The notes below the pieces were generated by a model. The model worked only from the letters and a program-made list of their open reading frames with translations, searched no databases and was not told the DNA's origin. Of a stretch of 45,178 bases of DNA, positions 1 to 45,178 are shown in pieces (position 1 is the stretch's first letter; the number at the start of each line of letters is the position of its first letter). This DNA is from Deltaproteobacteria bacterium (GTDB taxonomy: Bacteria; Myxococcota_C; UBA6777): the NCBI GenBank assembly GCA_002731275.1, contig PCBK01000045.1, forward strand, positions 102,760 through 147,937, in the 5' to 3' direction. A program made the position numbers and the translations under genes.

Positions 1-1227
1 TTTTTGTTTCCCCTGTTTGATGTTAAAACTTCCACTCTTCCGAACAGCTACACGCCCTTCATAGACGCCCTTCTTCTTCCCTTTTGGAACGACCGCTCGA
101 ATGATATCTCCTGTTTGAAAACCTCGTACTCTCTTCTCACTCTTTGCTTTTGTTCGGGGAAAACCATAGCGATCGACTCGACACATTTGCCTGCTCCCTC
201 TCCCCATTGCTTTGAGCTCCAGTACTTCGTGTTGTTTCTCAACGAATACGTTCTCTCCACTTTCTCCAACACACATTGCATCAAGCCAGTGCTCTTTTGC
301 GTATCCTTGCTTGCTACGGTTGTACTTTGTTCTTCCACCTGTCCCTGTCTCCAAAGAGAGACCTGTGGCCTTCAGAACGCTATAGATCGCGTTCCTGGTT
401 GCATTCATCGCTGCTGCAGCTCTCAGAGGCTTGCAGGATTTTTCTCGAAGACCTGAGAAGCCAAACTCTTCTGCTGTTTTCGTGTTCTTCTTCTGATTGC
501 ACTTCTCGCAAGACAATGTCAGATTTCCAATACGATTGCTTCCACCTCTTGATTTGGGTGTCATGTGCTCAATCTGTAATGGAACATCCTTTTTACTACA
601 GTAAGCACACTTGCGACCCCATTTCTCTAGCAGATATTCTCGGATTTCGTAACCAAAGAGAGTACCCTGTTGGTATTCGACGCCACTGATTTCTGGGTTG
701 ACCAACTTTTGTGCATCAAAGCGGACTCTCTCCATCGAGAGCGATGACACCGGAATGCGAGAACGAAGTTTCTTTGTCCAGGATGCGATGTTGTCTACAC
801 GACTCTGAAGTGATGGCGGCAGCCATCCTTTTGGTTTCGTACGGTTTTTGAAGCGTGGTTTACGATAACGTGTCTTTCGATGTCTTCGAGACCTTCTGAT
901 AGCTCTGCGTTTTTCAAGCCCTTCTTTGATCTGCCATCCCCGGTGTTCGAGTTCAGCAGCGAACACGCAGCGCTTTCCTCGCTTACAGTCAACAACGACT
1001 GCAATGCCTGTCGTTTTTGCTCCAGGATCGAACTTGAGCGCTGTAGGTTGAGTGTCACCACCTTCACGCTCTTTGATAATGATCGTAAAAGGATACCGAC
1101 GATAGACAGCAGCACGCCCTTTTCGCATCAGTTGCCGTGCTCTTGCTGGATGGCAAGGCATCAGCGGTTGTTTGTTCTTGTCAATGACGAGAACTCTGTT
1201 TTTGGTTTGGTTGGTTTCGTTTTTCAA
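1..1227 (-). CDS. iscB: IscB RNA-guided nuclease (RuvC/HNH), C-terminus cut by window edge
   Basis: IscB is the RNA-guided DNA nuclease ancestral to Cas9. The frame is open for 409 codons to base 1. A TTG start at 1227 is chosen because GAGGT lies nine bases upstream and the family N-terminus begins here (RVLVIDKNKQPLMPCHPARA, residues 11-30). In order are the PLMP segment with the RR-x-RR element, RuvC-I FDPGAKTTGIA (D67), an arginine-rich bridge helix at about 105-130, RuvC-II SMERV (E166), an HNH domain with paired CxxC knuckles and H221 in LQIEHMTPKSRGGSN, and RuvC-III KEHWLDAMCVG (H313, D316). All catalytic positions that I can place are kept, so the enzyme is probably active. IscB proteins of this kind end some 20-30 residues past this point, so little is missing. 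It is not TnpB, because the HNH insert is present. Confidence 0.93.
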   Translation of the reverse strand, partial: MKNETNQTKNRVLVIDKNKQPLMPCHPARARQLMRKGRAAVYRRYPFTIIIKEREGGDTQPTALKFDPGAKTTGIAVVVDCKRGKRCVFAAELEHRGWQIKEGLEKRRAIRRSRRHRKTRYRKPRFKNRTKPKGWLPPSLQSRVDNIASWTKKLRSRIPVSSLSMERVRFDAQKLVNPEISGVEYQQGTLFGYEIREYLLEKWGRKCAYCSKKDVPLQIEHMTPKSRGGSNRIGNLTLSCEKCNQKKNTKTAEEFGFSGLREKSCKPLRAAAAMNATRNAIYSVLKATGLSLETGTGGRTKYNRSKQGYAKEHWLDAMCVGESGENVFVEKQHEVLELKAMGRGSRQMCRVDRYGFPRTKAKSEKRVRGFQTGDIIRAVVPKGKKKGVYEGRVAVRKSGSFNIKQGKQK

Positions 1228-1500
1228 AATCGAGTTACCTCGCGTTCTCAGAGTCGCCCTTACGGGGTTCTCTGGTGATGGTCTCCTCGCCAATGTTATG
1301 GAGCGGTTTCTTGTGAGGAACACTGCCTTAGACCTTCAGACTGTTTAATCACTGACCGCAGAGCCTGAGACTGGAGAAGCATCTCAGGGTGCCTATACAT
1401 TCGCTCCTAACGTAGTCCTCCGAAAAGGACTCAGGCTGGTCAACATAGAGACTCTTTCAAGCCTCTCCCTTTAGGGGGAGGTCGTTGACAGAGAATGCAT
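1228..1500 (-). ncRNA. candidate omega RNA (guide scaffold) of IscB
   Basis: This stretch directly upstream of iscB has no supported gene and folds strongly. Reading the minus strand, there is a CCTC(C)CCCT/AGGGAGAGG hairpin at 1462-1481 with one mismatch, a perfect six-base-pair AGTCCT/AGGACT hairpin at 1414-1431, and a perfect seven-base-pair CCTGAGA/TCTCAGG hairpin at 1364-1388. Position and fold match what is known of omega RNAs, which carry the guide at the 5' end, taken from DNA flanking the element. On that basis the guide would lie near 1495-1520. The exact RNA ends are not visible from sequence. Confidence 0.65.
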
Positions 1501-1599
1501 TCCCGAGCTTGGTGTGTTGATCGTCTTATCTTTGGTAGGAGCGTATCGAGTGGTGTACTTGATTGTCAAGGTGATTCAGTGAATTACGCGCAGGGGAGG

Positions 1600-2601
1600 T
1601 TACGTGGCGTTGGTTGAGGAGAGACGTTCTTTTTCGAGGAGGGCGTGGACGAGGTACTCTTCGGCGGTTCGTTGGGGGCCGGGAGCGTTTGTGTCGCGTC
1701 TGTATCTGGCTTTCATGCGGCGGCGCTTATAAGAGCGATAGACGACATGTGGGTCCTCTCTGTGGTCTGTGCCAGCGCTACCGAGTGGGCGGTTGAGCAT
1801 ACGTCTGACTTCTTGCTCTGTGATGATGGAGAGCCCTTGTTGTTCCATCACGGAGCGCAGTTGGGTAAGCTCTTCGAAGGAGAGTCCAAACAAAAACTCT
1901 TGAAACGCAAACGCTTCTTCGTCATCTATTTGTTGTTCGATGAAGTGATCGAGGACTTGTGGAGGACACTGTGCTTCGATCAATTGCATCAGCTCAGAGG
2001 TGCCGAGGAGCGTGCCGTATTGAACTTGTACATTCATCCGTGCGTCCCAGAGAGAGCGTATGAGGGCGAAGAACTCACCGATACTCTCCTGGCTCGTGCT
2101 GGTATCCCACAGAGACACGAGGTGCGCGGCGGAGATGCGTTTGAGGGCTCTGGGCGCGCCTTTGTTGAGCACGACATCAAGCAGTAGTTGATAGAGCAGG
2201 TAGGTGTGGATGGTGTTGCCGAGTGCGTCGAAGACGCGCTTCTTGAGACGCGGTGGGCAGGCTGGTGAGTGGATGCGGATAAGTGTAAAGTAGATCCCTT
2301 TGAGATGCTGGATCTTGGTGGTCATGTAGCCTTCGGAGAGGATCGCTTTGCTCGGTAGCTTCAGCTTGAGCTCAAGAGGTTCCACACTGCAGAGTAAATC
2401 GAGCAACGTGTCGGTGTTGCGGTAGTGTCCACCAAGAGCTTGTTCTTCGCGCAGAGATGGGTAATCCTGAAGGAGTTGCATCAGGCGGATCAGGCGTTGT
2501 TGATTGGCTTCGAGGAGTGTGTATGCGTCGGCATCTTGGGCTTTGATCGCGTACATCGCCTCGTCGATCAGATCCTTTTTTTGCGCAAAGGGAAAAGACA
2601 T
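1600..2601 (-). CDS. hypothetical protein (333 aa)
   Basis: I do not recognise this protein. It is soluble, mostly helical by composition, with no signal peptide or membrane segment, and leucine/glutamine-rich helices near the start (residues about 5-60). The last 60 residues are very basic (RSYKRRRMKARYRRD), which could suit nucleic acid or ribosome contact, but this is only a guess. The frame stays open upstream to 2817, but that would run into the 5' region of the divergent RluA gene. The ATG at 2601 is therefore preferred, with 2637 as an alternative. It ends about 90 bases from the presumed IscB element end, so it may be the chromosomal gene next to the insertion. Confidence 0.7.
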   Translation of the reverse strand: MSFPFAQKKDLIDEAMYAIKAQDADAYTLLEANQQRLIRLMQLLQDYPSLREEQALGGHYRNTDTLLDLLCSVEPLELKLKLPSKAILSEGYMTTKIQHLKGIYFTLIRIHSPACPPRLKKRVFDALGNTIHTYLLYQLLLDVVLNKGAPRALKRISAAHLVSLWDTSTSQESIGEFFALIRSLWDARMNVQVQYGTLLGTSELMQLIEAQCPPQVLDHFIEQQIDDEEAFAFQEFLFGLSFEELTQLRSVMEQQGLSIITEQEVRRMLNRPLGSAGTDHREDPHVVYRSYKRRRMKARYRRDTNAPGPQRTAEEYLVHALLEKERLSSTNAT

Positions 2602-2773
2602 ATTTGCTTTTTGGTGTCCTCTGGTCCTATACAGCATGATGTGCTGTTGATTGATTCGATTATCGTCCTTTATCCGGGCGTTTTTGTGGTGGGATGACAC
2701 CACCACCTTTCCAATTTGTACTTGGTTGTATCCTTTCTCTTGTGTCGATGCAACCCGGAAATGAGAGTGATTT

Positions 2774-3967
2774 ATGCAAAAGAAGAATGCTGAGGAGCAA
2801 GCGAGCACCTCTTCCACACAACAGATCCATGAGCGAACTGAAGTGGATAAAGATAACTGGAGTTGCCTTCTGGCCGAAGAAGACCAGGAGCAGACCTACG
2901 CCGCGCTTGTGCGAAAATATGCGCCTGAACCCGTCAGTTGGAACCAAGCGCGCAAGTTGATCCACACTGGAAAAGTCTTTTTGGATGGCGGACGATTAAG
3001 TAACCCCGCCAATCGTTACAACGAAGGGAAACGTCTCGAAGTACGTATGAGCGAGCCTCGTCGTGCCTTGAGTGGTGAGCTCGAAGCCAGTCGTATCCTT
3101 TACATCGACAAGGACGTTGTTCTCGTCAACAAGCCCGCAGGGATGCTCACTGTCTCCTACGCGGAGATCGAAGATCTTGACACACTTGAGATCCTCTTAC
3201 GTGGGACGATTCAGCGAATCCGCAAAGGGCGTTTCAAAGATCCCCTCCACCTCGTACATCGTCTCGATAAGCTGTCGAGTGGCGTGTTGATCTTTGCCCG
3301 CACCAAAGAGGCATTCAAACACCTCAAGGAGCAATTTGCGGATCACTCCATCGGTCGTGAATACAGAGCTGTGGTCGTGGGTCACCCTGAGAATGGGACG
3401 GTTCGCTCTTGGCTTGTCGAGGATAGAGGGGATGGTTACAAGGGCTCTGTGCCCAAAAAGGATGCGAAGAAAAAGTACGCCAAAGAAGCCATCACACACA
3501 TCGAAGTGCTCGAACAATTTACACACGCGAGTCTACTGTCCTGTCGCCTTGAGACAGGGCGGACACACCAGATTCGTATTCATCTGAGTGAGATGGGACA
3601 TCCGTTGATCGGGGATCAGGTCTATTTGAAAGCCTGCGCTCGTCGTGGTCGCATTTACGAGGAGCTTCCTGACTTTGATCGGGTCGCATTACACGCAAGG
3701 TCTCTCACCTTTATCCACCCGACGACTGGGAAAGAGATGTCTTTCAATGCACCCATCCCCCGCGATATCAAGCAGCTCCTCAAAGATCTCCGCGAGGAGA
3801 CCAAAGAGCACGGTGTCGAAATCGCCGATGAGACTGCCCTGGAAGAAGACGGTTTGCCGCCAGTTTCCATGTCAATCTCCTTTGAAAAGAAGAAGAAAAA
3901 GATCAAAAAACCACCCTCGATCAAAAACAAATCCACTAGAAGACCCAAGAAGAGACGGAGTTCGTAG
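2774..3967 (+). CDS. RluA-family RNA pseudouridine synthase
   Basis: The enzyme isomerises uridine to pseudouridine in rRNA or tRNA. An S4-like RNA-binding segment lies at about residues 50-100 (WNQARKLIHTGKVFLDG). The RluA catalytic domain follows at about 115-340, with VNKPAGML and the signature LVHRLDKLSSGVLIFA, whose Asp is the catalytic residue of the family. RTHQIRIHLSEMGHPLIGD is the conserved C-terminal motif. The length of 397 aa exceeds the usual 300-330 because of an acidic or Ser-rich N-terminal 45 residues and a Lys/Arg-rich tail (KKKKKIKKPPSIKNK) that may help bind rRNA. RluD-like function is likely, but the target uridine cannot be read from the sequence. It is divergent from the hypothetical gene at 1600-2601. 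Confidence 0.93.
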   Translation: MQKKNAEEQASTSSTQQIHERTEVDKDNWSCLLAEEDQEQTYAALVRKYAPEPVSWNQARKLIHTGKVFLDGGRLSNPANRYNEGKRLEVRMSEPRRALSGELEASRILYIDKDVVLVNKPAGMLTVSYAEIEDLDTLEILLRGTIQRIRKGRFKDPLHLVHRLDKLSSGVLIFARTKEAFKHLKEQFADHSIGREYRAVVVGHPENGTVRSWLVEDRGDGYKGSVPKKDAKKKYAKEAITHIEVLEQFTHASLLSCRLETGRTHQIRIHLSEMGHPLIGDQVYLKACARRGRIYEELPDFDRVALHARSLTFIHPTTGKEMSFNAPIPRDIKQLLKDLREETKEHGVEIADETALEEDGLPPVSMSISFEKKKKKIKKPPSIKNKSTRRPKKRRSS

Positions 3968-4268
3968 ACGTTCTCATGTGTTCTCTCTTCGTACCAGGAG
4001 AAAGTTCTCTCGCAAAAGATATGTTTTTGTGAAAACCCAATATCACACGAATGCATCTCAAGAGATACGGGTTGTCATCATCACTGCGTTGGCGAAGCTT
4101 CGATGTGTCTGAGCGAAGCCAAAAAGCGTTGGTGAAGAATTCTTGATATTTCGTCATTGTGTGTTCTACAACAAAAGGTCTGTAGACTGAGTTGGCAGAG
4201 ATGATATCCACGTAGAAGTAGGCTCTTCTCATGTGTGGTGTCTTCCAAATGGACGGAGAGTTCATCAG
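3968..4268 (+). other. intergenic, no gene supported
   Basis: This 300-base spacer lies between the RluA gene and the HD-hydrolase gene. A minus-strand open frame crosses it (3936-4304), but it overlaps both neighbours, has no ribosome binding site that I can see and resembles no family. I see no clear terminator or promoter. Confidence 0.5.
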
Positions 4269-5447
4269 ATGTTTCACGAAAGCCGGATCAACCTCGAAGA
4301 ACAAGAACTCCTCTCTTTAACGAGTTTTTTGACGATCTCAGCAAGGATCAATTATTTGCTGTCGTCGAGAGCCCCCTCCTACGAAGCGCTCGTCAATGGT
4401 TTGATACAAAATCGCCCCTTGTGTGGTTCGTTGGCGACGATCGAAGATGGTGTCGCCTATCTCGTCAGTGCCTACCGAAACCGTTCCCGACGACTCGGTC
4501 CGCTCGCTGTGATCCACCCCATGCGTGCATCTCACCTGTTGATCCTCGCTTGCGAAGAACCTTACGAGCTCGACATCCTCACGGCTTTTTTCCACGACTA
4601 CTACGAAGACATCTATACAGATGATCAACCAGAGAACATCCGCCAAGAACTGGGTCAAAAGATGGCGGCACTGACTGAACGCCTCTCCCCCGAAGAGCGC
4701 GATATCCTCTACCATCGTATGCAAGTGCTCACCAGACGCGATAGCGAAGACTACAATGAGTATCTCGGTCGCATGATCGAGCAAGCTGTCGATCAACCTG
4801 AGATCTTGTGGGTCAAACTCGCAGATCGTCTCGATAACACTATGGATATGCGTATTGTCGAGAATGAAAGTGGTGAGTTCTTCCGGTTGATCTTCGACGT
4901 GTTGTTTTTGCAAACCAGACAAAAGCGCGTGACCGTTACACAAAAGCCACCCCCCGGGCAGATGGATGAAGCACACCGCCTGTACCAGATGTTCAAGAAC
5001 GCGATCTTTTTGACGCTTGTTCGACGCTCCGAGATTATCAAGGATGGGTCAGGTCCTGCGATCCGGTTGTTCCACGCGCTTGCAGCCGCCAGCCTCCAAG
5101 AGTCCGGTCGAATCCTCACGCACATCTTCAGCTATCACATCCTCGACGCTGAAAAACAACGCGATATCCTGATCGACGCGATGGAGTATTGTATCGGTGG
5201 TGGTATCAATCGGATCACACCCTCTCAGCGCGGAAACCGACTCGATGGTCTGTTTACCAATCACTTCGATCACCCTGAGCGCAAAGTGCGTGAGCAGAAT
5301 CTCCGCACATTACAAGAGGATAAGTCGATGATGGCGTCTGCTGCGCTTGCCTTCATCTCGCTCTTTGAGTCATTCCTCACGTCCCCCAACTTTAAGCTGA
5401 GTGGCGTCCACGCCACAGGGATCTCCATCGAAGACACGTTGATCTAA
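4269..5447 (+). CDS. HD-domain phosphohydrolase, SpoT/MESH1-like
   Basis: The N-terminal half carries the metal-binding HD pattern of RelA/SpoT-type (p)ppGpp hydrolases: H83 in AVIHPMRASH, H109-D110 in AFFHDYYED with E113-D114, and D186/N190 in WVKLADRLDN. In SpoT these residues bind manganese and position the hydrolytic water. No synthetase, TGS or ACT domain follows. Residues 195-392 are an unrecognised helical region. A stand-alone (p)ppGpp or nucleotide pyrophosphohydrolase is therefore plausible, but the substrate is not shown. ATG at 4269 has GGAG about ten bases upstream; an in-frame ATG at 4233 is possible. The deacetylase gene begins five bases after the stop, so the two are probably cotranscribed. 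Confidence 0.8.
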   Translation: MFHESRINLEEQELLSLTSFLTISARINYLLSSRAPSYEALVNGLIQNRPLCGSLATIEDGVAYLVSAYRNRSRRLGPLAVIHPMRASHLLILACEEPYELDILTAFFHDYYEDIYTDDQPENIRQELGQKMAALTERLSPEERDILYHRMQVLTRRDSEDYNEYLGRMIEQAVDQPEILWVKLADRLDNTMDMRIVENESGEFFRLIFDVLFLQTRQKRVTVTQKPPPGQMDEAHRLYQMFKNAIFLTLVRRSEIIKDGSGPAIRLFHALAAASLQESGRILTHIFSYHILDAEKQRDILIDAMEYCIGGGINRITPSQRGNRLDGLFTNHFDHPERKVREQNLRTLQEDKSMMASAALAFISLFESFLTSPNFKLSGVHATGISIEDTLI

Positions 5448-5452
5448 TCGCG

Positions 5453-6244
5453 ATGTCGATACCTGCCTTCTTCTCCTCACGTAGCCGCTTTCAACGCTCT
5501 AACTATCTCCTCATTCTCTGGCTCTGTCTCTGTGCTCTACTTGGGTGGTCATTCGATCGATATCTTGCGATCTTTTTGACTGCGGTGGGTTTCTTCATCC
5601 ATCAATGTCTACTCGTGCTCGGTGTCTGTCGATTGGACATGCAGTGGTTTGTGTCGACGATGACGCGCGGTCCATCTGACAAAAAGCAGATCTTGTTGAC
5701 CTTCGACGATGGACCCGATCCTGTGATCACGCCTGCGATCCTCGATATCTTGTCAGAGCACGATGTCAAAGCTGTGTTCTTTTGTATTGGTGAACGCGCA
5801 CGCGCACACCCCGAGATCGTAAAGAGGATCGTGAAAGAAGGTCATACCCTCGGACATCACAGCGACACACATCCCATGTGGATCAATCTGTACACGCTGC
5901 CAAAACTCCGCGATGAGATCGAGCGTGGTAAAGACACCTTGTCGGAGCTTGCGGGGAAAGACCTGCGTCTGTACCGTCCACCTGTTGGCTTGACCAACCC
6001 ACGTGTTCGTCCGGTCGTTGAGGCGTTGGGATTGCGTGTGATCGGTTGGAGTATGCGCAGCCTCGACACGCGCAATGAACCGATTCCCGCGATCTTAGGA
6101 CGTCTGGAGCGACAGCTCCATCCTGGTGGGATCGCCTTATTTCACGATACTTTACCCGACGCACCTGCGCTCTTGCGCCGATGGCTCACACGCCTCCATG
6201 AGAGAGGATATACATGTATCAAACCGGATGAATGGCTCGGGTAA
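5453..6244 (+). CDS. membrane-anchored polysaccharide deacetylase (NodB homology)
   Basis: This family removes N- or O-acetyl groups from polysaccharides such as peptidoglycan or chitin-like glycans. Residues 17-60 form one or two hydrophobic segments that would anchor it in the inner membrane. The NodB domain starts at about 78: LLTFDDGPDP holds the catalytic base and metal ligand (D85/D86), GHHSDTHP supplies the HxxxH zinc ligands, RPPVG is motif 3, and IALFHDTLPD near residue 235 gives the closing His-Asp motif. All expected catalytic positions are present and the 263 aa length is typical. It follows the HD-hydrolase gene by five bases. The glycan target is unknown. Confidence 0.92.
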   Translation: MSIPAFFSSRSRFQRSNYLLILWLCLCALLGWSFDRYLAIFLTAVGFFIHQCLLVLGVCRLDMQWFVSTMTRGPSDKKQILLTFDDGPDPVITPAILDILSEHDVKAVFFCIGERARAHPEIVKRIVKEGHTLGHHSDTHPMWINLYTLPKLRDEIERGKDTLSELAGKDLRLYRPPVGLTNPRVRPVVEALGLRVIGWSMRSLDTRNEPIPAILGRLERQLHPGGIALFHDTLPDAPALLRRWLTRLHERGYTCIKPDEWLG

Positions 6245-6256
6245 CAGGTGTCTTGA

Positions 6257-7819
6257 TTAGCGAAGCGCGAGCACGAGGTACATGAGCCGGTGTGTTTCGA
6301 GGGTGTTGGGCTGAGAAGGGGAGGGGAGTGTCACGTCTGGAGGCAGTGAAAAAGCACGTCTGATAGCCGCCGTTGTCAAATGTTTGGCCGCGACCTGGAG
6401 CGTTAACTGCCTTGGCTGGATCGTCTTGTGACTCATTACTGTAAAAGCCATCGGTCCGTGGAGCATCGGGCGCACTTTCCATCCTGCGGTTCGCTGTGTC
6501 TTCACGAGACACCAAAAAGGTTTGTTCTCGACAGGATCGAGCGTCGCAGCCTCTGTGACGGCGACACCATCTTTGTGGACGATCTTGCGCAGTGTTTTGT
6601 AAAAGCTGACCGTATACAGCTTGGACAGCGCGATCTGCGTAGGGACAGGGAGATCGAGGATCACCACGTTGAACGGTGTGCGCTTCTTCTTGATGTACAA
6701 GAAGGCGTCTGTGTTGACGATCTTCAGGCGTTTGTCTTCGAGAGAGCCCTCATTAAGCTTGCGCAAGAGTTTGTGTTTTTTGGCGAATTGGGTCATCGCT
6801 GGATCGAGATCGACCATCACGACCTCTTTGACATCTGGATATCGCCAGATCTCCCGCAGCGCCAACCCATCGCCCCCACCAAGTAACAACACCCGCTTAT
6901 GGGAAGATACCATCGACATCGCCGGGTGGACGAGCGCTTCGTGGTATCGTCGCTCGCTGTCTGTGCTGAACTGGTGTTCGCCGTTGATGTACAGACGGTA
7001 AGGCTTTTTGGGGTGACGAATGTCCCTGATCAGTCTGATGTGTTGGTAAGGAGAGTGGTGAAGATAGACGAGTTTTTGGCCTGTTGAGCGTTCTCGTGCG
7101 TCTTCGATCCAGCCTGTTGAGTAGACAAAACCTACGGCGAGAAAGATCCCGATCGCGACACTACAAATCCACAGATATCGGCGGGATGTTCCGAGGACCT
7201 CTTTGAACACGACGATGTTTAAGAGCGCGATACAGAGGTTGAGTGCGCCGATAAAGAAGGACGTCCTTGTAAAGCCGAGCGTGGGCAAAAAGAACAGCGG
7301 GAACAACAACGAACCCACAAGCGCGCCAATGTAGTCAAAGGAGAGGACGTTGGCGATCGCCTTCTTGAGATTGCCGAAGCGGTGGACGACACGTGTCACC
7401 AGTGGGATCTCAAAGCCGATCAAGACACCGAGTATCACGATCAATGCGAACATCACCCAGGTGTATACGCGGGTGTAGATGTGTGCCATCGCGAGCAGAA
7501 AGACAGCGGGACCACCGATCAAAGACAGCCACAACTCGACCTCGATAAAGCGCCGCTCCAGATCGCGTTCGACGCGCTGTGTGAGCCATGAGCCGACCCC
7601 CATTGAGCTCATAAAGATCCCGATCGTCAGGGAGAATTGTGTGATGCTGTCGCCTAGCAGGTACGATGAATAACCTGCGATCAACAGCTCGTATATCACG
7701 CCGTTGGTCGCGATGAGCATGATCGAAAACAACATCGTCGCGGTCCGGCGACGCGCTTCTGTCTCCGAGAGTTCCTCTGTTTCGAGTTGTTCAGAGGTTT
7801 GTTCTGTGGTTGATTCCAT
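6257..7819 (-). CDS. membrane-fused spermidine synthase-like protein (copy 3 of 3)
   Basis: About eight hydrophobic segments (residues 25-240) precede a spermidine-synthase fold (about 250-500). VLLLGGGDGLALREI is the glycine-rich nucleotide site, VVMVDLDPAMTQFA the acidic ribose-binding strand, and VVILDLPVPT carries the Asp that matches the catalytic base of SpeE. Enzymes of this fold transfer aminopropyl from decarboxylated SAM to a polyamine. Membrane-fused members are widespread, but their substrates are poorly known. It is the last gene of a three-gene operon, starts ten bases after the preceding stop, and has GAGG upstream of its ATG. No speD is in the window, so the donor may come from elsewhere or the reaction may differ. 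Confidence 0.85.
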   Translation of the reverse strand: MESTTEQTSEQLETEELSETEARRRTATMLFSIMLIATNGVIYELLIAGYSSYLLGDSITQFSLTIGIFMSSMGVGSWLTQRVERDLERRFIEVELWLSLIGGPAVFLLAMAHIYTRVYTWVMFALIVILGVLIGFEIPLVTRVVHRFGNLKKAIANVLSFDYIGALVGSLLFPLFFLPTLGFTRTSFFIGALNLCIALLNIVVFKEVLGTSRRYLWICSVAIGIFLAVGFVYSTGWIEDARERSTGQKLVYLHHSPYQHIRLIRDIRHPKKPYRLYINGEHQFSTDSERRYHEALVHPAMSMVSSHKRVLLLGGGDGLALREIWRYPDVKEVVMVDLDPAMTQFAKKHKLLRKLNEGSLEDKRLKIVNTDAFLYIKKKRTPFNVVILDLPVPTQIALSKLYTVSFYKTLRKIVHKDGVAVTEAATLDPVENKPFWCLVKTQRTAGWKVRPMLHGPMAFTVMSHKTIQPRQLTLQVAAKHLTTAAIRRAFSLPPDVTLPSPSQPNTLETHRLMYLVLALR

Positions 7820-7829
7820 GATTTACGCC

Positions 7830-9254
7830 TCAGGGTATATAGGCAGATGGCGGACAATGCAGTCGGACATCTGGTGGAAATGAAAACAGTTGTTTGTAGA
7901 TCCCAGGGATGACGTATGTGTTCGCCTTCGAGGGGTGGAACGTCGTCGGTGATATCTTGCCTTTTGACATCCACACATACGTCCAGCGGATATCGAGCCC
8001 AAAGCTTCTGTACGGATACGTCGTGAAACCCGCGTCCTTACAGCGTTGTATCCAGCAAGCATACCAACGCCGATCCAAAAAAGGTCCGGCGTCCCATGTG
8101 AGACGACCACCTTTGCGCAAGGCCGCGCCGAGCGTCTTGAGCCATGTGTGTGTCGCGTACATATCCCAATCCTTGTGTGCCGCAGTTTGGTGAATGATCG
8201 CGTCAAAAGAAGCTCTGTACTGGCGGACAATGCGGGACGAGCGTTTGATGTTTTTGCTGAAGTACGTCTGCACGCGAGGATCGCGAAAGGCGTCTTGGTG
8301 TTGTGCCCGCAACAATGGATGTGACCGAAAGAGTTCGTACTTTGTGGGAAGTAGGACGATCTGGATTACGCTCTTGACGTTCGCAAAGTGCAAGATCTCG
8401 CGGAGCGCGCTGCCGTCCTCTCCTCCGATGAGCAAAACGCGCGCTTGAGCGCGCGTTTGCAACAGGGCGGGGTGGACAAGTGACTCGCCAAAGCGACGGT
8501 CTTCGCTCGCAAAATACTCCGTATAGGGGCCTCTCACAAACAGCGTCCCGACGCTCTTTTGGCGTTCGACAAAGTAGGTCTTGCCGCGTGCTGTGTGTTG
8601 TGAGAGAGGGACGTGTTTGGGTGTATGCAAGAAGGGAGGTTGCACAAAGGCCAATCCTATAACAAACGCAGGGACGCAGCCCCAAACAAAGGACACCACG
8701 TGACCGCGAAGGGGATCACTCCTCATACTCCAGTAGATGACGAACATCGTGAAGAGCAGGGAGGTCGTGGCGGCGCCGATATAAGGCGCTGTTGCAGAAC
8801 AAAGAAGCCACACCAACGCCGCTCCCAAGAGCGAACCTCCCGAAGGAACAAGTGGTTCTTGTGACCAGATGTCGAGCTGCCGAAAGGCCGTCTTGCATTC
8901 TCCTCCCAAACACAACCCCGCCAACACAAAAGAGAGCGCCATCAACAAATGTGGCCGCATCCCCCAAGTAAACAGATGACCCGCCAAGAGCGGGACGCAG
9001 CTCACTAATAACAAGAGAAAACGTCGATGTTGTCGTGTTGTAGCGTCTTCTTGCTGATTGAGGATGAAGCCCAAAAAGACGGAGAGAAAGAGGGCGAGAG
9101 AGGCGAGACGTCCCCACCTACCGACGACGTCGAATGCCCAGCCCATCCATTGTTCATGCAATGCGAAGGTGGCAAAGCACGCGACACCTGCGAGTGAAAG
9201 TGTCGCACAGAGCTGTGTTTGCCGTGTGTGTGTGTTGGTCATCGCTCTACCCAT
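7830..9254 (-). CDS. degenerate membrane-fused spermidine synthase-like protein (copy 2 of 3)
   Basis: This has the same architecture as its two neighbours: seven or so membrane segments up to about residue 215, then a SpeE-like domain. Key positions have drifted. The glycine-rich loop reads LLIGGEDGSALREI, the acidic VDLDP strand of the neighbours is replaced by IVLLPTK, and the catalytic DLP motif is replaced by IIHQTAAHKD. It therefore probably cannot bind decarboxylated SAM or catalyse transfer, although the frame is intact and it is kept within the operon. ATG at 9254 overlaps the stop of the upstream gene (ATGGGTAG), which suggests translational coupling. ATG at 9242 is an alternative start. 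A structural or regulatory partner role is an inference. Confidence 0.8.
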   Translation of the reverse strand: MGRAMTNTHTRQTQLCATLSLAGVACFATFALHEQWMGWAFDVVGRWGRLASLALFLSVFLGFILNQQEDATTRQHRRFLLLLVSCVPLLAGHLFTWGMRPHLLMALSFVLAGLCLGGECKTAFRQLDIWSQEPLVPSGGSLLGAALVWLLCSATAPYIGAATTSLLFTMFVIYWSMRSDPLRGHVVSFVWGCVPAFVIGLAFVQPPFLHTPKHVPLSQHTARGKTYFVERQKSVGTLFVRGPYTEYFASEDRRFGESLVHPALLQTRAQARVLLIGGEDGSALREILHFANVKSVIQIVLLPTKYELFRSHPLLRAQHQDAFRDPRVQTYFSKNIKRSSRIVRQYRASFDAIIHQTAAHKDWDMYATHTWLKTLGAALRKGGRLTWDAGPFLDRRWYACWIQRCKDAGFTTYPYRSFGLDIRWTYVWMSKGKISPTTFHPSKANTYVIPGIYKQLFSFPPDVRLHCPPSAYIP

Positions 9255-10944
9255 TCAAGAAGAAGCGCAGCAGGATGTGTGTGTCGATCTTGTTGACAGG
9301 TGTGTTGACGTGGGAGATATCCTTGGGGAACCAAAACAAGTTGGGTACGACATGTTGGTTGAGATAGTGTGTTGGGGTGCGCAGGATCAACGTCTTGGGT
9401 TGAATGGGCCGCTGTGTCGCGAGCGTGTAAGAGGTATGTGTCCCAAAGCTCGGCACCCAAGTGTGGTATCCATGTGTGCGAAAACCTGCTTCTGTGATCG
9501 TATTGACAATGCACCAGTACGCCCGGCGAAAAAATGGCGAGACAGAGGTCGATTGGACACTCATCGCACCGTCAGCTGTGAGCCGTTTGCGCAATGAGCG
9601 ATAGAACTCCACGCTGTACAGTTTTGAGAGGGAGATGTTGGTCGCGTCAGGCAAGTCGGAGATGATCACGGAGAAGGGCTGTTTATTGTGTTCGATGTAC
9701 TTCCAGGCGTCTTCATTTTTGATGATCAGGCGTTGTTTGGTGTGTACCTTCCTGACATCGAGGCGGCATTGTGTTTTGGGGATACCGATGGCTTTGGGAG
9801 ATGGGCAGGAGGAGGTCTTATCTGGCATGAGTTGTTCGTAGATGAGCTGCGCTTGTTGTCCATCACAACGTCGTTTGTAGAGACAGTATGTGCGTGTTTT
9901 GTGTGGGACCATCGAGTTCTCGTTGAATGTCTTCATGATCGGGTGTGTGCGTCCGAAGTCGGTCATGGCTGGATCGAGGTCGACCATAACGACCTCTTCG
10001 ACGTCGTGGTAGCGCCAGATCTCTCTCATCGCGAGCCCATCACCACCACCAAGCAGCAGGACGCGCTTTCGTGAACGCGCCGCGAGCATCGCTGGGTGGA
10101 CGAGTGTTTCGTGATAACGGCGTTCATCTTGTGTGCTAAATTGTGATTGTCTGTTGAGTGTGAGGAAGTAGCTTCCCTTGTATTTGGTGAAGCGGATCTC
10201 CTGGTATGGGGAGCGTTTGAGGTAGATTTGCTTGACCCCTGGGACACGCCGTTGTGCGAGTGTGTCGAGCAGCTCTTGGCTGTATTGCCAGCCCAACAAC
10301 AAGGACACACCAAGAGCGAGGATGCTGATATTTCTCCAAAGAGAGCGCCGCAACGTCGCACCAAAGCCGATCCACAGCAGACATACACTGAGCAGACAGA
10401 GCGCACCGACGATGATCGAGCTGTTGGCAAACCCAAAGCGTGGCATCAGCCACCATGGGAGCAAGAGCGAACCTGCAAGTGCGCCGACGTAGTCGATGAA
10501 CAACACCTGCGCGAGCAAGCGTTTGACGGACCAATCCCGTTCGATGATCCGGATCACGAGAGGGAGCTGGAAGCCCGTCAAACCACCGAGAAGCGCGGTC
10601 CATAGGAGACTAAACAGAGGGTAGCTCGCGGTGTACATTCCGACGAGGCTGAGGGCTGTGATCGTGATGCCAGCGGCGAATGCTGTGAAGATTTGCACAT
10701 CACAAAGCCACGCGATGAGCTGCGATTCGACGCGCTGTGTGAGCCATGAGCCGACCCCCATCGCGCTCATAAAGAGTCCGATCGTCAGGGAGAATTGGTA
10801 GATACTGTCACCATAGAGGTGAGCGGAGTATCCGGCGATCATAAGCTCCAGGATGATCCCGTTGCCCACCATGAGGAAGACGGAGAGCAAGAGCAGCCAG
10901 GGCTGTGAGGAAGAGGGTGATGTGGATTCGTGGGGATTGGACAC
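9247..10944 (-). CDS. membrane-fused spermidine synthase-like protein (copy 1 of 3)
   Basis: This is the first gene of the spermidine-synthase-like operon. The frame is open up to 11136, but a GTG at 10944 with AAAGG about eight bases upstream gives a normal N-terminus just before the first membrane segment. Hydrophobic segments run to about residue 250. The catalytic domain has LLLGGGDGLAMREI, VVMVDLDPAMTDFG and VIISDLPDATN, all expected motifs. Compared with copy 3 it carries an extra stretch of roughly 50 residues between the VDLDP strand and the next strand, with a CLYKRRC pair. That is an unusual insertion, perhaps a substrate lid. About 565 aa in length. Confidence 0.85.
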   Translation of the reverse strand: MSNPHESTSPSSSQPWLLLLSVFLMVGNGIILELMIAGYSAHLYGDSIYQFSLTIGLFMSAMGVGSWLTQRVESQLIAWLCDVQIFTAFAAGITITALSLVGMYTASYPLFSLLWTALLGGLTGFQLPLVIRIIERDWSVKRLLAQVLFIDYVGALAGSLLLPWWLMPRFGFANSSIIVGALCLLSVCLLWIGFGATLRRSLWRNISILALGVSLLLGWQYSQELLDTLAQRRVPGVKQIYLKRSPYQEIRFTKYKGSYFLTLNRQSQFSTQDERRYHETLVHPAMLAARSRKRVLLLGGGDGLAMREIWRYHDVEEVVMVDLDPAMTDFGRTHPIMKTFNENSMVPHKTRTYCLYKRRCDGQQAQLIYEQLMPDKTSSCPSPKAIGIPKTQCRLDVRKVHTKQRLIIKNEDAWKYIEHNKQPFSVIISDLPDATNISLSKLYSVEFYRSLRKRLTADGAMSVQSTSVSPFFRRAYWCIVNTITEAGFRTHGYHTWVPSFGTHTSYTLATQRPIQPKTLILRTPTHYLNQHVVPNLFWFPKDISHVNTPVNKIDTHILLRFFLNG

Positions 10945-11222
10945 GTTATTCTGCCTTTGTTTTTGTTTCGCAATCAGGAGTGGCGCTTTTTTCGCATATT
11001 TGTCGTTTTTTCGCAATCTGGATCTCAATGTCAGGAGACAACATTCGACACTGAACAATTGACATCTATGCAGCGTCGTAGAATATTCTCTTGTGTGGTG
11101 TCGCCGAAAGATAGAAGCCAGATAGATGGTGTCCACAGATTTTCTTTTCTCCGCGCTCTTTTGCTCTGCTGGCTTGTTGTGGTTTGTGTGTGAGAGCGTG
11201 GATGGTATGGGAGGAGTGAGAT

Positions 11223-13163
11223 ATGTCGACAGCGTCGACGAATGTGTTTGATTGGGAAGCTCGTATCAAGACTTTACCTCACTCGCCTGGCGTCTATCTG
11301 ATGAAGAGCAAGCGCGATGAGATCCTGTACATCGGCAAAGCCAAAGATCTCAAGCGTCGTGTGCGTCAGTATTTTCAGGAAGGAGCAGATCCGAGACCTT
11401 TTGTCAGGCGTCTACCCAAACTGCTCAAAGAGATCGATGTCCTGCTCACACACACCGAGAAAGAAGCTCTTTTACTCGAAGCGACACTGATCCAAGAGCA
11501 CCAACCTCGCTTTAACATCCTGCTCAAAGAAGAACAACGCTATCTCTACCTTCTGCTCGATCAGTCACACAATTTTCCCCGCCTCCAGGTCGTCCGGCGT
11601 GGTCCAAAGGACAAACCGCCCAAGCCCAAGCAACGACTCTTTGGTCCATACCAGTCGGGATATGCTGTGAGGCAAGCGCTCGAAGTCGTAGGGCGTTGCT
11701 TCCGCCTGCGAACCTGCGATGAGCGAGAGATGCGCAATCGCACCCGTCCCTGTCTCGAACACCAGATCAAGCGCTGTGACGCACCCTGTGTACTACCCGT
11801 TCCCGTCGAAGAATACAACGCACACATTCAAGATGTCGTGCTGTTTTTGGAGGGAAAACACCAGGAGTTGATCGACGATCTCTCCCAAAAAATGTGGGAC
11901 GCAGCAGACCGTCATGCCTACGAGCTGGCCGCACAATATCGCGATCAAACCACCGCGATTAAACAACTTGTCGAGTCCCAACAGTCCGTACAGAGCGAAG
12001 ACAAAGTCGATCGAGATATCTTTGGTCTGTATCGAGAAGGCGGTGAGGTCGAGATTCAACTCTTGACGGTCCGAAGAGGTCGTCTTTCAGGCGGACGATC
12101 CTTCTCCTTTGCTGAGCAAGAGTTCGACGATTACGAAGTCCTGGAGAGCTTTATTTCGGCCTACTATCTGCGCGAACATGTCGATATTCCCAGGGAGGTC
12201 TTGTTGCCTCTTGAGGTTGAGGGAAAAGAAGATCTCGAAGAATTACTCTCCGAGCGACGTGGTCGCAAAGTCACGCTCTGGTTTCCCAAGCGAGGGGATC
12301 GTCTCAAGCTGATCGAGTTGGCACAAAAGAACGCCGAGCAGGGATTTTTGGAGAAACAACGTGCCGAAGAGGATAATCAAAAGCGCCTCAAGCGTCTCCA
12401 AAAGCGCCTTGAGCTCAAACGCGTCCCCTATCGCATCGAATGTATCGATAACTCCCATATGCAAGGCCGCTACCCTGTCTCTGCGATCGTCGTCTTTGAA
12501 GGCGGGTATCCCAACCGCTCTGCGTACAGACGCTATCACCTCAAAAACACGAAGGGGGGCGATGACTACGGCGCGATGAAGGAGATCCTGACACGACGCT
12601 TTAAGAGAGGCATCAAGGAACAAAATTTCCCCGATCTGTTGCTCGTCGATGGAGGACGTGGTCAGCTCAAGATGGCCCAACTCGTCCTTGAAGAATTAGA
12701 GCTCGATAGTGTCGAACTTGCCGCGATCGCAAAGAAACGTCATCAGGAGGAAGAAGATCGCAAGGATGATCCTTCTTCGACCGATCGAATCTATCTCGTA
12801 CACCGCAAAGATGCGATCCCTGTGCGTCCAAAACATCCCGAGTTGTTGATCTTGAGCAAAATGCGTGATGAAGCTCATAAGACGGCAATTACGTTCCACA
12901 AAAAGACACGTGAACGCAAAAAAATGCAGTCCGTCCTCGATCAAATCCCACAGATCGGAGACACGCGGAAGAAAGCCTTGTTACAACATCTCGGAAGTGT
13001 AAAGAGAGTGGAGGAGGCCAACCTGCAGGAGTTGATGGAGGTTCCTGGAATCAGCGAGGCGACCGCCCGCGTCATTATCGAGTTCTTTAAGTCAGCGCGC
13101 TCCGTCCAACCGAATGAGGGACGCAAGAAGGCCCGCCCGTACAAAAAATCATCATCGAAATAA
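11223..13163 (+). CDS. uvrC: UvrABC excinuclease subunit C
   Basis: UvrC makes both incisions in nucleotide excision repair after UvrA/UvrB find the lesion. The GIY-YIG domain for 3' incision is at about residues 14-95 (SPGVYLMKSKRDEILYIGKA). A cysteine cluster region (RTCDE..RTRPC..KRCDAPC) follows at about 165-190, the UVR helix pair that binds UvrB at about 210-250, the RNase-H-like 5' nuclease domain at about 400-560 with IECIDNSHMQG and LLVDGGRGQL, and helix-hairpin-helix motifs at the end (about 575-630). At 646 aa it is of normal length or slightly long, with a basic tail (KKARPYKKSSSK). It is divergent from the spermidine-synthase-like operon. Confidence 0.97.
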   Translation: MSTASTNVFDWEARIKTLPHSPGVYLMKSKRDEILYIGKAKDLKRRVRQYFQEGADPRPFVRRLPKLLKEIDVLLTHTEKEALLLEATLIQEHQPRFNILLKEEQRYLYLLLDQSHNFPRLQVVRRGPKDKPPKPKQRLFGPYQSGYAVRQALEVVGRCFRLRTCDEREMRNRTRPCLEHQIKRCDAPCVLPVPVEEYNAHIQDVVLFLEGKHQELIDDLSQKMWDAADRHAYELAAQYRDQTTAIKQLVESQQSVQSEDKVDRDIFGLYREGGEVEIQLLTVRRGRLSGGRSFSFAEQEFDDYEVLESFISAYYLREHVDIPREVLLPLEVEGKEDLEELLSERRGRKVTLWFPKRGDRLKLIELAQKNAEQGFLEKQRAEEDNQKRLKRLQKRLELKRVPYRIECIDNSHMQGRYPVSAIVVFEGGYPNRSAYRRYHLKNTKGGDDYGAMKEILTRRFKRGIKEQNFPDLLLVDGGRGQLKMAQLVLEELELDSVELAAIAKKRHQEEEDRKDDPSSTDRIYLVHRKDAIPVRPKHPELLILSKMRDEAHKTAITFHKKTRERKKMQSVLDQIPQIGDTRKKALLQHLGSVKRVEEANLQELMEVPGISEATARVIIEFFKSARSVQPNEGRKKARPYKKSSSK

Positions 13164-13290
13164 CGTAAATATTTTGACGCTCTAGCGACTTCATGTCATC
13201 TTTGAGGGGCGGTGGCTTCAGGGAAGGACACGCTTTCTGGATGTATCTTTGTCGAAAAAAGAATATTGCGATAGCTGCAGGGTGGTATGT

Positions 13291-13459
13291 GATGAAAGAA
13301 TCGATCTCAAGGGTGACTTGTGTGTTATGTGGTTGTGTCGGAGAAGAATACCGTAGTTGGCGAAAAAAACTCGTCCACGAACTGGGGTGTATGAAACATC
13401 CTCACTTTGTCAGCGCGATGTTGATGTTGATCGTGTTGTTTGTGCTTGCAGGGCAGTGA
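13291..13459 (+). CDS. possible small membrane peptide
   Basis: A short frame (55 codons from ATG 13291; a longer version begins at 13193) ends two bases before the pseudokinase ATG. It has a CVLCGC cysteine cluster, a basic middle and a C-terminal hydrophobic run (FVSAMLMLIVLFVLAG) that could be one membrane helix. The spacing to the next start would fit translational coupling. There is no recognisable family and the ribosome binding site is weak, so this may be leader sequence rather than a gene. Confidence 0.3.
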
Positions 13460-13461
13460 GT

Positions 13462-14454
13462 ATGTCTCTCGTTGAGCGCAGTGTGGAGAGTGTGGAGAGG
13501 GTCTCTGCAGGAGCGCATTTTGAGAACTTTAGGGTGCAGTTTGAGGGCGATGAACAGGTCTACTTTCTAAAGTGTTTGTATCCATACTTTGCTGAAGACG
13601 AAGATGTCCTGTCCTGGCTGTTCAGCGCAGCCCAGCGTTATCAGGGTTGTCAACATCCCAATCTCTGCGAGCTGCTCGAATTCGGCCAAGCAGCGCTTCC
13701 TTATTTGTATCCCCCCCACATAGAGGGTTCTTTTATGACAGGTGTCCCCGAAGGGGGAACGAGTGTGTATTTGTTGTTCTCACACATCGAGCACACCAGC
13801 CTTCGGCGCTTGATGCGAGATGCGATGTTTGCGAATGTATGGCTTCGTCCAACGTTGATTGCTATGTTAGGAGTGCAGATGTGCGAGGCATTTCTTTCGA
13901 TGTTCTCGCACTTTCGAGAGAAGGGGGGGCTGCCTCGTGGTGTCTATGCGCCGGATGTTCGTCCACGTGATTGGTTACTTCGACCAGATGGTATGGTTGC
14001 GTGGGGTGGGTTTTTTCGTCTGCCTCCTTGGATTGGAAGGGAGCATGGAGGGATAATCATGCATTCATTCACGTATCTGACACCTGAGTTGATTATGGAT
14101 ACAGAGAAGGATGAGCGTGTCTTTGTGTTTATTGTGGGAGAGTTGTTGTATGAACATGCGATCTTTCGCAACCCATTCATGGGGGATAGTGATCTGCGGA
14201 CGCTCGAAGCCATTTTGCGAAAAGATTTGCCTGCTCTGCACACTATCCGGCGGGACATCCCTCCTGCGTTCTCGCGCATCTTGCAACGAGCGTTGTCCAA
14301 ACAACCCGAGCACAGACACAGAGGACTTGCAGAGTTGCAGTATGAGTTGTTGTGTTTTCTCGATGTGCTGGGGGAGTCGTTTGCGCTGGCTCCCTTTCGG
14401 GCGCTCTATGAAGAGTCTGTAAAGCGCCAAGCCGCGCAGAGCAAGTCGTCATGA
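13462..14454 (+). CDS. protein-kinase-like protein, probable pseudokinase
   Basis: The 330-residue layout follows a Ser/Thr kinase. There is a beta-3 lysine (K37 in QVYFLKCLY), then CQHPNLCELLEFG as in the HPNI region, and a hinge-like SVYLLFSHIEHTSL. The catalytic loop position reads VYAPDVRPRDWLLRPDG, with no His-Arg-Asp motif or catalytic Asp where a kinase would have it. The DFG position reads GGF (182-184). The C-lobe has TYLTPELI in place of the APE motif, and ALSKQPEHRHRGLAEL matches the usual final kinase helix. ATP binding may remain, but phosphotransfer is unlikely. ATG at 13462 is chosen over upstream frame extension. The stop overlaps the next start (ATGA). A signalling scaffold role is inferred. 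Confidence 0.72.
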   Translation: MSLVERSVESVERVSAGAHFENFRVQFEGDEQVYFLKCLYPYFAEDEDVLSWLFSAAQRYQGCQHPNLCELLEFGQAALPYLYPPHIEGSFMTGVPEGGTSVYLLFSHIEHTSLRRLMRDAMFANVWLRPTLIAMLGVQMCEAFLSMFSHFREKGGLPRGVYAPDVRPRDWLLRPDGMVAWGGFFRLPPWIGREHGGIIMHSFTYLTPELIMDTEKDERVFVFIVGELLYEHAIFRNPFMGDSDLRTLEAILRKDLPALHTIRRDIPPAFSRILQRALSKQPEHRHRGLAELQYELLCFLDVLGESFALAPFRALYEESVKRQAAQSKSS

Positions 14455-15077
14455 TGGGTATGGATGGAGATGTTCTTCTTGTTTTGTTGGCGTTGGGTTC
14501 TGTTGGGTTCTTGTGTTGGAACCTGTATCACGGGTTTCTTTGGTTGGGAGAGTCCTCTGCTCGAAGAGGAGTGGGACAGTCCCCTGGAGGGGAGCAGTTT
14601 TCAGGAGAGGGGAGTGAAGAAAGTCAGGTCGTTCAATTAGAGGTGATCGAGTGGGACGTTACTGAGGATGGGGACAGTGAGGACCTGGCGATTTCAGTCG
14701 AAAAAACGAAAACCAATGAGCCTCCTTACACCCCTTCTTTAGAAGCCATGGCGTTCGATGATCCCGAGACAGTCGTTGAGAGTGCGTATATACAACGTAT
14801 CAGAGGGAGGTTGGAGAGACAGGAGCTCCACACACGCATGTCCAACTTACGAGGGATTCTTTCACAGAGACCCAGCGAGCAGGACTATCATGCGCTGCGG
14901 TGTGCTTTGGACTTTTGGCCCATCGAAGAGGGGAGGGCCGAGGGGATTCGTTATGTTACACAACATCTTGGAGCCTCGACTGACTCGAACCATCCAGAAG
15001 AGGAGCATGATGAGGTGGGGAGGATTCTGGGACGTTATGAGCTGTTGCTGGAACGCACATCAGGAAAAGACACGTAG
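14451..15077 (+). CDS. hypothetical single-pass membrane protein
   Basis: I do not recognise a family. Residues 5-30 form one membrane helix (LLVLLALGSVGFLCWNLY), followed by an acidic, disordered stretch rich in Glu, Ser and Gly (about 35-100) and a short helical C-terminal part of about 90 residues. ATG at 14451 overlaps the pseudokinase stop by four bases (ATGA), so the two products are probably made together and may act together at the membrane. It converges on the PilT-like gene, whose stop is 150 bases away. Confidence 0.65.
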   Translation: MMGMDGDVLLVLLALGSVGFLCWNLYHGFLWLGESSARRGVGQSPGGEQFSGEGSEESQVVQLEVIEWDVTEDGDSEDLAISVEKTKTNEPPYTPSLEAMAFDDPETVVESAYIQRIRGRLERQELHTRMSNLRGILSQRPSEQDYHALRCALDFWPIEEGRAEGIRYVTQHLGASTDSNHPEEEHDEVGRILGRYELLLERTSGKDT

Positions 15078-15227
15078 TTTGTATCTCAGGTTCGAATGGA
15101 TGAGCTTGTCTCTGAGCGGGATGGTCTTTGGGCGGGGGAGGGTTGTATTGGAGAGAACGGGGGTTTTTGGACGGACGGGGACTCTGGCCTTTGTAGGTTC
15201 GGTCCTTGTATCCGAGCATATGGACGA

Positions 15228-17120
15228 TCAGATCAGTTGATCACCCGTACCCGTTTTGATGGAGAGGGAATCTGTATTGATGTGGGCGGCTTCGAGCATT
15301 TCGAGGAAGTTGAGCTTGTCGATGGATTTAGTGTAAGCGTCTTTCACGTCGACGAGATCGCGTTTAACGTAGTCAAAGAGGACATCGTTAAGGACTTGCA
15401 TTCCCATCGCACGGGAGGTTTGCATGATGGTCTGGATCTGGTGAATTTTGCGTTCACGGATCAGGTTGGCGACCCCGTGTGTGACGAGAAGGATCTCCAT
15501 CGCTGCGATACGACCCCCTGTTTTCTTTTTGAGCAGGGTTTGGGAGACGACGGCCTTGAGTGAGTTGGAGAGCATCATCCGGATCTGTTCTTGTCGATCG
15601 CCAGGGAACTGGTCAATGACCCTATCGACAGTCGACATCGCGCTTGTCGTGTGGAGTGTACCAAAGACAAGGTGACCGGTTTCAGCAGTCTCGATCGCGA
15701 TCGCGACCGTCTCAAGGTCACGAAGCTCGCCGACGAGGATGATGTCGGGATCTTCACGAAGAGATGCACGCAATGCGGCCTTAAAGGAGTTGGTGTGGAC
15801 ATTGATTTCGCGTTGGTTGACGAGGCAGCGTTTGTTTTCGTGGACAAATTCGATGGGGTCTTCGATGGTGATAATATGATCATCACGGGTGCGGTTGATC
15901 AGGTCGATCAGAGCGCAAAGTGTCGTCGATTTACCTGAACCTGTTGGACCTGTGACGAGGACGAGCCCTTTGGACAAGAAGCACAAATCCGTGAGGGATT
16001 TTGGCAGCGCGAGTTGTTCAGATGTGACGACCTTGGAGGGGATCAGGCGAAAGACAGCCCCAACGCCTTTACGATCCATGAAGATGTTGGCGCGAAAGCG
16101 ACCAACCTCTGGAACTTCGTATGCAAAGTCAGTGTCCCACTTTTCGATAAACTCGATGCGGTTTCGTTCGGGAATGATCGGCGCGAGCAGCTGTGCGATC
16201 TGTTCGGGGGTGAGGATCGGGAGGTGTTCGAGGCGTCGGAGTGCACCATCGACGCGAATGATCGGTTTTTCCTCACTGGAGAGGTGGAGGTCGGAGCCTC
16301 GTTCTTGGAGCAAGACACGGAAGAGGCGGTCGATTTCCTTGGGGAGCTGGCTGTTCATCAGTGATGAGATGATCGCGCGTTCTTGTGTGGAGCGGAGGTT
16401 ATGCTCGCTGGCCACAGCCGCGGAGACTGCGTGCTGGACAGGGGCAACGGGCATGGGAGGGTGGCTGGGAGAGCTGCCAGGAGGGAGAACAGAGCCGGGG
16501 GGAGGTGTGAAGGAAGGAGTTGCTGTGAGTGGAGGTGCTGTTGGAGGAGGTGCTGTCGCGGGGGCTGCGGTGACAGGGGCGTTCCCGTGGAGCACTGTGA
16601 AGCGTGTCTTGAGATCGCCATCCGTCCAACGCAATTGACACCGAAAGACACCAAACTGTGAGGTGTACTGGTAGTTGAGACGCCTCTTCTCTTCGAGCTC
16701 GGCCATCTCATTTGCGCCCAAAATCTCCGACAGATATTCGAGGATCTCGTCATTGCTAAATGTCTGATCGAGTTCCCGAATCGGCTTTTGATCGAGGAGG
16801 TAGGTTGGTGGGACGTCCGCATAAAGGTGAAGCTCTTCGGCGCGTTTCTCGGATAAGGGCTTGAGGTATCTATCCAGCTTATTCACAGTGATTTGTCTCC
16901 CAATGTACCAGGTTGGCTGCTTGTCACTGACGGGGATCGTGTATCTCCACGTCCATTTGACATGATTGTCGAGGAACGCTGAAAACACATCAAAAAATTT
17001 TCTCCATATACGCTCTTCTGTCAAGTAGAGAGAGCCTCTCAGGGCGCTTATTTCTATGTGGAATGCTTGTCGAGCAAGGGAACATTTTGGTATACTTGCC
17101 GATACGTTAAAAAGAGACAT
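15228..17120 (-). CDS. PilT-family ATPase with duplicated N-terminal domain
   Basis: PilT ATPases power type IV pilus retraction. The C-terminal half has GPTGSGKSTT (Walker A, about 391-400), IITIEDPIEF (Asp box), DPDIILVGELRD (Walker B), GHLVFGTLHTTSA (His box) and VANLIRERKIHQI, close to PilT's AIRNLIRE motif, so retraction-type is likelier than PilB. The normal PilT N-domain is at about 255-365 (DLHLSSEEKPIIRVDGALRRL). Residues about 95-177 look like a diverged second copy (ELHLYADVPPTYLLDQKPIREL). A Pro/Thr/Ala linker of about 60 residues joins them. At 630 aa it is far longer than usual PilT (about 345-370). ATG 17120 is chosen, though the frame is open to 17357. No other pilus gene is nearby. 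Confidence 0.85.
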   Translation of the reverse strand: MSLFNVSASIPKCSLARQAFHIEISALRGSLYLTEERIWRKFFDVFSAFLDNHVKWTWRYTIPVSDKQPTWYIGRQITVNKLDRYLKPLSEKRAEELHLYADVPPTYLLDQKPIRELDQTFSNDEILEYLSEILGANEMAELEEKRRLNYQYTSQFGVFRCQLRWTDGDLKTRFTVLHGNAPVTAAPATAPPPTAPPLTATPSFTPPPGSVLPPGSSPSHPPMPVAPVQHAVSAAVASEHNLRSTQERAIISSLMNSQLPKEIDRLFRVLLQERGSDLHLSSEEKPIIRVDGALRRLEHLPILTPEQIAQLLAPIIPERNRIEFIEKWDTDFAYEVPEVGRFRANIFMDRKGVGAVFRLIPSKVVTSEQLALPKSLTDLCFLSKGLVLVTGPTGSGKSTTLCALIDLINRTRDDHIITIEDPIEFVHENKRCLVNQREINVHTNSFKAALRASLREDPDIILVGELRDLETVAIAIETAETGHLVFGTLHTTSAMSTVDRVIDQFPGDRQEQIRMMLSNSLKAVVSQTLLKKKTGGRIAAMEILLVTHGVANLIRERKIHQIQTIMQTSRAMGMQVLNDVLFDYVKRDLVDVKDAYTKSIDKLNFLEMLEAAHINTDSLSIKTGTGDQLI

Positions 17121-17232
17121 AGAGAGCGCCCTGTGTGTGTCATATTGTTCGCATAACACGCGCTTTTCAGTATGACTCTCGATACTCTCGATGAGGACAA
17201 CTTTCGTTACTTGGCAACTTATGGGATGTTCG

Positions 17233-17790
17233 ATGAAGAAATCAAAACGTCGTGGAATGGATCTCGTTCGCAGTGAAGTGCTCAAAAGAGACACCCCTGT
17301 ACCAGCTTCCAAACGACACGCTCCAGACACACCCGCGAAAGGAGAGCTCGCACGCATCCAAACGAAAAAGGTGATGCGCTCGAAAGATGGGCGTGTGATC
17401 TCTCTTACACCTGACAGGATGGCTGTATGGCTTGTTCAGCTTGAGCCGGTCAATCAAATTGTGTTGGAGGGACAGCTTGATGAAGAGGGCTATGATGTCG
17501 AGGCATTTGGCTTACTCCAGGATCTCCCACAGGCGCTGAGAGAGGCAGAGCGACCACCCAAACTCGTCATCGTACAAGGACAGGCTGTTGGGCAACAAAC
17601 ACCTTTCTTCTGTAAGCAGGTCTTGCCGTTGTTGCAACAACACGAGATCGAGTGTGTCCTCAACGGATTACGTGAGGGTCAAGAAGAACTTTATCGGACC
17701 TGGTATAAAGGACACTTTACCCGTGGTCAGGAGCTCGAAGATGTTGTACGCTGCGTCAAAAAGGTGATCGGTCCAGGACTCAAAAGGTAA
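17233..17790 (+). CDS. hypothetical protein (185 aa)
   Basis: No family is recognised. After a basic, Pro-rich first 60 residues comes an alpha/beta-like stretch (WLVQLEPVNQIVLEGQL, then a predicted strand PPKLVIVQGQAV) that loosely recalls a response-regulator receiver without the phosphorylated Asp. That likeness is weak. Starts at 17191, 17221 and 17233 are all in frame. 17233 is chosen because GGGA lies about ten bases before it and the coding-like basic N-terminus starts there. It is divergent from the PilT-like ATPase and could share its control region. Confidence 0.6.
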   Translation: MKKSKRRGMDLVRSEVLKRDTPVPASKRHAPDTPAKGELARIQTKKVMRSKDGRVISLTPDRMAVWLVQLEPVNQIVLEGQLDEEGYDVEAFGLLQDLPQALREAERPPKLVIVQGQAVGQQTPFFCKQVLPLLQQHEIECVLNGLREGQEELYRTWYKGHFTRGQELEDVVRCVKKVIGPGLKR

Positions 17791-18006
17791 ACCACTCCCC
17801 TCTCGTTTCCTCCACGATGTCTTTCTCTCCGACTTTCCATAAAGCCCTTTTTATCTTTAAATTCTTGTTTGTTATAGACAAAAATATGTTACGTCCGTGT
17901 ACAGATCGGACATGATGCATCTGTGCATTCTTTGTGATGGAGATGAGCAAATGTCTTTGGGGGTTGTGTTGTGGAGGAGTGTTGGAAGGTATGGAGGGGA
18001 ATTGGA

Positions 18007-19167
18007 TTATCGTTGGCCGACAGTGTGGAGGGGGGAGGATTGTGTGGGAGTTGCGAGCATGGGGCGTTTGGTGTCGGTTTTTTGTGCTTTCTTCATGCTC
18101 TCTGGCAACTTCAACCGTGTGAAAATACTCTCGTTGTAAGCTTTTGCAGCGGCGAGGTAGTCGTTGTTAACGCTCATGTTGATGGGCAGTGAGATGCCAA
18201 AGATCAACGCGAGTCCGCCACCTGCGATCCCGAAGGGGATAGCGATCTGTGCGCCGGGGAAGTCATCACGACGAACGAGAGCGAGGAAGCCACCAATCCC
18301 TGTTGCGAGGGAACCGACGGCAAGAACAGCCATGGAGATACCTTGCTTGGCGGGGACCCCTTGGAGGATCTTTTTGCTCTTGGCTTCGCTTTTGAGCAGG
18401 TCATCAAGCTCTTTTTGTTTGTAGCGACGACGGTTGATACCGATTGTGCAGTTATAACCTGTCAAGGCGGAACCACGCCAATTGATAGCGTATTTGAGTT
18501 TGCTTCCCGTTTTCATCGCTGGAGATTGGATTTCGTAGGAGACGCTTTGCAGACCTGCGGGGATCGGAGGCTCGACCTGGTATGCGACACGTTGCAACTT
18601 GGCACCTTTTACCCGAACAGTTGTGGTACGCATGATGGTGTATGTGATCCCGTTTACCAGGAGACGTGAGCCGAGTGAGACGTCCTTCAGGAAGATCTTG
18701 TTGTCCGTGAACAACTGGATCGTGTTTTCGCCACGCTTACGTGTGGTGGACAGACCATTGCTACCTTTTTGTACAGTCGCCCATTCAACTTTCTTGAAGG
18801 GCTCTGCGAGACGCAAGATAACCTGACGTTTGCGCTTTGTGCGGATACGAATGACTTTGTCGACAAGGTGGGTTCCTTTGTACATACCCGATCCGATAAA
18901 GATCGTATCTTTGGCGCGGGAGCCACTGATGGGGAACTTGGCGTCTGTGAAGTATCTGGCACCGAGGATGCGACCATTGTCACCTTTGTGTTTCCACTTC
19001 AGGCGGCGCAGTGTATAGACTTGCTTGCGTTCGTTGAGAGAGCCACCTGTGTGAAGTTTGGTGACAGGGGCTTTGGTGAGAGATTGGGTGCGGGCACACC
19101 CAGTTGTTAGGACCAATACGGCTAGACCCAGGACAGCCATCAGTCGTAACTGGAAAGTTTGGCTCAT
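18007..19167 (-). CDS. hypothetical lipoprotein with C-terminal membrane segments
   Basis: A signal peptide with lipobox (LAVLVLTTGC, Cys at about residue 24) predicts lipidation. The next 230 residues are rich in beta-strand-forming and basic residues (for example IRIRTKRKRQVILRL). Near residue 275-335 lie two hydrophobic, Gly-rich segments (AVLAVGSLATGIGGFLALV and the IAIPFGIAGGGLALIFGI stretch), followed by a helical tail. No known domain is recognised. ATG 19167 has GGAG upstream. A lipid anchor combined with two C-terminal hydrophobic hairpins is a slightly odd design. Confidence 0.75.
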   Translation of the reverse strand: MSQTFQLRLMAVLGLAVLVLTTGCARTQSLTKAPVTKLHTGGSLNERKQVYTLRRLKWKHKGDNGRILGARYFTDAKFPISGSRAKDTIFIGSGMYKGTHLVDKVIRIRTKRKRQVILRLAEPFKKVEWATVQKGSNGLSTTRKRGENTIQLFTDNKIFLKDVSLGSRLLVNGITYTIMRTTTVRVKGAKLQRVAYQVEPPIPAGLQSVSYEIQSPAMKTGSKLKYAINWRGSALTGYNCTIGINRRRYKQKELDDLLKSEAKSKKILQGVPAKQGISMAVLAVGSLATGIGGFLALVRRDDFPGAQIAIPFGIAGGGLALIFGISLPINMSVNNDYLAAAKAYNESIFTRLKLPESMKKAQKTDTKRPMLATPTQSSPLHTVGQR

Positions 19168-19301
19168 AGCAGAACTCCATCATCAAGAAGCGAGGGAGGA
19201 TATTTCATCGAAATAGAAGAAATACTTTATAAAACAATGCTTTGTGTTGTGCGAGATCGCGACCCTCTGCTGCAATCTCACAAAGCGCGATTTCAAATTA
19301 T

Positions 19302-20027
19302 CTATCTGTTTTCGTCGTTTTGCGATGGATTGTCAAGAAGGATGTCACGTAAAATACGGTAAACCCTTGTTGAGGTTGCCAATCCAGCGTGTCCACAGGG
19401 AATTTCGATGTGGTTGGAGCCTTCAAGTTTGCAGCGCTCGGGTGGGCAGATGATGTCTTGTGACCCTGCGATGGTGTGGTATTCGACATCTGGAGGCAAT
19501 GGATCGGCGCGCAGCTCCTGCAAAAAGAAGTTGTTGGGGACGAGTTGCCACGTGGAAGGTGAGATGATTCCAAGTGTTGCGATACCGAGCAGCGCAACCC
19601 ACGTCCCATCATGAGGTGTTCCGAGTGTGATGAACTTCCTTACATATTGATGCCCACCAAACTTCTTCAGATAGTAAAGACCAATCAACCCACCCATACT
19701 GTGACCTATGATATCGATCTTTTCCAGATCGACGACGCGCAAGATCGCCTGGATCTTTTCGTGGATCATCAGCGCTGACTTTCTTATGTCTCCGATGTTT
19801 AACACACCCAAATCGATCGAAAAGACCACAAAGCCATCCCTCTTGAGCCGCAACTCCAGTGGAAACATCGCGCCTCTTGTCCCCAGAAAACCGTGCAATA
19901 ACAACACCGCTGGAACATCTTCTGTCACGCGATCGTAAAAATCATTCTCTTGCTTGCGGTTCCCTTTTTGGAAGGTGTAGCGAAAATAAGTGACGATCTC
20001 ACGTAGCTCATCGGTGTTTAATTTCAT
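19302..20027 (-). CDS. alpha/beta hydrolase (lipase/esterase-like)
   Basis: The sequence shows the alpha/beta hydrolase signatures: the oxyanion-loop motif LLHGFLG, the nucleophile elbow GHSMGG, an FITLGTPHDGTW stretch as in bacterial lipases, an Asp in TIAGSQDIICPPE and a His in IEIPCGHAG that complete a likely Ser-Asp-His triad. There is no signal peptide, so it appears cytoplasmic, unlike secreted triacylglycerol lipases. It lies 29 bases downstream of dtd on the same strand and probably shares its transcript. The substrate is unknown. Confidence 0.85.
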   Translation of the reverse strand: MKLNTDELREIVTYFRYTFQKGNRKQENDFYDRVTEDVPAVLLLHGFLGTRGAMFPLELRLKRDGFVVFSIDLGVLNIGDIRKSALMIHEKIQAILRVVDLEKIDIIGHSMGGLIGLYYLKKFGGHQYVRKFITLGTPHDGTWVALLGIATLGIISPSTWQLVPNNFFLQELRADPLPPDVEYHTIAGSQDIICPPERCKLEGSNHIEIPCGHAGLATSTRVYRILRDILLDNPSQNDENR

Positions 20028-20056
20028 CGTTCAAAAGTCCTCGTTGTGGTCTGAGG

Positions 20057-20512
20057 TCAGGTGGCTTCGGTGGGCGACTCCAAAAGAATAGTCACCGGGC
20101 CATCGTTGCACAAAAAAACCTGCATGTTTGCTCCAAAACGACCCCCCTCAACACGTGCGACACCTGCAACCCGGAATGCTTCGAGGAGACGTTCATACAT
20201 CTCCTCTGCCTCAGCAGGTGGCATGGCGAGGTGGAACGATGGACGCCGACCTTTTCGCGTGTCAGCATACAGCGTGAATTGACTCACCACCAACATACCT
20301 CCCCCAATGTCCAAGACCGAACGATCAAATTTCCCCTGCTCATTTTCAAAGATGCGCATGTGGATCGTTTTCTTCACAAGAGTGTCTATGTCTGCCTGTG
20401 TGTCTCCCTTCGCAAAGCCAGCTAGGAGGAGTAAGCCTTTCTCTACCTGGCCCGTGATCTCTCCATCCACTTCAACACGAGCCTCACTCACCCTTTGTAA
20501 TAGTAAACGCAT
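20057..20512 (-). CDS. dtd: D-aminoacyl-tRNA deacylase
   Basis: Dtd removes D-amino acids (and glycine from tRNA-Ala) from mischarged tRNAs and so protects translation. The N-terminus MRLLLQRVSEARVEVDG is typical, as are the SQFTLYADTRKGRRPSF motif and the closing NDGPVTILLES with the Gly-Pro region used in chiral selection. The length of 151 aa is standard. It is probably the first gene of a two-gene transcript with the hydrolase downstream. The frame is intact with no anomalies. Confidence 0.97.
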   Translation of the reverse strand: MRLLLQRVSEARVEVDGEITGQVEKGLLLLAGFAKGDTQADIDTLVKKTIHMRIFENEQGKFDRSVLDIGGGMLVVSQFTLYADTRKGRRPSFHLAMPPAEAEEMYERLLEAFRVAGVARVEGGRFGANMQVFLCNDGPVTILLESPTEAT

Positions 20513-20541
20513 TTGAATTCCAAACCTTTATCGTTGATGTG

Positions 20542-20555
20542 TGGTTTTTTTACCA
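20542..20555 (+). promoter_or_regulatory. TGGT-N6-RCCA inverted motif, copy 1
   Basis: TGGT, six T, then ACCA, embedded in GTGTGGT...ACCATG. It lies about 30 bases upstream of the dtd start and 400 bases upstream of the sigma gene. It is a four-base inverted repeat with a six-base spacer; its meaning comes from recurrence of the same layout at the other copies. Confidence 0.4.
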
Positions 20556-20703
20556 TGTTCTTTGCCCCGCTCTCCATTTCGGGTTCTCCGCAATCTTGCA
20601 ATTGTTGAGATGCCCAAGCCACACAAATGAATTCATTTTGTGCCAAAATGGTTTCTTTTTGGTGACTTTAGCCCTCGTCATGTGTTCACCTTTTGAAGAA
20701 GTG

Positions 20704-20717
20704 TGGTGTTTTTGCCA
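20704..20717 (+). promoter_or_regulatory. TGGT-N6-RCCA inverted motif, copy 2
   Basis: TGGT-GTTTTT-GCCA in the wider context GTGTGGTGTTTTTGCCATTG. It has the same spacer length and the same flanking GTG and TTG as the downstream copy at 21814. Confidence 0.4.
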
Positions 20718-20801
20718 TTGTTTAATTGTTTGAATAAAAAGAGTTTTTGTGGGGAGTGTGTGTGGTGGGGTGTTTCTTCTTTGGCTCTTTGGCAGAAAGT
20801 G

Positions 20802-20815
20802 TGGTGTTTTTACCC
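20802..20815 (+). promoter_or_regulatory. TGGT-N6-RCCA inverted motif, copy 3
   Basis: TGGT-GTTTTT-ACCC, one base off the full inverted repeat, in the context GTGTGGTGTTTTTACCC. It shares the first 12 bases from GTGTGG to the T-run with copy 2. Confidence 0.35.
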
Positions 20816-20903
20816 TTTCTGGAGTAAGGGGTTCAAGTAGGAAAAAAGGTGTTTTGTTTGTATGTTTTTGTAAAGAAAAGATTTTTGTTTATTTGTTTTT
20901 GTT

Positions 20904-20919
20904 TGGTGTGGTTTTTGCT
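20904..20919 (+). promoter_or_regulatory. sigma-54-like -24/-12 element
   Basis: TGGTGTGGTTTTTGCT has GG and GC separated by exactly ten bases and the TTGC box of RpoN promoters. The -24 box departs from TGGCAC. It sits 40 bases before the sigma gene ATG, a suitable distance. The surrounding sequence is rich in G and T, which raises the chance of a false match. Confidence 0.3.
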
Positions 20920-20958
20920 TGAAGGAAAGGGTGGAGATATGTAGGAAGGAGTCACACC

Positions 20959-21675
20959 ATGAATGTCGCTTATCATACGAAAGAAAGTCACACACCGCAG
21001 CTATACGAGGTACCCAAGAAGGTCCATCGTTCCTCGAAGCGCGGTAAAAAGCTACAAGGCGCAGAGCGTGTAAGACAGGGTACACAGTACCGCGCGCTCT
21101 CTGATAATGAGTTAGTCGAATGCGCTCGTAGCGGAGAGAACGAAGCTTTTGGAGAGCTTGTACGTCGTTATCGCAACAAGGTCAACAGCCTCGCGCTGAA
21201 GATCACCAAAAACGAAATCGATGCGCAAGAAGTCGTCCAAGAGGTCTTCTTGAACGCTTTCTCCAAGCTCGACTCCTTCAAAGGGACCGCTGCTTTTTCG
21301 AGCTGGTTGTACCGCGTCGCGGCGAACGGCGCGTTGATGCTCTTGCGTTCGAGAAAACGAGACGCATACGAGCCATGGGACGGGATGTCCTCCAACCAAG
21401 AACCCACTTCGTTGTTGTTGTCCTCTACAACTGAGTGGTCCACTCGCGCGGATCGTATCTTCGAACGACGTGAGATTATGGAGCTTCTCGAACGAGAGTT
21501 CGAAGTGATCCCTGAGCGATATCGTACGATCTTGATCTTGCGCGAGATTGATGGTCTCTCCAACAAAGAAATTGCGGATGTATTGGGTGTCACGGTCGCT
21601 GCAGTCAAGAGCCGACTGCACCGGGCAAGACTCTCTCTTCGTAAACAGCTGACAGAGTACTGGGAAGAGCAGTAG
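20959..21675 (+). CDS. ECF-type RNA polymerase sigma factor (sigma-70 family)
   Basis: Region 2 spans about residues 60-130, with AFGELVRRYRNKVNSLA, DAQEVVQEVFLNAF and FSSWLYRVAAN covering the core-binding and -10 recognition helices. Region 4 is at about 175-232 (IPERYRTILILREIDGLSNKEIADVLGVTVAAVKSRLHRAR), the -35 binding helix-turn-helix. There is no region 3, which defines the ECF group. The first 45 residues are an extra basic, low-complexity extension, and length is 238 aa against the usual 170-200. No anti-sigma gene sits next to it, so control is by another route or the partner lies elsewhere. A strong AAGGAG site precedes the ATG. TGGT-N6-RCCA motifs on both sides hint at self-control or a DNA-binding regulator. 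Confidence 0.93.
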   Translation: MNVAYHTKESHTPQLYEVPKKVHRSSKRGKKLQGAERVRQGTQYRALSDNELVECARSGENEAFGELVRRYRNKVNSLALKITKNEIDAQEVVQEVFLNAFSKLDSFKGTAAFSSWLYRVAANGALMLLRSRKRDAYEPWDGMSSNQEPTSLLLSSTTEWSTRADRIFERREIMELLEREFEVIPERYRTILILREIDGLSNKEIADVLGVTVAAVKSRLHRARLSLRKQLTEYWEEQ

Positions 21676-21813
21676 TTTTCTACACTCGTGGCTCCTCCCT
21701 CGACAGCTCAACTCTGTCTGTTACGACCACTCCCACCCGTGCTCCCCCCACTCTCGTCTTTTATCCCCTTATGAGGCCTGTACACACGTTATATCCGCTG
21801 CTTTTACGTAGTG

Positions 21814-21827
21814 TGGTAAATATACCA
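21814..21827 (+). promoter_or_regulatory. TGGT-N6-RCCA inverted motif, copy 4
   Basis: TGGTAAATATACCA is a perfect five-base inverted repeat (TGGTA/TACCA) in the context GTGTGGT...ACCATTG. It lies in the convergent gap between the sigma gene and the PATAN/TPR gene, so it is less likely to be an ordinary promoter operator. It shares context with copies 1-3. Confidence 0.35.
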
Positions 21828-21849
21828 TTGTATTTTTTGTGTGATGCTC

Positions 21850-23808
21850 TTATTTTACGGAGTGTTTTTGCATGCGGATGATATCTTTGAGGTGTTGTTC
21901 TGCGTTTTGGTTGTTTGGTTCGATCGCGAGGAGTCTACGGAAGATGCTTTTGGCTTTTTCGAGTTGGCCTTGTTGTTTGCGTACAATGCCGAGATAGAAG
22001 CAGGCGCGTCCAAGATCGGGTCGTTTTTGGAGAACTTGTTCAATGTGGATGGCTGCTTGTTCGAGGCGTTGTGGGTCTTCGTGTGCGTTCCAATAGATTG
22101 CCCACCCCAAATAGAGTTGGTGTAGGAGTTCATTGGGGTTGAGTGTGTATGCTTTTTGGATGTGTATGAGCGCGTCGACGTATTTCTCTTGTTTGAGTAG
22201 CTCGCGTCCGTAGAGGAATTCCTCTTGGGCTTTCTCACGTGATGTTTGCGCGGAGAGTGGTGAACTGTGCATGGGTCTTGGGGGACGATGTGAAGAAATA
22301 CGTGGGGCTTCTTGTGTGTGTCTCGTTGGGTGTTCGCGACGACCTGTGAGTGTGGGGATTGGACCTGTTTGATCCGGAAAGTTCGACGCGAGAAGGGGTT
22401 TCTCCTGTGAAGTCGGAGGTGCTGAGACGACGTAGTTGCTGCCTACATGTGGGCGCTCTTGTGTGATTCTTGCGGTATGGTTTGCTGGGACCGCCGGGCG
22501 AAAGGAGGGGCGTGGTGGGAGGCTGAATCCCGATTGTTGCCAGGGATGTTGATGTTCTCCGGGAGGATTGGCGGGTGGCGCAGGTTGTTGGTAAGGACGA
22601 AATGAGTAGGTGTCTTGTGGCTGGATGGGGCCTCGCGGGTGGTGTTGGGCTTGTGGCGCTTGGGCTGGAGGAACGGGGATGATTGCGTCGACGAGCAGCA
22701 GCGTCTTGATCAATCGAGCGGAGAGCTCGGGGTTGGGGCAAAATTGATTCATCAAGAATTGGACACTGCGTCCTTCCAATCGGTTAGGGGAGAAGGATAT
22801 GTCCGGAAATTGTTGCAAGAGACCCTGTGTCAGCTGTGAATAGTTGGGATTGATCTTGATGGAGTAGTTGTGAAAATCGTTTAATTCTTGGTGAAGGTCA
22901 GCGTGGCTATAGTAGCGTTTGACGGCATTGAGTACGATTTTCGAGAAATCAAATGGGGTATTGGCTGTTCGTTGGACATAGGCAAGATCATTGGCAAATT
23001 GGAATGGACCTTGCGAGACAAACAGGCTGCGAGTGATGATCTCCCGGGTATAGTATTGGTACAGGTCTTCAAGCTCACGCTGTGGGATCTCTGAGATGGG
23101 CATGAGCGCTTCTTTTTGGAGGTGGGCTCGTCCTCCTGAACCGATCAACAGTCGATCCATATCGTTGGGATGGATCAGTCCGCCAAAATGTTTGTGTAAC
23201 AGCGCACGAAATTGTTCGTGTGGGATCAGGGATTCGGAGTAGACGATATCGCCTCGCCAGATAGAGAGTCGTCGCTCGCCTTCTGGGAGTGTGAGGCTGA
23301 GAACTCCTGTTGCTTGTTGTTTACGAAGCTGTAAAAGGACCTCTGTGAGGGACTGTTGCATGAGATCGCCACGCATACTGAAGAAGGCATCAGGTGTGGT
23401 GTATCCTTGCATTGGGACGGGGCGACCTGTGTGGCGGGCTTGGTGGACACATTGCGCGAGGGCTTCTTGTATGTGTTGTGGGTGGATCGGTTTGACTAGG
23501 ATGTGATTGGCGAGCTGGTTCATCTCGGGGGAGGGGCGGCCAAAGCGCGAGGAGCCCATCATGATGATCGGAAGTTCTGCTGGAGAGTGTTGTTGTCGCC
23601 AGCGTTGGATCAACTCTTCGCCAGAGAGTAGGGGAAGAAATTGTTCGATCAGGATGATTTGTGGGAGGTAGTGATTGTAAAGGAGTACACCTTCGATGCC
23701 GTCTGCTGCGACGATGATCTCATCGACGAGAGGATGAATTGTCTCGAAGAGTTTTTCCCGCAGTCGGGAATTATCTTCTATAAAAAGCAGTTTGATAGAC
23801 GAGGGCAT
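21850..23808 (-). CDS. receiver-like / PATAN (DUF4388) / TPR protein
   Basis: Residues about 5-120 resemble a response-regulator receiver (LLFIEDNSRLREKL at the start, IIMMGSS near the fifth strand). The phosphoacceptor site reads IILIEQFLP, with Glu where Asp is expected, so normal phosphorylation is unlikely and the domain may be locked in an active-like state. A PATAN/DUF4388 domain follows at about 145-250 (MRGDLMQQSLTEVLLQLRK, TGVLSL). After a helical region and a Pro/Gln-rich disordered stretch (about 385-515) come three TPR-like repeats (about 525-645) for protein contacts. Proteins with PATAN domains often act in motility and surface signalling in delta-proteobacteria. It is divergent from pspA. 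Confidence 0.85.
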   Translation of the reverse strand: MPSSIKLLFIEDNSRLREKLFETIHPLVDEIIVAADGIEGVLLYNHYLPQIILIEQFLPLLSGEELIQRWRQQHSPAELPIIMMGSSRFGRPSPEMNQLANHILVKPIHPQHIQEALAQCVHQARHTGRPVPMQGYTTPDAFFSMRGDLMQQSLTEVLLQLRKQQATGVLSLTLPEGERRLSIWRGDIVYSESLIPHEQFRALLHKHFGGLIHPNDMDRLLIGSGGRAHLQKEALMPISEIPQRELEDLYQYYTREIITRSLFVSQGPFQFANDLAYVQRTANTPFDFSKIVLNAVKRYYSHADLHQELNDFHNYSIKINPNYSQLTQGLLQQFPDISFSPNRLEGRSVQFLMNQFCPNPELSARLIKTLLLVDAIIPVPPAQAPQAQHHPRGPIQPQDTYSFRPYQQPAPPANPPGEHQHPWQQSGFSLPPRPSFRPAVPANHTARITQERPHVGSNYVVSAPPTSQEKPLLASNFPDQTGPIPTLTGRREHPTRHTQEAPRISSHRPPRPMHSSPLSAQTSREKAQEEFLYGRELLKQEKYVDALIHIQKAYTLNPNELLHQLYLGWAIYWNAHEDPQRLEQAAIHIEQVLQKRPDLGRACFYLGIVRKQQGQLEKAKSIFRRLLAIEPNNQNAEQHLKDIIRMQKHSVK

Positions 23809-24068
23809 CGGAGTTCTTCATGTGTCAGTCTGGGCCTCTTGGGGCGCATGTGATTGGGATGCTGAACAGCCCGTTTTGTTCTTGAGCCGCTCATGCTAGA
23901 CTTGCATGTATTGTGCGAACGAGTCAAATTGAGATGGTCAAAGACGTGTTCGCAGGCTCGAAAGACATCCTTTATGTATGCGGGTTTCTGCGGTGCTTTG
24001 CAAGCCATTTTTCGTTCACTGACTTAAATGGTGTTTCCAGCGATGCTTTCAACATGAGGTCGAGAAAC

Positions 24069-24818
24069 GTGAGTGTATTCAAACGAATTTCCAGACTTTT
24101 CAAGTCCTATCTCAACGCGTGGATCTCCAAGGCCGAGGACCCCGAAAAAATTCTTGAACAAGTCGTTATCGACATGAGGCAACAATTGCGCGATGCACAG
24201 CAACGTGTTGCTTCCGCGATTGCTGACGAAAAGCGCCTGCAAAAACAGATGATGGAGGCCGAAAAGCAGTCTGCGTCCTGGGAAAAGAAGGCGATGAGGG
24301 CTGTCCAACTCGATAATGACGATCTTGCCCGTGAAGCACTTAAACGCAAAGCACAATACGACGAACTTGCCTCAGAATACCGCAAGCAATGGGGACTACA
24401 AAAGGCCGCTGTTGAACATCTCAAGACCTCTCTTCACGAGCTCAACCAAAAGATCGAAGAAGCCGCACGTCAAAAAGAGATCTTGATCGCCCGCAAAAAA
24501 CGCGCTGAAGCCCAAAAGATGATCCAGGACACAATGGTTGGTATGAGTGATAATTCGGCCTTCGAAACCTTAGAGCGTATGTCTAAAAGAGTCGATGGCA
24601 TGGAGGCTGAAGCCGAAGCCTACAACGAAGTCAGCGCCGAGATCAAAGAGCAAACTCTCGAAGAACGTTTCCGTCAACTCGAAGATGAACAACCCGCCGA
24701 ACAAGACGAAGCCCTCGCTGCCCTCAAAGCCAGGATGAATGCCGTCGAGACACAACAAAATAAAGAGACCGTCAAACAAGCCGAGCTCGAAAAAATCCCA
24801 GTCCTACAAGAAGATTGA
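24069..24818 (+). CDS. pspA: PspA/IM30-family membrane stress protein
   Basis: PspA binds stressed inner membrane and forms ESCRT-III-like assemblies that limit proton leak. The sequence is almost wholly coiled-coil helix. AEDPEKILEQVVIDMRQQLR is the family signature, and KKAMRAVQLDNDDLAREAL the central helix. The GTG at 24069 is preferred to upstream in-frame ATGs (24054, 23913) because GAGG lies nine bases before it and the product then begins MSVFKRISRLFKSYLNAWI, matching the short amphipathic start of PspA. It has 249 aa against about 222 in E. coli; the extra part is a Glu-rich C-terminal tail. No pspF or pspBC is adjacent. Confidence 0.93.
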   Translation: MSVFKRISRLFKSYLNAWISKAEDPEKILEQVVIDMRQQLRDAQQRVASAIADEKRLQKQMMEAEKQSASWEKKAMRAVQLDNDDLAREALKRKAQYDELASEYRKQWGLQKAAVEHLKTSLHELNQKIEEAARQKEILIARKKRAEAQKMIQDTMVGMSDNSAFETLERMSKRVDGMEAEAEAYNEVSAEIKEQTLEERFRQLEDEQPAEQDEALAALKARMNAVETQQNKETVKQAELEKIPVLQED

Positions 24819-24918
24819 TTTTGCTCCAGGGGCAGTTGCTGTTGTGTCTTTACAAAGTGCACCCGAACATACAACATCATTGGTTGAACACAAGGCCCGC
24901 TTCTGCAAACCTCAATTT

Positions 24919-25266
24919 GATCCAGGGGCAGTTGCAGTTGTGTCTTCGCAAAGCGCACCCGAATATACGGTGCAATCCCTCATGGCAATACGTATGTCGC
25001 AAGCGACATCCTCCAAACGCTCGGTTGCTCGGTTAATATATGCGGTTGTCATTGGCGAGGCCACTTTGCAACGACCCCTTCTACAAACCTTAATTTGATC
25101 CAGGGGCAGTTGCAGTTGTATCTTCGCAAAGTGCACCCGAATGTACGCTACAATCCCTCATGGCAATACGTATGTCGCAAGCGACATCCTCCAAACGCTC
25201 GACTGCTCGGTTAATATATGCGGTTGTCATTGGCGAAGACACTTTGCAACGACCCCTTCTACAAAC
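24919..25266. repeat. 178-bp tandem repeat, two copies plus partial
   Basis: The unit starting GATCCAGGGGCAGTTGCAGT at 24919 recurs at 25097 with only about ten substitutions. A third, shortened copy begins near 24825, directly after pspA. Each full unit contains a perfect hairpin ATGTCGC-AA-GCGACAT (24994-25009 in the first unit). Two units are too few and too long for a CRISPR. Confidence 0.85.
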
Positions 25267-25293
25267 CTCTCCATCCCCCTGGCCTCCGGCCTT

Positions 25294-25329
25294 CCCCCTT
25301 CCTCTCCGACCTTCGGAGAAGGAAGGGGG
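25294..25329. repeat. large inverted repeat (hairpin A)
   Basis: CCCCCTTCC...CTCCGA pairs with TCGGAG...GGAAGGGGG around a short loop. It has the same position relative to the following repeat module as hairpins B, C and D, but a different stem sequence. Confidence 0.6.
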
Positions 25330-25333
25330 AACA

Positions 25334-25455
25334 ATCAAACGACATATCGCGATATAAACGAAAAATCCGTATATACCGTTTGAATGGTCCCTCCTCTCGA
25401 AAGGCTTGAGAGGAGGGAAGGAGCAAAGCGACAGGGTGGAGAGTTTGTTGAGGCA
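25334..25455. repeat. 122-bp dispersed repeat, copy 1 (with hairpin B)
   Basis: It opens with ATCAAACGACATATCGCGAT and recurs 322 bases downstream almost unchanged. It contains a perfect ten-base-pair stem CCCTCCTCTC/GAGAGGAGGG at 25389-25417 and closes with GAGAGTTTGTTGAGG. No coding potential is seen. Confidence 0.85.
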
Positions 25456-25500
25456 TATGTTGCAAAGCGCACGAAGCAAATCAGCCACGAAGAAAGAATA

Positions 25501-25654
25501 ACCCCATCAGTCCGAGCGAACGCTCGTCCAGCTCTCCCTACGCGACTTTCTCTCTGCTTCTGTCGGCAAGGGTGGCGATGAAAAACCCCATCAGTCCGAG
25601 CGAACGCTCGTCCAGCTTCCCCTACTCAACTTCGTTGGCAAGGGGAGAGATGCA
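25501..25654. repeat. 84-bp direct repeat
   Basis: ACCCCATCAGTCCGAGCGAA begins at 25501 and again at 25585. Both copies keep the small GAGCG-AA-CGCTC hairpin and TCCAGCT, then diverge, although the GTTGGCAAGGG-like ends stay similar. Confidence 0.8.
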
Positions 25655-25655
25655 T

Positions 25656-25777
25656 ATCAAACGATATATCGCGATATAAACGAAAAATCCGTATATACCG
25701 TTTGAATGGTCCCTCCTCTCGAAAGGCTTGAGAGGAGGGAAGGAGCGAAGTGACAGGGAGGAGAGTTTGTTGAGGGA
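25656..25777. repeat. 122-bp dispersed repeat, copy 2 (with hairpin C)
   Basis: Near-identical to the copy at 25334-25455, with the same hairpin at 25711-25739. A third, diverged relative spans about 25938-26050: it keeps the TATATATCGGTTGAATG and GGAGAGTTTGTTGAGGC flanks. Confidence 0.85.
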
Positions 25778-25968
25778 GGGATTAGCCGGTCATTCGAATC
25801 CATCGAGGGACAAACAAGTCAAATGCTCAAAAACATCGAAGGCAAGGGCATTGCCTGCTATGCCCGAAGTCGAAGCAATCGAGCCTCCACCGGTTTCGGA
25901 TGAGCGGAGAACATCCCGAACGGATCAGAACTCTGGCTAAATCCTCTATATATCGGTTGAATGAGACC

Positions 25969-25993
25969 CCCTTCTCCCAAGGCTGGAGAAGGG
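25969..25993. repeat. inverted repeat (hairpin D) in diverged third copy
   Basis: CCCTTCTCC pairs with GGAGAAGGG. The stem differs in sequence from hairpins B and C while base pairing is kept, and the outer flanks match the 122-bp repeat. Confidence 0.7.
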
Positions 25994-26240
25994 TTGGGGT
26001 GGAGAGTTTGTTGAGGCGTATGTTGCAAAGCGTACGGAGCAAATCAACCAGGAAGAAAAGCCTCTGCAAGAAGGGCTCTGTAAACGGTAGAGCCCCAAAC
26101 CCGCAGGGGTTCAATTGCGGTCCAGCGCGCTGCGCTGGTGCAACGTCCGCCGGAGCAGCCTTCAAGAAGCTCTTGTGTGCATTGGTTGGAACAAACGATT
26201 TTTGGGGAGGATTGGAGAGGAGTGAGGTTTTGGGGAGGGG

Positions 26241-28616
26241 TTAGGCGGGCTGTGCTTCGTTGGTTTTGGCTTCGTCATTGCCGGATGCAGCAGGGGTGAC
26301 GGGCTCAAGGACTTCGTAGAGGATGTCTTGCATCTCGTCGAGGAACGCAAATTCGAGGTCGTTGCGTGCTTCTTCGGGGAGCTCTTCGAGGTCTTTTTGG
26401 TTTTTGGCGGGCAGGATGACTTTTTTGATACCTGCGCGGTGTGCAGCGAGGACTTTCTCTTTCACACCACCGACAGGAAGGACTTTTCCGCGCAGTGTAA
26501 TCTCACCAGTCATGGCGACATCACCACGTACACATTGTCCACGAAGGAGCGATGTGATCGCTGAAATAAGCGCGACACCTGCGGAGGGACCTTCTTTGGG
26601 GACGGCACCTGCAGGGACGTGAATGTGGATATCCCAATTTTTTTGGAAATCATCGGGAACACCCATTGTTTCGGCATTGGCACGGATATATGCGAGCGCA
26701 ATCTCGGCCGATTCTTTCATCACGTCACCGAGTTTACCGGTCATGGTGAGTTTGCCATTCCCGTGCATTCTGGTGGCTTCGATGAAGAGGAGGTCACCAC
26801 CACTTGGTGTCCACGCGAGGCCAGTGGCAACACCGGGCAGCTGTGTACGTTCAGCAGCTTCGGGGAAGTGTTTGACCTGTCCGAGGTAGTCAGTGATGTT
26901 GGTTTCAGAGATTGTGTGTGAAGAGTCGTCACCTTTGGCGACGTCGACAGCGACTTTACGACAGAGTGTGCGGATCTCGCGTTCAAGTTGGCGGACACCG
27001 GCTTCACGTGTGAAGCTCTCAATAGCGGCTTTGATCGCTTCTTCTGAGATGTCGATGTGGTCTTCTTTGAGTCCGTGATCTTTGACTTGCTTGGGGATCA
27101 AGTGTTGCAGGGCAATGTTGAGTTTCTCTTGCCATGTGTAGCCGCTGATCTCGATAATCTCCATCCTGTCGCGGAGAGCGGGCTGGATGGGGTCGAGTTG
27201 GTTGGCTGTACAGATGAAGAACACGTTGGAGAGATCGTAAGGGATCTCCAGGTAGTGATCGGAGAAGGTCTCATTCTGCTCTGGATCGAGGACTTCGAGC
27301 AGCGCGGAAGATGGATCGCCGCGGTAGCTCATGCCGAGTTTATCGATCTCATCGAGGATAAAGACGGGATTGACTGTTCCCGCTTTTCTCATGCCCTGGA
27401 TGATACGACCGGGGAGGGCACCAACGTAGGTTCGTCGGTGACCGCGGATTTCAGCTTCGTCGCGTACACCACCGAGGGAGAGGCGAACGAATTCGCGTCC
27501 GAGTGCTTTGGCGATGGAGCGTCCGAGAGATGTTTTACCAACCCCTGGAGGTCCGACAAAACAGAGGATGGGGCCGCGCTTTTCTGGGTTCAGCTTACGG
27601 ACTGCGAGGTACTCGACGATACGGTCTTTGACCTTGTTGAGGCCGTAGTGATCGTTGTTGAGTACATCGATGACAGTTTCGAGGTCGAAGGTGTCATCGG
27701 AGGCTTTGGTCCAGGGGAGGCTGGAGAGCCATTCGAGATAGGTTTTTGCGACCATGTACTCTGCTTGTGCAGGGTTCATTGCGCGCAAGCGATTAAGCTC
27801 GCGGTCGGCCATCTCTTGCGCATCCTCTGGGAGGTCTGCGTTTTTGATTTTCTTTTCGAGGGTTTCGATGTCTGCCGTTTTGTAATCATCTTCACCGAGC
27901 TCTTTTTGGATCGCTTTGAGCTGTTGTCGGAGAATGGTCTCACGTTGGCTTTTGGCGACATCGTCGCGGAGGTGGTTTTCGATCTCTTTACGAACGGAGA
28001 GGACTTGCTTGATGCGACTGAGCAGCTCAAGTGTCGTCTCAAGGCGTTCTTTGAGTGAGAAGGTGCTGAGGACCTTCATTTTGTCTTCGAGTGAGAGATC
28101 GAGTGTGGAGGCGATCATATCTGCAAGTTGACCGGGCTCCTGGATTTCGGAGAGCATCTTCTCTGCGCCACGTGGTAGCTCAGGAGTGAGCTTGATGACT
28201 TCCCGTGCGACTTTGCGCAACGTTTGGTCAAGCGCGTGGACTTCGAGATCCTCTTCGTCAGTCTCTTCGTCGACGGGTGTGACTTCGGAGAGCCAGTAGG
28301 GATCATCGGAGATGATACGGTCGAGGACGATGCGTTGGATCCCTTGGACCATCAAACTGTAGGTGTTGCGACCTGTTTTCTGGATCTTGAGAATGCGTGC
28401 AAGGGTTCCCACCCGGTAGAGATCTTCTTCTTTTGGATCTTCAATTTCTGGATCACGTTGTGTGATGATAGCCAGAAGGGTCTCTGTCGGGTCTGCAGCT
28501 TTGATCAACGCGATGGACTTAGGGCGTCCAACATTTAATGTGATAACGCCGCCTGGGAAAAAGACCCCATTACGTAAGGGAAGTAGGGGCAGCGACTGCT
28601 GATTTTCTATCGACAT
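26241..28616 (-). CDS. lon: ATP-dependent Lon protease
   Basis: Lon unfolds and degrades misfolded and selected regulatory proteins in the cytoplasm. The N-domain (about 1-200) opens with [15 protein letters not shown]. The AAA+ module has GPPGVGKT (355-362), LDEIDKLG (Walker B) and [17 protein letters not shown]. The protease domain has PKEGPSAG with nucleophile S678 and [14 protein letters not shown] with general base K721. At 791 aa the length is standard. An AAGGAG site stands about eight bases before the ATG. The last 20 residues are a loose acidic tail. The frame is intact; all catalytic residues are present. Confidence 0.98.
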
Positions 28617-29033
28617 TCAAAACACTCCTTCTCAAAAAACAGGGTAACGCGACCATCTTATATGGTGCATATCATGGAAACAGGAGCCGAACAGATTTGG
28701 TCTCAGATTCTTGTCGTCTGTTTCACTTTTGTTCAACAACATATTCGATCAAACGACCCATTCATGTCATTTTTTAATCTATGGGGATGCAGTGCCGGAC
28801 GCCATCGTGTTGGGGGTGCATATGAGGCAGGCGTATGGTGGACGCAAGATATCTTCGATGTGTGTTAAGGACTCTTTTTTGTGTAAATGAACATCCCTTA
28901 ACACCATCTATTACGATGTTCTGAAAGATAGTGCTGACATAAGAATGTGTCAAGAAAAAGCTGTGTACAAACTTTCACACTACTACCATCCCCACGCTGA
29001 AAGTCAAGCTCCAAGGGAGATAAAGCATCCAAC
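28617..29033. other. intergenic upstream of lon
   Basis: This 417-base gap holds the lon leader. An inverted repeat TGTTAAGG/CCTTAACA lies at 28863-28903 with a 25-base loop. It follows the dinG-like gene on the minus strand, but has no T-run, so it is an operator candidate rather than a clear terminator. A TATAAG box on the minus strand near 28655 could be the lon -10 element, but I cannot match a convincing -35 or heat-shock promoter. No gene seen. Confidence 0.45.
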
Positions 29034-31685
29034 CTATCGAGACTTGGTTTGATCTTCTTCTGCGTGTACAGAGGACAATCTGTGGTGAAAGTCCGCGAGC
29101 GCATGAAGAACTTGTTGTTTTGGCCCGATCACTCGGGGGATCCCCTCGGGGAGGGCCTGTAAGAAGCGCTGCCCATAGCGTTTTTCGACGACGCGCTTGT
29201 CCAGGATGAGCACAGTCCCGTGATCTCCCTGACTTCGAATCAATCGACCAAATCCTTGTTTAAATTTGATCGTCGCGGCGGGGACTGTGTACTCCAAAAA
29301 GGAGTTACCACCTTTCGTCTCGATCGATTCCATCCTCGCTTCGATCAGTGGCTCCGAAGGAACCCGAAAGGGGAGCCGCATCAAGATCACATGTTGTAGA
29401 GCACGTCCTCTTACATCGACACCCTCCCAAAAGGAGTCTGTGCCAAAGAGCACACTGCGCTCATCATCGATTTTCTTTTTGAGCAGCACATGTCGTTGTG
29501 CTTTCCCCTGACAAAGAGACTCGATCCCAAGCTCGGCTTTAAGCCTTGGCGCGAGCTTTTCGTACAAAAAGTGCAGTTGTTTGAATGACGTGGAGAGCAC
29601 GAACGCGCGTCCGTCTGATAATCGCAGTGATTCAAAGATAAAGTCGATGATGTTCACGTCAAAGGCCGGATCTTTTGGACTCAACACATCGGTTGGGATG
29701 CCGATCAGCGCTTGCTTGGGGTAATCAAAAGGCGAGGGGTAACATGCCGTGTCAAAGCGACTCTCGGGGATCAGGTTGAGCCCCAATCGGTGGCCGATGT
29801 AGCTAAAGTCTTTCTTCTCTGTGGCGAGTGTGGCAGATGTAAAGACGACGCTCCCAAAACGATCGTAAATCATCCGCTCCAAAGACGCACCGATCTCCAA
29901 TGGCGCTGCCTGGAATTTGATCAGATGGCTGTCCTTTGTGCGTAGCTCGATCCAACGCACGAGCTCCTCTTCTTCTTCTGGATCGGGTTGGACGACAGCG
30001 TCGATGGCTGCGTCGACGAGCGTTTTGTCTGCGTGCGATGATTCCTCTGTTGGTAGGGTAAAGAACATCTCCAATGTCGACGCTGCGTTCCCGATTCTGT
30101 TGATGGCACCGGCGAGATCCATGAGAGGACCGACAAATTGTTTTTCGACTTGTTGTGTGGCCTCTTCCATGTGAGATGCGAAGCGCATCAACGCCTCACA
30201 TAACGTGTGAAGATCTCGCGCCCAATGCATCCCCAACTCTTGCAATCCTGACCAGGGACCGCGCTCGACGAATGATTGTGTGACGCGGATCTTCATCGTG
30301 TTGTCGAACTGCTCTTCGTCTGGCGAGATCAACAAATTGTGGATCTTCTCGCTGCGACGGAGCGCCTGTTGACGTTGATTGCGGACTTCTGGGAGCAAGT
30401 GTTCGAGCACCTGCCGTCGAAGCTGCTCCGAGTCCTTGATAAAGCGATGGTTGTTGAGCAGCAATTGGGCGAGCGTGACGAGTAAACCGATCTCTTCGCG
30501 CCGGCGATTGAACTTGAGCAGCATCGCGAGGGCGCGCGTAATCCCACCTCTCGTGACCTGAAATCCCAAGAACGAACTTCCTGCGTCTTCGATGTTGTGG
30601 GATTCGTCGAGGACGATCCTTTTGTAGGGTGGTAACAACGCCGCCGCGTGGTAATTGTCTGAGGCTTCTCGTAGCGCAAGATCGGCGAACAGGACGTGGT
30701 GGTTGGTGATCAGTAAGTCGGCCTTCATCTGTCGGCGTCGTGCAATATAGTAGAAGCAGCTGTTGTAGTACTCACAACGCGAGCGTTGGCAGGTGTCTGC
30801 GTCTGCTGAGACGAGCGACCAGACCTGTTGTTTGGGAACCTCTTTTAGTGATGAACGATCGCCTGAGGCTGTGCGTTTCGCCCACTTGACGAGCCTCTGG
30901 AGCTGGAACCGATCTTCGTATTCATCGAGGTTGTCTGGGTCTGCCCCGTTCTGGTGGAGCTTGCGCAGGCAGAGATAGTTGCTACGTCCTTTCACCAAGA
31001 CCGCTTCGAAAGCTTCGCCGAGGACTCGTTTGAGAAAGGGGATGTCCTTCAGGTAGATCTGCTCTTGGAGGTTGATCGTGTTGGTAGAGATAAGCACTCG
31101 CTCTCTATTTTTTCGCGCCCAGTAAATCGCGGGGATAAGATAGGCGAGAGATTTTCCCGTCCCCGTCCCGGCTTCGGCCATCAAGACCTGATCTCTGTTA
31201 AAGGCACGAACGACTTGTGAGAGCAACTCGATTTGTTCCTGACGCTTTTCGTAATTGGGGAGACTTTCTGCGAGAGGACCTTCTTCTCCAAGGAGCGCAG
31301 CCATCGCTTCTTCATCGAGTTCAACGGCTTCTGTCTCTTCTCGCTGTGGCTCCAACAAGGGATACAGCTCGGAGACTTCATTGTTGATCAGGAAGACCCC
31401 GACACCTTTGCCGTTAAAGCGGTGGGAGAGCTTCTCATCGACTTGTGTCGGGATCAATTGCCCCGTTGGCAGATTGTGCAGGATCACGTCGCCTGTTTGG
31501 GGGAGCGAGTAGAGCATCATCAGCGCCCGAGGGCTCGCACGGCATATCTGCCGGATGGCGTCGATACGACCGTCTTTCTGAGTGCTACGTCCGAGGAAGA
31601 AAAGCTCATGACCTTCTACACGTTGCAAGCTCTCTCGAAGTTGCAATTGTGCAGATTCTGTAAGGTAATGTTCGATGATGGGCAC
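29034..31685 (-). CDS. DinG-type ATP-dependent DNA helicase with N-terminal JAMM-like domain
   Basis: DinG-group enzymes are iron-sulfur superfamily 2 helicases that unwind DNA forks, R-loops and D-loops. Walker A is AEAGTGTGKS (about residue 170), the DEAH box LDESHNIED, and the cluster cysteines are seen as NYLCLRK and TCQRSRCEYYNSC. FGTDSFWEGVDVRG and QGFGRLIRS are the late helicase motifs. Residues 1-115 are not the exonuclease found in some DinG proteins. They carry a JAMM/MPN-like pattern: E27, then H70-N-L72, T80 and D83, where HxH-x7-S-x2-D is expected, so one His and the Ser are replaced. GTG start at 31685 with GAGGAG nine bases upstream. 883 aa. Confidence 0.88.
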   Translation of the reverse strand: MPIIEHYLTESAQLQLRESLQRVEGHELFFLGRSTQKDGRIDAIRQICRASPRALMMLYSLPQTGDVILHNLPTGQLIPTQVDEKLSHRFNGKGVGVFLINNEVSELYPLLEPQREETEAVELDEEAMAALLGEEGPLAESLPNYEKRQEQIELLSQVVRAFNRDQVLMAEAGTGTGKSLAYLIPAIYWARKNRERVLISTNTINLQEQIYLKDIPFLKRVLGEAFEAVLVKGRSNYLCLRKLHQNGADPDNLDEYEDRFQLQRLVKWAKRTASGDRSSLKEVPKQQVWSLVSADADTCQRSRCEYYNSCFYYIARRRQMKADLLITNHHVLFADLALREASDNYHAAALLPPYKRIVLDESHNIEDAGSSFLGFQVTRGGITRALAMLLKFNRRREEIGLLVTLAQLLLNNHRFIKDSEQLRRQVLEHLLPEVRNQRQQALRRSEKIHNLLISPDEEQFDNTMKIRVTQSFVERGPWSGLQELGMHWARDLHTLCEALMRFASHMEEATQQVEKQFVGPLMDLAGAINRIGNAASTLEMFFTLPTEESSHADKTLVDAAIDAVVQPDPEEEEELVRWIELRTKDSHLIKFQAAPLEIGASLERMIYDRFGSVVFTSATLATEKKDFSYIGHRLGLNLIPESRFDTACYPSPFDYPKQALIGIPTDVLSPKDPAFDVNIIDFIFESLRLSDGRAFVLSTSFKQLHFLYEKLAPRLKAELGIESLCQGKAQRHVLLKKKIDDERSVLFGTDSFWEGVDVRGRALQHVILMRLPFRVPSEPLIEARMESIETKGGNSFLEYTVPAATIKFKQGFGRLIRSQGDHGTVLILDKRVVEKRYGQRFLQALPEGIPRVIGPKQQVLHALADFHHRLSSVHAEEDQTKSR

Positions 31686-32264
31686 GTTGTTGGGCTCCTC
31701 AATGAAGTCTCAAAAGTGGGCAATGGTATGCAACCATATCACGTTGTGCAATACCTCAGCAGAGTCTTCGTTGTATCTGTCCGGTCTCAATGACAATTGT
31801 TGGAGGATGAACGAGGGGGAGGCTGTATGGTTGGTGAGGTCGCAAGAGGTGGGTTCATCTTTCGCACTTCATTCAATGAAGTGGAAGTGAGGGGAGAGCG
31901 TGCGAGCTGCCTGAAGGAAACACTTGCGCACAACCTTGTCTTTTGTGATGAAATCGTGTAAAAAATGCAAGATGTTGCGAGATGCGGGATTGTATCCGAC
32001 CCTACCTCATGATACGCTGTCTTGATTTTGTGGTTGTTGCTCTTCATATTCCTGGTAACATCCCACTTTCCACCACAAGCCACTCTCTGGTCTTCGTGAA
32101 ACCATCCTGAACTTGTGGTGTTTGATCCAACAGCGAGCAGCGTCCACTTTTGTGGAGGCTTCCATTGGCTCATCAACACCCCTCCATGGGGTAACGTCAT
32201 ATAGAATCTTTGATTTCTTTGATGAAGGTTAGGATTTCATTCAATTTTTTGGTTGGAGTGTGCA
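31686..32264. other. divergent intergenic region, no gene supported
   Basis: This 580-base gap separates the helicase (minus) from the Cys-rich lipoprotein (plus) and must hold both promoters. A minus-strand frame at 31787-32200 has neither a convincing ribosome binding site nor family likeness. The one clear structure is the palindrome listed at 31865-31883. Confidence 0.5.
31865..31883. promoter_or_regulatory. perfect palindrome, operator candidate
   Basis: CACTTCATT-C-AATGAAGTG is a perfect nine-base inverted repeat with one central base, the size and symmetry of a site for a dimeric repressor. It lies in the divergent gap about 180 bases before the helicase start. No regulator gene is adjacent. 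Confidence 0.45.
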
Positions 32265-34196
32265 ATGAAATATGTGGCACGTGTCATGTTTGTTCTGTTG
32301 CTTGGTAGCCTGTTTTTCTTCGTTATGAACTGTTCTCCGGCAGGGCAGGCATGTGACGAGAACAACAAATGTCCCGACGGGCAGGTCTGTAGCGCAGAAG
32401 GAAAGTGTGTCAGTAAGTCCGGCACCGACGGTGGTGGCGGAGAAGGCGTGACTGAGAAACCTCAGGCGACACCTTGTACAAGTGATTTGAACTGTGAAAG
32501 CGACGAGTTTTGTAAAGACAAAAAATGTACAAAACTTCCTGATTCATGCGAGAAAACAGAGGACTGTGGTGACATCCGTTACTGCGATCCTGCTGACAAA
32601 AAGTGCAAAGACATCGTCTGTAAATTTGATGATCAATGTCCCGATGCACACGCATGCAACACGACCACGGGGAAATGTGAGCCCGCGAAGGCTTGCAAAG
32701 ACTCCGCAGAGTGTCCTAATGGATGGACCTGTAACACGTGTCGTGGAACCTGTACTGTCTCCTTGGGAACAGGACGTTGTAACGAAGACTTTAACTGCCC
32801 TGGTGGGATCGAGCTCGAATGGTGTGATAAGTGCATCAAAGAGTGTCGCCCACGACAAAAACTCTGCTCACCTTGTGTCAAAGATGACCAGTGTGGTGAC
32901 ACAACAGACCACTGCCTCCCCGATCAACTCAACCCACAAAGTGGACGTAAATTCTGTGGTCGCGAATGTCAGCAAGGTATCTTCTGTGCACCTGGCTTCA
33001 AATGTAAAGACTTCCCCGACCTGAAGACCCCCAAACAATGTGTCCCTGTCTCCGGTGACTGTGATAAGCCCGGTGAGTGTGAGACCAACGCGGACTGTGT
33101 CGGTGCAGGTAAGATCTGCGATCCCGGAAGCAAGCGCTGTGTCGCTGGTTGTGAAGGGGACGCCAACTGCCCTGTTCGTACACAAGAAGCTTGTACAACA
33201 GACCAAAACTGTAAAAACCCCAACGCAAAATGTACTGGTGGAAGCTGTGTCGTCCAACTCTCCTGTTGTCGTGGACGATGTGGTGTCCCTTGTAGTAGTG
33301 ACAGCGAGTGCGAGCAAAACGAATCATGTACAGACGGTTGTTGTGCGGTTGAAGGCGAGTGTACCACTAGCCGCGACTGTCAAGACAAAGAGTACTGTGA
33401 CCAAACCACCGGTCTTTGTACACCTGGATGTCAAACCGCACAGGACTGTGGACTTCCCGATCCCAAAAAGAACCGCTGTCGCTTCAAGTGTGTGTCCAAC
33501 AAGTGCGAAGAAGATTGCTCTTGTCGCAACCCACACCTCGACTGTACACCTGTGAAATTCTGTCCCAAAGATCAGACCGATCCCAACGCACCTTGTCGTA
33601 AGCCCATTGGGCCCGTGTGTAAATCATGCTCCGGCAACAAAGAGTGTGCGTGTAAAGACGGTGATGATTGCAAATACATCTGTGAAAAACGCGAGTGTAA
33701 AGCAGATACGGACTGTGCGGATATGCCGGGTGGTGCGACCAAATGTTACAACGACCGTTGTAGTACCAAAAAGGCTTGTCGCTCCGATGCTGACTGTCCC
33801 GCCGCGCTTAACGAGAAGTGCGAAAACGGTTTCTGTGCTGAGAACTGCCACAACCAATGTGTCAATCTTCAGTCTGGCGCACGTTGCTTTACAGGATGTG
33901 ATCCACGTGGTGATGGTACCGAGTGTCCTTCACGTCTGATCTGTAGCGAGCTGTTGCCACAGTCCGCATCTGGTCCCAAGTGTAAGTCCAGCACCACACT
34001 TTGCCAGCAAGACTCTGACTGTACCGATGCGACGCAAAATAAGTGTGGACCTGATGGATACTGTACATCTTGTGGGGCCGGAAAGGTCTGTCGTAACCTC
34101 AACCAGGACGATCCTAACGATCTGATCTGTATCCCCATGCCACAAACGGTTTGTGGTGACTTCTCAGGTGTTCTCTGTAAGGAGGCTGGATTCTAG
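32265..34196 (+). CDS. cysteine-rich lipoprotein with dickkopf-like repeats
   Basis: The signal peptide ends in LFFFVMNC, a lipobox giving lipid attachment. The remaining 620 residues are very rich in Cys, arranged in dozens of CxxDxxCPxGxxC-like units (for example CDENNKCPDGQVC, CKDSAECPNGWTC, CRSDADCPAALNEKC). In this pattern each short unit is held by disulfides, as in dickkopf-like and related Cys-rich domains common in large surface proteins of delta-proteobacteria. It should lie in an oxidising compartment, probably the cell surface. The function is unknown; adhesion or display is an inference. ATG at 32265 has GGAG six bases before it; an in-frame ATG at 32253 is less likely. Confidence 0.85.
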   Translation: MKYVARVMFVLLLGSLFFFVMNCSPAGQACDENNKCPDGQVCSAEGKCVSKSGTDGGGGEGVTEKPQATPCTSDLNCESDEFCKDKKCTKLPDSCEKTEDCGDIRYCDPADKKCKDIVCKFDDQCPDAHACNTTTGKCEPAKACKDSAECPNGWTCNTCRGTCTVSLGTGRCNEDFNCPGGIELEWCDKCIKECRPRQKLCSPCVKDDQCGDTTDHCLPDQLNPQSGRKFCGRECQQGIFCAPGFKCKDFPDLKTPKQCVPVSGDCDKPGECETNADCVGAGKICDPGSKRCVAGCEGDANCPVRTQEACTTDQNCKNPNAKCTGGSCVVQLSCCRGRCGVPCSSDSECEQNESCTDGCCAVEGECTTSRDCQDKEYCDQTTGLCTPGCQTAQDCGLPDPKKNRCRFKCVSNKCEEDCSCRNPHLDCTPVKFCPKDQTDPNAPCRKPIGPVCKSCSGNKECACKDGDDCKYICEKRECKADTDCADMPGGATKCYNDRCSTKKACRSDADCPAALNEKCENGFCAENCHNQCVNLQSGARCFTGCDPRGDGTECPSRLICSELLPQSASGPKCKSSTTLCQQDSDCTDATQNKCGPDGYCTSCGAGKVCRNLNQDDPNDLICIPMPQTVCGDFSGVLCKEAGF

Positions 34197-34304
34197 ACAT
34201 GATGTGGTGGTCTCGAAGGTTGTGGCGCTACAGAGGACGTCTCCTCGCTCTCTTTCACACAACCTTCGTATCTCTCGACCACCATGTCTCCTCTTTTTTC
34301 CCCC
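34196..34304 (+). terminator. long interrupted hairpin followed by T-rich tract
   Basis: The arms GACATG...GGTGGTC...CGAAGGTTGTG (34196-34224) and their reverse complement (34256-34288) pair over more than 20 bases with bulges. An inner hairpin GAGGA/TCCTC is at about 34232-34245. TCCTCTTTTTTCCCC follows. It begins at the last base of the Cys-rich lipoprotein stop codon, so a Rho-independent-like terminator is the simplest reading. The size is unusually large, so a mobile repeat serving as terminator is possible. Confidence 0.55.
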
Positions 34305-34410
34305 CTCCAATGAACATTTCTTCACCATTTCCCGTTTTTCAGTTGGTTTCTTTTTTCGCACTGTATGGGCGAGCTTCGTCCGCGTGCGGCATTCTTAAAA
34401 GTGAGCACGT

Positions 34411-35376
34411 ATGAAATTCATGTTACGTACACCCAAGAAGATCTGGATGTTGTTTTTGTTCGGTGCAGTGGTTGTCGGCCTTAGCGGGTGTAAACGTTCG
34501 GGTACCAAGCTGGAAGAGACAAAACAACCCAACCCCCTTTACCAAACCGAGCGTCCCAAGGTAGAAGGGCACCTGTTGGCTTCCAACAGACGCTACATGT
34601 ATCAATCTGCGACGATCGATCTGGCGCAGGCCAACGCGATCCTCGGTGGTTTTGTGTACAAGGCAGCGTCGACATACCAAGCCAAGCGCGGTGGGCGAGC
34701 GCTCCTGCTCAAACACAAATTTACGATCACCCAGCGTCCCAACGGCGACTTCCATGCTGTTGTCCGCAACAACCACAAGAAGGGACACGACGTGATCTGG
34801 GTGAATGGAAAATTATACTGGCGAGGGCGTTTTCGTCCGTACCGTATGACCTCCAAGAACCTCAAGATTGCGCATCGTTGGCAACTTCGTGGTTATGGAC
34901 GCTGGCGCGCACTGCTCGGCATCTTTGGTCCTCATCTTGATCTACAAGAAGAGGGCGCTTGTCAGCAATTAAATCGGATCTGTCGTAAATACCGGGTCAC
35001 TTTTCGGGCGACTCCCCACAAGGAAAAGACCTTCGAAGCGGGAACTGCATGGGCCGGAAAGGTGCCTGACAAGACACGCGGAAGCGCGGCTGGTCAGCCA
35101 CGTGTCCCCATGTCTGCTTCTGGGCGTTTGTGGGTCGATCGCCAAAGTGGTCTGGTCCTGAAGGTCAATTTTCGCGGGACGTATCGTCTCGGAAAAGGCC
35201 AGGGCGTCGTGACCTCTGTGCGTTTGGACGCTGGCTTTACAAAGACCGGTGGCGGAGTGATCAGCCCACCACAAAAGATCGTTCAGGTTGGGGTCACCCC
35301 CCAACCGAAAGACCCATTCGCACGAAAAAAACCATTTTATTTTCAACCACCACCTTCCAGAAAAAAGAAGAAGTGA
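34411..35376 (+). CDS. hypothetical lipoprotein
   Basis: The N-terminus MKFMLRTPKKIWMLFLFGAV and lipobox VVGLSGC predict an exported lipoprotein. The mature part looks beta-rich (KHKFTITQRPNGDFHAVV, DVIWVNGKLYWRGRF, GRLWVDRQSGLVLKVNF), loosely recalling periplasmic lipid-binding folds such as LolA-like half barrels. I cannot confirm that. The C-terminus is Pro/Lys-rich. The stop is 12 bases before the rsfS TTG start, so rsfS, and possibly rlmH, are probably cotranscribed with it. Confidence 0.72.
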   Translation: MKFMLRTPKKIWMLFLFGAVVVGLSGCKRSGTKLEETKQPNPLYQTERPKVEGHLLASNRRYMYQSATIDLAQANAILGGFVYKAASTYQAKRGGRALLLKHKFTITQRPNGDFHAVVRNNHKKGHDVIWVNGKLYWRGRFRPYRMTSKNLKIAHRWQLRGYGRWRALLGIFGPHLDLQEEGACQQLNRICRKYRVTFRATPHKEKTFEAGTAWAGKVPDKTRGSAAGQPRVPMSASGRLWVDRQSGLVLKVNFRGTYRLGKGQGVVTSVRLDAGFTKTGGGVISPPQKIVQVGVTPQPKDPFARKKPFYFQPPPSRKKKK

Positions 35377-35388
35377 GGAGAATTCCTT

Positions 35389-35844
35389 TTGGATAACACA
35401 CTTGCCACCCAAGAAACGACAACAACTTCCATCGACTCACGTGAGCTGGCGCTCAAAATTTGTGAGTGGGTTCATGATAAAAAAGGTCGAAACCTTCGTC
35501 TTTACAGTGTCGCTGAAGCGTGCTCTTACGCTGACTATATCGTGATCTGTAGTGGTACATCTGATCGACACATTTCCGCGATGGCCGATGATATAAAGGT
35601 CAGCGCCAAGAAATTTGGACGGACGTTGATCGGAACTGAAGGCGCAAACCAGGGACACTGGGTCCTGCTCGATTTTGGCGATCTCGTCGTTCACCTCTTT
35701 TACGAGCCTGTCCGCGAATACTACGAGCTCGATCGGCTCTGGAGTGACCATCGTGTCTCGACCCAAGACGCTTCCAAATACGACGCCTCTGCGCCTGTCC
35801 TGGAAGAAGATGACGACGACGATGACGATGATGACGAATACTAA
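35389..35844 (+). CDS. rsfS: ribosomal silencing factor
   Basis: RsfS binds ribosomal protein L14 and blocks subunit joining when nutrients run low. The family core is seen from about residue 20: YSVAEACSYADYIVICSGTSDRH, then GHWVLLDFGDLVVHLFYEPVREYYELDRLW. The start is a TTG with GAGGAG about eight bases upstream. After residue 130 there is an odd acidic tail ending in eight Asp, Glu and Tyr (DDDDDDDDEY), not part of the usual 105-120 aa protein. rlmH follows 70 bases later, the common rsfS-rlmH pairing seen in many bacteria. Confidence 0.95.
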   Translation: MDNTLATQETTTTSIDSRELALKICEWVHDKKGRNLRLYSVAEACSYADYIVICSGTSDRHISAMADDIKVSAKKFGRTLIGTEGANQGHWVLLDFGDLVVHLFYEPVREYYELDRLWSDHRVSTQDASKYDASAPVLEEDDDDDDDDDEY

Positions 35845-35915
35845 AAGCGTTCGTCTGTCATAAGATTCCAAACTCCCGCTCCCTCCAACACATCACAACG
35901 TAGAAAGGCAGCTCG

Positions 35916-36386
35916 ATGAAGTGGTCCGTTTTGGTTGTTGGGCGACTCAAAGATAAGTACCTTGAGGAAGGCATGCAGCATTATCTCAAGCGACTCAAAA
36001 GGTACTGTTCCATCGAGATCGTTCGGCTGAAAGAAGAAAAGAAAAACAACCCCCAAATGGAGCTGACCGCGAGAGCCACTGAGGGCGCTCGCATCCTCTC
36101 GCATGTCAAACCTGATGACATTCTTGTGGCGATGAGTGAAGAGGGGAAGCTCTACGATAGCCGCGAGTGGTCCGAGCAGATGCAGGACTGGTTACAGCGA
36201 GCACGTGGACGCATTATCTTCGTGATTGGGAGTGGTCCCGGCCTCGATGAGAGCGTAAAAAAACGTGCTGACGTCCTCGTCTCTCTCTCCAGACTTACAT
36301 TCCCGCACCAGATCGCACACCTCCTCCTCCTCGAACAACTCTACCGGGGCTGGACCATCCACAACAACGAACCCTACCACCGCTAG
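35916..36386 (+). CDS. rlmH: 23S rRNA (pseudouridine1915-N3)-methyltransferase
   Basis: RlmH is a SPOUT-class enzyme that methylates the pseudouridine at 1915 in helix 69 of 23S rRNA, working on assembled ribosomes. The SAM-binding knot is seen in [16 protein letters not shown], and the C-terminal [19 protein letters not shown] and the terminal YHR match the family. 156 aa is standard. It follows rsfS. Its last codons are part of a short tandem repeat that continues past the stop. Confidence 0.97.
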
Positions 36387-36422
36387 TCGAACCCTATCAC
36401 CGCTAGTCGAATCCTATCACCA
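36367..36422 (+). repeat. 20-bp tandem repeat across the rlmH stop codon
   Basis: Units at 36367-36386, 36387-36406 and 36407-36422 (third one shortened) share the core CGAACCCTATCACCGCTAG, differing by one or two bases. The first unit encodes the last residues and stop of RlmH; the later units repeat that same coding sequence with the TAG after it. Confidence 0.8.
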
Positions 36423-36505
36423 CACATCAGAGCGTTTGGACATCCCTGGTATATCTCTTGCTGTTCAGCCTGTTTTTGACAACCAAGAGAGAACAGGAGT
36501 GATAA

Positions 36506-37282
36506 ATGGTGATACAAAGTGAGTATTGGGGAGCACTTCGAACGCTACTCTTTCCGGTCCGATGTGTGATGTGTCGGGTGCCTCTGTGGGATGGCGGTGG
36601 GTTAGGAGGGTTGTGTCCAGATTGTAGACAGGGTGTGTTTCGATTGGAGTCACCTCTGTGTGTGTCTTGTGGCCGCCCTCTGTACGAATTGGATGAGGCG
36701 CTTGTGGCGCAAGTCTCTCGTGCTGCTGATGAGCTGCTGTGTTGGCGTTGTGAAAAGCAGCCCGTCTATTTTCGACATGCGAGAAGTCTTTATGCCTACG
36801 CTGGGGGGTTGCGAGAGTTGGTCCATCGTTATAAATATCAGCTTCATTTGCCTGCCGGCGTTGCGCTTCAGACGTTCTTTGCAGAGGGTTGTATGCACTT
36901 AGAGCGAGATTGGGGGCAATATACATACGTGGCACCTATCCCTGTCTCCAACAAACGCCTGCGGATGAGGGGATTCAACCAATCTTGGGCGCTTGTTGAG
37001 AGTATCCCTACGTTGTGCTTTCATCAACGCGAACCAGCGTTGTTGAGGCGGAGAGAGGATACGCCGTCTCAGGCTTTGTTGTCAGCGCAAGAGCGTTTTG
37101 AGAATATTTTGGGTGCGATCGAGGTGTGTTCTGACTTTGTCGGTTCTTTGGAGGGCGCTACGATTTTACTGGTGGACGATCTCTTTACGACAGGCGCGAC
37201 AGCACAGGCCTGCGCGAGAGCGTTGTGTGACGTTGGAGCGCAGGCCGTTGACGTGTTGACCTTGTGCCGCGGGATTTTATGA
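36506..37282 (+). CDS. ComF-family phosphoribosyltransferase-like protein
   Basis: ComF proteins help the uptake or processing of transforming DNA in competent bacteria. The N-terminus has paired zinc-finger cysteines (CVMC, CPDC, CVSCGRPL, CWRC). The phosphoribosyltransferase fold follows, with YAYAGGLRELVHRYKY, VAPIPVSNKRLRMRGFNQ and the PRPP-binding loop ILLVDDLFTTGAT. 258 aa is normal. It is 120 bases after rlmH. Whether the organism is competent cannot be judged from this window; ComF homologues also occur in non-competent species. Confidence 0.93.
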   Translation: MVIQSEYWGALRTLLFPVRCVMCRVPLWDGGGLGGLCPDCRQGVFRLESPLCVSCGRPLYELDEALVAQVSRAADELLCWRCEKQPVYFRHARSLYAYAGGLRELVHRYKYQLHLPAGVALQTFFAEGCMHLERDWGQYTYVAPIPVSNKRLRMRGFNQSWALVESIPTLCFHQREPALLRRREDTPSQALLSAQERFENILGAIEVCSDFVGSLEGATILLVDDLFTTGATAQACARALCDVGAQAVDVLTLCRGIL

Positions 37283-37370
37283 GGTCGTCTTGTTCGGCTT
37301 GTAGATTCTCGCGTGGTGGTGTAGATATGACGTCTGAGCGACAGGACATCACACCAAATGGAGGTTTCCC

Positions 37371-37925
37371 TTGAACAAGACAGGCATGGCAGAAGCGCAA
37401 CGTACACAACATTATACAACCCTGCTCGGGAAGATTGACGATCTATCGAGCCGACAACACGAGACATTTGGTGAGGAGATTCGTTGTCAAAAGGGATGTG
37501 ACAGTTGTTGTCGACCACCTGACTCGTTGTTCTTGATCGAAGTGGAGGCGCTACAAAAGGGATTGAGGGGACTTCACGAGGATGCGCGTGTGTTGGTGAA
37601 ACAGCAGCTTGAGGCTTACAAGACAAACGCACGGGAGATGTGTCCTATGCTTCATGAGGGTGGTTGCATGGTGTATGAGGCGCGACCTTCTATTTGCCGG
37701 ACACATGGTTACGCGATCTTTTGGCGCGAAGAAGAGAAGCTCTCCTGGTGTCCTCTTAATTTTACCGACGTCACACCCGAAAAAGATGACGCCTTCGATA
37801 TTGAACGGCTCAACCAGATGCTCTCATTGGTGACGCAGCTGAGTTGGCCTGGTGAGGAGGCCCGGCGCGACCTTGTCGAGGTGATTGAGGAGGCGCTGGG
37901 TGAAGCGGAGGGGACGGAGATATGA
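37371..37925 (+). CDS. YkgJ-family cysteine cluster protein
   Basis: A small cytosolic protein with the cysteine pattern CQKGCDSCC near the N-terminus and CPMLHEGGCMVYEARPSICRTHG further on, which is the putative metal-binding (zinc or iron-sulfur) cluster of this family. The exact biochemical role is unknown in most bacteria. The start is a TTG at 37371 with GGAGG seven bases before it; ATG at 37386 is an alternative. Its stop overlaps the ptsI start by four bases (ATGA), so translation is probably coupled. Confidence 0.88.
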   Translation: MNKTGMAEAQRTQHYTTLLGKIDDLSSRQHETFGEEIRCQKGCDSCCRPPDSLFLIEVEALQKGLRGLHEDARVLVKQQLEAYKTNAREMCPMLHEGGCMVYEARPSICRTHGYAIFWREEEKLSWCPLNFTDVTPEKDDAFDIERLNQMLSLVTQLSWPGEEARRDLVEVIEEALGEAEGTEI

Positions 37926-39679
37926 AGCAACTCACTGGCAAAGTTGTCAGCCCCGGAGTCGCGCTCGCTCCCGCCTGTATACACACTGACTCCGCTGAGC
38001 ATTCTATATGGATAGAGGGACAGAGCCGGACGTTCTCTTCTGAACAAGAGCGTGTGGAGAGTGAACGGCAGAGATTTGCCTTGGCGTGTGCGAAGGTGGA
38101 GGCTGAGATCGAATCTTCGAGCCAGAAGGTCTCCTCTCAGCTCAGTGAAGAGGCGGCAGAGATCTTTGAGGCGCATCTGTTATTTTTACAAGACGAGGAG
38201 CTGCTCGCGCTCTTCGATGAAGAACTCCAACAGCCTGGAAGTCTCGCAGAAGAGGCTCTGATGCGCTCTCTTGAGAGATGCAAACAGTCGTTCTTGATGA
38301 TGGAAGATGATTACCTGCGACAACGCGTGATCGATCTGCAGGACGTGTGGTTCCAGGTGATCGCGGCCTTACGGGGACACGCAGGGGACGCGATCCAAAG
38401 AGAGCGTGGAGACTTTATTTTGGTGGCGAGGGAGTTGTATCCTTCGACCCTCGCGAAGATGCCCTTCGAGCAACTCAAGGGGATCGTGACAGAAGAGGGG
38501 GGAGAGCTTAGTCATATCGCAGTGATGGCACATTCTTTGGGGGTCCCCTATCTCATCGATGTCGATCGCCTGTGTGAGCACGTTGAGTCCGGGCAGATGC
38601 TCGCATTGGACGGGGAGAAAGGGCTCCTGTATGTCGAGCCAGACTTTGCGTTTGAGGCAAAGTACCAGGCCAAACAGGCGTTGTGGCAACAGAGTAAAGA
38701 TGTCGAGCTTGAGACGGCCATGTTGCCTGGACGTACGAGGTGTGGTGAGGCGATCTCTTTGCGGGCCAACGTCAACTTCCTTCACTCTGTGGAGCACGTG
38801 GCGCTCGTTGGTGGTGAAGGGATTGGGTTGTTTCGCACCGAGTTTTTGTTTATGGGGCGAGAGACGTTACCGGCTGAGGATGAACAGTACGCGCTGTATC
38901 GCGAGGTCGCCGAGAAGATGGCGCCCGCACCTGTGACGTTCCGGATCTTGGACATTGGGGGTGACAAGCAACTCTCGTATTTTCCGTTGCCAGAGGAGGA
39001 GAATCCGCAGCTTGGCTGGCGTGGGATCAGGGTCTCGTTGGCACATGATGAGCTTTTGCTCCCACAGCTTTGTGCCTTGTGGCGTGCGAGCGCACATGGG
39101 AATGTGCGTGTGATGGTGCCTGTGTTGAGCACGTATGAGGAGGTGGAGGCGTTTTTGCGCATCGTTGAAGAAGCTCGTCGGAGTGTGCTGCGCCGGGGGC
39201 TGCCTGTTGGTACGCTCCCTTTGGGGTTGATGGTCGAGACGCCTTCTGCCGCGTTGATGCTGGACTTTTTGGCAGACGCGGTCGATTTCTTCTCCGTTGG
39301 GACGAATGATCTGTTGCAGTTGTTGATGGGGGCGGATCGAAACAATCGACAAGTTGGACATCTCGTAAATCCACTGCAACCCGCGTTGTTGCGTCTGCTT
39401 GGGCAGCTCTGTGAGGTGGCTACGCGCTGTCAAAAGCCGATCTCCGTATGTGGAGAGATGGCGAGTGATCCGTTGTTTTTGCCGCTGTTGATAGGGCTTG
39501 GGTTTCGCGAACTGAGTGTCGCCTCGCGCTTTCTACCTGTGATTCGTCAGCGGCTTCGTCTATTTACCCTCGAAGAATCCGTTGTTCTCGCCGAACAGGT
39601 CGCAAAGACCCCCTCCCATATGAAAATTTTCCAGGCTGTCCGTGCATTTGAAGAGCGTATCCTGAAACGGGCAGAGTAA
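37922..39679 (+). CDS. ptsI: PEP-protein phosphotransferase (PTS enzyme I)
   Basis: Enzyme I takes phosphate from phosphoenolpyruvate and passes it to HPr. The N-terminal phospho-His domain has GGELSHIAVMAHSLGVP with active H198. The PEP-binding barrel has GIGLFRTEFLFMGRETLPAE, MVPVLSTYEEVEAF and the closing VCGEMASDP with the catalytic Cys. At 585 aa it is of standard length. Neither HPr nor any sugar permease lies in the window, so in this organism it may feed a regulatory or incomplete PTS, as in many delta-proteobacteria. That is an inference. Confidence 0.95.
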   Translation: MKQLTGKVVSPGVALAPACIHTDSAEHSIWIEGQSRTFSSEQERVESERQRFALACAKVEAEIESSSQKVSSQLSEEAAEIFEAHLLFLQDEELLALFDEELQQPGSLAEEALMRSLERCKQSFLMMEDDYLRQRVIDLQDVWFQVIAALRGHAGDAIQRERGDFILVARELYPSTLAKMPFEQLKGIVTEEGGELSHIAVMAHSLGVPYLIDVDRLCEHVESGQMLALDGEKGLLYVEPDFAFEAKYQAKQALWQQSKDVELETAMLPGRTRCGEAISLRANVNFLHSVEHVALVGGEGIGLFRTEFLFMGRETLPAEDEQYALYREVAEKMAPAPVTFRILDIGGDKQLSYFPLPEEENPQLGWRGIRVSLAHDELLLPQLCALWRASAHGNVRVMVPVLSTYEEVEAFLRIVEEARRSVLRRGLPVGTLPLGLMVETPSAALMLDFLADAVDFFSVGTNDLLQLLMGADRNNRQVGHLVNPLQPALLRLLGQLCEVATRCQKPISVCGEMASDPLFLPLLIGLGFRELSVASRFLPVIRQRLRLFTLEESVVLAEQVAKTPSHMKIFQAVRAFEERILKRAE

Positions 39680-39691
39680 GCTCGTTAACGT

Positions 39692-40111
39692 TCAGGTTGT
39701 GTGCTGAGTGGCGAGCGCTTGCATACGGCGAAAGATGTTGAAGAGGCTATTCGTTCGTCCAGGCATCACACTCTGTTGGACACCGAGTGTGGAGATGAAA
39801 TCCGGTGGGATGGATGCGATCTCTTCGGGGGTGAGTCCACTCATGCCTTTGATCAACAAGGCGAGCACGCCGCGAATCAGCTTGGCGTCTGCGTCGCCGA
39901 CGTAGTAGATCTTTCCGTCTTCAATGTAGGCGTCGAGGCGGACCTTTACGGTGCAGCCAGGGACAAGCTCGGCTGAGGTCTCAAAGGATGGGGGGATGGG
40001 TGGCAGTGTGTCGGCTTGTTGGATCAGTGTGAGCAGTTTTTGTCGTCTGTCAGGCGCATCAGAGAGGAGCGCGAGTTGGCTCTGTAGGGAGGTGGGCAAT
40101 ACTTCTGTCAT
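39692..40111 (-). CDS. sufE: SufE-family sulfur acceptor protein
   Basis: SufE accepts sulfane sulfur from the SufS cysteine desulfurase for Fe-S cluster assembly. The family features are the acceptor Cys at about residue 53 (ELVPGCTVKVRLDA) and YYVGDADAKLIRGVLALLIKGMSGLTPEEI. The length of 139 aa from ATG 40111 is typical; the frame is open further to 40288, but that part lacks family likeness. No sufS or sufBCD is adjacent. It is convergent with ptsI, with 12 bases between the stops. Confidence 0.92.
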   Translation of the reverse strand: MTEVLPTSLQSQLALLSDAPDRRQKLLTLIQQADTLPPIPPSFETSAELVPGCTVKVRLDAYIEDGKIYYVGDADAKLIRGVLALLIKGMSGLTPEEIASIPPDFISTLGVQQSVMPGRTNSLFNIFRRMQALATQHTT

Positions 40112-40140
40112 CGGTGTACTCTTTTTCGTTGGACTGCTGA

Positions 40141-40926
40141 TCAGGATGATGTGTGGTCTGTTTGGAGCTGCTCGACGATCTGTTTGATGGCGAGGAATCC
40201 ATCGACAAGTCGAGGTGATGGGCGTCCCATGTAGGCTTCGGAGATGCAAAAGACCCGCTTCTCTTGGACGAATGGGAGGTCTTGCCATGCTTCGTTGCGG
40301 TAGATCACGTCAGGTCGGTATTTTTCAAATGGGACACCACACCAGGAGATGATCACGGCGTCTGGGTTGATCTTTGCGATCTCTTCGTCTGTGAGGGGGC
40401 GGCTCTTTACGTCCTCATGACCAAGGGGGTTGTGTCCTCCTGCACGTTCGATGAGATCGTGAATCCAACTCTTATTTCCTGGCGCAATCACGGGTTTGGG
40501 CCACCACTGTACGAGCAGTGTTGGAGCTTCTTTTGGAGTGGCAGGGGCTGCCGGGATCACCGCTTGCATCTCTTGGATCAGCGCTTCGCCCCGGTCTTCG
40601 ACGTGAAGGGCGTGTGCGATCTCGCGTATATCTCGATATGTGTCTTCTAGTGAGACCGGCTCAGGGGCGATGTAGGGGAGCCCTTTTTGTTCGAGCTTTT
40701 CGATGTTTTTCTCATGTCCAGGGACGGTCAAAGAGGCGAGGACGAGGTCTGGCTTGAGTGCTGCGACAGTGTCGACATCGATCTCGAGATCAGGCCCCAC
40801 ACGTGGAAGTGTTGAGATGATCTCTTGGGGGTAGTCCGAGTGATCATCAACGCCGACCAAAAGATCGCCGCAGCCGAGTGCACATACGATCTCTGTGTTG
40901 GAACACGCCAGTGACACCACTCTCAT
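40141..40926 (-). CDS. cytosolic BtuF-like cobalamin-binding protein
   Basis: The fold matches class III solute-binding proteins: MRVVSLACSNTEIVCALG, GVDDHSDYP, ALKPDLVLASL, and PDAVIISWCGVPFEKYR are as in BtuF-type cobalamin or ferric-siderophore binders. It starts straight with the first strand of the fold and has no signal peptide, unlike periplasmic BtuF. It would be cytosolic, as seen in a known subgroup of cobalamin-binding proteins of unclear job. ATG 40926 is chosen because GGAGAG lies about eight bases ahead; the GTG at 40941 is possible. sufE lies 30 bases downstream on the same strand. No ABC transporter genes or cobalamin riboswitch were seen. Confidence 0.85.
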   Translation of the reverse strand: MRVVSLACSNTEIVCALGCGDLLVGVDDHSDYPQEIISTLPRVGPDLEIDVDTVAALKPDLVLASLTVPGHEKNIEKLEQKGLPYIAPEPVSLEDTYRDIREIAHALHVEDRGEALIQEMQAVIPAAPATPKEAPTLLVQWWPKPVIAPGNKSWIHDLIERAGGHNPLGHEDVKSRPLTDEEIAKINPDAVIISWCGVPFEKYRPDVIYRNEAWQDLPFVQEKRVFCISEAYMGRPSPRLVDGFLAIKQIVEQLQTDHTSS

Positions 40927-41004
40927 CGATTTTCTCTCCACTTTCTGCTATCCTGCCTTTTTGATCTCGTTCACCAAGTCATTACATAAGGATCCTTTAG
41001 AATC

Positions 41005-41709
41005 GTGACACAATCAATGCAAGAGTACAAGGCCACCGTCCAATCCCTTCGTCAACTCACCCCCACTGTATATGAACTGAGCTTTCTTTGCGAGCCAGAG
41101 CTTACGTTTTTGCCTGGTTCTTTTGTGAGAATGGGACCTATGGCGAAAGATGATGCGCCCCCCATGAGGAAGTATTTTTCGATCGCCTCTGGTGATGAAA
41201 AGCGCCCTTACCAGCTCTGTATCAAAACAGGTGATGGTCCATTTGATGAGTGGTTGACGGCGCTTCAAGAAGGGGATGCGTTTGTCGTGGAGGGGCCTGG
41301 CGGAGCGTTCCGTTTTCGCGCACCTTCTCCACATAAAGAGGTCGTGATGATCGCGACGGGGACGGGGATCACGCCACTGCGCTCGATGCTCCAGTCTTCG
41401 GCGTTCTCTAAGGCGTCATTGTCTCGTGTATGTCTGCTGTTCGGCTTTTGGAGCGAAGAGGAGATCCTTTACGCTGATGAGTGGGCGGCCTCTGGTTTTG
41501 AGACGATCTATATGCTGGATCATCCTTCACAGGCATGGCAGGAGAAGGTCGGTTGGGTCACTGATTATTTGCGTGAACACCCTGACGCTTTTGATTGGCA
41601 ACACACGGACTTCTATATCTGCGGTCAATCACAGATGCTCGCCGCTGTCAAAGAGCTCCTGAAGGACTACGGTGTTGAAGAGGACTCCATCCACCACGAG
41701 CGTTGGTAG
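41005..41709 (+). CDS. ferredoxin-NADP reductase-like flavoprotein
   Basis: FAD-binding motif MRKYFSIAS (RxYS class), VVEGPGGAFRF, the nucleotide-binding MIATGTGITPLRSMLQ and YICGQSQML followed by the terminal HHERW identify an FNR-superfamily reductase. Such proteins move electrons between NAD(P)H and small carriers. No 2Fe-2S ferredoxin domain is fused. Length 234 aa is usual. GTG 41005 is used with AAGGA 12 bases before it; ATG 41017 is an equal alternative. It is divergent from the BtuF-like gene with about 78 bases between starts. Confidence 0.92.
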   Translation: MTQSMQEYKATVQSLRQLTPTVYELSFLCEPELTFLPGSFVRMGPMAKDDAPPMRKYFSIASGDEKRPYQLCIKTGDGPFDEWLTALQEGDAFVVEGPGGAFRFRAPSPHKEVVMIATGTGITPLRSMLQSSAFSKASLSRVCLLFGFWSEEEILYADEWAASGFETIYMLDHPSQAWQEKVGWVTDYLREHPDAFDWQHTDFYICGQSQMLAAVKELLKDYGVEEDSIHHERW

Positions 41710-41763
41710 GCATTCCCCTCATCCCCTCTTTTTTCATTGCATTTGCTCTAAACTCCGACATGA

Positions 41764-44700
41764 CTAGTGCATCACCCACTTGCGGAGACGTGCATTGTCT
41801 GTGTCAATGATGAATAGTTGACCGTGCTGATCAAAGCGCAGTGTTCCCGGCGCTGAAAAGCGCACTGGACTCCCCATCCTGGGGACGACATATCCATCGA
41901 CATAGCCCTTTGTGCCACCGGCGACAGTCGTGACATTGCCTTGTTTGTCGACTTGTCGCAATGAGTGATTCCCGGCGTCAGAGACCCACAATATATCCCC
42001 ACGCCACGCCACCCCCGCGATCGATGAGAAACGCGCGGCTGCACCTACACCATCCGTACTTCCTGCCTGTGTCCCACCTGCAAGTAATGTCACCTGTCCG
42101 CTCGGAGCGATCAGGTAAATGCTGTGTTTTGCAGACACGACCGCGAGAGAGCCGTCCTGGTGTCTGGCCATCCATGTCGGTGAGGCCAGATGAATTTGTG
42201 TACGTGCCCCTGTTGTTTTGTTTGTAGGACCGCCTCCTGCGTAGACTTCGATTTTTCCACTCTGGAGGACACGACGGAGCATGTGATGTCCCATATCTGA
42301 AAAGAGCAGTGTTCCGTCAGGCAGGAAGAGCAGCTCCTTCGGCGACTTCAACATGGCGTTTTGCGTCGAGGGTGTGGTGCTGGGGGCAGCGGTTCCACCT
42401 CCCGCGTATGTCGTGACCTGCCCTGAGGGGGTCACACGTCTGATGAAGTGATTCGCTGTGTCAGCCACGTACAGATCACCTCCAGGTCCGATCGTGAGTC
42501 CTTCGGGGGCATAAAACTGTGCAGCCGTCCCCATCGCGTCGCGATAGCCCAGTCGTTGCCCGGCGAGGGTTGTGACACGACCTGCTCGATCCAATTTTCT
42601 GATCCTGTGGCTGCCTGTGTCTGCGATGTAGATCTGCCCGAGTGTGTCGATCGCCATACCACCTGGACGTACAAGGCTGGCTTCGTACTGACTTCCATCC
42701 GTGTTGCCTTTGGGAGCGTCTTTGAATTGTGAGCCGACCCACGTCACAATGCATTCACGGGGCATGATAGTTGGCTTTTTGCGGAGGATTTTGCGGATAA
42801 CGTCGCCTGTTGAGACGTAGATATTTCCGTCTGTATCGACCTGTACCGAATGAGGCGTGTCAAAACGAGCTTGCGCCAGCGTCCCTGTCTGTGTGCCTTT
42901 CGCTGCACCTGTTAGCGTCGTGACATTTCCTGAACGATCGATCATGCGGATGCGGTGGTTTCCACTGTCTGCAACATACAGGTTCCCTTGTGTGTCCGTC
43001 GCCATGCCGTTGGGTGTAGAGAATGTTGCCTGACTTTTCGCACCGTCTTTTGCCCCTACAACACCTGTCCCTGCGAAGAGGTTGACGACATTGGAGGAGG
43101 TGATCTGGTAGATCTGGTGGTTGTCTGCGCTGACATAGCGGACACCATTTGTTGTGCTCGCGAGGCCAGTGACGAGGTGTTGTGAGGGGAGTGGGAGCTC
43201 TGCAAGCCGCGTCAGTAACCCTCCAAAGAACGATTGAAAGCTCGCGACGTTTGGGCTGCCTTTGTAGCGTGAGAGCAGGTAAGTACCCGTCGCAGCAGAC
43301 AGCAATCTGAACGCCGCAGTGTTTGGGATGATTGTCGTACCAAGACCTCTTGTGTCGAGTGTTCGTAGTGTTGTTGTGCCGTCTGCTGCGAGGTCCGCAA
43401 CGTATAGTGCTCCATTGTTATCTAGGCTTACATCGTGTGGAGAGAGGAAGCGCATCTTTGTTGCGTATCCATCTTGTTGCCCTGCGACTCCTGTTCCTGC
43501 GATTGTTTGGACATTTCCACATCTATCGACTTTGCGAATCATCTGGTTCTCACCATCTGCGACGTACAGGTTCCCCCAACCATCGAGACGAATACCTCGC
43601 ACACCTCGCAATTGTGCGTCGATGCCTTTTCCATCGACCGCGCCGGCGAGTGCTCCTGCATATGCAGCGATACAGTTAACGGCGTACTCATCGACTTGTC
43701 CGTTGCAATCGTTGTCTTTTTGGTCACAGCTTTCGTCTTTGGTATTGTATGCGGAGAAGTGGGCTTTGTAGGCGTTGCCATCACAGGGGAGCCAGCGACC
43801 ATTTTGACAAAGACGTGTGGGGGTTTTCGCGCCTTTGCAATCGCCTCGTTGTTTGAGGCAGAGGGGGGCGTTGATAAGGTCGGCGTCTTCATCGATCACG
43901 CCGTCGCAATCGTCATCTTTTCCATTGCACTCTTCGGCTTGTGCGATATGTTCGTTGATACAGGTCCCCCAGTTGCCGTTGGTACACTGTTGTGTCCCGG
44001 CTTTGCAGTCCCCCTGACATGTGTATGTTCCATTTTTCAGTGTACATCCGCTCTGGCCGGAGTAACAGCTCCGTGTGAGGCTGTTGAGAGAGCTGCCTGC
44101 CTTGTTGTCGATCTGTCCGTCACAGTCGTCATCTTTGAGGTTGCATTCTTCGGCTTGTGGGGTTTGTTGACCGAGGCAGATGCCCCACTTTCCATTGGCC
44201 TGACAGGCTCGTGTTCCTGGGGCGCATATGCCGATATTCTGGGTAGAGGTCGGACCTGTGTAGCAGCTCTCTGTGCGGGCAGGGGGCCAGCATTCACACT
44301 CCGTCAGCTCATCGACTTTGCCGTTGCAGTCGTTATCTTGCCCATCACAGACTTCTTGTTGTGGGATGATCTCGCCTTCACAACTGCCCCACGTGCCGTC
44401 AGAAAGACATGTTCGTTGTCCAACGCGACATTGTCCTTTTGATTGGGTCTCTTTGGGACCACCGTAACAAGTCTCCTTTGTGAGGGGAGGCCAGCACTGA
44501 CACTTACTGTCATCATCGATTTTTCCGTTGCAGTCGTCGTCTTTGCCGTTGCAGTCCTCTTTTTGTGGGGTGACTTCACCAACACAAGCGCCCCAAATAC
44601 CGTCACCTCCACAGGTTCTCTCACCAGCCTGACAGACTCCTTCGCCTTTTGTCGCGCTGTCGCCGCTGTAGCAAGTCTCTTTTTTGAGAGGGGGCCAGCA

Positions 44701-45178
44701 TTGGCATTTGCTGTCATCATCTACTTGTCCGTTGCAATCGTCATCTTTTCCGTTGCATAGCTCTGGTTGTGGGGGGTTTTCGCCAATACACGCGCCCCAA
44801 CTGCCGTTTGATTGGCAAGTCCGCTCACCTGCTTGACACTCTCCTTTGCCTTTTGTTGCACTATCACCGCTGTAACAGGTCTCTTTTTTGAGAGGAGGCC
44901 AGCACTTGCACTCATCTAATTCATCGACTTTTCCGTTGCAGTCGTTGTCTTGTCCATCACAGACTTCTTGTTGTGGGAGTTGTTGTCCTTCGCAAGCGCC
45001 CCACGTCGCGTCCTCTCGACAGTATCGAAGACCTTGTTTGCAGATACCGATGCCTTGGAGTGTTTTGTCTTCGTTTCCGAAGCAGGGCTCGACTTTCCCG
45101 GGATTGCAGATGTCTTTGCATTCAGGATCTCCGAGGTCGGTTTTGCCGTCACAGTCGTTATCGAGTCCATCTTGACAG
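41764..45178 (-). CDS. large MopE-repeat / NHL beta-propeller protein, N-terminus cut by window edge
   Basis: An open frame runs from the right edge to a stop at 41764 (1137 residues visible). The first 420 or so hold eight calcium- or metal-binding style motifs such as DNDCNGKVDE and DDDCNGQVDD at intervals of about 65-75 residues, with linking cysteines (CWPPLKKETCYSG, GERTC, GAC): the MopE-type repeat common in delta-proteobacterial surface proteins. Then follow about ten NHL-type repeats (for example GNLYVADSGNHRIRMIDRSGNVTTL), forming one or more beta-propellers. The start, a signal peptide if present, and extra repeats lie beyond the window. Likely secreted or surface-bound; ligand unknown. 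Confidence 0.92.
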   Translation of the reverse strand, partial: CQDGLDNDCDGKTDLGDPECKDICNPGKVEPCFGNEDKTLQGIGICKQGLRYCREDATWGACEGQQLPQQEVCDGQDNDCNGKVDELDECKCWPPLKKETCYSGDSATKGKGECQAGERTCQSNGSWGACIGENPPQPELCNGKDDDCNGQVDDDSKCQCWPPLKKETCYSGDSATKGEGVCQAGERTCGGDGIWGACVGEVTPQKEDCNGKDDDCNGKIDDDSKCQCWPPLTKETCYGGPKETQSKGQCRVGQRTCLSDGTWGSCEGEIIPQQEVCDGQDNDCNGKVDELTECECWPPARTESCYTGPTSTQNIGICAPGTRACQANGKWGICLGQQTPQAEECNLKDDDCDGQIDNKAGSSLNSLTRSCYSGQSGCTLKNGTYTCQGDCKAGTQQCTNGNWGTCINEHIAQAEECNGKDDDCDGVIDEDADLINAPLCLKQRGDCKGAKTPTRLCQNGRWLPCDGNAYKAHFSAYNTKDESCDQKDNDCNGQVDEYAVNCIAAYAGALAGAVDGKGIDAQLRGVRGIRLDGWGNLYVADGENQMIRKVDRCGNVQTIAGTGVAGQQDGYATKMRFLSPHDVSLDNNGALYVADLAADGTTTLRTLDTRGLGTTIIPNTAAFRLLSAATGTYLLSRYKGSPNVASFQSFFGGLLTRLAELPLPSQHLVTGLASTTNGVRYVSADNHQIYQITSSNVVNLFAGTGVVGAKDGAKSQATFSTPNGMATDTQGNLYVADSGNHRIRMIDRSGNVTTLTGAAKGTQTGTLAQARFDTPHSVQVDTDGNIYVSTGDVIRKILRKKPTIMPRECIVTWVGSQFKDAPKGNTDGSQYEASLVRPGGMAIDTLGQIYIADTGSHRIRKLDRAGRVTTLAGQRLGYRDAMGTAAQFYAPEGLTIGPGGDLYVADTANHFIRRVTPSGQVTTYAGGGTAAPSTTPSTQNAMLKSPKELLFLPDGTLLFSDMGHHMLRRVLQSGKIEVYAGGGPTNKTTGARTQIHLASPTWMARHQDGSLAVVSAKHSIYLIAPSGQVTLLAGGTQAGSTDGVGAAARFSSIAGVAWRGDILWVSDAGNHSLRQVDKQGNVTTVAGGTKGYVDGYVVPRMGSPVRFSAPGTLRFDQHGQLFIIDTDNARLRKWVMH

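What the first reader, a model, noticed from the sequence alone, without database searches (positions are those of the whole stretch)
1..1510. Apparently intact IscB nuclease with its omega RNA
All catalytic motifs of IscB (RuvC-I D67, RuvC-II E166, HNH H221, RuvC-III H313/D316) are visible, and a strongly folded leader precedes the gene. IscB is known as an RNA-guided nuclease and ancestor of Cas9, so the novelty lies in this particular ortholog and its guide, not in the family. The nuclease looks active, and no TnpA gene is seen on the leader side.
Basis: partly seen in the sequence, partly recalled or inferred. Interest (0 to 1): 0.72.

Follow-up and report, generated by a model that had tools for sequence, protein, structure and literature searches.

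The report
IscB element parked before start codons
The window starts inside a real RNA-guided IscB mobile element, and its copies and distant relatives are repeatedly inserted exactly in front of a host gene's start codon, often bringing their own ribosome-binding site, which suggests a way to hitch onto host genes without destroying them.

Summary
Window 1-1489 (- strand) holds an IscB gene with every catalytic motif (NCBIfam guided_IscB 436 bits) and, ahead of it, a HEARO/omega RNA (Rfam RF02033, 141.9 bits, 1275-1489). The missing end lies just left of the window: no frameshift, but the assembly has Ns there. The element is 1,630 nt, has no TnpA, and has many relatives in the genome.

The unexpected part is where it sits. 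All 16 element 3' ends found in this genome abut ATGA, and in 14 that ATG starts a long ORF (P = 2e-10 on the loosest background). The sister genus shows 13 of 19; relatives in other phyla show 18 of 32 (hand-scored). An uninterrupted parA/parB in two relatives of one such copy shows a clean insertion before ATGA with no duplication or loss. Many ends carry a Shine-Dalgarno sequence shortly before the ATG, though the sister genus lacks one.

Best explanation: an OMEGA element whose motif doubles as a start codon. Its guide lies upstream of the omega RNA, so it likely uses the host promoter, then hands translation to the host gene. Promoter use and cleavage are inferred, not shown. The family is known; I found no report of start-codon placement in the papers I could search.

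The parts
1..1227 (-). IscB coding sequence, TTG start at 1227-1225; the last ~30 codons and the stop lie left of the window (stop at C50:102664-102666)
1275..1489 (-). omega RNA scaffold (Rfam HEARO), 5' end at 1489; 1489 is also the element's 5' boundary
1490..1510 (-). Host DNA just 5' of the omega RNA, the presumed guide (AAGCTCGGGAATGCATTCTCT reading toward the element); the last bases before the target ATGA in the inferred empty site
   Evidence: role as guide from established IscB biology
1..1489 (-). Window part of the 1,630-nt element C50:102619-104248; its 3' end is ...GAAAGGTTAAATTTCG directly followed by ATGA (left of the window)
1600..2817 (-). Host ORF upstream of and co-directional with the element, ending 110 nt before the omega RNA; the host gene on the other side (lipoprotein-like, 794 aa, L009:3235-5619 -) begins at the ATGA left of the window

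Best explanation
This is one copy of a TnpA-less IscB-omegaRNA (HEARO/OMEGA) mobile element. It inserts precisely 5' of the tetranucleotide ATGA (GTGA in some relatives), which presumably also serves as the nuclease's target-adjacent motif and is usually the start codon of a host gene. Working model: (1) a Y1 transposase acting in trans moves it, with no target duplication; (2) because the guide is the host DNA immediately upstream of the omega RNA, transcription must begin in host DNA, so landing between a host promoter and its gene's start codon supplies that promoter; (3) the 3' end then hands translation to the host gene, through a Shine-Dalgarno sequence shortly before the ATG or by letting the IscB stop codon overlap the ATGA, so the insertion is tolerated; (4) the IscB-omegaRNA complex cuts the re-formed empty site (5' flank + ATGA), and repair from a filled copy retains the element. 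Shown: boundaries, an empty site (in a relative), ATGA at the junction, start-codon placement. Inferred: promoter capture, translational hand-off, trans transposition, cleavage and motif use.
For: Identity. Boundaries: fourteen 5' ends with unrelated flanks begin at the same base, and all 3' ends abut ATGA. Start codons, own genome: 14 of 16 ends precede an ORF of at least 179 aa; background for ATGA is 14.7% on a loose ORF test (P = 2e-10) or 2.4% on a strict one (P = 3e-21), and 15.6% counting only start-like and intergenic sites (P = 5e-10). Pfam domains begin near the N-terminus in several; an orthologous SctT in a relative starts at the same ATGACAGA without an element. Sister genus: 13 of 19, including metK, transaldolase and acyl carrier protein, which match their models from the N-terminus (P = 6e-5 loose). 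Other phyla: 18 of 32, hand-scored (P = 4e-10 loose). Empty site: Trichormus parA|1,603-nt element|ATGA parB against uninterrupted Aulosira (flanks 59/60 and 57/60 identical) and Tolypothrix (55/60 and 56/60), HEARO starting at the junction base. SD: GAAAGG is the third most enriched hexamer before start codons in this genome, 3.3% against 0.26%; several cyanobacterial ends carry GGAGG. IscB stop overlaps the start in C119 and in Acidobacteria. Published motifs NTGA and NTG for IsrB relatives (PMC9581776).
Against: The sister genus lacks any Shine-Dalgarno at its ends yet still shows start-codon placement, so the built-in ribosome site is not the general cause. About a third of all scored ends are not at a recognisable gene start. 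A 66-nt miniature at C125 is not at a gene start, and short forms at C81 and C66 are, although they carry no guide RNA to express. No sigma-70-type promoter was found in 1200-1900 by consensus scan, though this organism's promoters are unknown. SD enrichment in the displaced 5' flanks is weak (P = 0.01). No expression or cleavage data exist.
Confidence: 0.7

Rival explanations
1. Pure survivorship: the element inserts at any ATGA, most insertions in genes are lost, and start-codon insertions merely survive; promoter capture plays no part.
For: Only ATGA is strictly required at the junction. 81% of ATGA sites are intragenic and would mostly be harmful. In other phyla some copies sit at ATGA or GTGA with no gene, or inside a gene (L097). 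Short forms without a guide RNA are also found at gene starts.
Against: Non-start intergenic ATGA sites outnumber start-like ones 442 to 82, yet 14 of 16 copies are at starts (P = 5e-10). Survival alone would need intergenic sites to be nearly as harmful as intragenic ones.
Confidence: 0.35
2. Domesticated expression modules: the 3' end is useful to the host as a translation-initiation segment, and copies are kept by positive selection.
For: A 26-nt remnant with an intact GAAAGG...ATGA persists at a gene start (C142), and about a dozen further ACGAAAGGTT-N6-9-GATGA leaders precede genes without an element, against 0 for the reversed-pattern control.
Against: The leaders could be native host leaders that the element mimics; the sister genus has no SD at its ends; contigs breaking at near-identical copies suggest recent spread rather than old domestication.
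Confidence: 0.2
3. An ordinary IscB element with no placement bias; the start-codon pattern is an artefact of scoring any ORF as a gene.
For: ORF length alone passes 15-20% of random ATGA sites.
Against: The loosest background still gives P of 2e-10, 6e-5 and 4e-10 in three sets; N-terminal matches to family models; independently annotated parB starts and an empty site at parB.
Confidence: 0.03

Closest known systems
HEARO RNA + IscB (OMEGA system; ISC transposons of the IS200/IS605 superfamily)
   Same: Same RNA family (RF02033), same protein family (NF040563), RNA 5' of the ORF, guide taken from the 5' flank, motif on the 3' side, no target duplication. From memory, the 2009 HEARO description already reported integration next to ATGA or GTGA (paper not held).
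   Different: Recognition here that these ATGA/GTGA sites are mostly gene start codons, and that many element ends carry a ribosome-binding site or overlap the IscB stop with the start. Not found in searchable papers.
IsrB nickases such as DtIsrB (PMC9581776)
   Same: Published motifs NTGA or NTG fit the ATGA seen here.
   Different: IsrB lacks the HNH domain (own knowledge), which is present here.
OgeuIscB and other IscBs with solved structures
   Same: Domain order and catalytic motifs align.
   Different: The OgeuIscB structure used a GAAG motif (PMC9640706); here every junction is ATGA.
TnpB / IS605 elements and IStrons
   Same: RNA-guided nuclease carried by a transposon; IStrons also lessen the damage of insertion (own knowledge).
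   Different: TnpB guides lie 3' of the RNA, so an internal promoter can suffice; IStrons splice, whereas this element appears to pass on translation (own knowledge and inference).
Cas9 / Cas9d
   Same: RuvC and HNH domains share ancestry.
   Different: The Cas9d model matched only at 35 bits against a cut-off of 375.

Membership tests
IscB / OMEGA (HEARO) element | IscB protein with RuvC-I/II/III and HNH catalytic residues | tested here: met
IscB / OMEGA (HEARO) element | HEARO-type omega RNA directly upstream of iscB, same strand | tested here: met
   141.9 bits, full model, 1275-1489 (-)
IscB / OMEGA (HEARO) element | Mobile: several copies with constant ends and differing flanks | tested here: met
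   Fourteen 5' ends and sixteen 3' ends
IscB / OMEGA (HEARO) element | Conserved motif at the 3' junction of the inserted element (candidate target-adjacent motif) | tested here: met
   ATGA at every 3' end in this genome and in the sister genus. That the nuclease reads it was not tested
IscB / OMEGA (HEARO) element | RNA-guided cleavage of target plus motif | not testable with these tools
   Needs purified complex
IS200/IS605 superfamily mobility | Subterminal hairpins and insertion without target duplication | tested here: met
   CCTCCCCCTAAAGGGAGAGG near the 5' end, CCCCCCTCTGAAGAAGGGGG near the 3' end; clean empty site for a relative's copy
IS200/IS605 superfamily mobility | Own Y1 transposase TnpA in the element | tested here: not met
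   None in the element; four Y1 genes elsewhere in the genome could act in trans
Cas9 (type II CRISPR) | Cas9-family protein above curated cut-off | tested here: not met
   Cas9d 35.4 bits against 375; Csn1 18 against 100
Cas9 (type II CRISPR) | Adjacent CRISPR array | not tested
   No repeat search was run

The most novel reading that the evidence does not exclude
IscB elements across several phyla use start codons as insertion sites and nuclease motifs: the NTG(A) motif is the initiation codon itself, the upstream position of the guide makes host-promoter capture necessary, and the element end carries a translation-initiation signal that keeps the host gene, even an essential one, expressed.
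Probability: 0.55. Interest if true: 0.78.

Novelty: new member of a known kind. Interest (0 to 1): 0.6.

Why it matters
IscB is the ancestor of Cas9 and a genome-editing tool, but how these elements live in their hosts is little studied. If their motif is a start codon, this would help explain why relatives prefer NTG(A) motifs, why the guide can sit outside the element, and how they can occupy the front of genes such as metK. It also offers a simple rule for finding true element ends, guides and target motifs from genomes: look for the 3' end abutting ATGA or GTGA at a gene start. All of it is directly testable with RNA-seq and a reporter.

Tried and rejected
The first script to locate 3' ends in relatives used too strict a hairpin rule and missed most; the next ones failed to find IscB or read minus-strand loci in the wrong orientation, and the minus-strand ones were redone. 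The built-in Shine-Dalgarno as the general cause of start-codon placement was rejected because the sister genus shows placement without it. SctT in relatives was tried as an empty site: the start is conserved, but the upstream gene differs, so it supports the start codon and not an empty site. A consensus promoter scan around 1200-1900 found nothing. The papers by Weinberg 2009, Kapitonov 2015 and Altae-Tran 2021 are not held, so prior mention of start codons cannot be excluded. A Pfam call with wrong coordinates failed.

Full report
WHAT IS THERE. The window's first 1,489 bases, read on the minus strand, are the greater part of one mobile element. An open reading frame covers 1-1323 and runs off the left edge. 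It matches RRXRR and HNH domains and the curated RNA-guided IscB family at 436 bits against a cut-off of 175; solved IscB chains align along it. Upstream on the same strand, 1275-1489 matches all 211 positions of Rfam HEARO at 141.9 bits. The strongly folded leader is therefore an omega RNA, and position 1489 is its first base.

THE MISSING END. The window is C50:102760-147937 of a 10.75-Mb, 200-contig assembly. Left of it the frame stays open to a stop codon, with several ambiguous bases. The C46 copy, 98% identical over the shared 845 nt, reads ...GVSSPL* in the same place. So no frameshift is visible, but the last codons of this copy are not fully determined. The element spans C50:102619-104248, 1,630 nt, and has no transposase gene. 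The genome has four Y1 transposase genes elsewhere; the one read in full (C11) lies beside a long divergent ORF that looks tnpB-like by eye (not searched).

MANY COPIES, FIXED ENDS. Searches with the element found five complete or nearly complete iscB genes and many fragments ending at contig edges, the usual sign of an unresolved repeat. Fourteen 5' ends with unrelated flanks all start at the same base, GTCAA. Sixteen 3' ends were collected, and every one is directly followed by ATGA. The search pattern that recovered most of them did not include ATGA. Two miniature forms of about 66 nt join the 5' tail to the 3' hairpin (C125, C81), and shorter remnants exist at C66 and C142.

WHERE THE COPIES SIT. 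In 14 of the 16 cases the ATG of that ATGA opens a reading frame of at least 179 codons. Many look like true N-termini: lipoprotein signal peptides by eye, or Pfam domains that begin near the N-terminus (cation efflux, ABC ATPase, SctT/FliR export protein, response regulator, haem-binding domain). In 343 kb of the same genome 14.7% of ATGA sites would pass the same length test and 2.4% a stricter one, giving P = 2e-10 and 3e-21. Counting only start-like and intergenic sites the expectation is 15.6%, P = 5e-10 (genes there were called crudely by ORF length). Orthologues of the SctT protein in three relatives align from residue 1; in G003 the start is also ATGACAGA. In the two genomes of the sister genus, 20 ends (19 distinct) are all followed by ATGA, and 13 are at gene starts, including methionine adenosyltransferase, transaldolase and acyl carrier protein, whose first residues match the family models. 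By the 175-codon test this is 12 of 19, P = 6e-5 against a loose local background of 20% and 4e-13 against a strict one.

OTHER PHYLA. A scan of genomes and a plasmid search brought relatives from cyanobacteria, Acidobacteria, Nitrospiraceae, Deinococcus and Proteobacteria. I hand-scored those with a recognisable 3' end: 11 of 18 in genomes and 7 of 14 on annotated plasmids sit exactly at a gene start, among them an ABC transporter, histidinol dehydrogenase, DAHP synthase and two ParB genes in different phyla. The combined 18 of 32 has P = 4e-10 against a loose local background. Hand scoring is a weakness here; the own-genome and sister-genus counts are the more objective ones.

EMPTY SITE. 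On a Trichormus plasmid the element lies between parA and parB. Two related plasmids, of Aulosira and Tolypothrix, have the same genes uninterrupted with a 4-base ATGA overlap. The parA match ends at base 2289, HEARO begins at 2290, and parB resumes at ATGA 3893; the 60-base flanks are 59/60 and 57/60 identical to Aulosira and 55/60 and 56/60 to Tolypothrix. Insertion is thus precise, immediately 5' of ATGA, with no duplication and no loss, and the empty allele is exactly the guide-encoding flank followed by ATGA. No empty site was found for the window's own copy.

HOW TRANSLATION MAY PASS ON. In this genome most element ends read ...ACGAAAGGTT-N8-ATGA. GAAAGG is complementary to the usual 16S tail and is the third most enriched hexamer before start codons here, 3.3% against 0.26% of background sites. 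One copy has TGGAGG instead (C119). Several cyanobacterial ends have GGAGG. In C119 and in Acidobacteria the IscB stop codon is the TGA of ATGA or GTGA, a classical coupled overlap. But the sister genus has no such sequence, so this is a refinement in some lineages and not the cause of the placement.

MECHANISM. What is shown: element ends, ATGA, start-codon placement, and a clean empty site in a relative. What follows from known IscB biology: the guide is the host sequence just 5' of the omega RNA and the motif lies 3' of the target. What I infer: because the guide is outside the element, its promoter must be too, so sitting between a host promoter and its start codon supplies transcription; the host gene keeps being translated; and the nuclease recuts the empty site. 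Published motifs of IsrB relatives, NTGA and NTG (PMC9581776), fit start codons. Survivorship after random ATGA insertion remains a serious rival, and the short forms at gene starts, which have no guide RNA, speak for it or for a target preference rather than for promoter need, unless they arose by deletion in place.

NOVELTY. The object is a new member of a known family. From memory, integration at ATGA or GTGA was reported when HEARO was described in 2009; that paper and two others are not held, and open-access searches found no mention of start codons or built-in ribosome sites. I therefore mark the start-codon reading as new to the best of my knowledge, not as proven new.

Noticed in passing
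L214-L237 (own genome; C3, C16, C17, C36, C44, C66, C73, C83, C103, C108, C143): About a dozen host genes have the leader ACGAAAGGTT-N6-9-GATGA, like the element's 3' end but without an element, against zero for the reversed-pattern control. They may be fossils of lost elements kept as ribosome sites, or native leaders that the element mimics; C73 shows a visible hairpin remnant.
   Followed up: partly
L052:980-1045 (C125) and L053:736-802 (C81), approximate: Miniature, protein-less derivatives of about 66 nt that join the 5' tail of the element directly to its 3' hairpin.
   Followed up: partly
L240 (Deinococcus sp. KNUC1210 plasmid) and L248 (Trichormus variabilis plasmid): In two phyla an IscB element sits between parA and parB, exactly at the parB start codon. 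In Trichormus the parA C-terminus is altered because its stop codon was part of the split overlap.
   Followed up: yes
L009:5650-5765 (C50 just left of the window): Scattered Ns at the element's 3' end probably explain why the window begins where it does; they look like unresolved differences between copies.
   Followed up: no
L056 (C11:415-3780): A Y1 transposase gene divergent from a long ORF that looks tnpB-like: an IS605-type element that could supply transposase in trans.
   Followed up: no
L254:3820-3860 (Chroococcidiopsis plasmid): The target appears to be GTGA, and the element end supplies an extra in-frame ATG, so the annotated Uma2 gene starts inside the element.
   Followed up: no
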